Shown: positions 1 through 45,144, counted from the first letter of the stretch. The stretch: 45,144 bases of DNA from Gemmatimonadales bacterium (GCA_013140635.1 JABFSM010000046.1:1-45144), one strand, 5' to 3'. A program made the numbers and translations. Notes: generated from the sequence alone by a model not told the origin.

Positions 1-2
1 GT

Positions 3-1076
3 TTCAAGAAGGTGCTCGCCGAGAGTCCCGGGGTACGAATCGACAATGTGCTGACGGCTTCGGTGTCATTGTACCGGCGGGCGGATCCGTCGTATCTGTT
101 CTGGGACCGGCTCATGACGGATGTCCGCGCCCTACCCGGCGTTCGGGCCGCATCTGCGGTGAACATGGTGCCGCTCGGTGTCGCCGGTTCGGGGTATCTC
201 GAGGTCGAGGGTTGGGAGGGAATGGCCTCCGGCGGGTACCGGCTGGTTACGGACGACTATTTCGCGACGATGGACATCCGCGTACTGCGCGGGCGGGAGT
301 TCACGGCGCTCGACGATTCGACGCATCCCCATGTCAGCCTCGTGAACCAGACGATGGCGGACATGTACTGGAAGGGGAAGGATCCAATCGGACAGCGGTT
401 CCGGGCAAAGAGCTGGGACAGCCACCCTGATGTCTGGTTCACCGTCATCGGCGTGGTCAACGATATTCGGTATTGGTCTCTCGAAAGCGCTCCGCGGCCG
501 GAGCACTTTGTCTACTTCCGGCAGCGTCCCGACCGTCTGCAAATGATGACACTCATGGTCCACACGACGGGTGATCCGCTGGCGTTGGTGCCGGCCGTGC
601 GTCAGGCGATCAAAGCAATCGATCCCAACGTTGCCGCCGAGTTTTCGTCGATGTCGCGCCGCCGTGCCGAGACGCTGCAGCTGCGCCGTTTCATCATGAC
701 GCTGCTCGGCGCTTTCGCCGGGTTTGGCCTCTTTCTGGCGGCCATCGGGATCTACGGGGTGCTCTCCTACGTCACGAACTCCCGCACCAGGGAGATCGGT
801 GTTCGGGTTGCCCTCGGTGCTCCCCGGGCCGGCGTGATACGCCTGGTCTTCCAGCAAGCCGCGGTTCCCATTGTGCTCGGACTCGTCGGGGGAATAGGGG
901 CCGCATTCGGGCTGAGCCGCCTCATGGAATCGATGCTCTACGGGGTGGAACCGGTCGATCCGCTCACCTACCTGGTCGCCCCGCTGACGTTCGGGGTGAC
1001 TGCCTTCCTGGCGTGTCTGATTCCAGCCTGGCGCGCGCTGCGGGTCGATCCGCTGAGTGCCATTCGGTCGGACTAA
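3..1076 (+). CDS. ABC transporter permease (MacB/FtsX, ADOP type), 5' truncated
   Basis: This is the C-terminal half of a duplicated-permease protein; the reading frame is open to the left edge, so the gene starts outside the window and the GTG at position 12 is unlikely to be the real start. A periplasmic MacB_PCD-like segment (residues about 20-215) is followed by a final FtsX domain with three membrane helices. The FtsX hallmark SRTREIGVRVALGAP lies after the first of these helices, and the ending PAWRALRVDPLSAIRSD is typical of the family. In characterised relatives such as MacB, these permeases work with a separate ATPase on export or mechanotransmission; no ATPase gene is seen here. Substrate is unknown. 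It lies 110 bp upstream of the DUF2911 gene on the same strand, with a hairpin between. Confidence 0.9.
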   Translation, partial: FKKVLAESPGVRIDNVLTASVSLYRRADPSYLFWDRLMTDVRALPGVRAASAVNMVPLGVAGSGYLEVEGWEGMASGGYRLVTDDYFATMDIRVLRGREFTALDDSTHPHVSLVNQTMADMYWKGKDPIGQRFRAKSWDSHPDVWFTVIGVVNDIRYWSLESAPRPEHFVYFRQRPDRLQMMTLMVHTTGDPLALVPAVRQAIKAIDPNVAAEFSSMSRRRAETLQLRRFIMTLLGAFAGFGLFLAAIGIYGVLSYVTNSRTREIGVRVALGAPRAGVIRLVFQQAAVPIVLGLVGGIGAAFGLSRLMESMLYGVEPVDPLTYLVAPLTFGVTAFLACLIPAWRALRVDPLSAIRSD

Positions 1077-1126
1077 TCGAGCTGCGCTGACACCCGCCTC
1101 CCCCATCCCTCGTATGGGTAGTACGC

Positions 1127-1142
1127 GGGCCGGCACCGGCCC
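1127..1142 (+). terminator. GC-rich hairpin after the truncated permease
   Basis: Perfect 7-bp arms GGGCCGG (1127-1133) and CCGGCCC (1136-1142) flank a CA loop, which would open to at least four bases. A second weaker dyad, CCCAT-N7-ATGGG, lies at 1102-1118. There is no T-run after either, so an intrinsic terminator is possible but not shown. Confidence 0.35.
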
Positions 1143-1186
1143 GGCACCTGTCAAATAGCGAATCTCTTTCCTCCCTAGAGGTCGAT

Positions 1187-2368
1187 ATGGCTGTCGCGCG
1201 TCCGAGAATGGCGCTCTTTCTCTGTTTGGCCTTGGTCATAGCTCCGGCTGCTACGGCGCAGTCGGGCGGTTTCGTGGCAACACTCGGTGCCGATACCGTC
1301 CAAATCGAGACCTTTCGCCGGAGCGGGAACAAGGTCGAAGGCACCGTCATCACCCGGTCGCCGGTTACTCGGGTGATGCGGTATACCATGACCTTCGGCC
1401 CCGATGAGCGGCCGATCCGCTATGAAATGGAAACCAAGGCCCCCGACGGGACGCCGTTTCGCACCAACGGGATGGCCGGTTCGATGACGTTCATGGCGGA
1501 CAGCCTGGTACGCGAGTCGCTCCAGGACGGTGCGATGGCCACGACGCGGATGGCCACCCCCATCGGCGCCTATCCGTCGCCTGGGCTTCCATATCTCGGT
1601 GTTTCCTATTTGATGTACCAGTACGCCCTCGCCGATGCCCGCCGGCGCACCGCCCCCGATTCCCAGGCCTACGTTTCCCTCCTGACCATGGGGAACTTCC
1701 AGAAGGCGCCGCAGCGGCCGCGGGCCTGGTTCGTCGGCACCGACTCCGCCGAAATTGATTACTTCGGCCAAGCCAGGCACGGATACAAGTTCGACGCCGC
1801 CGGCCAACTGATCCGTGCCGACTGGACCGGGACCACCTACCGGTACAAGATCGTGCGCGTACCGGCGTTCAATGCCGAGACGTTCGCGATGGCCTGGGAC
1901 AAGCTGGACAAGAGCGGGAAGGGGCTGGGCGCGATATCGCCGAGAGATACCGTCCGCGCAACGATCGGCGCCGCGCAGCTATCGATCGAGTATAGCCGCC
2001 CATCGAAACGGGGCCGGAAGGTCTGGGGTGAGGTGGTTCCGTGGGAAAGAGTGTGGCGCCTCGGTGCCGACTTCGCCACCCACTTTACGACCAGCGCCGA
2101 TCTCACCATAGGCGGCGTCGACATTCCGGCCGGCACCTATACGCTGTGGATGTTCCCCTCGGCCGCCGGGGAATCGCAGCTGGTCGTGAACAAGCGGACC
2201 CAGATCTTCGGTACCATGTACAGCCGCGCCACCGACCTGGTCCGCATTCCCTTAGTGCGGGGAGCGGAGGCGACGCCGGTCGAACGGTTCACCCTCGATC
2301 TTGCCGGCGGTATGCTCTCGATTCGCTGGGACGACGCCGTCTACCAGGTGCCGGTCAAAGTGAAATAG
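1187..2368 (+). CDS. Secreted DUF2911 domain protein
   Basis: The 393-residue product begins with a Sec-type signal peptide (hydrophobic segment about residues 8-24, cleavage likely after ATAQ). The N-terminal two thirds (about 25-240) look like a beta-rich periplasmic domain that I do not recognise. The C-terminal part (about 250-390) matches DUF2911: WGEVVPWERVWRLGADFATH, then GGVDIPAGTYTLWMFP, then a closing beta segment. DUF2911 has no established activity. The ATG at 1187 is preceded by AGAGG at 1176-1180 with 6-nt spacing. The leader shares a TC-rich CTCCCTAGA motif with the gene at 9089. It may be transcribed with the upstream permease, but the intervening hairpin argues for its own promoter. 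Confidence 0.85.
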   Translation: MAVARPRMALFLCLALVIAPAATAQSGGFVATLGADTVQIETFRRSGNKVEGTVITRSPVTRVMRYTMTFGPDERPIRYEMETKAPDGTPFRTNGMAGSMTFMADSLVRESLQDGAMATTRMATPIGAYPSPGLPYLGVSYLMYQYALADARRRTAPDSQAYVSLLTMGNFQKAPQRPRAWFVGTDSAEIDYFGQARHGYKFDAAGQLIRADWTGTTYRYKIVRVPAFNAETFAMAWDKLDKSGKGLGAISPRDTVRATIGAAQLSIEYSRPSKRGRKVWGEVVPWERVWRLGADFATHFTTSADLTIGGVDIPAGTYTLWMFPSAAGESQLVVNKRTQIFGTMYSRATDLVRIPLVRGAEATPVERFTLDLAGGMLSIRWDDAVYQVPVKVK

Positions 2369-2390
2369 CGGGACCTTCCCCCTTCTCCCC

Positions 2391-2440
2391 TTGACGGTTT
2401 AGGTGAAGCGCGGTAGCTTGGCCTAAACCGTTTAGGTGAG
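2391..2440 (+). promoter_or_regulatory. Promoter and dyad operator of the first PadR-permease operon
   Basis: A sigma-70-like promoter is visible: TTGACG (2391-2396), a 17-bp spacer and TAGCTT (2414-2419). Three copies of one half-site lie over it: CGGTTTAGG (2395-2403), its exact reverse complement CCTAAACCG (2422-2430), and GTTTAGGTGA (2430-2439, an exact repeat of 2397-2406). The last two form the tight dyad CTAAAC-C-GTTTAG at 2423-2435, over the expected transcription start and touching the AGGTGA ribosome site of the PadR gene. Autorepression by the PadR protein is the natural reading, by analogy with characterised PadR regulators. Confidence 0.65.
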
Positions 2441-2444
2441 TGCC

Positions 2445-2783
2445 ATGCCGACATCGCCGGTCGAGCTCCTCCAGGGCACCCTCGAGTTTCTCATTCTCAA
2501 GACCCTTTCCTGGGGTCCCATGCACGGATTCGCCGTCGGCCGGTGGATTCGGAAGACCACCGACGACGCCCTCGAGATCGAGGAGGGCGCGCTCTATCCC
2601 GCGCTGCACCGGATGGAACGGCGGGGCTGGATCGCGTCGGACTGGGGCGTCACCGAAAACAATCGACGGGCCAAGTACTACGAGATCACCCGGCTGGGGC
2701 GGGACCAGTTGCGGCGCGAGGAATCGAGCTGGACTCGGTACGTGGCCGCGGTGTCCAAGATCATGGCGGCGGCCAAGGTCTAA
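2445..2783 (+). CDS. PadR family transcriptional regulator
   Basis: This 112-residue protein is a typical short PadR-type winged-helix regulator. Visible family features are the N-terminal helix LLQGTLEFLILKTLSWGPMH, the wing-proximal GALYPALHRMERRGW, and NNRRAKYYEITRLGR. I chose the ATG at 2445 because AGGTGA (2434-2439) sits 5 nt upstream; GTG at 2436 is possible but lies inside the operator. The stop codon overlaps the next ATG (TAATG at 2781-2785), so permease translation is coupled to the regulator. The ligand is unknown. PadR-permease pairing suggests that the regulator senses the compound or stress handled by the two permeases that follow. Confidence 0.93.
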   Translation: MPTSPVELLQGTLEFLILKTLSWGPMHGFAVGRWIRKTTDDALEIEEGALYPALHRMERRGWIASDWGVTENNRRAKYYEITRLGRDQLRREESSWTRYVAAVSKIMAAAKV

Positions 2784-5452
2784 TGGCGTCGCCGCCTCGG
2801 GGCCTCCAGCGGCTCTTTCGCCTTGCAACCGGACGGGCGGCTCCTCTCGAAGAGGTCGACGACGAGATCGCGCTCCATTTGGAGCTCCGCACCGAGGAGT
2901 TGATCTCCGACGGGCTCGACCCGGTGGCCGCGCGGCGGCGGGCGGCGGCACTCTTCGGCGACCGCCGGGCCATTGCCGAAGAACTTCGAACCATCGACCG
3001 GGCCGCCGATCGGGGCCGCCGAAGGAGTGAATCGATGCGGCGTCTCGCTCAGGATCTTCGGGTTGCCTGTCGTGGCCTCCTCCGGCAGCCCTCCTTCGCC
3101 TTGGGCGGCATCTCGATCGTGGCGCTTGGCATCGGCGCCGCCACGGCGATGTTTACCGTGCTCAACGCCGCCTTCCTCAAGCCCTTTGCGTATCCCGAGT
3201 CCGACCGCCTCGTCTCCCTCTGGGAGATATCGAGGACCGGCACCCGGATGCCGGTGGCCGGGCCCAACGCCATCGACTGGGCCACCGAAGCCCGCCTCTT
3301 CTCGCACCTTGCCTACTACGGGAGCAACCAGTCGGTGCTCGGCAGCGGGGGTGAGTCGGCCTACATCCCCGCGTCGGTCGTCTCCCGTCCCTTCGCGGCC
3401 ATGCTCGGCGTGGCCCCGATCGTGGGCCGGTGGTTCACCGAGGACGAGACGAGGGTTGGGGCGCCGCCGGTGGCCGTGATCGGCGAAGGCCTTTGGACCC
3501 GGCGCTTTGGCGCCGATCGCGATCTCGTCGGCAAGACCATTCGCCTCGACGGCATACCGGTCACCGTGGTCGGCGTCATGCCCAAGACGCTCACCTATCC
3601 GACCTGGGCGGAGATTTGGCGGCCGGCGGAGCCGCATAACACCGGCGACAGCCGCACCGGGCATAACTGGCGCGTCGTGGCCCGGCTTGCCCGGGGGGTG
3701 ACGCCGCAGGCGGCGCAGCGAGAGCTTAGCGTCGTGACCCGGCGTCTCGTGGCGAACGAGCGGGGCGGCGCCGATTTCATCGCGGCGGGGGCATTGGTCG
3801 TTCCCTTTCGGGAGCAGCTGATCGGCGACGGTAAGAAGGTGCTCCTGCTCCTGCAGGGTGCGGTCCTACTGGTCCTGCTCATCGCGGCGGCCAACCTCAC
3901 GAACCTCACGCTGGCGCGCGCGGTGCGCCGGCAAAACGAAGTTGGGGTGTGCCTAGCGCTCGGTGCCCGGCGCATCGACGTCATCCGGCGTTTCGCGAGC
4001 GAGAATCTGGTCCTCACCCTGATCGGCGGCGGGGCGGGGCTCATCCTTGCCGGCGCCCTTCGCGGGGTGTTGGCGACCTGGGTCGGCAAGATGCTCCCGT
4101 TCGTCGGCGAACTTCCGCTCGACCGTCGGGTCGCCGGATTCGCGCTCGGACTGGCCCTTCTCGTCGGTCTGGGTTCGTCGATCGTGCCGGCGTGGCGCGC
4201 CAGCCGGAGCATCGCCGGATTCACCCCCTCGCGCGGCACCACGGCCAGCCGGTCGAGCCGGCGGCTCATCGATGGCCTGATGAGCGTTGAGATCGCGTTG
4301 GCGGTGATGCTCGTGGCCGCCGCCGGGTTGGTGGGCCGGAGCCTCTTCCGGCTCGGGGGCGTCGATCCGGGGTTTGCCGTCGAGAACCGTATGACGGTGT
4401 CGGTGCCGCTCCGGCCGTTAGAAGGCTCGAACACGCCGACGTGGGAATCGGTGACCCTCGCATACGATCGGTTCCAGGAGGAGCTTGCCGCCCGGCCCGG
4501 CACCATTTCGGTTGCCGCGACGAACGCGCTTCCGCTCTCGACTTGGAGCCCCAACGGGAGCGCCCAGGTGGAAGGGACACCATCGGCGTCGGGCGGTCCT
4601 CCGGCGGCGGCCGAGTTCCATATTATCGGCCCCGGCTTCTTCCGCACCGTCGAGGTTCCGGTCCGCCGGGGGCGCGAATTCGGCGAGGCGGACAGGGCCG
4701 GCGCGCCTTACGTCGCGGTCGTCAACGAGGCCTTCGTTCGGAAGTATCTCGGCGATGCCGATCCCCTCACCCAGCGGGTCAGGTTTCCCGGCATGGACTC
4801 AAGCGAGGATCCATGGGCCGCGGTCGTCGGTGTCGTCGGGGATACCCGGCAGGACGGCCTCGCGGCCGAACCTTCGCCCGCCATCTACTACAGCTACCGG
4901 CAACGGCACACTTGGCGGCCGATGACCTTCGTGGTGCATTCGAGTCAGCCGGCCGCTGCGGTGCTCGACGATCTCAAGGCGGCGGTGGCACGGCTCGACC
5001 CCGGTATTCCCTTTACCGGAAAGCCCTGGTCGGTGATCGTCGCCGACAGCCTTGCGCTGCCGCGCATTCGCTCCGTGCTGCTCGCGCTCTTTGCCGCCAT
5101 CGCCCTGGTGCTTTCGGCGGCGGGCATCGCCGCCGTCGTGGCGTTCGCGGTGGCCCAGCGCACTCGGGAAATCGGTCTCCGCATCGCGGTTGGCGCACCG
5201 CCCGGGTCCATCACACGCGACGGCGTGCTCCGAACGGCCCGGCCCGTCCTCCTCGGGCTCACGGCCGGGGTGCTGGGCGCGTTGGTGCTCGGGAAGGTGG
5301 TGCGCACGCTGCTCCACGGCATTGAACCTAACGATCCGCTCACGCTGGCGACGGCGGTCCTGGTGACGATCGTGGTGGCGGCGGCGGCCGCCTATGTCCC
5401 GGCGCGGCGCGCGCTCCGGGTGGACCCGCTCACCGCACTCCGTCAGGAGTAG
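2783..5452 (+). CDS. ABC transporter permease, duplicated MacB/FtsX (ADOP) type
   Basis: An 889-residue orphan permease. A cytoplasmic prefix (residues 1-85, ending in basic RGRRRSESMRR) precedes helix 1 (about 104-131). Next come a MacB_PCD region, an FtsX core of three helices (from about 352) with GVCLALGARR, then a second copy of helix, MacB_PCD and FtsX (from about 495). The second FtsX carries QRTREIGLRIAVGAP, and the protein ends PARRALRVDPLTALRQE. The duplicated architecture and missing ATPase match the ADOP family (acidobacterial duplicated orphan permease, TIGR03434). The start at 2783 shares its A with the PadR stop; the frame is open for 80 codons upstream, but that stretch is a shadow of the PadR gene. 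Substrate unknown. Confidence 0.92.
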   Translation: MASPPRGLQRLFRLATGRAAPLEEVDDEIALHLELRTEELISDGLDPVAARRRAAALFGDRRAIAEELRTIDRAADRGRRRSESMRRLAQDLRVACRGLLRQPSFALGGISIVALGIGAATAMFTVLNAAFLKPFAYPESDRLVSLWEISRTGTRMPVAGPNAIDWATEARLFSHLAYYGSNQSVLGSGGESAYIPASVVSRPFAAMLGVAPIVGRWFTEDETRVGAPPVAVIGEGLWTRRFGADRDLVGKTIRLDGIPVTVVGVMPKTLTYPTWAEIWRPAEPHNTGDSRTGHNWRVVARLARGVTPQAAQRELSVVTRRLVANERGGADFIAAGALVVPFREQLIGDGKKVLLLLQGAVLLVLLIAAANLTNLTLARAVRRQNEVGVCLALGARRIDVIRRFASENLVLTLIGGGAGLILAGALRGVLATWVGKMLPFVGELPLDRRVAGFALGLALLVGLGSSIVPAWRASRSIAGFTPSRGTTASRSSRRLIDGLMSVEIALAVMLVAAAGLVGRSLFRLGGVDPGFAVENRMTVSVPLRPLEGSNTPTWESVTLAYDRFQEELAARPGTISVAATNALPLSTWSPNGSAQVEGTPSASGGPPAAAEFHIIGPGFFRTVEVPVRRGREFGEADRAGAPYVAVVNEAFVRKYLGDADPLTQRVRFPGMDSSEDPWAAVVGVVGDTRQDGLAAEPSPAIYYSYRQRHTWRPMTFVVHSSQPAAAVLDDLKAAVARLDPGIPFTGKPWSVIVADSLALPRIRSVLLALFAAIALVLSAAGIAAVVAFAVAQRTREIGLRIAVGAPPGSITRDGVLRTARPVLLGLTAGVLGALVLGKVVRTLLHGIEPNDPLTLATAVLVTIVVAAAAAYVPARRALRVDPLTALRQE

Positions 5453-5453
5453 C

Positions 5454-8105
5454 GTGGCGGTCTCTCGCATGCGGAGGCTCTTTCGGCTCGCGACGGGGCG
5501 GCTGACCGCGCGGGAGGAGCTGGCCGATGAGTTGGCGCTGCATATCGAGTTGAGAACCGAAGAGCTGATAGCCGAGGGTCTCGACCCGGTCACAGCCAAA
5601 CGCCGCGCCGTCGCCCTGTTCGGCGACCGCCGGGGAATCGAGGAGGAGTGCATGCGAGTGTCAACGGAACGGTGGCGATCGGGGCGCCGGAGCGAATGGC
5701 TCGCCGGCGTCGGTCAGGATCTCGGGTACCTCCGGCGGAGCTTCGCCCGGAGCCCCCGCTTCTTCCTGACGCTGATTACCACCCTCGCCCTCGGCATCGC
5801 GCTCAACGCGGTGATCCTCTCAGTCGTCGATGCGCTGCTCATCCGGCCGCTGCCGTTCGCCGCTCCCGAGGAGCTGGTCGAGCTCGGCACCATGGAGGAG
5901 GGCGGCTACTCCCGGCCCGATATTCCAGCCGAGGCCGTCCCGGTCTGGGCGGGGCAGCCTGCGATCTTCCGGCAGATCGAGTTCTACGACCGGCGGAACG
6001 TCGAGTATACCGGCGGCGACGAGCCCGAAACGGTCCACCCGACCTGGGTCTCGCCGGGAATGTTCGCCATGTTGGGCGCCCGCGCCGCTCTCGGACGCAC
6101 CTTGGTCGAGAGCGACATCTCACCCGGTGCTCCGCGGGTGGTCGTGATCAGCGACAACTTCTGGCGGGAGAAATTCGGCGCCGCCTCGGATGCGCTCGGC
6201 CGCACGATCACCCTGGATGGCGAACGCTATACGGTGGTCGGGGTGATGCCACGAGGGTTCACTTTTCACGTCAGCGTTCCGAGCCTCTGGGTACCCCTCG
6301 ACAAGGCCGCGCAACCCTCGCTCAAGTGGGTGTCGGTGGTCGGGCGGCTTCGGCCGCTGCTGCCCGTGGCGGAGGCGCAAGCGCACGCACTGGCACTCGC
6401 GCCCGGGCTTCAGGCCGAGCGTCCCCTCACGGCGGGCTGGAAAATCCAGGTGTCGGCGCTGGGCGGCACGCGGGCCAACCCCGATACCCGCGCGGCGCTC
6501 TGGATGCTCGTCGCCGGGGTCGGGTGTGTGCTGCTCATCGGATGCACCAACGCTGCCAATCTGCTGCTCGTGCGCGGTACGGTCCGACAGCATGAGCTCG
6601 CGATTCGGCAGGCCCTCGGTGCCGGCCGGATGCGGCTCTTCCGGCAGGCGCTGACGGAAAGCGTGTGCATTGCGGCGGTCAGCGGAGCCTTGGGGGCTGC
6701 GTTGGCGAGCCTTCTGCTCGACGCGCTGGTGCCGCTCATTCCGCTCAACGTGACGTTCATGGCCTTCCACGCGATTCGACTCGACGGGCGCATTCTCCTC
6801 GCGATGATAGGGCTGACGTTGGCGGCCGGGATCGGCTTCGGCCTCCTGCCGGCGCTACAGGCGTCGCGGCGGGAACTACATATCGGCGGGAACATCGGCG
6901 CCAACCGAGCCACCTCCTCTCGCGGCGCGGGTGCCATCCGGTCCGCGCTGCTCGTGGCGCAGCTGGCCTTCGCGGTGCTCCTGCTCGGCGGGGGCGGGCT
7001 GCTGCTGCACAGCTTCGTGAAGCTCTCCCGGGTCGAGCCGGGACTCGATGTCGATCGCCTGGCGATTATGGCCCTCCAGCTTTCGGACCGCCGATACACC
7101 GATTCGACGGCCAGCCACTTCGACGAGCGCCTCCTCGAGCGGCTCCGCCATGTGCCGGGCGTGAGCGGGGCCGCGCTCGCGCACGGACTGCCGCCCTCGT
7201 CGAGCTTTTCGTTCGGCGTCAAGCCGCAGGCGGAGGGCAGGGACGCGATCCCCTGGGGCGACTTCGACCTGCTGCCGAGCGCCCAGGTGGACAGCGCGTA
7301 TTTCCGCGTGGCGGGGACCCGGCTGCTGGCCGGCCGCGGGTTCCACGCGGCCGACCAGGGTTCGGCCGAGCGCCCGGTGGTCATCGATCAGCCTTTCGCG
7401 GTGCGCCTCTTCGGCGCCGAAGCACCGCTAGGGCGCCGGTTTCGCACCGACGCGGACGGTTCCTGGCTGACCGTGGTCGGCATTGCCGAACCCGCCAAGC
7501 TGGGCGGGCCCGACGGCAGCCGGGGGGAATATGCCATCTACTATCCGGCCAGCCGCATCGAGTTCGGGTACCGGCAGTTCCTGGTGCGCACCGAACGCGA
7601 TCCGGAAGCCATCCTCGCCGAGATGCGGCGGGCGGTGCGGGAGATCGATCCGAATCAGCCGATCGTCCGGCTCGAGACGATGGCCCGTTCGTTTGCCGGG
7701 GCAGTGGCGACGCCCCGCTTCATGCTGCTCCTCGTGCTCGTCTTCGCGGCGGCGGCGCTCGTCCTCGCCGCCATCGGCGTCTATGGCGTCGTCTCCTATT
7801 CGGTGGAGCGGCGCCGGCGGGAATTCGCGATCCGGATCGCGGTGGGGGCGCCGAGCCGTCAGGTGCGGGCCCTCGTGCTGCGGCAGACCCTTCTGCTCGG
7901 ATTTCTGGGGGCGGGGCTCGGGGTCGCCGGCGTTGTCATGGGCGGCAAGCTGCTCGAAAGCGTGCTCTTCGGCGTGGTCCCGGCCGATCCGATCGGGGTC
8001 GGCGGCGGGGCGCTGCTGCTGATCGTGGTCGCGCTCCTCGCGACCCATGCCCCGGCGGCACGGGCCACACGAGTCGATCCGATGGAGGCGATCCGGGTGG
8101 AGTGA
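5454..8105 (+). CDS. ABC transporter permease, duplicated MacB/FtsX (ADOP) type
   Basis: The second permease of the operon is 883 residues long and has the same plan as its neighbour: prefix domain (LFRLATGRLTAREELADELA), helix 1, MacB_PCD, FtsX (LAIRQALGAGR near residue 370), then the repeated half ending in a FtsX domain with RRREFAIRIAVGAP and PAARATRVDPMEAIRVE. The GTG at 5454 is preferred because AGGAG (5445-5449) lies 4 nt before it; ATG 5469 would leave that site 19 nt away. The gene begins one base after the preceding stop. The closely related prefix of the two proteins suggests an old tandem duplication, and the pair may form a heterodimer. That is inference. Confidence 0.9.
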   Translation: MAVSRMRRLFRLATGRLTAREELADELALHIELRTEELIAEGLDPVTAKRRAVALFGDRRGIEEECMRVSTERWRSGRRSEWLAGVGQDLGYLRRSFARSPRFFLTLITTLALGIALNAVILSVVDALLIRPLPFAAPEELVELGTMEEGGYSRPDIPAEAVPVWAGQPAIFRQIEFYDRRNVEYTGGDEPETVHPTWVSPGMFAMLGARAALGRTLVESDISPGAPRVVVISDNFWREKFGAASDALGRTITLDGERYTVVGVMPRGFTFHVSVPSLWVPLDKAAQPSLKWVSVVGRLRPLLPVAEAQAHALALAPGLQAERPLTAGWKIQVSALGGTRANPDTRAALWMLVAGVGCVLLIGCTNAANLLLVRGTVRQHELAIRQALGAGRMRLFRQALTESVCIAAVSGALGAALASLLLDALVPLIPLNVTFMAFHAIRLDGRILLAMIGLTLAAGIGFGLLPALQASRRELHIGGNIGANRATSSRGAGAIRSALLVAQLAFAVLLLGGGGLLLHSFVKLSRVEPGLDVDRLAIMALQLSDRRYTDSTASHFDERLLERLRHVPGVSGAALAHGLPPSSSFSFGVKPQAEGRDAIPWGDFDLLPSAQVDSAYFRVAGTRLLAGRGFHAADQGSAERPVVIDQPFAVRLFGAEAPLGRRFRTDADGSWLTVVGIAEPAKLGGPDGSRGEYAIYYPASRIEFGYRQFLVRTERDPEAILAEMRRAVREIDPNQPIVRLETMARSFAGAVATPRFMLLLVLVFAAAALVLAAIGVYGVVSYSVERRRREFAIRIAVGAPSRQVRALVLRQTLLLGFLGAGLGVAGVVMGGKLLESVLFGVVPADPIGVGGGALLLIVVALLATHAPAARATRVDPMEAIRVE

Positions 8106-8108
8106 AGC

Positions 8109-8432
8109 CTAACTTCCCTCCTTGAGCGTCCAGCGCGAGGTGTCGCGCCGGTCCACCTTCGCCATCATGTCGTCGAACGCCGCTTGCAGGTCGATCTGCT
8201 CGCGGTTGGCGATGCAGATCAGCACGAAGAGGATATCGGCGATCTCCATCGCCATATCCCCCGGCGGCTCCTCCGCCTTCTTCGTCTTCTGCCCGAAGCG
8301 GTGGTTGATCTCCCGGGCGAGCTCGCCCACCTCTTCGGTGAGCCGCGCCAGGTTGGTGAGCGGGTGGAAGTACCCCTCTTCGAATTGTGAGATCCAGGCG
8401 TGCACCCGTTGCTGCGATTCGGTGAGTGACAT
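8109..8432 (-). CDS. MazG-like nucleotide pyrophosphohydrolase
   Basis: A 107-residue all-alpha NTP pyrophosphohydrolase of the MazG/dUTPase superfamily. The metal-binding signature is present: the first acidic pair in RLTEEVGELAREI (EExxE) and the second in MAMEIADILFVLICIAN (ExxD). These residues coordinate Mg2+ and position the triphosphate in family members. Single-domain members hydrolyse non-canonical NTPs or dCTP; the substrate cannot be read from this sequence. It is transcribed divergently from nothing near and sits 3 nt downstream of the DJ-1/PfpI gene, so the two are probably one transcript. It converges with the permease ending at 8105. Confidence 0.88.
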   Translation of the reverse strand: MSLTESQQRVHAWISQFEEGYFHPLTNLARLTEEVGELAREINHRFGQKTKKAEEPPGDMAMEIADILFVLICIANREQIDLQAAFDDMMAKVDRRDTSRWTLKEGS

Positions 8433-8435
8433 CGG

Positions 8436-8954
8436 CTAGTTCCCCTTGAGCGCGCGGATGATGGCTTTGCTGAAGTGGGGGAGATCGGCGGGGGTGCGGC
8501 TCGTGATGAGGTTGTGGTCCACCACCACCGGTGAATCCTCCCAGATCATCCCCGCATTGACCAGGTCGTCCTTGATTGCCCCCACGCTGGTGCCACGGCG
8601 GCCTCGGACGATCCCTGCGGAGATCGGGACCCATCCGGCGTGGCAGATGAAGGCAATGGGCTTGCCCGCGTCATGAATGGCCCGGGTCAGATCGAGCACG
8701 CGGGTCGAGCGGCGGAGAATGTCCGGTGCGTAGCCGCCGGGAATCACCAATCCGTCGAAGTTCGCTGCCTCGACCTGGTCGACGGTGGCGTCCGGGGTAA
8801 TCGGGTAGCCGCGTTTGCCCTGATAGCTCTTCTCGCCGAGGCCGGCTACGACGGTCGTCGCGCCCTCTTCTTCGAGCCGAATTTTCGGGTACCAGAGCTC
8901 GAGATCCTCGTAGAGCGGGGCAGCGAAGAACAGGACCCGTTTGCCGGTAAGCAT
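8436..8954 (-). CDS. DJ-1/PfpI family protein (type 1 glutamine amidotransferase-like)
   Basis: The 172-residue protein has the DJ-1/PfpI fold: an N-terminal beta strand KRVLFFAAP, an acidic residue in YEDLELWYP, GLVIPGGYAPD, and the nucleophile elbow AFICHAGW, with the catalytic Cys followed by His. Relatives act as general stress proteins, deglycase/glyoxalase-like enzymes or PfpI-type peptidases; the exact activity is not predictable. The ATG at 8954 opens just inside a purine-rich repeat. The MazG-like gene follows after 3 nt, so a small housekeeping/stress operon is likely, combining metabolite or protein repair with nucleotide sanitation. Confidence 0.88.
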   Translation of the reverse strand: MLTGKRVLFFAAPLYEDLELWYPKIRLEEEGATTVVAGLGEKSYQGKRGYPITPDATVDQVEAANFDGLVIPGGYAPDILRRSTRVLDLTRAIHDAGKPIAFICHAGWVPISAGIVRGRRGTSVGAIKDDLVNAGMIWEDSPVVVDHNLITSRTPADLPHFSKAIIRALKGN

Positions 8955-8961
8955 GGTGGCT

Positions 8962-9078
8962 TAGGGAAGTGGGAGGGGGGAGGAGGGAAGAAGGTAAAGT
9001 GCCTTCCGAAAGATACATTCTTATTATTCCCGTGGTTCCAGAACCCCTCTTCCCTCCTCCCTCTTTCCTCCTCCCTAG
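8962..9078. repeat. Polypurine/polypyrimidine inverted-repeat element (copy 1)
   Basis: A purine tract (8963-8993, containing GGGAGGAGGGAAGA in its second half) is matched by an imperfect inverted copy as a pyrimidine tract (9043-9078), separated by about 50 bp of ordinary sequence. The ends are TTAGGG on the left and CCCTAG on the right. The element fills the space between the divergent PfpI gene and the small gene at 9089. A similar pair lies at 18304-18432. It could be a MITE-like element or a long imperfect hairpin. Confidence 0.6.
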
Positions 9079-9088
9079 AAGAACAACC

Positions 9089-9337
9089 ATGCGCTCCCGC
9101 GACCGCATCCTCGCCAATCTCGAAGGGATCTACCGAGAGTCGTTCGACCGGGCCAAGACCGGCTCCGACGAGCGCCGGATGGCCGATCTCGACAATGCCT
9201 ACATGCGGGACCAGTTGATGCTCGAAATTCTGCTCGATATCCGGGATCTCTTCGCGGTGGCGCCGGCCGCACCGTCCAAAGGGACCAGCGCCATCGAAAA
9301 GCTCGAGGCACTCCGCCGGCTTGCCCGGGGAGGGTGA
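9089..9337 (+). CDS. Small conserved-looking protein of unknown function
   Basis: An 82-residue, charged, mostly helical soluble protein that I do not recognise. It starts MRSRDRILANLEGIYRESFD, has repeated acidic/basic heptad-like patterning and a leucine-rich segment (DQLMLEILLDIRDLFAV), and ends in a basic tail. The ATG at 9089 follows AGAAG (9077-9081, 7 nt), a weak ribosome site directly after the polypyrimidine arm of the repeat element. No signal peptide, membrane helix or cysteine is seen. The reading frame extends further upstream to 8969 only through repeat sequence, so the shorter start is preferred. It converges with the permease gene ending at 9344. Confidence 0.6.
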   Translation: MRSRDRILANLEGIYRESFDRAKTGSDERRMADLDNAYMRDQLMLEILLDIRDLFAVAPAAPSKGTSAIEKLEALRRLARGG

Positions 9338-9343
9338 TCCACT

Positions 9344-11995
9344 TCACTCCCCTCTGAGCGCGCGAAGCGGGTCGACTCGGGTGGCCCGGCGCGCCGGGAC
9401 CCACGCGGCTACCAACGCCGCCCCGACCAGCAGCACGGTGGCGGCGGCAAAGCTCGGCAGGTCGGTTGGCGCCGTTCCGTAGAGCATCCCTCGGAGCAGC
9501 CGGCCGAAACCAAGGGCACCGAGCCCCCCGACGACGATCCCCCCGATGGCGAGTCCGAGCCCTTGCCGGAGCACCAAGGCTTGGAGGCTCCGGGGGAGAG
9601 CACCTAACGCCATCCGCACGCCGAGTTCCCGGGTGCGCTGGGCCACGGTCAGGCTGACGATGCCGTAGATGCCGAGCGCGGCCAGGACGCCGCCGAGCCC
9701 CGCGAAGACCGCGATCAGCGTCAGGATGATCCGGCGCATCGCGAGGGTTTCGGCGAGCCGTCCCGCGAGCGTCTCGGAATCACTGACGGTGAGCCCCGGC
9801 TCGAGGGTCGAGATGACCTGTTGCGCCGGGCGGAGGATTGTCGCCGGCTCCCCGGTGGTGTGAATCACCATAGTCATCGAGCCGAAGGGCCATTGGGCGT
9901 GCGGCACGTAGTACTCCGGTTGCGGCGCCTCTTCATGCCCGGCGTGCCGGACGTCGGCCACGACGCCGATCACCTCGCGCGGCATCGGCGGTCCCCCCGC
10001 CCGCGAGAGAATCTGTTTCCCGATTGGATCCTCTCCGGGCCAGGTGCGGCGTGCCATCGTCTCGCTCACCACGATGACCTTTGCGCCTTCACCTCGGTCG
10101 GCCACCGTGTACAACCTTCCCCGAAGCAGCCGAATCCCCATGGCGCCGAAGTATCCCGGCGTGGCAATCGTGAGCCGGGCCGTCGGCGCGTCGCCGTCGG
10201 CGGGCGCGGGCCGGCCGACGACCTCAAATGGCGGGTCCATGTCCGAGCCGACGAGAGAGAGTGGTAGTGCCGATCCCGCGCCGGCGGCCTGCACGCCCGG
10301 AATCTGCCCGATGCGGCCGAGGAGTTCCTCGACGAAGAGCGCTCGGCGCTCCGGCTCGGGATACCGGTCCCAGAAATGTGAGGTGAGCAGCATCCTACGA
10401 TCAGTGGCGTAGCCGAGATCTTCGGAGAGGACCCGCTGGAGGCTCCGGCCGAAGAGTCCCGCCCCCACCAGGAGCATGAGGGCGATCGCCACTTCGGCCA
10501 CAACCAGCGTGCGCCCGATCCGGCGCGCGCCCCGCGCTTCCCCCGCGGCCTGGGTTCCCCGGACGGCCAGCCCATCGGTTCCCATTGCAAGGAGCCAGGC
10601 CGGCACCCCCCCCGCCAGTAAGACGGTGAGCAGCGTTGCTCCGAACCCCGCCAGGAGCACCGGAAGGTCCAGCGCGATCGAGTCGATTCGCGGAAGGCCG
10701 GCCCTCGTGGCGCCACGGACCACGGCGGGCAGCGCCGCCGCCGCCAGCGCCACACCCAGCACGCCTCCAGCCACCGCGAGAAGGCCGCTCTCCACGAGCA
10801 GCTGCCTCACGATCCTCCCCCGCCCGGCACCGAGCGCCGCACGGACGGCCAACTCCGGACGGCGGCCAAGGCCCCGGGTCAGCAGCAGGTTCGCGACGTT
10901 GACACAGGCGAGCAGGAGCACGAGGGCCACCGCGCCCTGGAGCAGGACGAGCGAAGCGGCGGCGCTCCCGGTAATTGCCTCCTTGAGCGGCACCACGGGG
11001 GTGCTCACCCGCGTGTTGGTGCGGGGGTATTCCCGTTCCAGGTCTCTCGCGATGCGGCCCATTTCCTCACGGGCCTGCTCCAAGCCAACGCCAGGTGCCA
11101 GGCGACCGATGACGTTGTAGTAGGTCTGGGACCGAAGCTTCCGGGCCTCCTCGGTGAAGCCTTGCGCGGTATAGACGTCGCTTTGCCACGGATACACGAG
11201 CGTACTGGGGAGCACTCCGATGACCTCGAACTTCCCTTCATCGAAGGTGAGGACCCGTCCGACGATGCCCTGGTCTCCGCCGTACCGCCGCCGCCAGAGC
11301 CCTTCGCTGAGCAGTACCGCCTTGGGTCCGTTGACCTCGAACTCAGCCGGAGCGAACGGCCGACCGAGGATCGGCTTCACCCCCAGGACGTCGAGATATC
11401 CGTTGGTGAGTTTGAGCGCCGAGACATGCGCCGGTTCCCCCTCATTCAGGAGGTCGTACCCGTAGGGTGCGGCCGCCGCGAGGCGAGAGAAAGAGCGGTT
11501 CCGGTCCCGCCAGTCGAGGAAATTTCCTGGCGACGGCTGCTCCCGGACTCCCTTGGCGCCGTCGAGTTGCCAGACCGTCATGATCCGGTCGGCCTCGGCA
11601 TAGGGCAGCGGACGGAGAAGCACCCCGCTGACCACGCTGAACACCGCGGTGGAGAGCCCGATACCAAGTCCGAGGATGGCGATCGCCAGCGTAGAAAAAC
11701 CGGGGGACTTCCGCAGGCTTCGCACGCCGAAGATGGCGTCTCGCCAGAACTCGCCGAAGTACATGCGGCGGCGGAGGGTGCTCTCGGTGGCGCGATCCTG
11801 CCGGCCGATCATTCGCTTGGCGTGCTCCAGGTCGCCGAATTCCGCTTCCGCCTTCTTCCGTGCCGCCATGGGTGGGTTTCCTTCCTCGATCAGTTCCTCG
11901 GTTCGCATGTCGATATGGAAAGCGACTTCCTCGCCCACTTCGGCAACGATGTCGCTCTCCCTCCGCCAGGGCCAGCGGAATCGGATGCGTGTCAT
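9344..11995 (-). CDS. ABC transporter permease, duplicated MacB/FtsX (ADOP) type
   Basis: An 883-residue orphan permease, last gene of the amidohydrolase-PadR-permease operon. It has the prefix domain (SDIVAEVGEEVAFHIDMRTE), helix 1 (FSTLAIAILGLGIGLSTAVF), MacB_PCD, FtsX with PELAVRAALGAGRGR, then the second half ending in QRTRELGVRMALGALP and PARRATRVDPLRALRGE. The ATG at 11995 overlaps the PadR stop as ATGA; the 55 in-frame codons upstream are PadR antiframe. The prefix EEVxxHIxxRTEELIxEGxxPxxAxxxA resembles those of the two permeases at 2783 and 5454, more than those at 29212 and 31914. No ATPase is adjacent and the substrate is unknown. Confidence 0.92.
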   Translation of the reverse strand: MTRIRFRWPWRRESDIVAEVGEEVAFHIDMRTEELIEEGNPPMAARKKAEAEFGDLEHAKRMIGRQDRATESTLRRRMYFGEFWRDAIFGVRSLRKSPGFSTLAIAILGLGIGLSTAVFSVVSGVLLRPLPYAEADRIMTVWQLDGAKGVREQPSPGNFLDWRDRNRSFSRLAAAAPYGYDLLNEGEPAHVSALKLTNGYLDVLGVKPILGRPFAPAEFEVNGPKAVLLSEGLWRRRYGGDQGIVGRVLTFDEGKFEVIGVLPSTLVYPWQSDVYTAQGFTEEARKLRSQTYYNVIGRLAPGVGLEQAREEMGRIARDLEREYPRTNTRVSTPVVPLKEAITGSAAASLVLLQGAVALVLLLACVNVANLLLTRGLGRRPELAVRAALGAGRGRIVRQLLVESGLLAVAGGVLGVALAAAALPAVVRGATRAGLPRIDSIALDLPVLLAGFGATLLTVLLAGGVPAWLLAMGTDGLAVRGTQAAGEARGARRIGRTLVVAEVAIALMLLVGAGLFGRSLQRVLSEDLGYATDRRMLLTSHFWDRYPEPERRALFVEELLGRIGQIPGVQAAGAGSALPLSLVGSDMDPPFEVVGRPAPADGDAPTARLTIATPGYFGAMGIRLLRGRLYTVADRGEGAKVIVVSETMARRTWPGEDPIGKQILSRAGGPPMPREVIGVVADVRHAGHEEAPQPEYYVPHAQWPFGSMTMVIHTTGEPATILRPAQQVISTLEPGLTVSDSETLAGRLAETLAMRRIILTLIAVFAGLGGVLAALGIYGIVSLTVAQRTRELGVRMALGALPRSLQALVLRQGLGLAIGGIVVGGLGALGFGRLLRGMLYGTAPTDLPSFAAATVLLVGAALVAAWVPARRATRVDPLRALRGE

Positions 11996-12342
11996 GAGGA
12001 GCCCTCCGCCTGTCGGGCATCGAGAATCCGGAACACCGCCGCGGCGTACTGCCGCCAGGTTCCGCTTTCCGTGCGGAGCTGTTGCCTTCCCTCGGCGGTG
12101 AGCTCGTAGAAGCGAGCCCGGCGGTTGTTCTCGGAAAGCCCCCAGGTGGCGCTGACCCACCCCTTACGGTCCAGCCGGTGGAGAGCCTGGTAGAGCCCCG
12201 CCTCCTCCAGGCCGAGAGCACCCTCCGAACGCTTCCGGATCCACCGCGAAACGGCGTAGCCATGTTGGGGTCCCCAGGTGAGCGCCTTGAGGACCAGAAG
12301 GTCGACGGTGCCTTGCAGCAGGTTGAGCGGATCGCGGCTCAT
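11992..12342 (-). CDS. PadR family transcriptional regulator
   Basis: A 116-residue PadR protein with the usual N-terminal LLQGTVDLLVLKALTWGPQHG, the wing segment GLYQALHRLDRKGW and NNRRARFYELTAEGR. The start ATG at 12342 overlaps the amidohydrolase stop (ATGA), and its own stop overlaps the permease start in the same way, so all three genes are translationally coupled. Placement second in the operon, downstream of an enzyme gene, is unusual for a regulator. The likely operators are the CCACTCAT/ATGAGTGG dyads at 13631-13685, upstream of the operon and of the divergent SGNH hydrolase operon. Confidence 0.93.
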   Translation of the reverse strand: MSRDPLNLLQGTVDLLVLKALTWGPQHGYAVSRWIRKRSEGALGLEEAGLYQALHRLDRKGWVSATWGLSENNRRARFYELTAEGRQQLRTESGTWRQYAAAVFRILDARQAEGSS

Positions 12343-13598
12343 GGAAAGTTCCTCAACGTGTAGCCCTGCTTGACCCGCCGGACGATCCGGCGGAGGTTCG
12401 ACCAATCTTCGAGGGGATTGCCCTCAAGCACGAGAAACGACGCTTCATAGCCGTCCGCGAGTGCGCCGATCCGTCTGGCCGGGAAAAGTGCCCGCGCGGA
12501 CTCGCCGGTCCAGAGATTGAGAAGTTGCCCATGGGAGAAGACGCCAAGGGCGTCGAGAAAGCCCATCTCATTGGTGCTCGTGTCCTCGACGCGGTCGCTT
12601 CCCACCGCGACCTTGACGCCCATCGATTTGAGCAACCGGAGGTTGTCCCGTTGGGCGGAGGTGATAGCCGCCATCCGAGTGGAATCCATGCCGGGGCGCC
12701 GCGAAAGCCCCACCGTCGTGATCACGACGATGCCGCGGGCGGCGGCCAGGGAGGCGCTGGCCGAGTCGATCCGAGTCGGGAGCGCATATCCGGGGAGGTG
12801 AGCGATCAGATCGACTCCCGCTTCGACGGCCACCCGGAAGTCGGCCGCGGTTTCGACATGCGCAATGACGCGGAGGCCGCCGGCGCGTACCCGCGCGACG
12901 AGGAGAGGTACGAGGGCCGGCGAGAGCCCCTTCTGACCGGCGAAGCGGGGGTCGTCGCGGCGTTGCCGGTACTCATCGGAATAGAGGAGAAAGATCTTGA
13001 CGAGATCCGGCCGAGTCGCGAGCAGTTGAGGGACGATGCGCTCGACCCCCGCCGAATCGTCCGCGATGTAATACCCATGGTCCTGAAGGGTCTCTTTGGT
13101 GAAGCCCGGATAGGCGCCCATGGCGAGCAACCGCTCCCGGAGCGGGATCGGGTGGCCCCCGCTGGCCGTGATTCCACCGTTAGCAAAGATCACATCCACA
13201 GAAGTGGCGCAGTTGAAGAGGGGGCGGATCTCGGCCGTGAGAGAGGGGAGGTTGCTCAGGGTGGCGACATAGAACACGCCGTCCCGAAGGTACCGTGCGA
13301 TCGTCTCCTGAACTTGATAGTTGCTATGAAGGTTGTGGTTGTGGGCCTCGGCGAACGGCGGAATGACATACCCGCCGGCCAGATCGATGACCGAATCGAC
13401 GCTGGCGGGAGCGCGGAACCGGAGGACACCAGCGGCGCTATACATGGTCCGGGATTCGAACCCTTCCCCGGTCCACCACCGTCCATTGCGGTACTCCACC
13501 ACTGCGGCGGGCAAGGGGGGCGGCGTGCAGGCCGGGGCGCCTCCTACTGCGGCGGCCTGAAGCAACCCGAATCGAATTCCCAAGACGATTGCCGACAT
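12339..13598 (-). CDS. Amidohydrolase family protein, probably exported
   Basis: The 419-residue protein is a metal-dependent amidohydrolase (urease/DHO superfamily). Visible elements are the HxH metal site in EAHNHNLHS, a lysine in DLVKIF that could be the carbamylated bridging ligand, His in VIAHVETA and DLIAHLPG, and Asp in AVGSDRVED. The C-terminal GALADGYEASFLVLEGNPLED is the usual composite beta-sandwich return. The N-terminus (MSAIVLGIRFGLLQAAAVGGAPAC) is signal-like. Substrate is not predictable. It is the first gene of a coupled operon with PadR and a permease, so the enzyme may hydrolyse the compound that the system senses; that link is inference. Confidence 0.88.
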   Translation of the reverse strand: MSAIVLGIRFGLLQAAAVGGAPACTPPPLPAAVVEYRNGRWWTGEGFESRTMYSAAGVLRFRAPASVDSVIDLAGGYVIPPFAEAHNHNLHSNYQVQETIARYLRDGVFYVATLSNLPSLTAEIRPLFNCATSVDVIFANGGITASGGHPIPLRERLLAMGAYPGFTKETLQDHGYYIADDSAGVERIVPQLLATRPDLVKIFLLYSDEYRQRRDDPRFAGQKGLSPALVPLLVARVRAGGLRVIAHVETAADFRVAVEAGVDLIAHLPGYALPTRIDSASASLAAARGIVVITTVGLSRRPGMDSTRMAAITSAQRDNLRLLKSMGVKVAVGSDRVEDTSTNEMGFLDALGVFSHGQLLNLWTGESARALFPARRIGALADGYEASFLVLEGNPLEDWSNLRRIVRRVKQGYTLRNFP

Positions 13599-13630
13599 GC
13601 ACCCTCACGGACCATGAGGAACCGAGCACT

Positions 13631-13685
13631 CCACTCATCACATGAGTGGAACATAGCGCCGTTCCACTCATATGCCAAGTGGAAG
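13631..13685. promoter_or_regulatory. Divergent operator with repeated CCACTCAT dyads
   Basis: Four half-sites occur in 55 bp: CCACTCAT (13631-13638), ATGAGTGGAAC (13642-13652), GTTCCACTCAT (13661-13671) and AGTGGAA (13679-13685). The first two form a perfect 8-bp dyad with a 3-bp spacer, and the second and third a perfect 11-bp dyad with an 8-bp spacer. The sites occupy the gap between the divergent starts at 13598 (-) and 13691 (+). Control of both operons by the PadR protein encoded in the minus-strand operon is the simplest reading. Confidence 0.65.
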
Positions 13686-13690
13686 GAGAG

Positions 13691-14491
13691 ATGAAACCGG
13701 CACCCCAAACCAGACGTCGAGACTCTATGCATCTATTCAAACCCGTTGTGACCGCCCTGGCACTCGTGCTGGGGACTGCGCAGTGCCTCAATACGAGTCC
13801 CAATTCGATCGATAACCCCGATATCGATCCCAACGCCACAACCCGTATTCTGTTCATTGGCAATAGCTTGACCTATTACAATGACCTCCCGGACATGGTG
13901 AAAGCGCTGGCCGATTCGGCCGGGATCACAGGGGTCCAGGCCGCCCAGGTGGCCCAACCGGACTACGCTCTGGAGGATCACTATGCAGACGGGAGAGCCG
14001 TCTCTGCCATCCAGGCGGGAGGCTGGCACTACGTGGCCCTTCAGCAGGGGCCATCTTCGACCACGGCCAATCGTGCCAACCTTCGGCAGTGGGCGGCCAC
14101 CTTCGCTCAGATCATTCGAAGCAAGGGCGGCACGCCGGCCATGTTCCAGGTCTGGCCGCAAATCCAGAATTTCTCGACCTTCGACGCGGCCAACGAGTCA
14201 TATCGCCTTGCCGCGGAGGACATTGACGGCCTCCTCTTTCCCGCCGGTAAGGCATGGCAGGCGGCCCTCCGGCGAGATCCCTCAATCCAGCTCTACTACG
14301 ACGGTCTCCACGCGTCGGTGATCGGGAGCTACTTGGCCGCGCTCACGATCTTCGGCGAGTTGTTCGATCGCTCCGTTATCGGCCTTCCTGGCGGGCTCCG
14401 GGTGCCTTCCGGCTCCTTCCTGCTCACGGCGGAGCAGACCCTCTTGCTTCAACAATCCGCCGACGAGGCGAACGGCCGGATCGCGCCATGA
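13691..14491 (+). CDS. SGNH/GDSL-type hydrolase (DUF4886-like), secreted
   Basis: The 266-residue protein begins with a basic n-region (QTRRRD) and a hydrophobic signal segment (LFKPVVTALALVLG). The mature part opens with ILFIGNSLTYYNDLP, the block I motif of the SGNH fold with Ser as nucleophile, and closes with DGLHASVIGSYLAAL, whose Asp-x-x-His completes the triad. An Asn/Gly block is plausible in between (HYVALQQGPSS). Members are esterases or carbohydrate deacetylases; the substrate is unknown. The ATG at 13691 is preferred for the strong GGAAGGAGAG just before it; ATG 13727 is an alternative. The next gene overlaps by ATGA. Confidence 0.82.
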   Translation: MKPAPQTRRRDSMHLFKPVVTALALVLGTAQCLNTSPNSIDNPDIDPNATTRILFIGNSLTYYNDLPDMVKALADSAGITGVQAAQVAQPDYALEDHYADGRAVSAIQAGGWHYVALQQGPSSTTANRANLRQWAATFAQIIRSKGGTPAMFQVWPQIQNFSTFDAANESYRLAAEDIDGLLFPAGKAWQAALRRDPSIQLYYDGLHASVIGSYLAALTIFGELFDRSVIGLPGGLRVPSGSFLLTAEQTLLLQQSADEANGRIAP

Positions 14492-15651
14492 AGCGCCTCG
14501 CGGGCCCCAGCCTTCTTGTGCTGCTATCGGCGAGTCGGGCCGCCGGGGCGCTCGCCGCCCAGGAGCGGGTCATCACCCTCGATCGTCCCGAGGCCCAGTT
14601 GCCGGGGGAGTTCACCCGCGTCACCAGGGTGCGGGAGCTCTCCAGCGGGCGCCTCTTGGTCCTCGATTTCAACGACGCCACCGTCCAGCTCGTCGACTCG
14701 CGCAGCAAGAGCGTTGTGCAGGTTGGGGGCACGGGGGAAGGCCCCCGAGAATATCGGAGCCCGACCGGTCTCTTTTCATTCGGACCCGACCGATCGCTGA
14801 TCGCCGACCAAGGGAACCGGCGCTTTCTTGTTGTCGGCCCTGATGGGACGATCGTGTCGGAGGCCTCCTTTCCCGATCTGGGTGGATTCGGTCTCCTCTC
14901 CGTTCGTGGAGCCGATGCCCGTGGCCGCATTTACTTCGACGGCCCTAACCAGGGATCGGGCCGGACCGGCGGCCGAGACTCGGCGGCGATGCTTCGGTGG
15001 CATCCCGACCGCCCCGCGCGGCTCGATACGATGGGCTGGGTGCAGGTGCAATCGGCCGCGACGGTTCGCAGCGAGGGGGGCCGGATCACGATGACTCGGG
15101 CCATCCGTCCGCTTCGCACTTCGGAGCAATGGGGGGTATCGGAAGAGGGCCGAATCGCGCTGGTCACTCCGGAACCGTATCGGGTGGACTGGCTCTCTGA
15201 AGGGCGGCCTCGGGTGGCCGGGGTGCCGGTGCCGATCCGGGAAACGCCGCTCACCGAGGCTGAAAAGACCGGATATCTCGGGCGGATGCAGGCCGGCGCC
15301 GCGCCGCCACGCGGCTTCTCGATCGGCGGTCAGCCCAGTGGGGGGCCACCCCCTCCCCCCGCCGCTGCCGACGTCGCCGCGGCAGAATGGCCGCCGTTCA
15401 AGCCGCCGTTCTTGGTGGCGAGTACTATGGTGAGCCCGGCCGGGCACCTTTGGGTCAGACGGACACCGGATGCCGCGTCGCAAGCGGAATCGTTCGACCT
15501 GTTCGGGCCCGAGGGGCGCCGAGTGGCGATCGTGTCGGTGCCGGGCGGTGGAAGGCTGGTCGGATTCGCTACGGGGGGGGTCTATTTCGCCCGGAAGGAT
15601 GCCGACGATGTGGAGCACCTCTTCAAGTTCGCTTTGACGCTCTCGCCCTAA
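14488..15651 (+). CDS. Secreted beta-propeller protein (NHL/6-bladed type)
   Basis: A 387-residue exported protein with a signal peptide (MKRLAGPSLLVLLSASRAAG, cleavage near ALAAQ). The body shows repeated propeller-like strands: GRLLVLDFNDATVQLVDS, then a GTGEGPREYRSPTG loop, and DRSLIADQGNRRFLVVGPDG. The GxGxGPxEF/Y loop is characteristic of 6-bladed propellers common in Bacteroidota and Gemmatimonadota. A proline/glycine-rich linker (SGGPPPPPAAAD) lies near residue 290. No catalytic residues are evident; binding or recognition is likely. It overlaps the SGNH gene by 4 bp and is followed 32 nt later by the amidohydrolase, so it belongs to the same operon. Confidence 0.75.
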   Translation: MKRLAGPSLLVLLSASRAAGALAAQERVITLDRPEAQLPGEFTRVTRVRELSSGRLLVLDFNDATVQLVDSRSKSVVQVGGTGEGPREYRSPTGLFSFGPDRSLIADQGNRRFLVVGPDGTIVSEASFPDLGGFGLLSVRGADARGRIYFDGPNQGSGRTGGRDSAAMLRWHPDRPARLDTMGWVQVQSAATVRSEGGRITMTRAIRPLRTSEQWGVSEEGRIALVTPEPYRVDWLSEGRPRVAGVPVPIRETPLTEAEKTGYLGRMQAGAAPPRGFSIGGQPSGGPPPPPAAADVAAAEWPPFKPPFLVASTMVSPAGHLWVRRTPDAASQAESFDLFGPEGRRVAIVSVPGGGRLVGFATGGVYFARKDADDVEHLFKFALTLSP

Positions 15652-15683
15652 GCGGTTCTCTCGCGTCCCCCGTCCTCCACGGC

Positions 15684-17324
15684 ATGAGCCGGTCCCTCCT
15701 CGCGCTCCTTCTCCTCACCTCCTGTCAGTCCGGACCGGCGGCCGATCTCGTTCTCTACGGTCGAGTCTGGACCGGCGATTCCCTGCGGCCCTTCGCTGGC
15801 GCGGTCGTGATCGCCGGCGATTCGATCCTTGCCGTAGGCGACAGCGCCGACGTCCAACCGTTCGTCGGTTCGAAGACCGAGCAGATCCGGCCGCCCAACG
15901 GCTTCATCACCCCCGGACTTACCGACGGACACGTGCATCTGATGTGGGGGGGATTCCAGCTCGCGAACGTCGATCTCCGCAACGCCGATTCGCCGGCGGA
16001 ATTCATCCGCCGGATCAAGGCGTTTGCCGCGACCCAGCAGCCCGGGGAGTGGATTCTCGGCGGCAACTGGGACCATGAAAACTGGGCCGGCGCGCCGCTC
16101 CCCGACCGCGTTTGGATCGACTCCGTGACGCCGAGAAACCCGGTGCTCGTGAATCGTCTCGACGGACATATGAGTCTCGCCAATTCGCTGGCGCTTGCAG
16201 CCGCGAAGCTCGATCGTTCGACCCGGGAGATTCCGGGCGGGTCGATCGTCCGACGGCCTGACGGCGAGCTGACCGGCGTGCTCCGGGATGCCGCGTTGGA
16301 TCCGGTCGGCGCGGTGATCCCCGCGCCGTCGACCGCCCGGCTCGATTCCGCCCTCACCCGAGCCATGGAGTACGCGGCCTCGCTCGGCGTGACCGCGGTG
16401 GCGAGCGTCAGCGCCGGTTGGAGTGGGATCGCCGCACTCGAGCGGGCGCGTCAGGCGGGCCGGCTCACCCTCCGCGTCGCGAACTATCTCCCGCTGGCCG
16501 ATTGGCGCCGCGCGGCGGAGACGCTCCGCGTGAAGGGCCCCGGCGATGCCTGGATCCGGACCGCCGGGGTGAAGGGGTTCATCGACGGATCGCTCGGCGC
16601 GTCCACTGCGCTCCTCTTTGCGCCCTATCGCGACGCGCCGGCAACGCGAGGATTGCTGGTTACCTCCGAAGATTCGCTCCGCCGGTGGATGAGTGGAGCC
16701 GACTCCGCAGGGCTGCAACTCTCGATGCATGCCATCGGCGACCGCGCCAACGCGCTTTTGCTCGACATCTTCGATAGCGTCTCCAGGGGGCATGGCCCCC
16801 GCGACCGGCGGTTCCGAGCCGAGCACGCCCAACACTTGCGGGCGGAGGATATTCCGCGGTTCAGGGCGATCGGAGTCATTGGGTCCGTGCAGCCGTATCA
16901 CCTGGCAGACGACGGACGCTGGGCCGCCAAGCGCATCGGGCCGGAGCTGACCCGGAGGAGCTACGCCTCCCGCAGCCTGCTCGATGCGAAGGCCAGGCTC
17001 GCGTTCGGGTCCGATTGGCCGCTGGCTCTGCTCGATCCGCTTCTCGGGCTCAAGGCGGCGGTGACGCGGCAGACGCTCGATGGGAAGAATGTGGAGGGAT
17101 GGATTCCGGAGGAAAAGATCACCCTCGCGGAGGCCCTCCGTGCCTACACCGCCGGCAACGCCCATGCGATGTTCGCGGACGAACGACGAGGGGTTCTCAA
17201 GCCCGGCTACCTCGCGGACCTCGTCGTGTTCGACCGCGACCTGCTCGCGCTGCCCGCCGCGGCGCTCGAAGAGGCCAAAGTGAAGATGACAATCGTCGGC
17301 GGGAAGATCGTCTATCAGCCATAG
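15684..17324 (+). CDS. YtcJ-like amidohydrolase family 3 lipoprotein
   Basis: A 546-residue metal-dependent hydrolase of the Amidohydro_3/YtcJ group. The start ATG at 15684 gives a lipoprotein signal (MSRSLLALLLLTSC with lipobox LTSC), so it is probably anchored outside the cytoplasmic membrane. Metal and catalytic elements are DGHVHLMWGG (HxH), GVKGFIDGSLG (Lys), SMHAIGDRAN (His), FRAEHAQHL (His) and AFGSDWPLA (Asp). Family members cleave amide or imide bonds in diverse small molecules. The frame is open for 99 codons upstream, but that stretch is a shadow of the propeller gene. The YVTN gene follows after 9 nt. Confidence 0.88.
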   Translation: MSRSLLALLLLTSCQSGPAADLVLYGRVWTGDSLRPFAGAVVIAGDSILAVGDSADVQPFVGSKTEQIRPPNGFITPGLTDGHVHLMWGGFQLANVDLRNADSPAEFIRRIKAFAATQQPGEWILGGNWDHENWAGAPLPDRVWIDSVTPRNPVLVNRLDGHMSLANSLALAAAKLDRSTREIPGGSIVRRPDGELTGVLRDAALDPVGAVIPAPSTARLDSALTRAMEYAASLGVTAVASVSAGWSGIAALERARQAGRLTLRVANYLPLADWRRAAETLRVKGPGDAWIRTAGVKGFIDGSLGASTALLFAPYRDAPATRGLLVTSEDSLRRWMSGADSAGLQLSMHAIGDRANALLLDIFDSVSRGHGPRDRRFRAEHAQHLRAEDIPRFRAIGVIGSVQPYHLADDGRWAAKRIGPELTRRSYASRSLLDAKARLAFGSDWPLALLDPLLGLKAAVTRQTLDGKNVEGWIPEEKITLAEALRAYTAGNAHAMFADERRGVLKPGYLADLVVFDRDLLALPAAALEEAKVKMTIVGGKIVYQP

Positions 17325-17333
17325 GGGTTACAC

Positions 17334-18305
17334 ATGATCGGCTTGCTCTTTGCCCTGTCGGCGGCACTCCCGCCGCTCCCCGACCCTTCGGAAATACTCG
17401 TCGTCACCAACAAGCAGGCGAGCACCGTCTCGATCCTGTCGCTGGCCACGGGCAAAGCGCTCGCCACGTTGCCGACCGGCGCGGGCCCGCACGAGGCCAC
17501 CGCCTCCGCCGACGGCCGCTGGGCGGTGGTCACCAACTATGGTGCGCAACAGCCGGGCAACTCGCTTACGGTGGTCGACTTGGCCAGCCTCACCGTGGCC
17601 CGGACTATCGATCTCGGAACCTATACTCGCCCGCACGGCGCGATTTTTCTCCTCGATAACAAGACCGTCGCGGTGACGTCGGAAACCACCGGCTTTGTCG
17701 TGCTGGTGGACGTCACCTCAGGCCAGATCACCGGGACGCGGCCGACCGGTCAGGCGGTAAGCCACATGGTGGCCGTCGCCGCGGATGGCCGCCGCGCCTT
17801 CACCGCCAACATCCAGCCGGGTACCATTTCGGCGGTCGATCTCGTCGCCGGCGAGCCGAGGATTCTTCAGGTTTCGACCCAGACCGAGGCGATTGGAGTG
17901 GCGCCCGACGCGAGCCAAGCCTGGGTCGGGAGCAACGACAAGGGCACGGTGTCTACGGTCAACATCGCTCAGTGGAAGGTGACCGACACCCTGGCCGTCG
18001 GAAGCTGGCCGTACCGGATCTCCTTCTCCCCCGACGGCCGGCGGGTGCTCGTGACGACACCCAACTCCGATGAGATTTGGCTCTTCGACGCGGCGGCTCG
18101 GCGCCAGACCGGACGCCTCAAGGTGGCTGGAGCGGCCAGCCGGCCCTACGGGATCATCTGGCACCCGGACGGGAAGAGTGCCTATATCACGCTAACCGGC
18201 CTGAACCAGGTCGGGGTGCTCGATGTGGACCGGATGGCCCTCACCCAGTTCCTCGACGTGGGGGCGGCGCCGGACGGGATCGCGTACGCGCGGCGGCGGA
18301 ACTGA
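17334..18305 (+). CDS. YVTN-type beta-propeller protein
   Basis: The 323-residue protein has a short hydrophobic N-terminus (MIGLLFALSAALPPLP) and then seven-bladed-propeller-type repeats of the YVTN class: EILVVTNKQASTVSILSLAT, RWAVVTNYG, AVTSETTGFVVLVDVTSG, RRAFTANIQPGTISAVDLV, AWVGSNDKGTVSTVNI, RVLVTTPNSDEIWLFDAA and SAYITLTGLNQVGVLDVD. Such proteins are usually periplasmic or surface-exposed and bind other proteins or redox carriers; no enzymatic residues are seen. AGGGG (17323-17327) precedes the ATG by 6 nt. It is the last gene of the operon that starts at 13691, and its stop codon runs straight into the polypurine arm of a repeat element. Confidence 0.82.
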   Translation: MIGLLFALSAALPPLPDPSEILVVTNKQASTVSILSLATGKALATLPTGAGPHEATASADGRWAVVTNYGAQQPGNSLTVVDLASLTVARTIDLGTYTRPHGAIFLLDNKTVAVTSETTGFVVLVDVTSGQITGTRPTGQAVSHMVAVAADGRRAFTANIQPGTISAVDLVAGEPRILQVSTQTEAIGVAPDASQAWVGSNDKGTVSTVNIAQWKVTDTLAVGSWPYRISFSPDGRRVLVTTPNSDEIWLFDAAARRQTGRLKVAGAASRPYGIIWHPDGKSAYITLTGLNQVGVLDVDRMALTQFLDVGAAPDGIAYARRRN

Positions 18306-18432
18306 GGGAAGAGGGAGGAGGGAGGAGGGAAGAGGTCGTTTTGCGGAGAGTGCGGCGCTATTTTTAAGGTAGCGAGGGAGGGCATCCCGGCACGGTTTTC
18401 CCTCCTCCCTCTTCCTCCATCCCTCTTCCCTA
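18304..18432. repeat. Polypurine/polypyrimidine inverted-repeat element (copy 2)
   Basis: A purine tract (18304-18335, built of GAGGGAAGAGGGAGG units) is matched by an inverted pyrimidine tract (18396-18432) with about 60 bp between them. The right end is again CCCTAG. The left arm overlaps the stop codon of the YVTN gene and the right arm ends 4 bp before the start codon of the E1 gene, which therefore lacks a normal purine-rich ribosome site. Confidence 0.6.
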
Positions 18433-18436
18433 GACT

Positions 18437-20569
18437 ATGGCAACCCGGCCAGCGCCCGCCTCCCGTTCCCGTCCGAGCGCTCGGCTCGAAAAGGCCGATC
18501 TCCTCGAGATGTATCGAGTGATGCTGCTCTCCAGACGTCTCGACGACAAGGAGATTCAGCTCAAGCGTCAAAACAAGATCTTCTTCCAGATCTCCGGTGC
18601 CGGCCACGAAGGGGTCTTGGTTGCCGCCGCCAAGGCGCTCCGCCCCGCCTACGACTGGTTCTACACATACTATCGCGATCGCGCGCTCTGCCTCGGCCTT
18701 GGCATGACCGCCACCGAGCAGCTCCTTTCCGCCGTCGGTGCCGCCGATGACCCCAATTCCGGCGGCCGCCAGATGCCGTCGCACTGGGGCCACAAGGACC
18801 TGAACATCGTCTCGTCATCGAGCCCGACCGGCACCCAGTTTCTCCAGGCGGTCGGCGCCGCCGAGGCGTGGCTCCGGTATTCACAGAACGAGACGATTTC
18901 GGATCGTGGGGACCGGATCAAGGGTGATGAGGTGGTGCTCGTCACCTCGGGTGACGGCACCACGAGCGAGGGAGAGTTCTGGGAGTCGCTGAGCACGGCC
19001 TGCAATCTCCAGCTGCCGATCCTCTACTTGATCGAAGACAACGGCTACGCGATCTCGGTGCCGGTCGAGGTCAATACGCCCGGTGGATCGATTTCCAAGT
19101 TGATCGCGGGCTTTCCCGGTCTCTTCGTTCAAGAGTGCGATGGCTGCGATCCGCTGGGGTCGTACGATGTGATCAGCAAAGCGGTCGACCATGTCCGCGC
19201 CCGGAAGGGCCCGGCGTTCGTGCATGCCAAAGTCATCCGGCCGTACAGCCACTCCCTTTCCGACGACGAAGTCCATTACCGTCCGCCCAGCGAGCGCGAC
19301 GCGGATGCGACGCGAGACCCGGTCCTTCGCTTTCCGAAGCAGCTCGTGGAGCAGGGAGTCGCCACTGAGGCGGAAGTCGAGCTGATCAAGAAGCAGGTGG
19401 AAGAGGAAGTCGATATCGCCACGGAGACGGCGCTGGCCTCGCCGCAGCCGGCCACCGACACCATCTATCGGTACGTGTACTCGCCTGACGTCGACCCGAC
19501 CTCTGAGCAGTTCGACACCGAAGACGACCCCCGCTTTACCGGCGAGCCGACCACGATGGTCGACTTGCTCAACGGGGCGATGAAGGATGAAATGGCGCGG
19601 GATCCTCGCATCCTCGTCTTCGGCGAGGATGTGGCCGACGTGAGCCGCGAGGCATACCTCGGCCAGGTGAAGGGGAAGGGCGGGGTCTTCAAGGTCACTT
19701 GGGGCCTCCAGAAGCTCTTCGGCGGCAATCGGGTCTACAACTCGCCGCTCGCCGAAGCCAACATCGTCGGCCGCGCGATCGGGCTCGCGACGCGCGGCCT
19801 CAAGCCGGTCGTGGAAATCCAGTTCTTCGACTACATCTGGCCGGCGTACATGCAGATTCGGAACGAGCTCGCCATCATGCGGTGGCGTTCGAACAACGCG
19901 TTCGCGGCGCCGATGGTGATCCGGGTAACCTACGGCGGCTACTTGAAGGGGGGCGCGCCCTATCACTCGCAGACCGGTGCCGCGATCTTCACCGGCATTC
20001 CCGGATTGCGCGTCGTCTGTCCCTCCACAGCGCTCGACGCGAACGGCCTCCTGCGCACCGCCATCCGCTGCGAGGATCCGGTGCTCTTCCTGGAGCACAA
20101 ACACCTCTATCGGCAAACGTACAATAAGGCGCCGAACCCCGGCCCTAACTTCATGATCCCGTTCGGCAAGGCGCGGGTCGTGAGGGAGGGGAGTGACCTG
20201 ACGGTGGTGACGTATGGCGCCTTGGTGCAGCGGACGCTGGTGGCCGCCAAAGCCCTGGAGGAGCGGATTGGGAAGAGCGTCGAGGTCATCGATCTCCGTA
20301 CCCTTTCGCCCGTCGACTACGACACGATCTACACCTCGGTCAAGAAGACGAGCCGGGTGATCGTAGCGTACGAGGATTCGCTTTCGTGGGGCTATGGCGC
20401 CGAGATCGCCGCGCGCATTGCGGACGAGACCTTCGCTTGGCTGGATGCGCCGGTGCGTCGGGTGGCGTCGACCGACACTTTCGTGGCGTACGCGCCGGAG
20501 CTCGAAGATGTGATCCTGCCGCAGAGCGAGGGCATCGCCAACGCGATGGAGGCAATGCTGCGCTGGTGA
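18437..20569 (+). CDS. 2-oxoacid (branched-chain type) dehydrogenase E1, alpha-beta fusion
   Basis: A 710-residue fusion of the E1 alpha and beta subunits of a thiamine-diphosphate-dependent 2-oxoacid dehydrogenase, which decarboxylates a 2-oxoacid and acylates the lipoyl group of E2. The alpha part (about 20-350) carries the ThDP motif from [13 protein letters not shown] (residue 172) to EDNGYA (about 204). The beta part begins near residue 372 ([15 protein letters not shown]) with [21 protein letters not shown] and ends with the transketolase C domain ([17 protein letters not shown]). Phosphorylation-loop-like [13 protein letters not shown] is present. Branched-chain, rather than pyruvate, specificity is suggested by resemblance to fused bacterial 2-oxoisovalerate enzymes. 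E2 and E3 genes are not in the window. Confidence 0.92.
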
Positions 20570-20575
20570 CCGCCG

Positions 20576-20590
20576 CGCCGCTCAGCGGCG
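20576..20590. terminator. Hairpin between convergent E1 and histidine kinase genes
   Basis: Perfect 6-bp arms CGCCGC (20576-20581) and GCGGCG (20585-20590) flank the loop TCA. It overlaps the kinase stop codon (20582-20584) and follows the E1 stop by 6 nt. No T-run follows in either direction, so termination is plausible but unproven. Confidence 0.4.
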
Positions 20591-21982
20591 TATCGGGAAT
20601 TCCATCACGAAGGCCGCCCCCCCGTCCGCGGGGGCTTCGTGCCGCAGCCGGCCGTTCATTCGCTCCGCAATCCACCGCGCGATCGAAAGCCCGAGACCGC
20701 TCCCCGCGGCCGAGGTCCGGCCCCGGGCAAAGCGCTCGAAGATCCTGCCCCCATCCGTCGGCGGCACGCCCGGCCCCCAGTCGCGAATCCGAAGCCAAGC
20801 CCACTCCTGGTCGGTGCCGACACTGATCTCCACGGGACTATTCGGTGCGTGGACCAGAGCATTGTCCAGGAGCACCATGATGGCCCGTTCGATCAAGACC
20901 TGGTTGGCAAAGATCGGGGCCGTTTCGAAGTGGCCGATCCGGAAGACGCGGTCACGCCCGAGCGGGGTTCGGCGAGCCCGGATCATCACGGTCGAGGTGA
21001 TGTCGTCCAGGAAAAGCAGTTCGCCGGCTTCGTACTCCGCGGCGGCCTCTCCCCGCGCCATCAGCAGCAGATCTCCGATCACGTCGCCCATGCGGCGCGC
21101 CTCGCCGACGATAATGCCCAACGATTCGGTGTCCGCGGTGTTCCGCGGAGCCGACGTCAGCAGCGATTCGGCCTCACTCATGACGATGGCGGTCGGTGTC
21201 CGGAGCTCGTGGGCCGCGTCGGACAGGAACGCCAGCTGCCGGGCGGCGGCCAGGCGCTCCCGTCCGAAGGCCTCACCAAGGCGCGCGAGCAGCCGATTGA
21301 ATGAGGCGGTGAGCGTGCCCACTTCGTCCGGGATCACACGGTTAGGAATCGGGGGGAAGTCGCGCCTCCCTCCGGCGATGAGCGCCTCGGTGCGCTCCGC
21401 CGCCTCCGCCACCGCGCTGATCGGCCGGAGGGCCGGGCCGGCCGCGAGTACACCGACACCGGCGCTGGCGACGAGCAGCAGGGGAAGGCCGGCCAGGAGC
21501 ACGAGTTGCAGCGTGCGCCGTTGCTGCTCGAGGGATGCACGGGACACGCCGACCAGGACGTGGATTCCCGCTTGGAGCTCGCCGCTGAGGACCCGCGCAC
21601 TGCCGGTCGGGGTGGCGACGGTCGCCGGCCGGGGCACCCGTTGGCTGCCGAGGCTCTGGAGATCGGGGGCGCCGGGAAACCGGCGGCTCCGTCCCAACTC
21701 CCTGCCGTCGGGTCCGTACGCGATCATCGCGCGGTCGCCGTAGATCAGTTCCGCAACGATGTGCGCGACCGCCATCTCTTCTTCTGGAAACTCGGGCCGG
21801 TCCCGAGTGTAGATATCCCGGGCGGCAAGAACCGTTTCCTGGAGCGTCCGGTCGATCTGGGCGCGCGCGCCGCCATCGAGCGCCACGTAGAGCGAGGCGG
21901 CGCCCGCGGCAAGGAGGCTACCGAACCAGGCGAGATAGACGGCGGCGAGCCGGAATCGGAGACCTCTGAAGGGGTACCTCAC
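20582..21982 (-). CDS. Sensor histidine kinase
   Basis: A 466-residue membrane histidine kinase. Helix 1 (about 10-34) and helix 2 (about 157-184) bracket a 120-residue periplasmic sensor domain with no recognised fold. A HAMP linker follows (ALRPISAVAEAAERTEAL), then HisKA with the phospho-acceptor in FLSDAAHELRTP. The ATPase domain has N-box VLLDNALVHAP, G1 RDWGPGVPP, F-box IFERFARG and G2 GSGLGLSIA. It overlaps the response regulator stop by 4 bp (ATGA), so the two are coupled. The pair lies directly downstream of the Rieske/cytochrome cluster on the same strand; a redox or envelope cue is a reasonable guess only. Confidence 0.92.
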   Translation of the reverse strand: MRYPFRGLRFRLAAVYLAWFGSLLAAGAASLYVALDGGARAQIDRTLQETVLAARDIYTRDRPEFPEEEMAVAHIVAELIYGDRAMIAYGPDGRELGRSRRFPGAPDLQSLGSQRVPRPATVATPTGSARVLSGELQAGIHVLVGVSRASLEQQRRTLQLVLLAGLPLLLVASAGVGVLAAGPALRPISAVAEAAERTEALIAGGRRDFPPIPNRVIPDEVGTLTASFNRLLARLGEAFGRERLAAARQLAFLSDAAHELRTPTAIVMSEAESLLTSAPRNTADTESLGIIVGEARRMGDVIGDLLLMARGEAAAEYEAGELLFLDDITSTVMIRARRTPLGRDRVFRIGHFETAPIFANQVLIERAIMVLLDNALVHAPNSPVEISVGTDQEWAWLRIRDWGPGVPPTDGGRIFERFARGRTSAAGSGLGLSIARWIAERMNGRLRHEAPADGGAAFVMEFPIRR

Positions 21983-22662
21983 GGGGCCTCCGAACGAAGC
22001 CCCAGCATGTACCCCGCCCCCCGGATCGTGTGGAGCAGCGGCGGGCGGCCGGACTGGTCCACCTTCTTGCGAATGCGGGCGATGTACACGTCGATGACGT
22101 TCGAGAAGGGGTCGTAGCTCTCGTTCCAGACATGCGTGCTGATCTGGGGCCGATCACACACTTGGTCGCTGTGGCGGGCCAGGTACTCGAGGAGGGCGTA
22201 TTCGGTCGTCGTGAGCTCGATCCGCTGCCCTCCGCGCTCCGCGGTGCGCGGGCCGGTCTCGATCGAGAGATCCGCGACGACGATCGTTTCGGGCCGCAGG
22301 GTGGGAATCCTCCGCGCCACTGCGCGGAGCCGAGCCAGAAGCTCATCGAGCGCAAACGGCTTGACCAAGTAGTCGTCCGCGCCGTGGTCGAGGCCGCTGA
22401 CCCGGTCTTCGATGGCGTCACGCGCGGTGAGCATGACGATCGACACGAGGTTTCGGGCGGCTCGCAACTCGCGGGCGAGCGTGAGCCCTGAGCCATCAGG
22501 GAGCATAACGTCAAGCACCAGCGCTTCGTAGCTTCCCGCCCCGAGTTTGGCCCGTGCCTCCGCCAGCGATCCCGCGACGTCCACGGCATGGGCCGCTTGC
22601 CTCAGACTCTTGGCGAGAGATGCGGCAAGGCGAGGTTCGTCTTCGACAACCAGCAAACGCAT
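21979..22662 (-). CDS. OmpR/PhoB-type response regulator
   Basis: A 227-residue regulator. The receiver domain (1-115) has acidic pocket EDE (8-10), phospho-acceptor Asp in ALVLDVMLPDGSG (near 51), Thr in MLTARDA and Lys in YLVKPF. The C-terminal winged helix (about 130-225) includes TTTEYALLEYLARHSDQV and the recognition region SNVIDVYIARIRKKVD. The ATG at 22662 is preferred over the 18-codon-longer frame because GGAGGAGG lies 8 nt before it. The gene encodes the partner of the overlapping sensor kinase. Three 11-bp tandem repeats just upstream (22729-22761) fit binding by a tandem OmpR-type dimer and hence autoregulation. Confidence 0.94.
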   Translation of the reverse strand: MRLLVVEDEPRLAASLAKSLRQAAHAVDVAGSLAEARAKLGAGSYEALVLDVMLPDGSGLTLARELRAARNLVSIVMLTARDAIEDRVSGLDHGADDYLVKPFALDELLARLRAVARRIPTLRPETIVVADLSIETGPRTAERGGQRIELTTTEYALLEYLARHSDQVCDRPQISTHVWNESYDPFSNVIDVYIARIRKKVDQSGRPPLLHTIRGAGYMLGLRSEAP

Positions 22663-22728
22663 TGGGGCTACCTCCTCCGGCAGCCCCAAGATCGTGCGTC
22701 TTTCAAGCCGGATCAACCACCGAGGCGG

Positions 22729-22761
22729 TTCATCCTGAATTCATCTTGTCTTCAGTTGTTC
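22729..22761 (-). promoter_or_regulatory. Tandem 11-bp direct repeats upstream of the response regulator gene
   Basis: On the plus strand the units are TTCATCCTGAA (22729-22739), TTCATCTTGTC (22740-22750) and TTCAGTTGTTC (22751-22761). The exact 11-bp period matches the helical-turn spacing used by OmpR/PhoB-family regulators. The third unit runs into the end of the preceding gene (stop at 22752-22754). Probable self-binding site of the adjacent regulator. Confidence 0.5.
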
Positions 22762-25118
22762 GGTGCTCCGGATTGGATCCAGCTCCTCACTTTGTCGATG
22801 AAACTCTGCGGAAGCTTCCCGCTCGGCGGCATCAAGGGCCCGTTGGTCCCCTGCATGGTGCCGACCAAGAGCCCGGTGTTGGGATTGCCGGGCGTCACAT
22901 ACTTGGTGCTGTTGGTCACCAGGGCGGCATACCCCGTGGTTCTCGAGGACAAGTCGGGCTTCTGTTTTCCCGGCACATGGCAGCCACTGGTGGCGCAACT
23001 GGCCTGCAGCGTCGGGTAGATATCAGTCGTGAACGAGACCCCGGCACTTGGCGATACCGTCAGGGTGACGGACACGCTCACCGGTGAATTCGAAGCGCCC
23101 CCGGCGGCGACGGGAACCGTGGCCGTGTAGGTGCCGGCCGCGATCGCCCCGAGGGTGGGAGCCACCGTGAGGGTCGCCGGCGCCGTCGATGTGTTGAGCG
23201 AGGCGGACACCCAACCACTCGCCCCGGGGCCGTAGGCAATCGTCCCGACGGCAAGACCGGTCAACGCGCCGCCTCCCGTGTTTGAAACGGCGGCCGTCTT
23301 GGCGGCGGGGCTTGCCCCACCCGCGGTGGCGGAGAAGGCGAGCGAGGCCGGTGAGAGGCCGATCGTGGGAGGGGTGCCGGCCGCGATCGTCAGGGTTACA
23401 GACAGACTCTGCGGTGCATTGCCCGCACCGGAGGCTGAGATAGGCACGGTCGCCGAATACGTTCCCGCCGGCAGCGCGCCGGGCGATGGCGCGACCGTGA
23501 GCGTGGCGGGCGCCGTGGTCGAATTCAGAGATGCGGTGATCCAGCCGCTCCCGCCCCCGCTATAGGTGATCGCCCCGACGGAGAGACCGGCCAGGCTTCC
23601 CGTTCCGGCATTGCCCACACTCACGGTCTTCGCCGCCGGCGCCGCCCCACCGAGAGTCGTCGCAAAGGAGACCGCGCTCGGCGTGAGGGCGATGAGCGGT
23701 GCCGTGCCCGGCGGCGAGAGCACCAACGTGACGGTGACGTATTGCGGGGCGTTGCTCGCGCCGATCGCGCCGACCGGCACCGTCGCGGTATAGGTGCCCG
23801 CCGCGAGGGCGCTGACAATCGGTGTGAGCGTCAGGGTCGCAGGGGCCGTCGTCGCCGTCAGCGTGGTCTGGAGCCAGCCGGCGGCGCCGGTGTACATGGT
23901 CGGGCCGATCGAGATCCCGGTCAGGGTACCGCCCCCTGCGTTGGTAATGGACACGGTCTGCGGCGCCGGGGCAGCGCCGCCCAGTGTCCCGGCGAAGCCG
24001 ACGCTCCCCGGGGTAAGCGAGAGTGCGGCGGGAATGGCGACGCCGGTGACCGTCAGGGTGAAGGTCACGCTCTGGGATCCGGTCACATTGGACGCGCTGA
24101 CCGGTACGACGGCGGTGTAGACGCCGGCGGGGAGTCCCGCCACCGTGGGGGTGAGCGTGAGCGTCGACGGGGCCGATGTCGCCGAGAGTGCGGCAGTGAG
24201 CCAATTGCCGGCTCCTCCCGCGTAGCTGATCGTGCCGATACGAAGACCGTCCAGCGTCCCGCCCCCGCCGTTCGTGATGGCGACGGATCTCGCTTCACCA
24301 CTAGCGGCCAGAGCGGTGGTCGACAACCGGAGCGATGCGGGAACCGGCGCCGAGGTGACCGTCAGGGTAACCCGTACGGTACGCGGGCTGTTGATGGCCC
24401 CTGGAGCTCCGATGCTCACCACCGCAGCATAGGTTCCTGGACTCAGTGAGGTAGCGTCAGGCGTAAGAAGGAGGTTGGCCGGAGCAAGGGTCCCATCGAG
24501 CCGGGCGGCCAGCCATCCGGGGGTGCCGGGCTCGTAGGTCACGTCGACGATTGCCAATCCGGTCAACGGGGCGTCGTTGGCGGGAAGAATCTGCACTTGC
24601 TGGGTGACACCAGGCGTGCCGGTGACGACCCCGAAGCTGGCGGCGGTTGCGGTCATCCCGATGATCGGTCCCACCGCGGTCGGCTCCACCCGGAGCGAAA
24701 GGTCGATCGTGCGCGGGCTGTTGGCCGCGCCGGTTGCCACCAGCGTCAGGCTTGCATAGTAGGTGCCGGCGGCAAGATTTCCTGCCGCCGCCTGCAGCAT
24801 CAGCGTCGTAGGCGCTGCGGTGCCGCTCAAGGAGGCGGTCAGCCATCCCGCCCCGTCGCCGAAGTACTCCACCTTGCCGATCCCGAGGCCGCCGAGGATC
24901 CCCGGCCCGGCGTTCCCGATGGCGATAATCTGCATTGGGGCGAGGGCGTGTGTGAGCGCGCCGAACTCGGCTGAACTCTTCGAGAGCGCCATGACCGGCG
25001 GTCCTTCAGGGTCCGGGTCGAGGCCGGCCGTGGTCACGGGCTGATCGCAGGAGCCGAGGAAGAGGCCCATCGCGGCCACGAGACACCGGACCGCTCGAAG
25101 AGGCATGTCATTTCGCAT
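22752..25118 (-). CDS. Repeat lipoprotein with C-terminal cytochrome c-like domain
   Basis: A 788-residue exported protein. The signal peptide ends in a good lipobox (FLGSC, Cys24). Six tandem beta-sandwich-like repeats of about 105 residues (about 42-690) follow, each with GGxLxGLxIGxIxYxGGAxGW, AxLTLTP and AGTYTATVPV signatures; I do not know a named family with certainty (BACON/Ig-like is the nearest idea). The last 96 residues form a cytochrome c-like domain: SCATSGCH (Cys708, Cys713, His714, a CX4CH heme site) and PLMPPSGKLPQSFIDKVRSWI, with Met763 as probable sixth ligand. It would place a heme on a long stalk outside the membrane. It is last in a run of redox genes, 14 nt after the double-Rieske gene. 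Confidence 0.82.
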   Translation of the reverse strand: MRNDMPLRAVRCLVAAMGLFLGSCDQPVTTAGLDPDPEGPPVMALSKSSAEFGALTHALAPMQIIAIGNAGPGILGGLGIGKVEYFGDGAGWLTASLSGTAAPTTLMLQAAAGNLAAGTYYASLTLVATGAANSPRTIDLSLRVEPTAVGPIIGMTATAASFGVVTGTPGVTQQVQILPANDAPLTGLAIVDVTYEPGTPGWLAARLDGTLAPANLLLTPDATSLSPGTYAAVVSIGAPGAINSPRTVRVTLTVTSAPVPASLRLSTTALAASGEARSVAITNGGGGTLDGLRIGTISYAGGAGNWLTAALSATSAPSTLTLTPTVAGLPAGVYTAVVPVSASNVTGSQSVTFTLTVTGVAIPAALSLTPGSVGFAGTLGGAAPAPQTVSITNAGGGTLTGISIGPTMYTGAAGWLQTTLTATTAPATLTLTPIVSALAAGTYTATVPVGAIGASNAPQYVTVTLVLSPPGTAPLIALTPSAVSFATTLGGAAPAAKTVSVGNAGTGSLAGLSVGAITYSGGGSGWITASLNSTTAPATLTVAPSPGALPAGTYSATVPISASGAGNAPQSLSVTLTIAAGTPPTIGLSPASLAFSATAGGASPAAKTAAVSNTGGGALTGLAVGTIAYGPGASGWVSASLNTSTAPATLTVAPTLGAIAAGTYTATVPVAAGGASNSPVSVSVTLTVSPSAGVSFTTDIYPTLQASCATSGCHVPGKQKPDLSSRTTGYAALVTNSTKYVTPGNPNTGLLVGTMQGTNGPLMPPSGKLPQSFIDKVRSWIQSGAPNN

Positions 25119-25132
25119 CGTGAGGATACCGG

Positions 25133-25945
25133 TTAGTCGTCGTCGTCGCGGTTGCCGGGCACGGCGGAGCCTCGAATGCGGAGCGTGCCGGTGCTTGCAT
25201 CGAGCGTAACCATGAGCGCGGTCAGGCCGGTCTCGGCCGGTCCTTCGAGCAGAGCGCCGTCAGGCGCAAACCGGGCGCCATGCTTGGAACAGCGCCAGCC
25301 GCTGCCGGTTGGATCGATCACATACTGTTCATGGGGGCAGGCCAGCCCATAGGCGGCATAGGTCGAGACCCCAAGGCGAGCGACGCCGATCGGCACCGTG
25401 GTATTGCCGTCGACTCGAGCGACTCCGCCGATTGCCGCGAGCGCGGGAAACGAGGACAGACGGATCGTCAGGTCCACATTGCCACCCCCGCCGCTCACCA
25501 TGAGCGTGCCGGCTGCGGTATCGAGGGTGGTTTGCAGCTTGACCAGATCGGTCGTGCGCTGGCCGCCGGTCCAGGTGCCCGCGGTGTTCCACGTTGCGCC
25601 ATGATTCGGGCAGCGGAACCCGCCACCACCCGGCGTCACCGTCGTGCCCGCATGCGGGCAGGCCAGCGAGAAGACATCGTAGGATGCCGCGGAGGAGCGG
25701 ACGGCGGCCAGCGGCACGGGCGCGCCGGTGATGACCGCCATTCCTCCGACCGTGGCCAGCGCAGGATAGTCCGCGAGCCGAATCGAGAAACCGTCGAGGT
25801 TTGCGGCGGGGCCCGTCAGGCCCGCACCCCCGATGATGCCGTCGCCGCAAGCGCTTGCCAACAGCGCCCCGAGCGCGGCAGCGGTCGAACTCTGCAGAAA
25901 CTCCCGTCGGCTTACTTCGCCGCACCCCCCTCGGCAGTCACACAT
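25133..25945 (-). CDS. Tat-exported protein with two Rieske [2Fe-2S] domains
   Basis: The 270-residue protein has a Tat signal (SRREFLQSS, residues 12-20) followed by ASAC, so it may be a Tat lipoprotein at Cys33. Two complete Rieske sites follow: Cys96-x-His98 with Cys112-x-x-His115 (CPHAG and CPNHGATW), and Cys203-x-His205 with Cys219-x-x-His222 (CPHEQ and CSKHGARF). Each domain has the usual preceding strand pattern (LADYPALATVGG, LSSFPALAAIGG), so the protein arose by internal duplication. A Cys-rich stretch (CDCRGGC) precedes the twin arginines. Rieske clusters pass single electrons; two in one chain suggests an electron relay. It lies 3 nt after the single-Rieske gene. Confidence 0.9.
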   Translation of the reverse strand: MCDCRGGCGEVSRREFLQSSTAAALGALLASACGDGIIGGAGLTGPAANLDGFSIRLADYPALATVGGMAVITGAPVPLAAVRSSAASYDVFSLACPHAGTTVTPGGGGFRCPNHGATWNTAGTWTGGQRTTDLVKLQTTLDTAAGTLMVSGGGGNVDLTIRLSSFPALAAIGGVARVDGNTTVPIGVARLGVSTYAAYGLACPHEQYVIDPTGSGWRCSKHGARFAPDGALLEGPAETGLTALMVTLDASTGTLRIRGSAVPGNRDDDD

Positions 25946-25948
25946 CGC

Positions 25949-26464
25949 TTACACCTTGACCATGGCGGCCGCCCAGCCCGCCGCGTCTTTGTCGCTCTCG
26001 AACACTCGATCAGGATCCACATACACCTGGCTCCCATCCGTTCGGATCGGGAGCCGATCCATATGGCGGGTGGCCCGGCCCGAAATGAACTTCCCGTCCG
26101 GCTCGTATTTCGACTTGTGCTTCGAGCATTGAAAGCGATTGTCCTCGTTCAGCCAACGGAGCGCCGTATTCTGGTGCGGACAACTGAGCGCGAAGGCGTA
26201 TAGCGCACCCTGGTAGCGCACCAGGATGAGCTGGTTGTCCTTGTCGATGGTCGTGCCGTCCGTGGCGGGGATCGGATAGGCGACTTCCGTCGCGCGGACC
26301 CGCCTGCGCCCTGTGGCCGCGGTCACGGAAAGCGCGGCGGCGTGCCGGGCCGAAAGACCGAGGCCCAGGAACACCGTGGTCGCGAGGCTCATCGCTTCGC
26401 GGAGAAAAGCGCGGCGATCTTCGATCGCACTGCAATCGTGGCAGGAAGAGCGAACTGGCGGCAT
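25949..26464 (-). CDS. Tat-exported Rieske [2Fe-2S] protein
   Basis: A 171-residue protein with a Tat-like signal (EDRRAFLREA then a hydrophobic stretch to about residue 45). The Rieske site is Cys95-x-His97 (CPHQNTALRW) and Cys113-x-x-His116 (CSKHKSKYEPDG), followed by RHMDRLPIRTDGSQVYVD. Like the next gene, it carries extra cysteines ahead of the twin arginines (SSCHDC). Uncleaved Tat anchors are usual for Rieske proteins of bc complexes, so membrane attachment facing the periplasm is expected. It sits 25 nt after the b-type-cytochrome-like gene and 3 nt before the double-Rieske gene, in one probable operon. Confidence 0.88.
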   Translation of the reverse strand: MPPVRSSCHDCSAIEDRRAFLREAMSLATTVFLGLGLSARHAAALSVTAATGRRRVRATEVAYPIPATDGTTIDKDNQLILVRYQGALYAFALSCPHQNTALRWLNEDNRFQCSKHKSKYEPDGKFISGRATRHMDRLPIRTDGSQVYVDPDRVFESDKDAAGWAAAMVKV

Positions 26465-26489
26465 AGTCTGAATCTCCCGAGAAATGCGA

Positions 26490-27110
26490 TTACTTGAACA
26501 ACAGCATCATGGCCCAACTCGTAACCGAAAGGCCCATGGACACCAGGGCCACGTTGCGGTGCTTCTCGCGCATGGCCTGGGACCCTTCCGCGTCGTCGGC
26601 CAGCTGGACCCCTGCCCAGGTGAAGCCGGCGCCGGCGGCGACGAAAAGCAGCGAGTGGATGTATCGTTTGGCGCGTCCGGCAGGATCCTTCCGACTATCC
26701 CACAGGTTCCAGAGCCCGGTGATCGTATTGGCCGAGAAGACCACCGCCGTGGCGGTGGCGAGAGGGCGGTGCAGATTGCGCGCCCACTTCGGGGCGTCGG
26801 TGGACTTCTTGAGGATCTGGTCGCCGGTGACGAAGCTCCCCGCGAAGAGCGGCAGCATCGCGAAGCTCAGCGTCTTGTGGAGCGCCACCCGCGTCCGGTA
26901 GAAGCCGCTATACTCGATCGCGGTGGCGCGGCGGCGCCGCCGGCCGGTATCGGCGGGCACCGAGGCGGCGTTAGGGTCTATGCCGAGACGGAATGACAGT
27001 CGCGGCCGGACGGTGCCGGCCGAGGAGAGGGCCGCCGCCGGAGGGGATACGCTGCTGCCGCCGCCCGGCGCGGCGAGCAGCTGTGCGATGAGCATCACGC
27101 TCGTTTGCAT
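26490..27110 (-). CDS. Four-helix membrane protein, candidate diheme b-type cytochrome (paralogue 1)
   Basis: A 206-residue protein with an N-terminal signal-like segment (MQTSVMLIAQLLAAP), a basic linker (RRRRRATAIEYSGFYR) and four membrane helices (about 79-98, 115-135, 152-170, 185-204). One histidine stands at the start of each helix: His78 (ALHKTLSF), His114 (NLHRPLAT), His152 (YIHSLLFV), His184 (EKHRNVAL). With alternating topology, His78/His152 and His114/His184 fall on opposite faces, which would allow one heme on each side, as in cytochrome b561. The spacing is identical to the paralogue at 27910. The family is not one I can name. The ATG at 27110 is preferred over a longer frame that overlaps the upstream gene. 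Confidence 0.72.
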   Translation of the reverse strand: MQTSVMLIAQLLAAPGGGSSVSPPAAALSSAGTVRPRLSFRLGIDPNAASVPADTGRRRRRATAIEYSGFYRTRVALHKTLSFAMLPLFAGSFVTGDQILKKSTDAPKWARNLHRPLATATAVVFSANTITGLWNLWDSRKDPAGRAKRYIHSLLFVAAGAGFTWAGVQLADDAEGSQAMREKHRNVALVSMGLSVTSWAMMLLFK

Positions 27111-27123
27111 AGTATGCCGCCGC

Positions 27124-27624
27124 CTAGACCGCGAGGAGCGCGGTGCCGAGCAACAGCGAGCCAAACCAGAGCGCCAAGCTAGCCCAGGCCGAGCCGCGGA
27201 GACGCCGCCAGGCGCGCTCCGGGCGCGCGCTTCCGGCCCAGAGTTCGCGTTCCGTTCGTTGGAGGAATGCGCCGTTGCCGAGGAGGATCACAATCAGCCC
27301 CATCTTGAGCCAGAAGACCGGGGCGAAGAGCAACGATTCCAGATCGGCGGCCAGGAGGAGCCCGCCGCTCACGAATGTGACCAGGAGACCGAGGAGCACC
27401 GGGCGATGGATGCCGCGGAGTTCGCTGAGATGGGTTCGATCCGTCTCGGCGCCCGAAGGTACGAACCGGAGCGTGGCGCGATCGGTCGCGAGCGCGAATC
27501 CGCCGGCAACGAGGAGCCCGCCGAGGTGCGCGAACGTCACGAGCGTCGACAGGACATTCGAGTTGTTGTAGGACGTCGCCCAAGGCGAGGCGAGCTCCGT
27601 CAGTGTATCGGTGAGTGAGAGCAT
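27124..27624 (-). CDS. Four-helix membrane protein of unknown function
   Basis: A 166-residue integral membrane protein with helices at about 25-47, 75-93, 103-122 and 145-165. Histidines at 33 (VTFAHLGGLLVAGG), 65 and 73 (LRGIHRPVLLG) lie in or near helices 1 and 2, so heme or quinone contact is possible; resemblance to CopD/DUF2214-type membrane proteins is only impressionistic. The ATG at 27624 has AAAGGA about 7 nt upstream and is preferred over a frame starting at 27672 that would run through the promoter. A sigma-54-like promoter lies 46 nt upstream. The next gene (b-type-like) begins 13 nt after its stop. Confidence 0.72.
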   Translation of the reverse strand: MLSLTDTLTELASPWATSYNNSNVLSTLVTFAHLGGLLVAGGFALATDRATLRFVPSGAETDRTHLSELRGIHRPVLLGLLVTFVSGGLLLAADLESLLFAPVFWLKMGLIVILLGNGAFLQRTERELWAGSARPERAWRRLRGSAWASLALWFGSLLLGTALLAV

Positions 27625-27669
27625 GGTGGATCCTTTGTCGGTGCGGCGGTGTCGTGACGGCTTACCTCG

Positions 27670-27684
27670 CATGGCAAGTGCCAG
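27670..27684 (-). promoter_or_regulatory. Sigma-54-like (-24/-12) promoter of the Rieske operon
   Basis: On the minus strand the sequence is TGGCAC-TTGCC-ATGC, matching the consensus TGGCAC-N5-TTGC at all but one position, with the required GG-N10-GC. The -12 GC lies 46 nt before the start codon at 27624, giving a leader of about 35 nt. Confidence 0.6.
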
Positions 27685-27787
27685 CTTCGGCGGTAGCGCG
27701 GAGAGTTGCAGCCATCGTGGGCCGGAAGAATGAAATCGAATCCATTGCTGTCATATCCGGCGCTCGGTGATGCGACGGGGACGGCGC

Positions 27788-27805
27788 ATGTTGCAGTGGC
27801 TTGCA
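27788..27805. promoter_or_regulatory. TTGCA-N5-TTGCA repeat upstream of the sigma-54-like promoter
   Basis: Direct repeat TTGCA (27791-27795) and TTGCA (27801-27805) with a 10-bp period, the first being part of CATGTTGCA. The same TTGCA-N5-TTGCA pattern and CATGTTGCA recur upstream of the paralogous gene (28602-28616 and 28656-28664). Located about 107 bp upstream of the -24 box, a usual enhancer distance. Confidence 0.35.
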
Positions 27806-27909
27806 CAGAGAGGAGATCGTGGATGACAGCTTCATGAATCGTCGCATGAATGCCGGGTGAACATCATTTCGCGAAATCGCTCGATGCATGGCCGATTGGC
27901 AATTCTCCT

Positions 27910-28521
27910 CTAGCGCGTGAGGATCATCACTGCCCAGTTGAGCGTCGCTATGGCCATCGAGGCCATTCCCACCGTGCGATGGAATCGCCCCGGGTCCTCG
28001 CGATTTCGCGCGCTTTCGGCCAGCGACGTGCCGGTGTAGGCGAATCCCGCCCCAGCCGCGAGGAAGAGCAGGGAGTGCACCGTCCTCTTCACTTGGCCGC
28101 GCGGGTCCTTCCTGCCCTCCATGAAATTCCAGACGCCGGTGATCGTATTTGCCGTGAAGAGGGCCGCGGTGCCATAGGCGAGCGGCTTGTGGAGGCTTCT
28201 CGCCCAGTCCGGCGGGTTGTTGCGATTCGTGAGAATGGCGTTGCCGGTGACGTATGAACCGACGAACATCGGGATCATCGCATAGCTCAGGGTGCGGTGG
28301 ATCTTGAGGCGCATCCGGTATCCGTCGCCGTATTCGATGGCCTTGATGTGCGGGCGGCTTCGGGCCGTGTCCGGTTCAGCCGCTGTGCGAAGGGTGCTCC
28401 AATCGACGGCGGCTCCATGAATCGCCGGGACGGCGGTCTTGAGAGCGGTGTCTCCCACCGCGAGCGCGGGTGAGGCCGTCGAGGAGAGGGTCTGCGCGAT
28501 CAGCGCAAAGACGGTATGCAT
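27910..28521 (-). CDS. Four-helix membrane protein, candidate diheme b-type cytochrome (paralogue 2)
   Basis: A 203-residue paralogue of the protein at 26490: signal-like start (MHTVFALIAQTLSSTA), linker with HIKAIEYGDGYRMRLKIHR, then four helices each opened by a histidine: His75, His111, His149, His181. The intervals 36, 38 and 32 equal those of the paralogue, and shared stretches include FTANTITGVWNF, DPRG and HSLLFLAAGAGF. Conservation of exactly these histidines supports heme coordination rather than chance. Start ATG 28521 lies 44 nt after a sigma-54-like promoter. It is separated from the rest of the cluster by 285 bp and is probably a separate transcript under the same control. Confidence 0.72.
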   Translation of the reverse strand: MHTVFALIAQTLSSTASPALAVGDTALKTAVPAIHGAAVDWSTLRTAAEPDTARSRPHIKAIEYGDGYRMRLKIHRTLSYAMIPMFVGSYVTGNAILTNRNNPPDWARSLHKPLAYGTAALFTANTITGVWNFMEGRKDPRGQVKRTVHSLLFLAAGAGFAYTGTSLAESARNREDPGRFHRTVGMASMAIATLNWAVMILTR

Positions 28522-28564
28522 GTGGACTGGTCAGCGGGTGAGGGTCGGCATGACCCCGGAGGTC

Positions 28565-28579
28565 GCAGAGGCCATGCCA
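28565..28579 (-). promoter_or_regulatory. Sigma-54-like (-24/-12) promoter of the second b-type-like gene
   Basis: Minus-strand sequence TGGCAT-GGCCT-CTGC keeps GG-N10-GC with two deviations from the consensus. It extends to CTGCGA, as the other promoter has ATGCGA. The -12 GC is 44 nt before the start at 28521, almost the same as for the paralogous operon (46 nt), which strengthens both calls. Confidence 0.5.
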
Positions 28580-28601
28580 GTTGCGATGCGGAGCCTGCGG
28601 A

Positions 28602-28665
28602 TTGCACCCTCTTGCATTCCGACCCGGCGTTGGAGCCACGCTGACCGGTGTGCCATGCAACATGG
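28602..28665. promoter_or_regulatory. TTGCA repeats and CCATG dyad upstream of the second sigma-54-like promoter
   Basis: TTGCA at 28602-28606 and 28612-28616 repeats the TTGCA-N5-TTGCA layout found at 27791-27805. The dyad CCATG-CAA-CATGG (28653-28665) reads CATGTTGCA on the minus strand, a motif also at 27787-27795 on the plus strand. They may bind the activator that drives sigma-54 transcription. Confidence 0.35.
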
Positions 28666-28678
28666 TGCGCCCACCCCG

Positions 28679-28718
28679 AAGAGGGAGGGGGGAAGAGGGA
28701 AGCGGGAAGAGGGGAGGG
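28679..28718. repeat. Polypurine tract (single arm)
   Basis: A 40-bp purine-rich tract of GGGAAGAGGG-type units with one C. It contains a 22-bp stretch (28692-28713) identical, on the opposite strand, to 37638-37659 inside the methyltransferase gene. No clear pyrimidine partner follows, unlike the copies at 8962 and 18304. Confidence 0.6.
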
Positions 28719-28790
28719 GTCATTGCGAGGCGCGTAGCGCCGAAGCAATCTCCCGAGATCGCCACGGCCGCTTCGCGGCCTCGCGATGAC
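28719..28790. repeat. REP-like palindromic intergenic repeat
   Basis: A 72-bp palindromic element: GTCATTGCGAGG at the left end against CCTCGCGATGAC at the right (11 of 12 pairs), with a central dyad GCAATCTC-CC-GAGATCGC. The GTCATTGCGAGG...GAAGCAATCTC layout is that of a widespread family of intergenic palindromes whose chance translations (RRYAPRND-like) appear in many genomes. Confidence 0.65.
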
Positions 28791-28821
28791 ATTCCCGCCC
28801 CCCCCACGCAACGCTTTCAGG

Positions 28822-28854
28822 ACATAGAGCGTCTATCCCGTAGACTAACTATGT
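28822..28854 (+). promoter_or_regulatory. 33-bp nested dyad operator of the third PadR gene
   Basis: The layout is ACATAG-N3-GTCTA-N5-TAGAC-N3-CTATGT, with all 11 arm pairs matching. It ends 1 bp before the ATG at 28856. ACAT/ATGT-bounded dyads are typical of PadR operators. It would cover the transcription start; no confident -35 box was found. Confidence 0.65.
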
Positions 28855-28855
28855 T

Positions 28856-29203
28856 ATGGCCATGACTCCGACCCCTTCCTCCAAGCGGGACCTGCTGCCG
28901 GGTACCCTCGACATGCTCATCCTCAAGACCCTGACCAGCCAGTCGATGCACGGCTACGGGATCGCCCAGCACATTCAGCGGCTCTCGCAAGATGTCATCC
29001 GGGTGGAGGAGGGCTCCTTATATCCGGCGCTCCAGCGGATGCGCCAGAAGGGGTGGATCAAGGCGGAGTGGGGGCAGACCCCCAATAACCAGCGCGCCCG
29101 GTACTACACCGTTACCCGGACCGGCCGCCGCCAATTGGGTACCGAAGAATCCAGCTTTGCCGACCTCATGGTCGCCATCGCCCGCATCATGAAACCGGCG
29201 TGA
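28856..29203 (+). CDS. PadR family transcriptional regulator
   Basis: A 115-residue PadR protein: KRDLLPGTLDMLILKTLTSQ, SMHGYGIAQHIQRLSQDVI, VEEGSLYPALQRMRQKGW and NNQRARYYTVTRTGR. These segments match the winged-helix domain and the short C-terminal dimerisation helix of small PadR proteins. Two starts are possible, ATG 28856 and ATG 28862; neither has a ribosome site, and with the operator ending at 28854 the transcript may be leaderless. It lies 8 nt before the first of two large permeases, and its operator sits immediately upstream, as in the first module. Confidence 0.93.
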   Translation: MAMTPTPSSKRDLLPGTLDMLILKTLTSQSMHGYGIAQHIQRLSQDVIRVEEGSLYPALQRMRQKGWIKAEWGQTPNNQRARYYTVTRTGRRQLGTEESSFADLMVAIARIMKPA

Positions 29204-29211
29204 CAGGCGCT

Positions 29212-31899
29212 ATGCGCGAGTGGCTGGCCCGACTCCGAGATTGGTGGCGCCGAGATCGGCTCGATCGCGATCTGGGGGAGGAGCTGCGCTTTCACCGCGA
29301 GCATCTCGAGCGAGATGCGCAAGCCGCTGGGGCGGGAGCTGAAGAAGCGCGGCTCGCCGCCCGCCGGCGGCTCGGCCAGGTGACCCGGTACCAGGAAGAA
29401 GCCCGCGACCGTTGGTCGTGGCCGTGGCTCGACTCTTTCCTCCAAGATCTGCGCTATGCGATGCGCGGGCTCCGCCGCTCCCCCGGTTTTGCGGCGACCG
29501 TCATCGTGACGCTCGGGCTCGGCATCGGGGCCAACGCCGCGATGTTCAGCATCATCGACCGGCTCATGTTCCGGCCTTTTCCGTATCTCCGGGATCCAGG
29601 GGTGGTACACCGAGTCTATCTCCAGACCACGTCGCGCGGGCGGGTCTTCACCAACTTCACGATTCCGTATACTCGCTATCTCGATTTGAGAGGTTCGACC
29701 AGCTCGTTCTCCCAATACGCCGCCTTTTCGGAGCGGACGCTGGCGGTGGGTTTGGGTGAGGCGGCGCGCGAACAGCGGATCGCGGCCGTCAGCGCCTCAT
29801 TCTTCGATTTTTTCGATGCGCGTCCCGCCCTCGGCCGGTTCTTCGGCGCGCCGGAGGACTCGATTCCTCGGGGGGCCACGGTCGTTGTCCTCGGCCATGC
29901 GTTCTGGGAGACCGCCTTCGGCGGGAAGAACGTCATTGGCCAAACACTCGAGATAGGGACTCTCGGCTACACGATCATCGGCGTTGCGCCAAGAGGCTTT
30001 GTCGGTGTGGCGGAGGACCCGGTTCCGGCCGCTTTCATCCCGATCACGACCGTCGCGGCGAACGAGGGACGCTGGGATATCGACACTTATTTCACCCGCT
30101 ACAACTGGGATTTCACCAGCGTGATGGTGCGGCGAAAACCGGGAGTCACCGAAGCGTCTGCGTCGGTCGATCTGAGCAGTGCTTTTGCCAAGAGTCGCGA
30201 TGCGCAGCGACTGATCAATCCCGCCGTGGCGCCGGCCGCCGTGGCGAGGCCGCGGGGAATCGCCGGGCCGCTCAAGACCGCCGCCGGCCCGGACGCCGGA
30301 CTCGAAGCGAAGACGCTGCTGTGGGTCACCGGGGTAGCTGTCATCGTCATGCTCATTGCCTGCGCCAATGTGACCAACCTCATGTTCGCCCGCCTTCTCC
30401 GCCGCCGCCGCGAAATCGCGATGCGGCTGGCGCTCGGGGTCAGCCGGCCGCGTCTCGTAACGCAGTTGCTGACCGAGAGCTTGCTGTTGGCGTTGTTGGG
30501 GTGCGTCGCCGGTCTTGGTATTGCGCAGTGGGGCGGGGCGGCGTTCCGTCTCCTCGCGCTCCCGAACGGAACCGGCGACGCTCCGGCCGCCGATTGGCGT
30601 ACCCTTGGCGTAGCGTTCGCCTGTGCGCTCGCCGCCGGGCTGGTCACGTCGGTTGGTCCAGCGCTCCTCGCGATCCGCGGTGACTTGGCCACAACCCTCC
30701 GGGCCGGCGCGCGCGAGGGGACCTATCAGCGTTCCCGTACCCGCTCGGTGCTGCTGGTCGCACAGGGCGCCCTCTCCGTCATTCTGCTTGTCGGTGCCGG
30801 TCTTTTTGTCCGGAGCCTTGCCAACGTCCGCGCGATGCCCCTTGGCTACGACGCCAGGCCGGTCCTGATGGCCCAGCTAAGGCCTCGCGGTTTCGAGATG
30901 GACAGCGGTGCAAATCGGCGATACCAGGATCGCATGTTGGAAACCGCCCAATCCATTGTCGGCGTGGAAAGCGCGGCGCGAGTGAACACGCGCCTCTTCG
31001 CGACAAACATGGAGCTGTTGTACGTCGACGGAATCGACTCGGTTCAGAAGCTGGGCCGCTTCGTCATTCAGCTCGCCACGCCCGAATACTTCACGGTGAT
31101 GGACACCAGGATCCTCCGCGGGCGCCCGTTCACCGCGGCAGATGACAGTCGTGCGCCGCGAGTGACGGTCGTGAGCGAATCGATGGCGGAGGCGCTCTGG
31201 CCCGGCAGAGAGGCGCTTGGCCGGTGCATCCGCATCAGCGCGGACACGATGCCGTGCACCACGGTCATTGGAATCGCGGAGGATGCGGCCTACAACGACC
31301 TGACCGATGAAAGACGGCTGACGCATTACCTGCCGCTTGCCCAATCCCGGCCCGGGAGTGGAGGCACCATCCTGCTGCGGATGGCGGGACGAGAGCCGTC
31401 CTCCAGCGTCGAGCAGGTCCGGCGCGAACTGCAGAGAGTGATGCCGGGGCAAGGCTACGTCACCGTTCGCCCGCTCGAAGAGATCGTCGACGGTCAACGG
31501 CGGTCATGGAAGCTCGGCGCCACCATGTTCGTGGCCTTCGGCATTCTGGCCCTGCTTGTGGCCGCCGTGGGGCTCTATGGGGTGATCTCGTACAACGTGG
31601 CTCAGCGGCTGCACGAGCTTGGCGTGCGAGTGGCGCTCGGCGCGCAGCCGCGCGATGTGGTGCGGCTGGTGGTCGGCCAGGGCCTCCGATTCGCCCTGTT
31701 GGGCATCGGCGTCGGGTTGACGCTCGCGTTGTTGGGTGCCCGGTGGATTCAACCGCTGCTCTTTCGTCAGTCGGCGCGGGATCCAGTCACCTACGGCGCG
31801 ATCGCGGGGATCCTCCTGCTCGTGGCTTTGATGGCGAGCGCCATTCCCGCGCGACGCGCCACCCGCGCCGACCCCAATTCAGCGCTCCGCTCCGACTGA
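29212..31899 (+). CDS. ABC transporter permease, duplicated MacB/FtsX (ADOP) type, tandem copy 1
   Basis: An 895-residue orphan permease. The cytoplasmic prefix is MREWLARLRDWWRRDRLDRD with LGQVTRYQEEARDRWSW. Helix 1 (FAATVIVTLGLGIGANAAMF) precedes MacB_PCD and an FtsX domain with REIAMRLALGVSRPR. The second half ends with a FtsX domain (LHELGVRVALGAQPRD) and PARRATRADPNSALRSD. The ATG at 29212 is chosen because it aligns exactly with the next gene's start; a GTG at 29200 overlaps the PadR stop. Product length is the same as that of the following permease. No ATPase is nearby and the substrate is unknown. Confidence 0.92.
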   Translation: MREWLARLRDWWRRDRLDRDLGEELRFHREHLERDAQAAGAGAEEARLAARRRLGQVTRYQEEARDRWSWPWLDSFLQDLRYAMRGLRRSPGFAATVIVTLGLGIGANAAMFSIIDRLMFRPFPYLRDPGVVHRVYLQTTSRGRVFTNFTIPYTRYLDLRGSTSSFSQYAAFSERTLAVGLGEAAREQRIAAVSASFFDFFDARPALGRFFGAPEDSIPRGATVVVLGHAFWETAFGGKNVIGQTLEIGTLGYTIIGVAPRGFVGVAEDPVPAAFIPITTVAANEGRWDIDTYFTRYNWDFTSVMVRRKPGVTEASASVDLSSAFAKSRDAQRLINPAVAPAAVARPRGIAGPLKTAAGPDAGLEAKTLLWVTGVAVIVMLIACANVTNLMFARLLRRRREIAMRLALGVSRPRLVTQLLTESLLLALLGCVAGLGIAQWGGAAFRLLALPNGTGDAPAADWRTLGVAFACALAAGLVTSVGPALLAIRGDLATTLRAGAREGTYQRSRTRSVLLVAQGALSVILLVGAGLFVRSLANVRAMPLGYDARPVLMAQLRPRGFEMDSGANRRYQDRMLETAQSIVGVESAARVNTRLFATNMELLYVDGIDSVQKLGRFVIQLATPEYFTVMDTRILRGRPFTAADDSRAPRVTVVSESMAEALWPGREALGRCIRISADTMPCTTVIGIAEDAAYNDLTDERRLTHYLPLAQSRPGSGGTILLRMAGREPSSSVEQVRRELQRVMPGQGYVTVRPLEEIVDGQRRSWKLGATMFVAFGILALLVAAVGLYGVISYNVAQRLHELGVRVALGAQPRDVVRLVVGQGLRFALLGIGVGLTLALLGARWIQPLLFRQSARDPVTYGAIAGILLLVALMASAIPARRATRADPNSALRSD

Positions 31900-31913
31900 G
31901 GGGGGACAGCTCC

Positions 31914-34601
31914 ATGCGCGAATGGCTCGCTCGACTGCACGACTGGTTCCGCCGAGATCGGCTCGATCGCGAGCTGGGCGAGGAACTCCAGCTTCACCGG
32001 GAGCACCTCGAACGGGATGCCCGTGCCGAAGGAGTAGGCGCCGAAGAAGCGGTCTTTGCGGCGCGCCGCCGGCTCGGGCAGGTGACGCGGTATCAAGAGG
32101 AAGCCCGCGACCGCTGGTCCTGGCCCTGGCTCGATCACCTGCGGCAAGACCTGCGGTACGCCTTTCGAGGTCTGCGCCGCTCCCCCGGGTTCACGACCAC
32201 CGTCATCCTGACCCTGGGCCTTGGCATCGGGGCCAACGCGGCGATGTTCGGCATCATCGACCGGCTCATGTTCCGGCCCTTTCCTTACTTGCGCGATCCG
32301 GGGGCCGTTCATCGAGTCTACCTGCAGTGGCATGACCGCGGGCAACGGCAGCTGCCCACGACATACCAATACACCCGGTATCTCGATCTTCTGAAATGGA
32401 CCACCGGGTTCAGCCAATTGGCCGTCGTCTCGCACGGGCGGCTGGCCGTCGGCCTCGGCGACGTGGCGCGGGAGCGCCAGATCGCCCGAGTCAGCGCCTC
32501 CTTCTTCGACTTCTTCGACGCCCGGCCGACGTTGGGCCGGTTCTTCGTTGCGGCGGAGGATGCGACGCCGATGGGGGCGCCTGTCGTGGTGTTGAGCCAC
32601 GCGTTCTGGCAATCGGAATACGGTGGTGACGACGTGGTCGGGAAGGCGCTGCAGGTCGGGAACGTGATGAGCACGATCATTGGGGTGGCGCCGCCTGGAT
32701 TCGTGGGTGTGGGCGAACCCGATCCGGCGGTGTTCATGCCGATCACGACCTACGCCGGGTCCGTCAGCCTGCCCAACGACCCGAGTGCCTATTTCACCCG
32801 CTACGATCTGGGATGGGTGAACGTGATTGCGCGCCGCCGGCCCGGCGTGAGCGTTGAGGAGGCCTCGGCAGACCTGAGTCGGGCATACTTGCTGAGCTGG
32901 AATGCGGAGCGCCTCATCGATCCGGAAGTCACTCCGCCGGAGCTGGCTCGCCCGACGGCGATGGCCGGGCCCCTCAAGGCGGCCGCAGGTCCGCTGGCGG
33001 GCCTCGAATCCAAGACCCTGCGCTGGGTGATGGGCGTGGCCGTGATCGTCCTCCTGATCGCGTGCGCCAACGTGACGAACCTCATGTTTGCCAGAGTCCT
33101 TCGTCGCCAGCGCGAGATTGCGGTACGCCTAGCGCTCGGCGTGAGTCGCGGCCGCCTTCTGGCCCAGGCGTTGACCGAGAGCCTGCTCCTGGCCGCTCTC
33201 GGTTGCCTGACGGGGCTCGCGGTGGCCCAATGGGGGGGCGCCGCGCTCCGCCGTCTCTATCTGCCAAGTGTCTCCTCACTCGATGTATTCACCGATTGGC
33301 GCACGCTCGGCGCGGCCACCGCACTTGCGCTGGCGGCGGGGCTCATCACCGCGCTCGGACCGGCGTGGTTGGCCACCCACAGCGACCTCGCGACCACCCT
33401 CAAGGCCGGTGCGCGGGAAGGAACCTACCACCGGTCGCGGACCCGCTCGGCGCTCCTGATACTGCAGGGTGCGCTCTCGGTCGTTCTCCTCATCGGCGCG
33501 GGGCTGTTCGTCCGCAGCCTCAACAACGTCCGTCAGATGCGCCTGGGTTACGACGCCGAGCCGGTTCTCATGGCGAGCCAGAGCCTCCGCGGCTTGCGCC
33601 TGAATGACAGCGCGCGAGTGGCGCTCGGCCGCCGACTCCTCGAAGCGGCCAGGACGGTGCCCGGCGTCGAGCGTTCGACCTGGGTCAGCAGCATCCCGTT
33701 CTGGAGCACGTCGACCACCGCCTTCTTCGTACCCGGCGTCGATTCGGTCCGCCATCTCGGACGGTTCACCTACCAGCTCTCCACGCCGGGCTACTTCGCG
33801 ACGATGGGCACGCGCATCGTGCGCGGGCGCGCCTACGACGAATCCGATCGCGCCGAAGCGCCCCGAGTGGTGGTGGTGAGCGAAGCGATGGCTGGGGCAC
33901 TCTGGCCGGGCCAGGACCCGATTGGGAAGTGCATGCGCATCGGGGCGGACACGATGCCGTGCAGCACGGTCATCGGAGTCGCCGAGGATGCGGTGCAAAA
34001 CAGCCTCACCGATGACCAACGTTTCCGGTACTACCTGCCTCTGGATCAGTTCCGGCCCGCGAACGGCCACACGCTGCTGCTCCGGATGCGGGGGAGCCCC
34101 ATACAGCAGGTGGAAGGGGTTCGCCGGGCGTTGCAGCGGGTCATGCCGGGCCAATCCTATATTACGGTCCGTCCGCTGGACGAGCTGCTCGCCGGGCAGC
34201 GGAGGTCGTGGCAGCTGGGCGCCACCATGTTCGTGGCCTTCGGTTTCCTTGCGCTCCTGGTGGCGGCGGTGGGACTCTACGGCGTCATCACGTATAACGT
34301 GGCGCAGCGGATGCACGAGCTCGGCGTCAGAATCGCGCTCGGGGCTCGGTCGTCACACCTCGTGCGGCTGGTCGTGGGGCAGGGCGTTCGGTTCGCGGTG
34401 GCGGGGGTCACGCTCGGGCTCGGCGCGGCGCTCCTCGGGGCCAGGTGGATCCAGCCGCTGCTCTTCCGGCAATCGGCAACAGACCCCGCCACCTACGGCG
34501 TGGTGGCGGGGCTGCTCCTGCTCGTCGCATGTGCGGCGTGCGTGGTGCCCGCGGTTCGGGCCACCCGCGCCGATCCGAATTCGGCGCTCCGTTCGGACTG
34601 A
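31914..34601 (+). CDS. ABC transporter permease, duplicated MacB/FtsX (ADOP) type, tandem copy 2
   Basis: Also 895 residues and very close in sequence to its neighbour over the whole length: the first 130 residues differ at only a scatter of positions (MREWLARLHDWFRRDRLDRE here). Motifs are REIAVRLALGVSRGR in the first FtsX and MHELGVRIALGARSSH in the second, ending RATRADPNSALRSD. GGGGGGA (31900-31906) precedes the ATG by 7 nt. The open frame upstream back to 31506 is an antiframe of copy 1. This is a clear tandem duplication; equal lengths suggest it is fairly recent or kept in register, perhaps because the two form one transporter. Confidence 0.93.
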   Translation: MREWLARLHDWFRRDRLDRELGEELQLHREHLERDARAEGVGAEEAVFAARRRLGQVTRYQEEARDRWSWPWLDHLRQDLRYAFRGLRRSPGFTTTVILTLGLGIGANAAMFGIIDRLMFRPFPYLRDPGAVHRVYLQWHDRGQRQLPTTYQYTRYLDLLKWTTGFSQLAVVSHGRLAVGLGDVARERQIARVSASFFDFFDARPTLGRFFVAAEDATPMGAPVVVLSHAFWQSEYGGDDVVGKALQVGNVMSTIIGVAPPGFVGVGEPDPAVFMPITTYAGSVSLPNDPSAYFTRYDLGWVNVIARRRPGVSVEEASADLSRAYLLSWNAERLIDPEVTPPELARPTAMAGPLKAAAGPLAGLESKTLRWVMGVAVIVLLIACANVTNLMFARVLRRQREIAVRLALGVSRGRLLAQALTESLLLAALGCLTGLAVAQWGGAALRRLYLPSVSSLDVFTDWRTLGAATALALAAGLITALGPAWLATHSDLATTLKAGAREGTYHRSRTRSALLILQGALSVVLLIGAGLFVRSLNNVRQMRLGYDAEPVLMASQSLRGLRLNDSARVALGRRLLEAARTVPGVERSTWVSSIPFWSTSTTAFFVPGVDSVRHLGRFTYQLSTPGYFATMGTRIVRGRAYDESDRAEAPRVVVVSEAMAGALWPGQDPIGKCMRIGADTMPCSTVIGVAEDAVQNSLTDDQRFRYYLPLDQFRPANGHTLLLRMRGSPIQQVEGVRRALQRVMPGQSYITVRPLDELLAGQRRSWQLGATMFVAFGFLALLVAAVGLYGVITYNVAQRMHELGVRIALGARSSHLVRLVVGQGVRFAVAGVTLGLGAALLGARWIQPLLFRQSATDPATYGVVAGLLLLVACAACVVPAVRATRADPNSALRSD

Positions 34602-34607
34602 TGCCGG

Positions 34608-35843
34608 CTACGGCTTCTTCAGCGTCGCTCCGGCCAACTGCGCGACGGCCGCGAGGGTGGTCTGCGCCGCGTTGAGCCCCAAGCGGAAGTCTTTGTCGGA
34701 AAAAGTCGAGAACACGTCGATCGGCTGGTGCCAGGTCGGATTCCAGCCGCTGCCGGTATCCCGGAGCCGCTCGTTCTCCCGGAGGGAGATCGACGGCACG
34801 AGATCCTGGAACGACCTGGAGTCGGTGTTGCTCATACGGTCGCCGACGTTGGCGGGGTAGTCCGTTGCATAACGGTCATTGGCGGTGCGAAAGAACCACG
34901 CCAGCTTCTGCGCCTCCACCGCGAACTTCGAGGTGGCGGCGAACTCGATGTTGACGTCGGCCTCCCGGCGCTGCTCGGGGCTCACTTTGCCGTCGGGACC
35001 CGGGGCCCCGTGGTCCCACATCATCATGTCATGCTGGATCATGCCGAGCCACTTCGGCTCGGGGTACTTTCCGGAGCCGGCCGGGTCTTCCTTTCCCTGC
35101 AAGTCCTTCCGCTGCTCGACGTACGCGGTGGCGCCGTTGAGCCCGGTCTCTTCGTTGTTCCAGAGGGCAAAGCGAATCGATCGCTCCGTCTGCACGTCGG
35201 GGGAGTTGAGAATGCGCGCCAATTCCATGACCAGCGCGGTACCGGAGCCGTCGTCATTCACGGCGGCGCCGAAACCATGTCCGTCCATGTGGGCGCCGAT
35301 GATGTACATCTCGTCCGGGCGGGTGGCGCCGATCTTGGTGCAGTACACCTCCTCCCGCGGGCCGGGCGTATCGGGCTCCGCGTTGATTCGCCGGAGCGCG
35401 GTGTCGGGCTGCAATTCCGGATTGATGTTGACGCCCGTGGGGCCCCGAAACCCTTTCACCGGATTGGCGGGGGGACGCGGCCCAGCCGGAGTCGCGGGGC
35501 GCCGGGTTGTGGTGTCGCCCGGAAGCCGAAGCTGCCGGCCGGTGTACTCGTACTTGATCCGCTCCGTATTGGTGCAGCCGTAGCTCTTGAGTTGGGCCTC
35601 GATCCAGTCGGTGGCCGCACGGTTCCGCGCCGTCCCTTGCCGGCGATCGCCGAACTGCGCCAATCCCTTGAGCGTGTTCTTGTACGCATCGAGCGCAAGC
35701 CGGCCGACCAGCGTCCTGACCGGGTCGTCGGCCGGTGCCTGGGTCGCCGCCTGGCCCGGGGCCGAGGCGGCTTGCGCGTTGAGCGACGAGGCGAGGGGAA
35801 GCGCGACTCCATACGCGGCAACGGCAAGAACGATTGAGCGCAC
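34608..35843 (-). CDS. Secreted M28 family zinc metallopeptidase
   Basis: A 411-residue exported aminopeptidase-type enzyme. I chose GTG 35843 because it gives a clean signal peptide (MRSIVLAVAAYGVALPLASS, then LNAQA) with GGAG about 9 nt upstream. The co-catalytic zinc ligands of the M28 family are visible: His in GAHMDGHG, bridging Asp in VNDDGSG, the Glu pair in NNEETGLNG, Asp in SNTDSRSFQ and His in TWHQPIDV. An unusual proline/arginine-rich insertion lies between the N-terminal region and the catalytic core (TTTRRPATPAGPRPP). It probably releases N-terminal amino acids from peptides outside the cytoplasm. It converges with the permease gene, 6 bp apart. Confidence 0.9.
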   Translation of the reverse strand: MRSIVLAVAAYGVALPLASSLNAQAASAPGQAATQAPADDPVRTLVGRLALDAYKNTLKGLAQFGDRRQGTARNRAATDWIEAQLKSYGCTNTERIKYEYTGRQLRLPGDTTTRRPATPAGPRPPANPVKGFRGPTGVNINPELQPDTALRRINAEPDTPGPREEVYCTKIGATRPDEMYIIGAHMDGHGFGAAVNDDGSGTALVMELARILNSPDVQTERSIRFALWNNEETGLNGATAYVEQRKDLQGKEDPAGSGKYPEPKWLGMIQHDMMMWDHGAPGPDGKVSPEQRREADVNIEFAATSKFAVEAQKLAWFFRTANDRYATDYPANVGDRMSNTDSRSFQDLVPSISLRENERLRDTGSGWNPTWHQPIDVFSTFSDKDFRLGLNAAQTTLAAVAQLAGATLKKP

Positions 35844-35916
35844 CTGGTGTCTCCGGGAATCGGTGGGGAACGACAGAAAAACTACGCCGGCCCGGGGCGG
35901 GCGGCTACTGCGCCGG

Positions 35917-36282
35917 TCATCGGCCCTTGGCCGGGCCCTTCGCATCGGGCGGCTCGAACACTTCGACCGCGAGCGTGAAGGTGCGTTTTTCCGCGGGGCC
36001 GAGCGCGCCGACGCCGACGACCTGCCGGGAAACCTCTTCGCCGCGCTCGTTCTTGATCGAAAGCATAACGGAATACTCCCACGCGCCCCCCACGGCGGGG
36101 TGGCGCACCGTTCCCTCGACCCGGAGCGGCACCGCGCTCGGGATCGCCCGCTCCGCCGCCCCGGGGTCGAAGCGCAGGTGATGCCGGCACGCCGGACAAA
36201 CGCTGGCGCTCTCGAGAATCGCCGCCCGGCAATGGGGGCAGGTGCGAACCGCCCCCGGTGCTCCCTGCCGTGCCGTGCTCAC
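35917..36282 (-). CDS. Small zinc-ribbon protein linked to bactofilin
   Basis: A 121-residue protein with an N-terminal double-CxxC zinc ribbon (TCPHCRAAILESASVCPAC, Cys15/18 and Cys29/32). A beta-sandwich-like domain follows (about 45-112: VPLRVEGTVRHPAVGGAWEY, then SVMLSIKNERGEEVSRQVVG, then AEKRTFTLAVEVFEPP). The second part resembles domains that modulate FxLYD-like or similar protein contacts, but I cannot assign a family. The GTG start at 36282 overlaps the bactofilin stop (GTGA), so it is co-translated with bactofilin and may be an accessory of that scaffold. No signal peptide is present, so it is cytoplasmic. Confidence 0.78.
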   Translation of the reverse strand: MSTARQGAPGAVRTCPHCRAAILESASVCPACRHHLRFDPGAAERAIPSAVPLRVEGTVRHPAVGGAWEYSVMLSIKNERGEEVSRQVVGVGALGPAEKRTFTLAVEVFEPPDAKGPAKGR

Positions 36283-36785
36283 AGCGCGGCGCCGCTCTCC
36301 ACTTTGGCGCCGGACTTGTGCGCGCCCTTCTCGTCCCAGCCGAACTCCACCTGGCCGCGCATCCGCGAGCCGGCGGCCACGGTCAGCGAGCCGGCCTTCA
36401 GGTCGCCGTTGAGGACGCCCGATTCGAGCAGCTCGACCCGCGTGGCGCCGTCGACGTTCCCTTCCAGCTCGCCGCCGATGATGACCGTGTTGGCCCGGAC
36501 GCCGCCGGTCAGCTTCGCGCCGGTCTCGATCGTAAGGTTGCCTTGGACATGGACATCGCCCTTGAAGCGGCCGGCGATGCGCACGTGACCCGCGCCCTCG
36601 ATCTTCCCCTCGATGGTGATCTCGGCGGCAATGAGCGATTCCTTCGGTTCCCGGTCCGCCGGCTTGCTGCGAGGAAGGTCATAGGCCGAAGAAGGCAAGT
36701 CGCTACGCGCGTCGGTTCGTATCGGGTCCGGTGACATCGGGGCCGGTTCTTTCTTGGCGGGGGTCTGTTCCTTCCAGATGGCCAT
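36279..36785 (-). CDS. Bactofilin family cytoskeletal protein
   Basis: A 168-residue bactofilin. A flexible, proline- and charge-rich N-terminus (1-50) precedes the right-handed beta-helix core made of short repeats with glycine turns: IAAEITIEGKIEGAGHVRIAG, FKGDVHVQGNLTIETGAKLTG, VRANTVIIGGELEGNVDGA and LLESGVLNGDLKAGSLTVAAG. Bactofilins polymerise without nucleotides and act as scaffolds for cell shape or polar complexes. ATG 36785 has AGGAAG about 9 nt upstream and is preferred over a frame 37 codons longer that runs through a hairpin. The zinc-ribbon gene follows with overlap. Confidence 0.93.
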   Translation of the reverse strand: MAIWKEQTPAKKEPAPMSPDPIRTDARSDLPSSAYDLPRSKPADREPKESLIAAEITIEGKIEGAGHVRIAGRFKGDVHVQGNLTIETGAKLTGGVRANTVIIGGELEGNVDGATRVELLESGVLNGDLKAGSLTVAAGSRMRGQVEFGWDEKGAHKSGAKVESGAAL

Positions 36786-36841
36786 GATTCGAGCTTCCTG
36801 TGGTGGTGAGGTCGTTCCGGGGCTCTGACATTCGAAGATAC

Positions 36842-36901
36842 CCCGATTTTGGGCCCTTGGCGCGGGGCACCAAGGGCCAAGGCTACTGGCTAACAATCGG
36901 G
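36842..36901. terminator. Large hairpin between methyltransferase and bactofilin genes
   Basis: Inner arms GGCCCTTGG (36852-36860) and CCAAGGGCC (36870-36878) match perfectly with a 9-nt loop; outer arms CCCGATT (36842-36848) and AATCGGG (36895-36901) also match. No T-run follows on the transcribed strand. It may be a terminator or an intergenic repeat. The rest of the 199-bp gap shows nothing else. Confidence 0.4.
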
Positions 36902-36984
36902 CAGTCGTGCGTCTGCGGATGCCTTCAAATTCTTGGTGACGACCGCTCCGGTCTCAACGACACAACTGTCAGATAACGAGACAT

Positions 36985-37827
36985 TCAACGGCCGCCCCGT
37001 TTCCGGCACACCATGAGCTCGGTGCTCGGGCTCTCCCGTTTGGCGCGGACCAGGCCGCGTTCGAACGGATAGAGGAGGGCGCCTAACGCCCATCCGATCG
37101 GTTCGGCCAGCGCCGCCGGGGCGACCATCGCGGTCCAGGCGGCGCGGGTCAGACGGGAGGTGGTATCGGCGGGGTAATTCATCAACACGAACATCGGAAC
37201 CCGGTCCATCACCTCGAACCCCGCCGCTTCCACGCACCGCGTGCTTTCGGCGAGCGTGCGGCTGACCTGGTGGGTGACCCGTTCCGTCGGGTGACGGAGA
37301 AAATTGTCCGACCAGATGAACCAGCCGCCCGGCTTGAGCAGGGCGGCGATGTTCAGGAAGGCGCGGGCGTATTCTGCATCGTCCACGATGTGAAAGAGAA
37401 CGTCGAACGCCGACACCGCGTCAAAGGAGGTCGGCGCCAGCGGCACCATGTCGAGCGGCTTGCCGATGTCGGCTCGGACAAACTGTCCGGCGGGGAAGCA
37501 GCGGGTCAGCTCCGCCACCGCCACATCCGTGAGGTCGAGGCCGGTGACGTGGGCGCCGAGCCGCTGCCAACGGTCCACGTAGAATCCCGTGCCGGCGCCA
37601 ACGTCAAGGACCGATCTGCCCGCCCACTCAGCCGCCTCCCTCTTCCCGCTTCCCTCTTCTCTCAGCGCCCCAACGACGCGATCGAACACATCCCCCCGCA
37701 CCCGGTACATCCACTCGTTGAACCGCCGGCCCAGACGCAGATACCCGACCCCCGCGAGCGAATAGTGCTCGCGGAGGCGCCGTTCCCAGTATGCTCGATT
37801 GTCGAAGGAAGTGCGGGGTGCCGTCAC
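36985..37827 (-). CDS. SAM-dependent class I methyltransferase
   Basis: A 280-residue Rossmann-fold methyltransferase. Motif I is SVLDVGAGTGFYVDRW (about 72-87), the acidic motif II is GLDLTDVAV, motif III/IV is FDAVSAFDVLFHIVDD, and ALLKPGGWFIWSDNF is the post-motif strand. The substrate is unknown. The GTG start at 37827 overlaps the kinase stop (GTGA), so expression is coupled to the kinase. Residues 56-65 (REEGSGKREA), just ahead of motif I, are encoded by a polypurine tract identical over 22 bp to an intergenic repeat at 28692, a sign of in-frame repeat insertion in a surface linker. Confidence 0.88.
   Translation of the reverse strand: MTAPRTSFDNRAYWERRLREHYSLAGVGYLRLGRRFNEWMYRVRGDVFDRVVGALREEGSGKREAAEWAGRSVLDVGAGTGFYVDRWQRLGAHVTGLDLTDVAVAELTRCFPAGQFVRADIGKPLDMVPLAPTSFDAVSAFDVLFHIVDDAEYARAFLNIAALLKPGGWFIWSDNFLRHPTERVTHQVSRTLAESTRCVEAAGFEVMDRVPMFVLMNYPADTTSRLTRAAWTAMVAPAALAEPIGWALGALLYPFERGLVRAKRESPSTELMVCRKRGGR
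37635..37663. repeat. Polypurine/polypyrimidine tract inside the methyltransferase gene
   Basis: A 29-bp pyrimidine tract on the plus strand (purine on the coding strand). Positions 37638-37659 are the exact reverse complement of 28692-28713. It encodes the linker residues 56-65 before methyltransferase motif I and keeps the frame. Confidence 0.65.
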
Positions 37828-39734
37828 CCCATCGCCTCGCGCACTTCGCTCGCGGCGGCGGTGAGGTTCTCGACATCGCGCGAAATGGCGCGTGCCTGCT
37901 GGGTGGCGCTGGTCACGTCGTTCAGGGCGCCGATCCCGCCGGTCCGGAGCTTGATCAGGTCGAGGCGGAGGTTTCGCATGGCGAGCTCACTCGACTCGAA
38001 CCGCTGCAGGAAGGCGTTCCGGCGCCCCGCGATGTCCTCGGCCGTCTTGACCTGCCGCTCGAGAATCCCGATCTGCCGGTCGCGCTCCTCGCTCGGCTCC
38101 CGCAAGGCGAGCGCGTCGAGCTGGAGCCGAATCCGGTCGTGAGCCCCCTTGCCGAAGCTCTGATCCATTTCGTTGAGCGTGCGGGCCAGGTCGGAAGCGC
38201 GCTCGTAGAGCGCTTCCGCGGTGTCGACGACCTCGGGAAGCTGCTTCCGGTCGGCATCCGGCAACTGCTGCATCATTCGGAGGATGTTCTTCCGGTCGTC
38301 GTGAATGTGATTCATCCGATCGAGGTATCCGCCGAATTCCGCCACCTTGGGTGCGGCGACGAGTTTGCGCCCCTTGGCGCCGGGAATCTTGATCGCGTCG
38401 GCGGCGGGAGGAGGATTGAGCACGTCGCGCCAGCTGTATCCCGCCTGCCAGAGCTGGGAATAGCTCTTGAGCAGCGGGAAACCGAAGCCGGCCGCCACGA
38501 AGAGAAACCATGGTCCATCGGTGATGCCGGTGGCCAGGTTGAGCAGAAAGCAGCCGCCGGTTGCCGCGGCCCACTTCGCGAACTGTCCGCGGACCTTTTG
38601 GACCAGAGGTGGCTCACCGGTGTCGTGTATCGGCAGATCGCCGTCGCCGGTGCGCACCCATTCGCCCCGCTCGTTCCGAATCCACTGGCCATTGCCGAGG
38701 CTCGCGGCGGCGCGTCCCGCCGGGGGGCGCGGGCTTCGGGGCGCGAGCGGTCCTCCCGAGGGCAGCGGTCCACGCTGGCGCTCGAGTGACGGCCTGGGGC
38801 GCGTGCCCGACCCACCGGTGCGTTGGGCGGCGCGGGAGCTGGTCTGCGTGGGGCGATAGCCGGTGACGGTGCGGCTCTCCAGCGATCGGCGAAGCGCATC
38901 GGCGGTGGGCCAGCGGCTCTCCGGATCTTTCTCCAGGCACCGCGCGATCGCGAGTGAGAGATCTTCGGGAACGCCATCCCGGGTTTCGTGCAGCACCGGC
39001 GCCGGCTCCGTGATCTGCTTCATCAGGATGCCGGCGACGGTCGGCGCGTTGAACGGCAGCTCGCCGCTGGTCATCTGGTAGGAGACCACGCCGAGAGAAT
39101 AGAGGTCGGAGCGGCCGTCGATCTCTCGTTCCCCCGCCGCCTGCTCGGGGCTCATGTACTGCGGCGTCCCAATAGCGATCCCGACCCCGGTGAGCGTTGC
39201 CGCCGAAACCTGCGAGACCGCTTTGGCGATACCGAAGTCCGTCACCATCACCCGCCCACGGGTACCCTCGAGGAGGATGTTGTCCGGTTTGATGTCGCGA
39301 TGGATGATCGAGAGGGCGTGGGCGGCGCTCAGCGCGTCGGCGGTCTCCTTCATGATCCGGCGCACTTCATCCGCCGGGAGCTTGCCGCGGCGTTTGAGGC
39401 GGGCGCCGAGCGACTCCCCCTCCACCAGGCCCATGATGAAGTAGACGACCCCAGATCCTTCACCGACGTCGTGGATGGGGACGATATGGGGGTGCGAAAG
39501 GCGCGCCGCAGTCTGCGCCTCTCGGGTAAACCGCTCGCGGATTTCCTTCTGAAAGGCCAGCTCCGGTGGGAGCACCTTGACGGCGACGCGGCGATGAAGC
39601 CGCTCGTCGCGCGCGCGGTAGACGACACCCATTCCACCGCGGCCGATTTCGCCCTCAATGGTGTACTCATCGCCCAGCGCCTCTTTCAGGCGCTGCGCGA
39701 GGGGCCTTTCATGCGCCTCATTTGGGCTGGTCAT
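37824..39734 (-). CDS. Membrane Ser/Thr protein kinase (Hanks type) with C-terminal coiled coil
   Basis: The 636-residue protein has an N-terminal kinase domain (about 25-290): GRGGMGVVYRARDE glycine loop, AVKVL lysine (Lys53), HRDIKPDN catalytic loop, TDFGIAKA, GTPQYMSPEQAAG and DLYSLGVVSYQM. A proline/arginine-rich linker follows, then a two-helix membrane hairpin (near 400-445) resembling the 2TM domain, and a predicted coiled-coil tail (about 480-636). Unlike PknB-type kinases there is no extracellular PASTA or propeller sensor: the tail after an even number of helices should be cytoplasmic. ATG 39734 is chosen; upstream codons do not look coding. It overlaps the methyltransferase start. 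Confidence 0.9.
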   Translation of the reverse strand: MTSPNEAHERPLAQRLKEALGDEYTIEGEIGRGGMGVVYRARDERLHRRVAVKVLPPELAFQKEIRERFTREAQTAARLSHPHIVPIHDVGEGSGVVYFIMGLVEGESLGARLKRRGKLPADEVRRIMKETADALSAAHALSIIHRDIKPDNILLEGTRGRVMVTDFGIAKAVSQVSAATLTGVGIAIGTPQYMSPEQAAGEREIDGRSDLYSLGVVSYQMTSGELPFNAPTVAGILMKQITEPAPVLHETRDGVPEDLSLAIARCLEKDPESRWPTADALRRSLESRTVTGYRPTQTSSRAAQRTGGSGTRPRPSLERQRGPLPSGGPLAPRSPRPPAGRAAASLGNGQWIRNERGEWVRTGDGDLPIHDTGEPPLVQKVRGQFAKWAAATGGCFLLNLATGITDGPWFLFVAAGFGFPLLKSYSQLWQAGYSWRDVLNPPPAADAIKIPGAKGRKLVAAPKVAEFGGYLDRMNHIHDDRKNILRMMQQLPDADRKQLPEVVDTAEALYERASDLARTLNEMDQSFGKGAHDRIRLQLDALALREPSEERDRQIGILERQVKTAEDIAGRRNAFLQRFESSELAMRNLRLDLIKLRTGGIGALNDVTSATQQARAISRDVENLTAAASEVREAMG

Positions 39735-40112
39735 CCGACCATGGGCTCTCGCGTCAGAAACGATGCTCGTACAACAGCTTACCAATTTGTCGGATTTCCG
39801 CCGCCGGGGCAACCTTGGCGGTCCTCGGCGTCGTCCTACGTTGCGGCACTAGATGACAGTTTCACCCGCAGGACAGCAGCCAACCAGGTGCCTGCCAAGG
39901 CGGCGCGGCGCGCCGAATTGGCATGAGTCCGCTCAAGGGGGCCGGTTAGCACGGCTTCCGGCTATTGCTCTAACTCCAATAGCCGTTGGCTGATAGCTGA
40001 TAGCCGATAGCTGCTTCACCATGGCACCCTCGATGCACCTACCCACTCGAATCCTCCGGCCCCGCCGCCGCTCTGGCGGCTTGGACACCCGAGGCGAATT
40101 GAGGTACGCCAA
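39735..40112. other. Divergent intergenic region between kinase and lon
   Basis: This 378-bp gap holds no convincing gene. It contains the repeat at 39959-40015; promoters for both flanking genes must lie here, but I see no clear -35/-10 pair and no CIRCE-type or other heat-shock operator ahead of lon. Confidence 0.5.
39959..40015. repeat. Palindrome plus tandem GATAGC repeat
   Basis: A perfect hairpin, CGGCTATTG (39959-39967) and CAATAGCCG (39977-39985) with a 9-nt loop, is followed by a degenerate tandem array of CTGATAGC units to about 40013. On the other strand the array translates to QLSAISYQ-like peptides, a well-known false-protein signature of a widespread intergenic repeat. Confidence 0.6.
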
Positions 40113-42584
40113 ATGAGCGAACGTTTGACTCTCCCCGTGCTCCCTCTGCGCGATGTCGTGCTCTTTCCCGGTGTCGCGACCTCCATCGGCGCCGGTCGCC
40201 CAGGAACGGTGCGCGCCATCGAAGCCGCGCTGGCCACCCCGGATCGGTTGGTATTCGCCGTTTGCCAGCGTGAAAACACGGAACAGATAACCAGCGAAGG
40301 GCTCTACACTATCGGGACCATCGCCAAGGTCGGCCAGCTGCAGCGCGGGCTCGCCGGGATGCAACTGCTCCTGCACGGGGAGCGCCGGGGCATCGTCATG
40401 CACGTCAGTGAAAAGAACGGCTATCTCGAAGCGATCGTTCGCGAGGCTGAAGAGATGCAGCCGCTCAACGCCGAAGACCCCGCGTTCGTCGGGCTCTACC
40501 GGGAAGTTCGGCTCCGCGCGGCGGAACTCGGACAAAAGTCCGGTCTGCCGGAGGAAGTGGTCCAGCAGGTTTTGAACGGTGTCAACGAGCCCGGTAGCTT
40601 CGCGGACCTCGTGGCGGGCTACATCGACATCCCGGCCCCGCAACGGCAGTCGCTTCTCGAGACCCTGTCGGTGGAAGAACGACTCCGCCGCGTGCTGGTC
40701 CACGTCCAGCGCCAGATCGCGGTGGTCGAAGCCCAGGAAGACATCAAGTCGCAGGTTCAGGAGGAGCTCGGCGAGCGGCAGCGCGAAATGTTTCTCCGCG
40801 AGCAGATGAAGCAGATCCGAAAGGAGCTCGGCGAAGAAGACGAGGCGGACGAGCTCGAGGAGCTCAAGAAGAAGCTCGAGTCGCTTCCTCTCTCGGCAGA
40901 GGCCCGGAAAGAAGTCGATCGCGAACTGGGGCGTCTGGCCCGGATCGGACGCGAGTCGATGGAAACCCAGGTCGTCCGGAACTACCTCGAGACGATCGCC
41001 GAGTTGCCCTGGGGCGAACGGAGCGCGGAACATCTCGACCTCAAGGTGGCCTCCGAAATCCTGGAGAACGATCACTACGCCTTGGGAGATGTGAAAGACC
41101 GGATTCTCGAATTCCTCGCGGTGCGGCAGTTGAAGCAAGCGGGGCGGACGGACGGTGGGGACAGTGAGGACAAGGGGGACGGTAACGCCCCTGCGGTGGA
41201 GCCATCTTCCGACCGTCCATCCGCCAAGGGCCCCATCCTTCTCTTCGTCGGTCCCCCGGGCGTCGGGAAGACCTCGGTCGCCAAATCGATCGCCCGTTCG
41301 ATGGGGCGGAAGTACGTGCGGATCTCGCTCGGCGGCGCGCGTGACGAGGCCGACATCCGCGGCCACCGGCGCACCTACGTCGGGGCGATGCCCGGCCGAA
41401 TCATCCAGGGCTTGAAGCAGGCCGGCACCAAGAATCCGGTCTTCCTCCTCGACGAGGTGGACAAGCTCGGCGTCTCCTTTCAGGGAGATCCCGCCTCCGC
41501 CTTGCTGGAGGTGCTCGACCCGGCGCAGAACGACAGCTTTACCGATCATTATCTCGGTGTGCCGTTCGACCTGAGCGAAGTGCTCTTCATCGCGACGGCC
41601 AACTTCCTTCAGAGCATCCCGGGGCCGCTCCTCGACCGGATGGAAGTGGTCGAGTTTTCCGGGTATACCGAGCCGGAAAAGCTGGAAATCGCCCGGCGAT
41701 ACCTCATTCCCCGTCAGCTCGAAGAGAATGGTCTGGCCGGGCGCGAGGTGGCGGTCTCCGACGAGGCGGTCAAAGAGGTGATTACCGGATACACCCGTGA
41801 ATCGGGAGTCCGGCAACTCGAGCGGGAGGTCGGCAAGGTGGCGCGCAAAGTGGCGCGCCGCATCGCCGCCGACGAGGCGAAGGTCATTACCGTCGATGCA
41901 CCGATGGTCAAGACGTTGCTCGGGCGGCCGAAGGTGCACCCGGAGAAGGCGGCTCGCGACGACGCGACCGGCGTGGCCACAGGGATGTACTACACCCCGA
42001 TGGGCGGCGACATCATGTTCGTCGAAGCATCGACCATGCGCGGGAAGGGTGAACTGGTCCTGACCGGGCAGCTCGGTGACATCATGAAAGAGAGCGCCCG
42101 GGCCGCGTGGACCTACGCGCGGTCCCACGCGGCGGCGCTCAGGATTCCCGATGAGATGTTCGACCGCGACGTGCACATCCATGTGCCGGCAGGCGCCATC
42201 CCGAAAGACGGCCCCTCAGCAGGCATTACCATGGCCACTGCGCTCATCTCGGCCCTGTCGGGGCGTCCGGCGCGGCACGACATCGCGATGACCGGTGAAC
42301 TCACGCTCCGCGGCCGAGTGCTTCCGATCGGTGGCCTCAAGGAGAAGATTCTCGGCGCCGAACGAGCCGGGATCACGCGGGTTGTGATTCCGAAAGACAA
42401 CGAGCCCGACCTCGAGGATCTACCGGAGCTGATTCGGAAGAAGGTTGAAGTATTTCCGGTCCAGGAACTCGGGGAAGTTCTGGCTCTTGCCCTCCGGGGC
42501 GCCTCGTACCGTGAGGGCCGACTTCTCTTCGGCGAGGAAAGCCCGAGGGACGTGCAGCCGCTGTCGATGGGCTACCGGCACTAG
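40113..42584 (+). CDS. lon: ATP-dependent Lon protease (endopeptidase La)
   Basis: An 823-residue Lon protease that degrades misfolded and regulatory proteins. The N-terminal LON substrate domain ([14 protein letters not shown]...) and coiled helical domain occupy about 1-330. The AAA+ module has Walker [10 protein letters not shown] (near 378) and Walker B LLDEVDK. The protease domain carries the Ser702/Lys745 dyad in DGPSAGITM and [14 protein letters not shown], 43 residues apart as in other Lon enzymes. ATG 40113 follows TGAGGT by 7 nt. An acidic, low-complexity insertion (about residues 344-372, containing [12 protein letters not shown]) precedes Walker A and is bounded at DNA level by an inverted repeat. 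Confidence 0.96.
41143..41225. repeat. Inverted repeat bounding the in-frame lon insertion
   Basis: GGCGGACGGACGGT (41143-41156) and ACCGTCCATCCGCC (41212-41225) pair at 13 of 14 positions, enclosing 55 bp rich in GGACA/GGAC units. The whole segment codes for the low-complexity linker of Lon residues 344-371. It looks like a small palindromic element inserted in frame. Confidence 0.5.
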
Positions 42585-42620
42585 TGTACATTTCTCCCTT
42601 CTCCAATCCGGAGTCCCGGG

Positions 42621-44567
42621 GTGCTGTTCGCCGTACCTCCTGCCGTCCTGACCGCCTTGATGGCGGCGACCCACCCCGCTCCGGGGGCGACGTTCATCTC
42701 CGATACGATCTATTCGCTCGCGGTCGATTCCGCGAAGTATCCCCGCGAGTCGTTCGTCTACCTGCTCGATGATGGCGTGCTCCGGTTCGAGCCCGACGGC
42801 CGAGGCAGCCGCACCTATCGGCAGGTCGTGCAGGTGCTCAAGGAAGACGCGGTGGAGCGGTGGGCGGAGTTTTCATTCACCTTCGAGCCGCGCCATCAGA
42901 AGCTGACGGTCAATTGGGTCAAGGTCGTCACGCCGTCGGGTGAGGTGATCAGCGACCGGCCCGGCATCAGCCAAGACGCGGACGTTCCCGCCCCGATGGG
43001 CGACCCCGCCTACGTCGAGCAGAAAGTCCGCCGGCTGTCGCTCGCCAATGTCCGGCCGGGGACGATCGTCGACTACAGCTACACGCTGGAGGAACTGCAG
43101 CCGTTCCGTCCGGGAGATTTTTTCGCGCCATGGCGGGTCAATCCCGGCCTCCTGGTGCGGCGTTCCCGCCTGGTGCTCGATACTCCCGAGTCGCTCGTGC
43201 CCCGTGTGGTCGAACGGAACATCCCCTTCCGTCCGGTGATCGAACGTGCGAAAGGCCGCCGGGTCGTGACCTGGGCGGCCCAGGACGTCCAGAAGATCGA
43301 GCCGGAGGTCTATGCGGCCGATTCGAACGACGTGGACATGTCGATCAACATTTCCGGCCCGAGCGCCTGGAGCGAGATCGGGGCCTGGTACGCCGGCCTG
43401 GCCCGCGACCGCTACACCTATACCTCGGCGGTCGCGAAGAAGCTCGCGTCGGTCGTGGCGGGCGCCCGGACCTTCGACGATTCGCTCAAAGCGGTGCATC
43501 GTTATGTGGCAAAGGACGTGCGCTACGTCGCCATTTCCTTGGGGCTCGGCGGGTACCAGCCCCGCTCGGCCGACGAGGTGGTGGCCACCGGCTACGGCGA
43601 CTGCAAGGACAAGGCGACCCTCTTCATCACCATGGCCACGCGGCTCGGCCTCACCGTCTACCCCGTGCTCCTGTCGGCGGGGGGCCGGGTCGAGCGGGGC
43701 ATTCCGACCATCTCGCAGTTCAACCACGCCATTGCCGTGGTGGAGCGTCCCGGGTCGCGCCTCTTCGTCGACCTCACCGCATCGGATGTTCCGTACGGAA
43801 GTATTCCCGGACCCGACAAGGACCAGTTCGTGCTGATCGTCCATCCCGACGGCCGCACCGAGGAGACGTTTACGCCGGCCGACGATCCGGCGGAAGTGCG
43901 GAACCGGGTCACGGTCGACGCCCGCCTGGACACCGCCGGCTTCGCCACCGCGCGGGTGGTCATGGACATGTACGGCCCGGCGGCCAGCTCCTACCACGAG
44001 GCGTTCATCCGCACGCCGGTCGATTCGGCCACCCGGGCCCAGATTCTGCGACGGATGGCGAGCGGTGTATACCGCGAGGCGGAAGGCGATAGCCTGACGT
44101 TCAGCGACCGGACGGCACAGGGCGGACCGTTCCGGATCAGTTTCATCGCGCGGAACGGTCGCGCCGCGCAACTCGCCGGACCGGCGGCGATCCTCGCCGC
44201 GCCCTTCCTCAGCGAATCGATGGATGTGAAGCCGCTGGTCGAGGAGCTCAAGTCCCGGCCTCGGCGCTTTCATATCGACGCGGAACAGGTCTCGTCGGGG
44301 CTGAGCAGCGAGGCGGTGCTGCGGCTGACTCTCCCATCGGGATGGCGGGCGCAAACGCCGAAGGATGTGTCGCTGAACGGCCCGTTCGGGCAGCTGGCGA
44401 TGACCTACGCCCAGGAGGGCGACCGGTTGACCGTCACCCAGCGGCGAGTGGCGGCGCGCGGCGTGCTGCCGCCGAGTCGATTGGATGAACTGGTGCGATG
44501 GCTGGAGCAGGTGGCGGCGGCAACGCGCGATGCCGGCTCCGTGGTGGTGCTCAAGCCCCAGGGCTGA
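42621..44567 (+). CDS. Secreted DUF3857/transglutaminase-like protein
   Basis: A 648-residue exported protein. The hydrophobic N-terminus (MLFAVPPAVLTALMAA) is signal-like. The DUF3857 domain spans about 50-240 (RTYRQVVQVLKEDAVERW, VVTPSGEVISDRPGISQ). The transglutaminase-like core follows with Cys328 in GYGDCKDKATLF, His369 in FNHAIAVVE and Asp384 in LFVDLT, forming a papain-like triad. A beta-rich C-terminal domain completes it (to 648). Such proteins are probably periplasmic peptidases or crosslinkers; none of this subtype has a firm substrate that I can name. The GTG at 42621 has GGAG (42610-42613) 7 nt upstream. Its 3' end overlaps the convergent GGDEF gene by 17 bp. Confidence 0.88.
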   Translation: MLFAVPPAVLTALMAATHPAPGATFISDTIYSLAVDSAKYPRESFVYLLDDGVLRFEPDGRGSRTYRQVVQVLKEDAVERWAEFSFTFEPRHQKLTVNWVKVVTPSGEVISDRPGISQDADVPAPMGDPAYVEQKVRRLSLANVRPGTIVDYSYTLEELQPFRPGDFFAPWRVNPGLLVRRSRLVLDTPESLVPRVVERNIPFRPVIERAKGRRVVTWAAQDVQKIEPEVYAADSNDVDMSINISGPSAWSEIGAWYAGLARDRYTYTSAVAKKLASVVAGARTFDDSLKAVHRYVAKDVRYVAISLGLGGYQPRSADEVVATGYGDCKDKATLFITMATRLGLTVYPVLLSAGGRVERGIPTISQFNHAIAVVERPGSRLFVDLTASDVPYGSIPGPDKDQFVLIVHPDGRTEETFTPADDPAEVRNRVTVDARLDTAGFATARVVMDMYGPAASSYHEAFIRTPVDSATRAQILRRMASGVYREAEGDSLTFSDRTAQGGPFRISFIARNGRAAQLAGPAAILAAPFLSESMDVKPLVEELKSRPRRFHIDAEQVSSGLSSEAVLRLTLPSGWRAQTPKDVSLNGPFGQLAMTYAQEGDRLTVTQRRVAARGVLPPSRLDELVRWLEQVAAATRDAGSVVVLKPQG

Positions 44568-45144
44568 TGACCACGCGGTCGCGTCCCGTTTCCTTTGCCT
44601 GACGGAGGGCGCGTTCCGAGGCAAGCATGAGCTCCCGCATCCCGACGGAATGATCGGGGTACCCCGCCACGCCGGCGGAGAGCCGCACCGGGAGGGGGGT
44701 GCCGTCGACCACCGGCGGGTGCGCGGCCAGCGCCGCCCGAATCTGCTCGGCCACCGCGCGGGCATCGGTAGGCGCGCAGTGCCGGAAGAGAACCCCGAAC
44801 TCCTCCCCCCCCATCCGCACGATCAGGTCGCTGGCACGGACCCGCTCGCGAATGAGCCGGGCCAGATGCGCCAGCACCTGGTCGCCGGCCCGATACCCCA
44901 GCTGCTCGTTGACGCGGCGGAAGTGGTCGATATCCATGAGCAGAAACGAGATCCGCTCTCCCTCCCGCCGCGCGTACGCCAGCACCGATTCGAGCTCGTC
45001 GAGCAGGGTGGCGAGCGTCAGGAACCCCGAGAGCGGATCGCGCCGCACCGCTTCGTCGAGCCGCCGAGCCCGCGCGGCCCGGTGGCCAACCGAGGCAACG
45101 AGGCGCCCCTGCGCCAGCGGCCGCGGCACCACGTCGTCCGCGCC
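44551..45144 (-). CDS. Diguanylate cyclase (REC-GGDEF type), 5' truncated
   Basis: The gene runs off the right edge; the visible 197 codons are the C-terminal part. The first residues read GADDVVPRPLAQGRL, which looks like the end of a receiver domain (GADD, then a position normally KP replaced by RP). The GGDEF domain follows (about 170 residues): RRDPLSGFLTLATLLDEL, MDIDHFRRVNEQLGYRAGDQ, then the signature GGEEF, which is active. The inhibitory I-site RASD lies exactly five residues before GGEEF, so c-di-GMP product inhibition is expected. PleD-like two-domain architecture is inferred. The stop lies inside the 3' end of the convergent gene. Confidence 0.85.
   Translation of the reverse strand, partial: GADDVVPRPLAQGRLVASVGHRAARARRLDEAVRRDPLSGFLTLATLLDELESVLAYARREGERISFLLMDIDHFRRVNEQLGYRAGDQVLAHLARLIRERVRASDLIVRMGGEEFGVLFRHCAPTDARAVAEQIRAALAAHPPVVDGTPLPVRLSAGVAGYPDHSVGMRELMLASERALRQAKETGRDRVVISPGA

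Follow-up and report, generated by a model that had tools for sequence, protein, structure and literature searches.

The Rieske proteins of respiratory chains are known to work together with either cytochrome b or molybdenum enzymes. The bc1 and b6f complexes oxidize quinol with bifurcation and combine a membrane b-type cytochrome and a haem-c partner with a Rieske protein that has two histidine and two cysteine cluster ligands, serine and tyrosine hydrogen-bond donors, and a disulphide joining the cluster loops. Serine and tyrosine at these positions raise the potential of the cluster (PMC12954380), and a value of +225 mV is still possible when the disulphide is missing (PMC3758308). In eukaryotic cytochrome b561, the histidines of helices 1 and 3 and of helices 2 and 4 are paired over four consecutive helices (PMC10691727), and the superoxide oxidase CybB is a four-helix membrane b-type cytochrome with a link to quinone (PMC11869295).

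The DNA analyzed here (hereafter, the window) is a stretch of 45,144 nucleotides from a Gemmatimonadales bacterium. Its phylum, the Gemmatimonadota, is sparsely represented in culture. A preliminary description of the window proposed an undescribed electron-transfer module of six genes with b561-like membrane proteins, Rieske proteins, and a cytochrome c lipoprotein. The comparisons reported below indicate that a conserved and apparently undescribed cassette exists, comprising a b561-like protein, a second membrane protein, and a Tat-exported Rieske protein; in contrast, a cytochrome c or cupredoxin accompanies it only at a minority of loci. The literature searched yielded no paper combining Gemmatimonadota, Rieske proteins, and cytochrome b561, and searches for work on alternative complex III or double Rieske proteins did not turn up a description of this set.

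Gene Content and Packing of the Locus

All six open reading frames (ORFs) were recovered on the minus strand, running from 28521 to 22752 as first described. Gene A (27910..28521) encodes a four-helix membrane protein with four histidines (H75, H111, H149, and H181). It lies upstream of X (27124..27624; longest ORF, 27124-27672), which encodes a further four-helix membrane protein, at a spacing of about 240-290 nt. B (26490..27110; longest ORF, 26490-27164) encodes a paralogue of A, with histidines 96, 132, 170, and 202 in the longest-ORF numbering. These are followed by R1 (25949..26464), encoding a Tat-exported Rieske protein; R2 (25133..25945), encoding a Tat lipoprotein with two Rieske domains; and IG (22752..25118), encoding a lipoprotein with repeated Ig-like segments and a C-terminal monohaem c-type domain. 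Homologue alignments place the likely starts of B and X at about 27110 and 27624, and with these starts X and the four genes after it are spaced by only 13 nt (X-B), 25 nt (B-R1), 3 nt (R1-R2), and 14 nt (R2-IG).

Genes for an OmpR-type response regulator and a histidine kinase (20582-22716) lie on the same strand, 35 nt 3' of IG; this pair was not seen at the corresponding locus of the relative G001. Elsewhere in the window, two long ORFs (39933-42182 and 14254-15651; 749 and 465 aa) have no Pfam match at E 0.001.

A and B Are Probably Diheme b-Type Cytochromes

Judged by their sequences, which are about 43% identical, A and B represent paralogous forms of one subunit (A/B). Their description as proteins with four helices and four histidines each was borne out by the ORFs, the alignments, and an AlphaFold2 model of A. 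Homologues devoid of the four histidines, named beforehand as the finding that would count against the proposal, were not encountered: every one of the 77-78 non-redundant homologues with a readable column has all four. In the model of A (pLDDT 82), helices span residues 68-98, 105-136, 143-170, and 177-201, and each contributes one histidine located 4-7 residues from the helix start, which would place the first and third histidines on one side of the membrane and the second and fourth on the opposite side. The histidines are spaced by 36, 38, and 32 residues, and conservation is concentrated on the histidine-bearing faces of the four helices (p 0.0007, 0.023, 0.024, and 0.011, respectively). 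A/B is thus probably a diheme b-type cytochrome, with H75 and H149 (numbering of A) as predicted ligands of a haem close to one face of the membrane and H111 and H181 as those of a second haem close to the opposite face. With regard to orientation, a positive-inside count would direct the first and third histidines toward the cytoplasm but disagrees with an N-terminal signal-like hydrophobic stretch. In one homologue (L046:8822-9595), the N-terminal linker contains CxxCH and may harbor a fused haem-c site.

The arrangement is reminiscent of the core of eukaryotic cytochrome b561 and of CYBDOM (TM1-TM4), which also comprises four consecutive helices with one invariant histidine each, and the A/B histidines can be paired in the same manner, between helices 1 and 3 and between helices 2 and 4. 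In contrast, there is no significant sequence match to the eukaryotic family (PF03188): the best A/B homologue scored 13.6 bits (cut-off 23; E 0.085), and none of 34 aligned members exceeded the cut-off. Among the small-residue positions of eukaryotic b561, H4+4 is small in A/B (91%) and H1+13 partly so (65%), whereas H1+7, H2+14, H3+4, H3+18, and H4+18 are not retained. A Foldseek comparison of A with the b561 structure 4o6y gave an E value of 0.24 and a TM score of about 0.4. More generally, no significant fold was detected for A among solved structures, where the matches were either at chance level or to designed helical bundles; of natural membrane folds, 4o6y and the formate dehydrogenase gamma subunit came closest (E 0.2-0.6).

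Several candidate relatives were considered and rejected. CybB and other prokaryotic b561 proteins (PF01292) share with A/B four membrane helices and, as predicted for A/B, a b-type cytochrome character and a link to quinone, but the PF01292 proteins found locally have a different histidine layout, and homology was not supported (14.4 bits, cut-off 30.1; hhalign probability 0.2%). Homology to DUF420 (CtaM/YozB) was not supported either (13.6 bits for A, cut-off 30.5; hhalign probability 2.6%). Similarity to the designed 4D2 haem proteins covers a short, repetitive stretch, and a profile-profile comparison between A/B and X was not significant. A, B, and X do not reach the cut-off of any Pfam or NCBIfam family, and A and X have no match in PHROGs or to phage families. 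Neither A/B nor X can be assigned to a curated family.

X Is a Second Conserved Membrane Protein

X had been introduced simply as another four-helix protein. The four long helices are present in its AlphaFold2 model (pLDDT 94), but the protein is more than a bare helix bundle: two histidines (H49 and H89), two aspartates (D64 and D110), a lysine (K123), and an asparagine (N133; all in longest-ORF numbering) are invariant in 72/72 sequences. On the basis of these residues, X is a candidate for a quinone site. No significant fold was found in the PDB, where X, like A, gave just chance-level matches or designed bundles of helices. Weak similarity recurs to four-helix proteins of the DUF2214, DUF6644, UPF0093 (HemJ), and CopD families, with the best E value among X members reaching 1.1e-5 for UPF0093, but the X protein of the window falls below every cut-off (15.4 bits for UPF0093, cut-off 34.2).

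Rieske Proteins R1 and R2

The assignments of R1 as a Tat Rieske protein and of R2 as a double Rieske protein both hold. Each exceeds the Pfam PF00355 cut-off and carries a twin-arginine motif, in R2 together with a lipobox. R1 contains one ligand motif (CPH...CSKH; C95/H97/C113/H116), and R2 contains two (CPH...CPNH and CPH...CSKH).

The R1 family retains the cluster ligands and the hydrogen-bond donors of bc1 and b6f Rieske proteins: the four ligands and Ser118 are present in 79/79 sequences and Tyr120 in 76/79. The disulphide cysteines, in contrast, are present in 0/79. The sequence signature argues for a high-potential cluster in R1, because the serine-tyrosine pair is kept and a missing disulphide does not preclude a positive potential. 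The arsenite oxidase subunit AioB is likewise a Tat-exported Rieske protein and is matched by the R1 profile (E 7e-11); the NT-26 AioB, like R1, lacks the disulphide and keeps the serine (PMC3758308). R1 itself was rejected as an arsenite oxidase small subunit (TIGR02694, 24.9 bits; cut-off 95.65), and no AioA-like subunit is present among the annotated neighbors in the window.

Relatives of R2 are mostly single-domain lipoproteins. The doubled form occurs in the window and at L051, L058, L060, L062, L128, and L141, a list in which some loci are the same genomes reached twice. The disulphide cysteine pair is found in about 12/41 R2 domains, and the tuning positions are mostly occupied by alanine and phenylalanine, so the potentials of R1 and R2 may differ widely.

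At least two cysteines, mostly as CxxC, directly precede the twin arginines on the cytoplasmic side in 69/71 R1 and 30/34 R2 proteins, and such cysteines were seen in 1/18 of the other Tat-like proteins of the loci. In the window, they are encoded at 26432-26443 in R1 and within codons 1-10 of R2 (25916-25945). The feature is missing from R1 of the acidobacterial locus L148.

Conservation and Distribution of the Cassette

Gene order was compared across genomes. An order confined to this genome, the other finding named beforehand as counting against the proposal, was not borne out: A/B, X, and R1, in many cases with R2 behind them, recur in this order in Gemmatimonadota and in some Acidobacteriota. 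The proposed module is thus a conserved unit, but one of four genes rather than six; the double Rieske protein and the Ig-like stalk, although present here, are local elaborations, found at few loci and in two genomes, respectively. A/B was found in 37 of 101 genomes, a set made up of 100 relatives and the genome that contains the window. Counted over non-redundant genes, A/B is followed by X in 52 cases (median gap 4 nt), X by R1 in 61 (16 nt), and R1 by R2 in 22 (-28 nt).

A broader sample identified A/B in 90 of 298 Gemmatimonadota genomes, roughly 30%, and in 6 of 247 Acidobacteriota genomes, with one weak match in each set. The hosts include many soil and lake Gemmatimonadota. Most loci belong to this phylum; nine are in records labeled Acidobacteriota (L096, L097, L114, L125, L132, L140, L143, L145, and L148). 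The record of L142 (CALQGY020000066.1) is titled Candidatus Kuenenia stuttgartiensis, a title that is probably wrong because the A/B places in this genome (G327) equal those of the Gemmatimonadota genome G247.

Co-occurrence is strong. Within the 298 Gemmatimonadota genomes, R1 accompanies A/B in 86 of the 89 with a clear A/B (Fisher p 2e-56), and X does so in 78 (p 1e-49), leaving 11 without X. Pairwise distances among A/B, X, and R1 are also correlated (rho 0.29-0.48, above every permutation), a value from which shared species ancestry has not been removed. That these are simply co-transcribed redox proteins lacking a common unit is therefore improbable: the components do occur alone in some genomes (R1 in 13 and X in 8 genomes without A/B), and their order varies, with X preceding the A/B-type gene at the G001 locus, but genome-wide co-occurrence, correlated divergence, and retention of the cassette in two phyla speak against it.

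No neighboring gene family is constant across loci. In Gemmatimonas-like loci, peptidase-like genes follow the cassette, and at 16-17 loci it lies in divergent orientation to Omp85 and TamB genes (e.g., L122:1785-6779 and L150:6328-9000).

IG and Other Electron Carriers

The assignment of IG as a lipoprotein with a C-terminal haem domain was upheld. The haem motif, CATSGCH, is of the CX4CH rather than the CXXCH type, and the domain is homologous to other haem-c domains, namely the C-terminus of a G001 protein (47% identity, E 4e-30) and those of acidobacterial haem-c lipoproteins (E 9e-8 at L143 and 2e-6 at L125). Its match to Pfam PSCyt1 has an E value of only 0.27. A full-length homologue is found only in G001 (L051/L071), where it occupies the same position. 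A haem-c lipoprotein is thus present in the window and at G001, L125, and L143, and absent beside most cassettes.

Other loci have carrier genes directly upstream of the cassette on the same strand. These encode the haem-c lipoproteins of L125 and L143, a cytochrome c at L105, and plastocyanin-type cupredoxins at L098 and L104. About 28 loci have a nearby upstream gene on the same strand, and in five of these it is such a carrier, compared with a frequency of about 2% among neighboring genes overall, and the link between cassette and carrier is suggestive only. In addition, genes for lookalikes of Cyc2-type fused cytochrome-porins, in which a barrel-like region (FG..F..N.Y) comes after a haem motif, are located near the cassette at L077:1952-3478, L104:5620-6024, and L113:1215-2963.

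Relation to the Respiratory Chain

Among the relatives, 99/101 carry NrfD-type subunits, like those of alternative complex III, and COX1, and the cassette was therefore rejected as a replacement for complex III; with alternative complex III and oxidases near-universal in these genomes, it is an addition to an ordinary chain. The bc-type cytochrome b is patchy (58/101 genomes, with a single weak match in G000). Consistent with the preliminary description, none of A, B, and X is a cytochrome b homologue, as indicated by the lack of any PF00033 or PF00032 match and of a significant fold match. The cassette is comparable to bc1 and b6f complexes in its predicted membrane b-type cytochrome, its serine- and tyrosine-bearing Rieske protein, and, at some loci, a haem-c partner. 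It differs in having no cytochrome b homologue, no loop-joining disulphide in R1, and no constant haem c.

A Working Model for the Cassette and Its Alternatives

A simple model would treat A/B, X, R1, and the carriers as a small quinone-linked membrane electron-transfer unit that operates outward via R1, a reading to which we give about even chances. We infer a single complex, its cofactors, and the direction of the electrons. A/B would move electrons across or along the membrane, and X, beside it, would supply either a third haem or a site for quinone (or another small molecule). Quinol would give up its electrons through the Tat-exported, high-potential R1, which would pass them to one-electron carriers on the outer side. 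Here, these would be R2 and the haem-c domain of IG; in relatives, haem-c lipoproteins or plastocyanin-like proteins may take this role. Menaquinone is the quinone of the phylum, and if it is assumed to be the donor, the path from quinol through R1 to the carrier would run downhill.

By analogy, such a unit would resemble a Rieske/cytochrome b complex in its working while being unrelated to it by descent. In a more specific form, which is possible but doubtful, the cassette would be a second, independently evolved quinol:carrier oxidoreductase of the Rieske/b type, in which a minimal four-helix diheme cytochrome and X take the place of cytochrome b and the acceptor is a cytochrome c or a cupredoxin.

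Alternatively, electrons may enter through the cassette: a donor in the periplasm or outer membrane would reduce R2 and R1, and A/B would be the inward route to quinone or into the cytoplasm. Rieske subunits also work with oxidases, such as the arsenite oxidase whose AioB is matched by the R1 profile, and the Cyc2-like genes could be read in the same way. However, transfer from a high-potential R1 to quinone would be uphill, Cyc2-like genes occur near three loci only, and the window contains no donor enzyme, so that this route is unlikely.

A further proposal, which we consider quite unlikely, is that the set serves or matures another enzyme and has no part in respiration, as in MsrPQ-like periplasmic repair or the handling of haem or copper cofactors. 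X would then be a cofactor protein like HemJ or CopD, and A/B would be an assembly factor like DUF420. The weak matches do recur, to UPF0093 (HemJ), DUF2214, DUF6644, and CopD for X and to DUF4079, DUF420, and b561 for A/B, but those of the window proteins lie under curated cut-offs, the DUF420 comparison failed at the profile level, and no neighboring family is constantly linked to the cassette.

The cassette provides defined proteins that can be expressed and examined by spectroscopy and structure determination. More generally, its pairing of a Rieske protein with two membrane families that have no known relatives would mean either that haem b and a Rieske protein were combined on more than one occasion or that cytochrome b can be replaced by a small transmembrane conduit.
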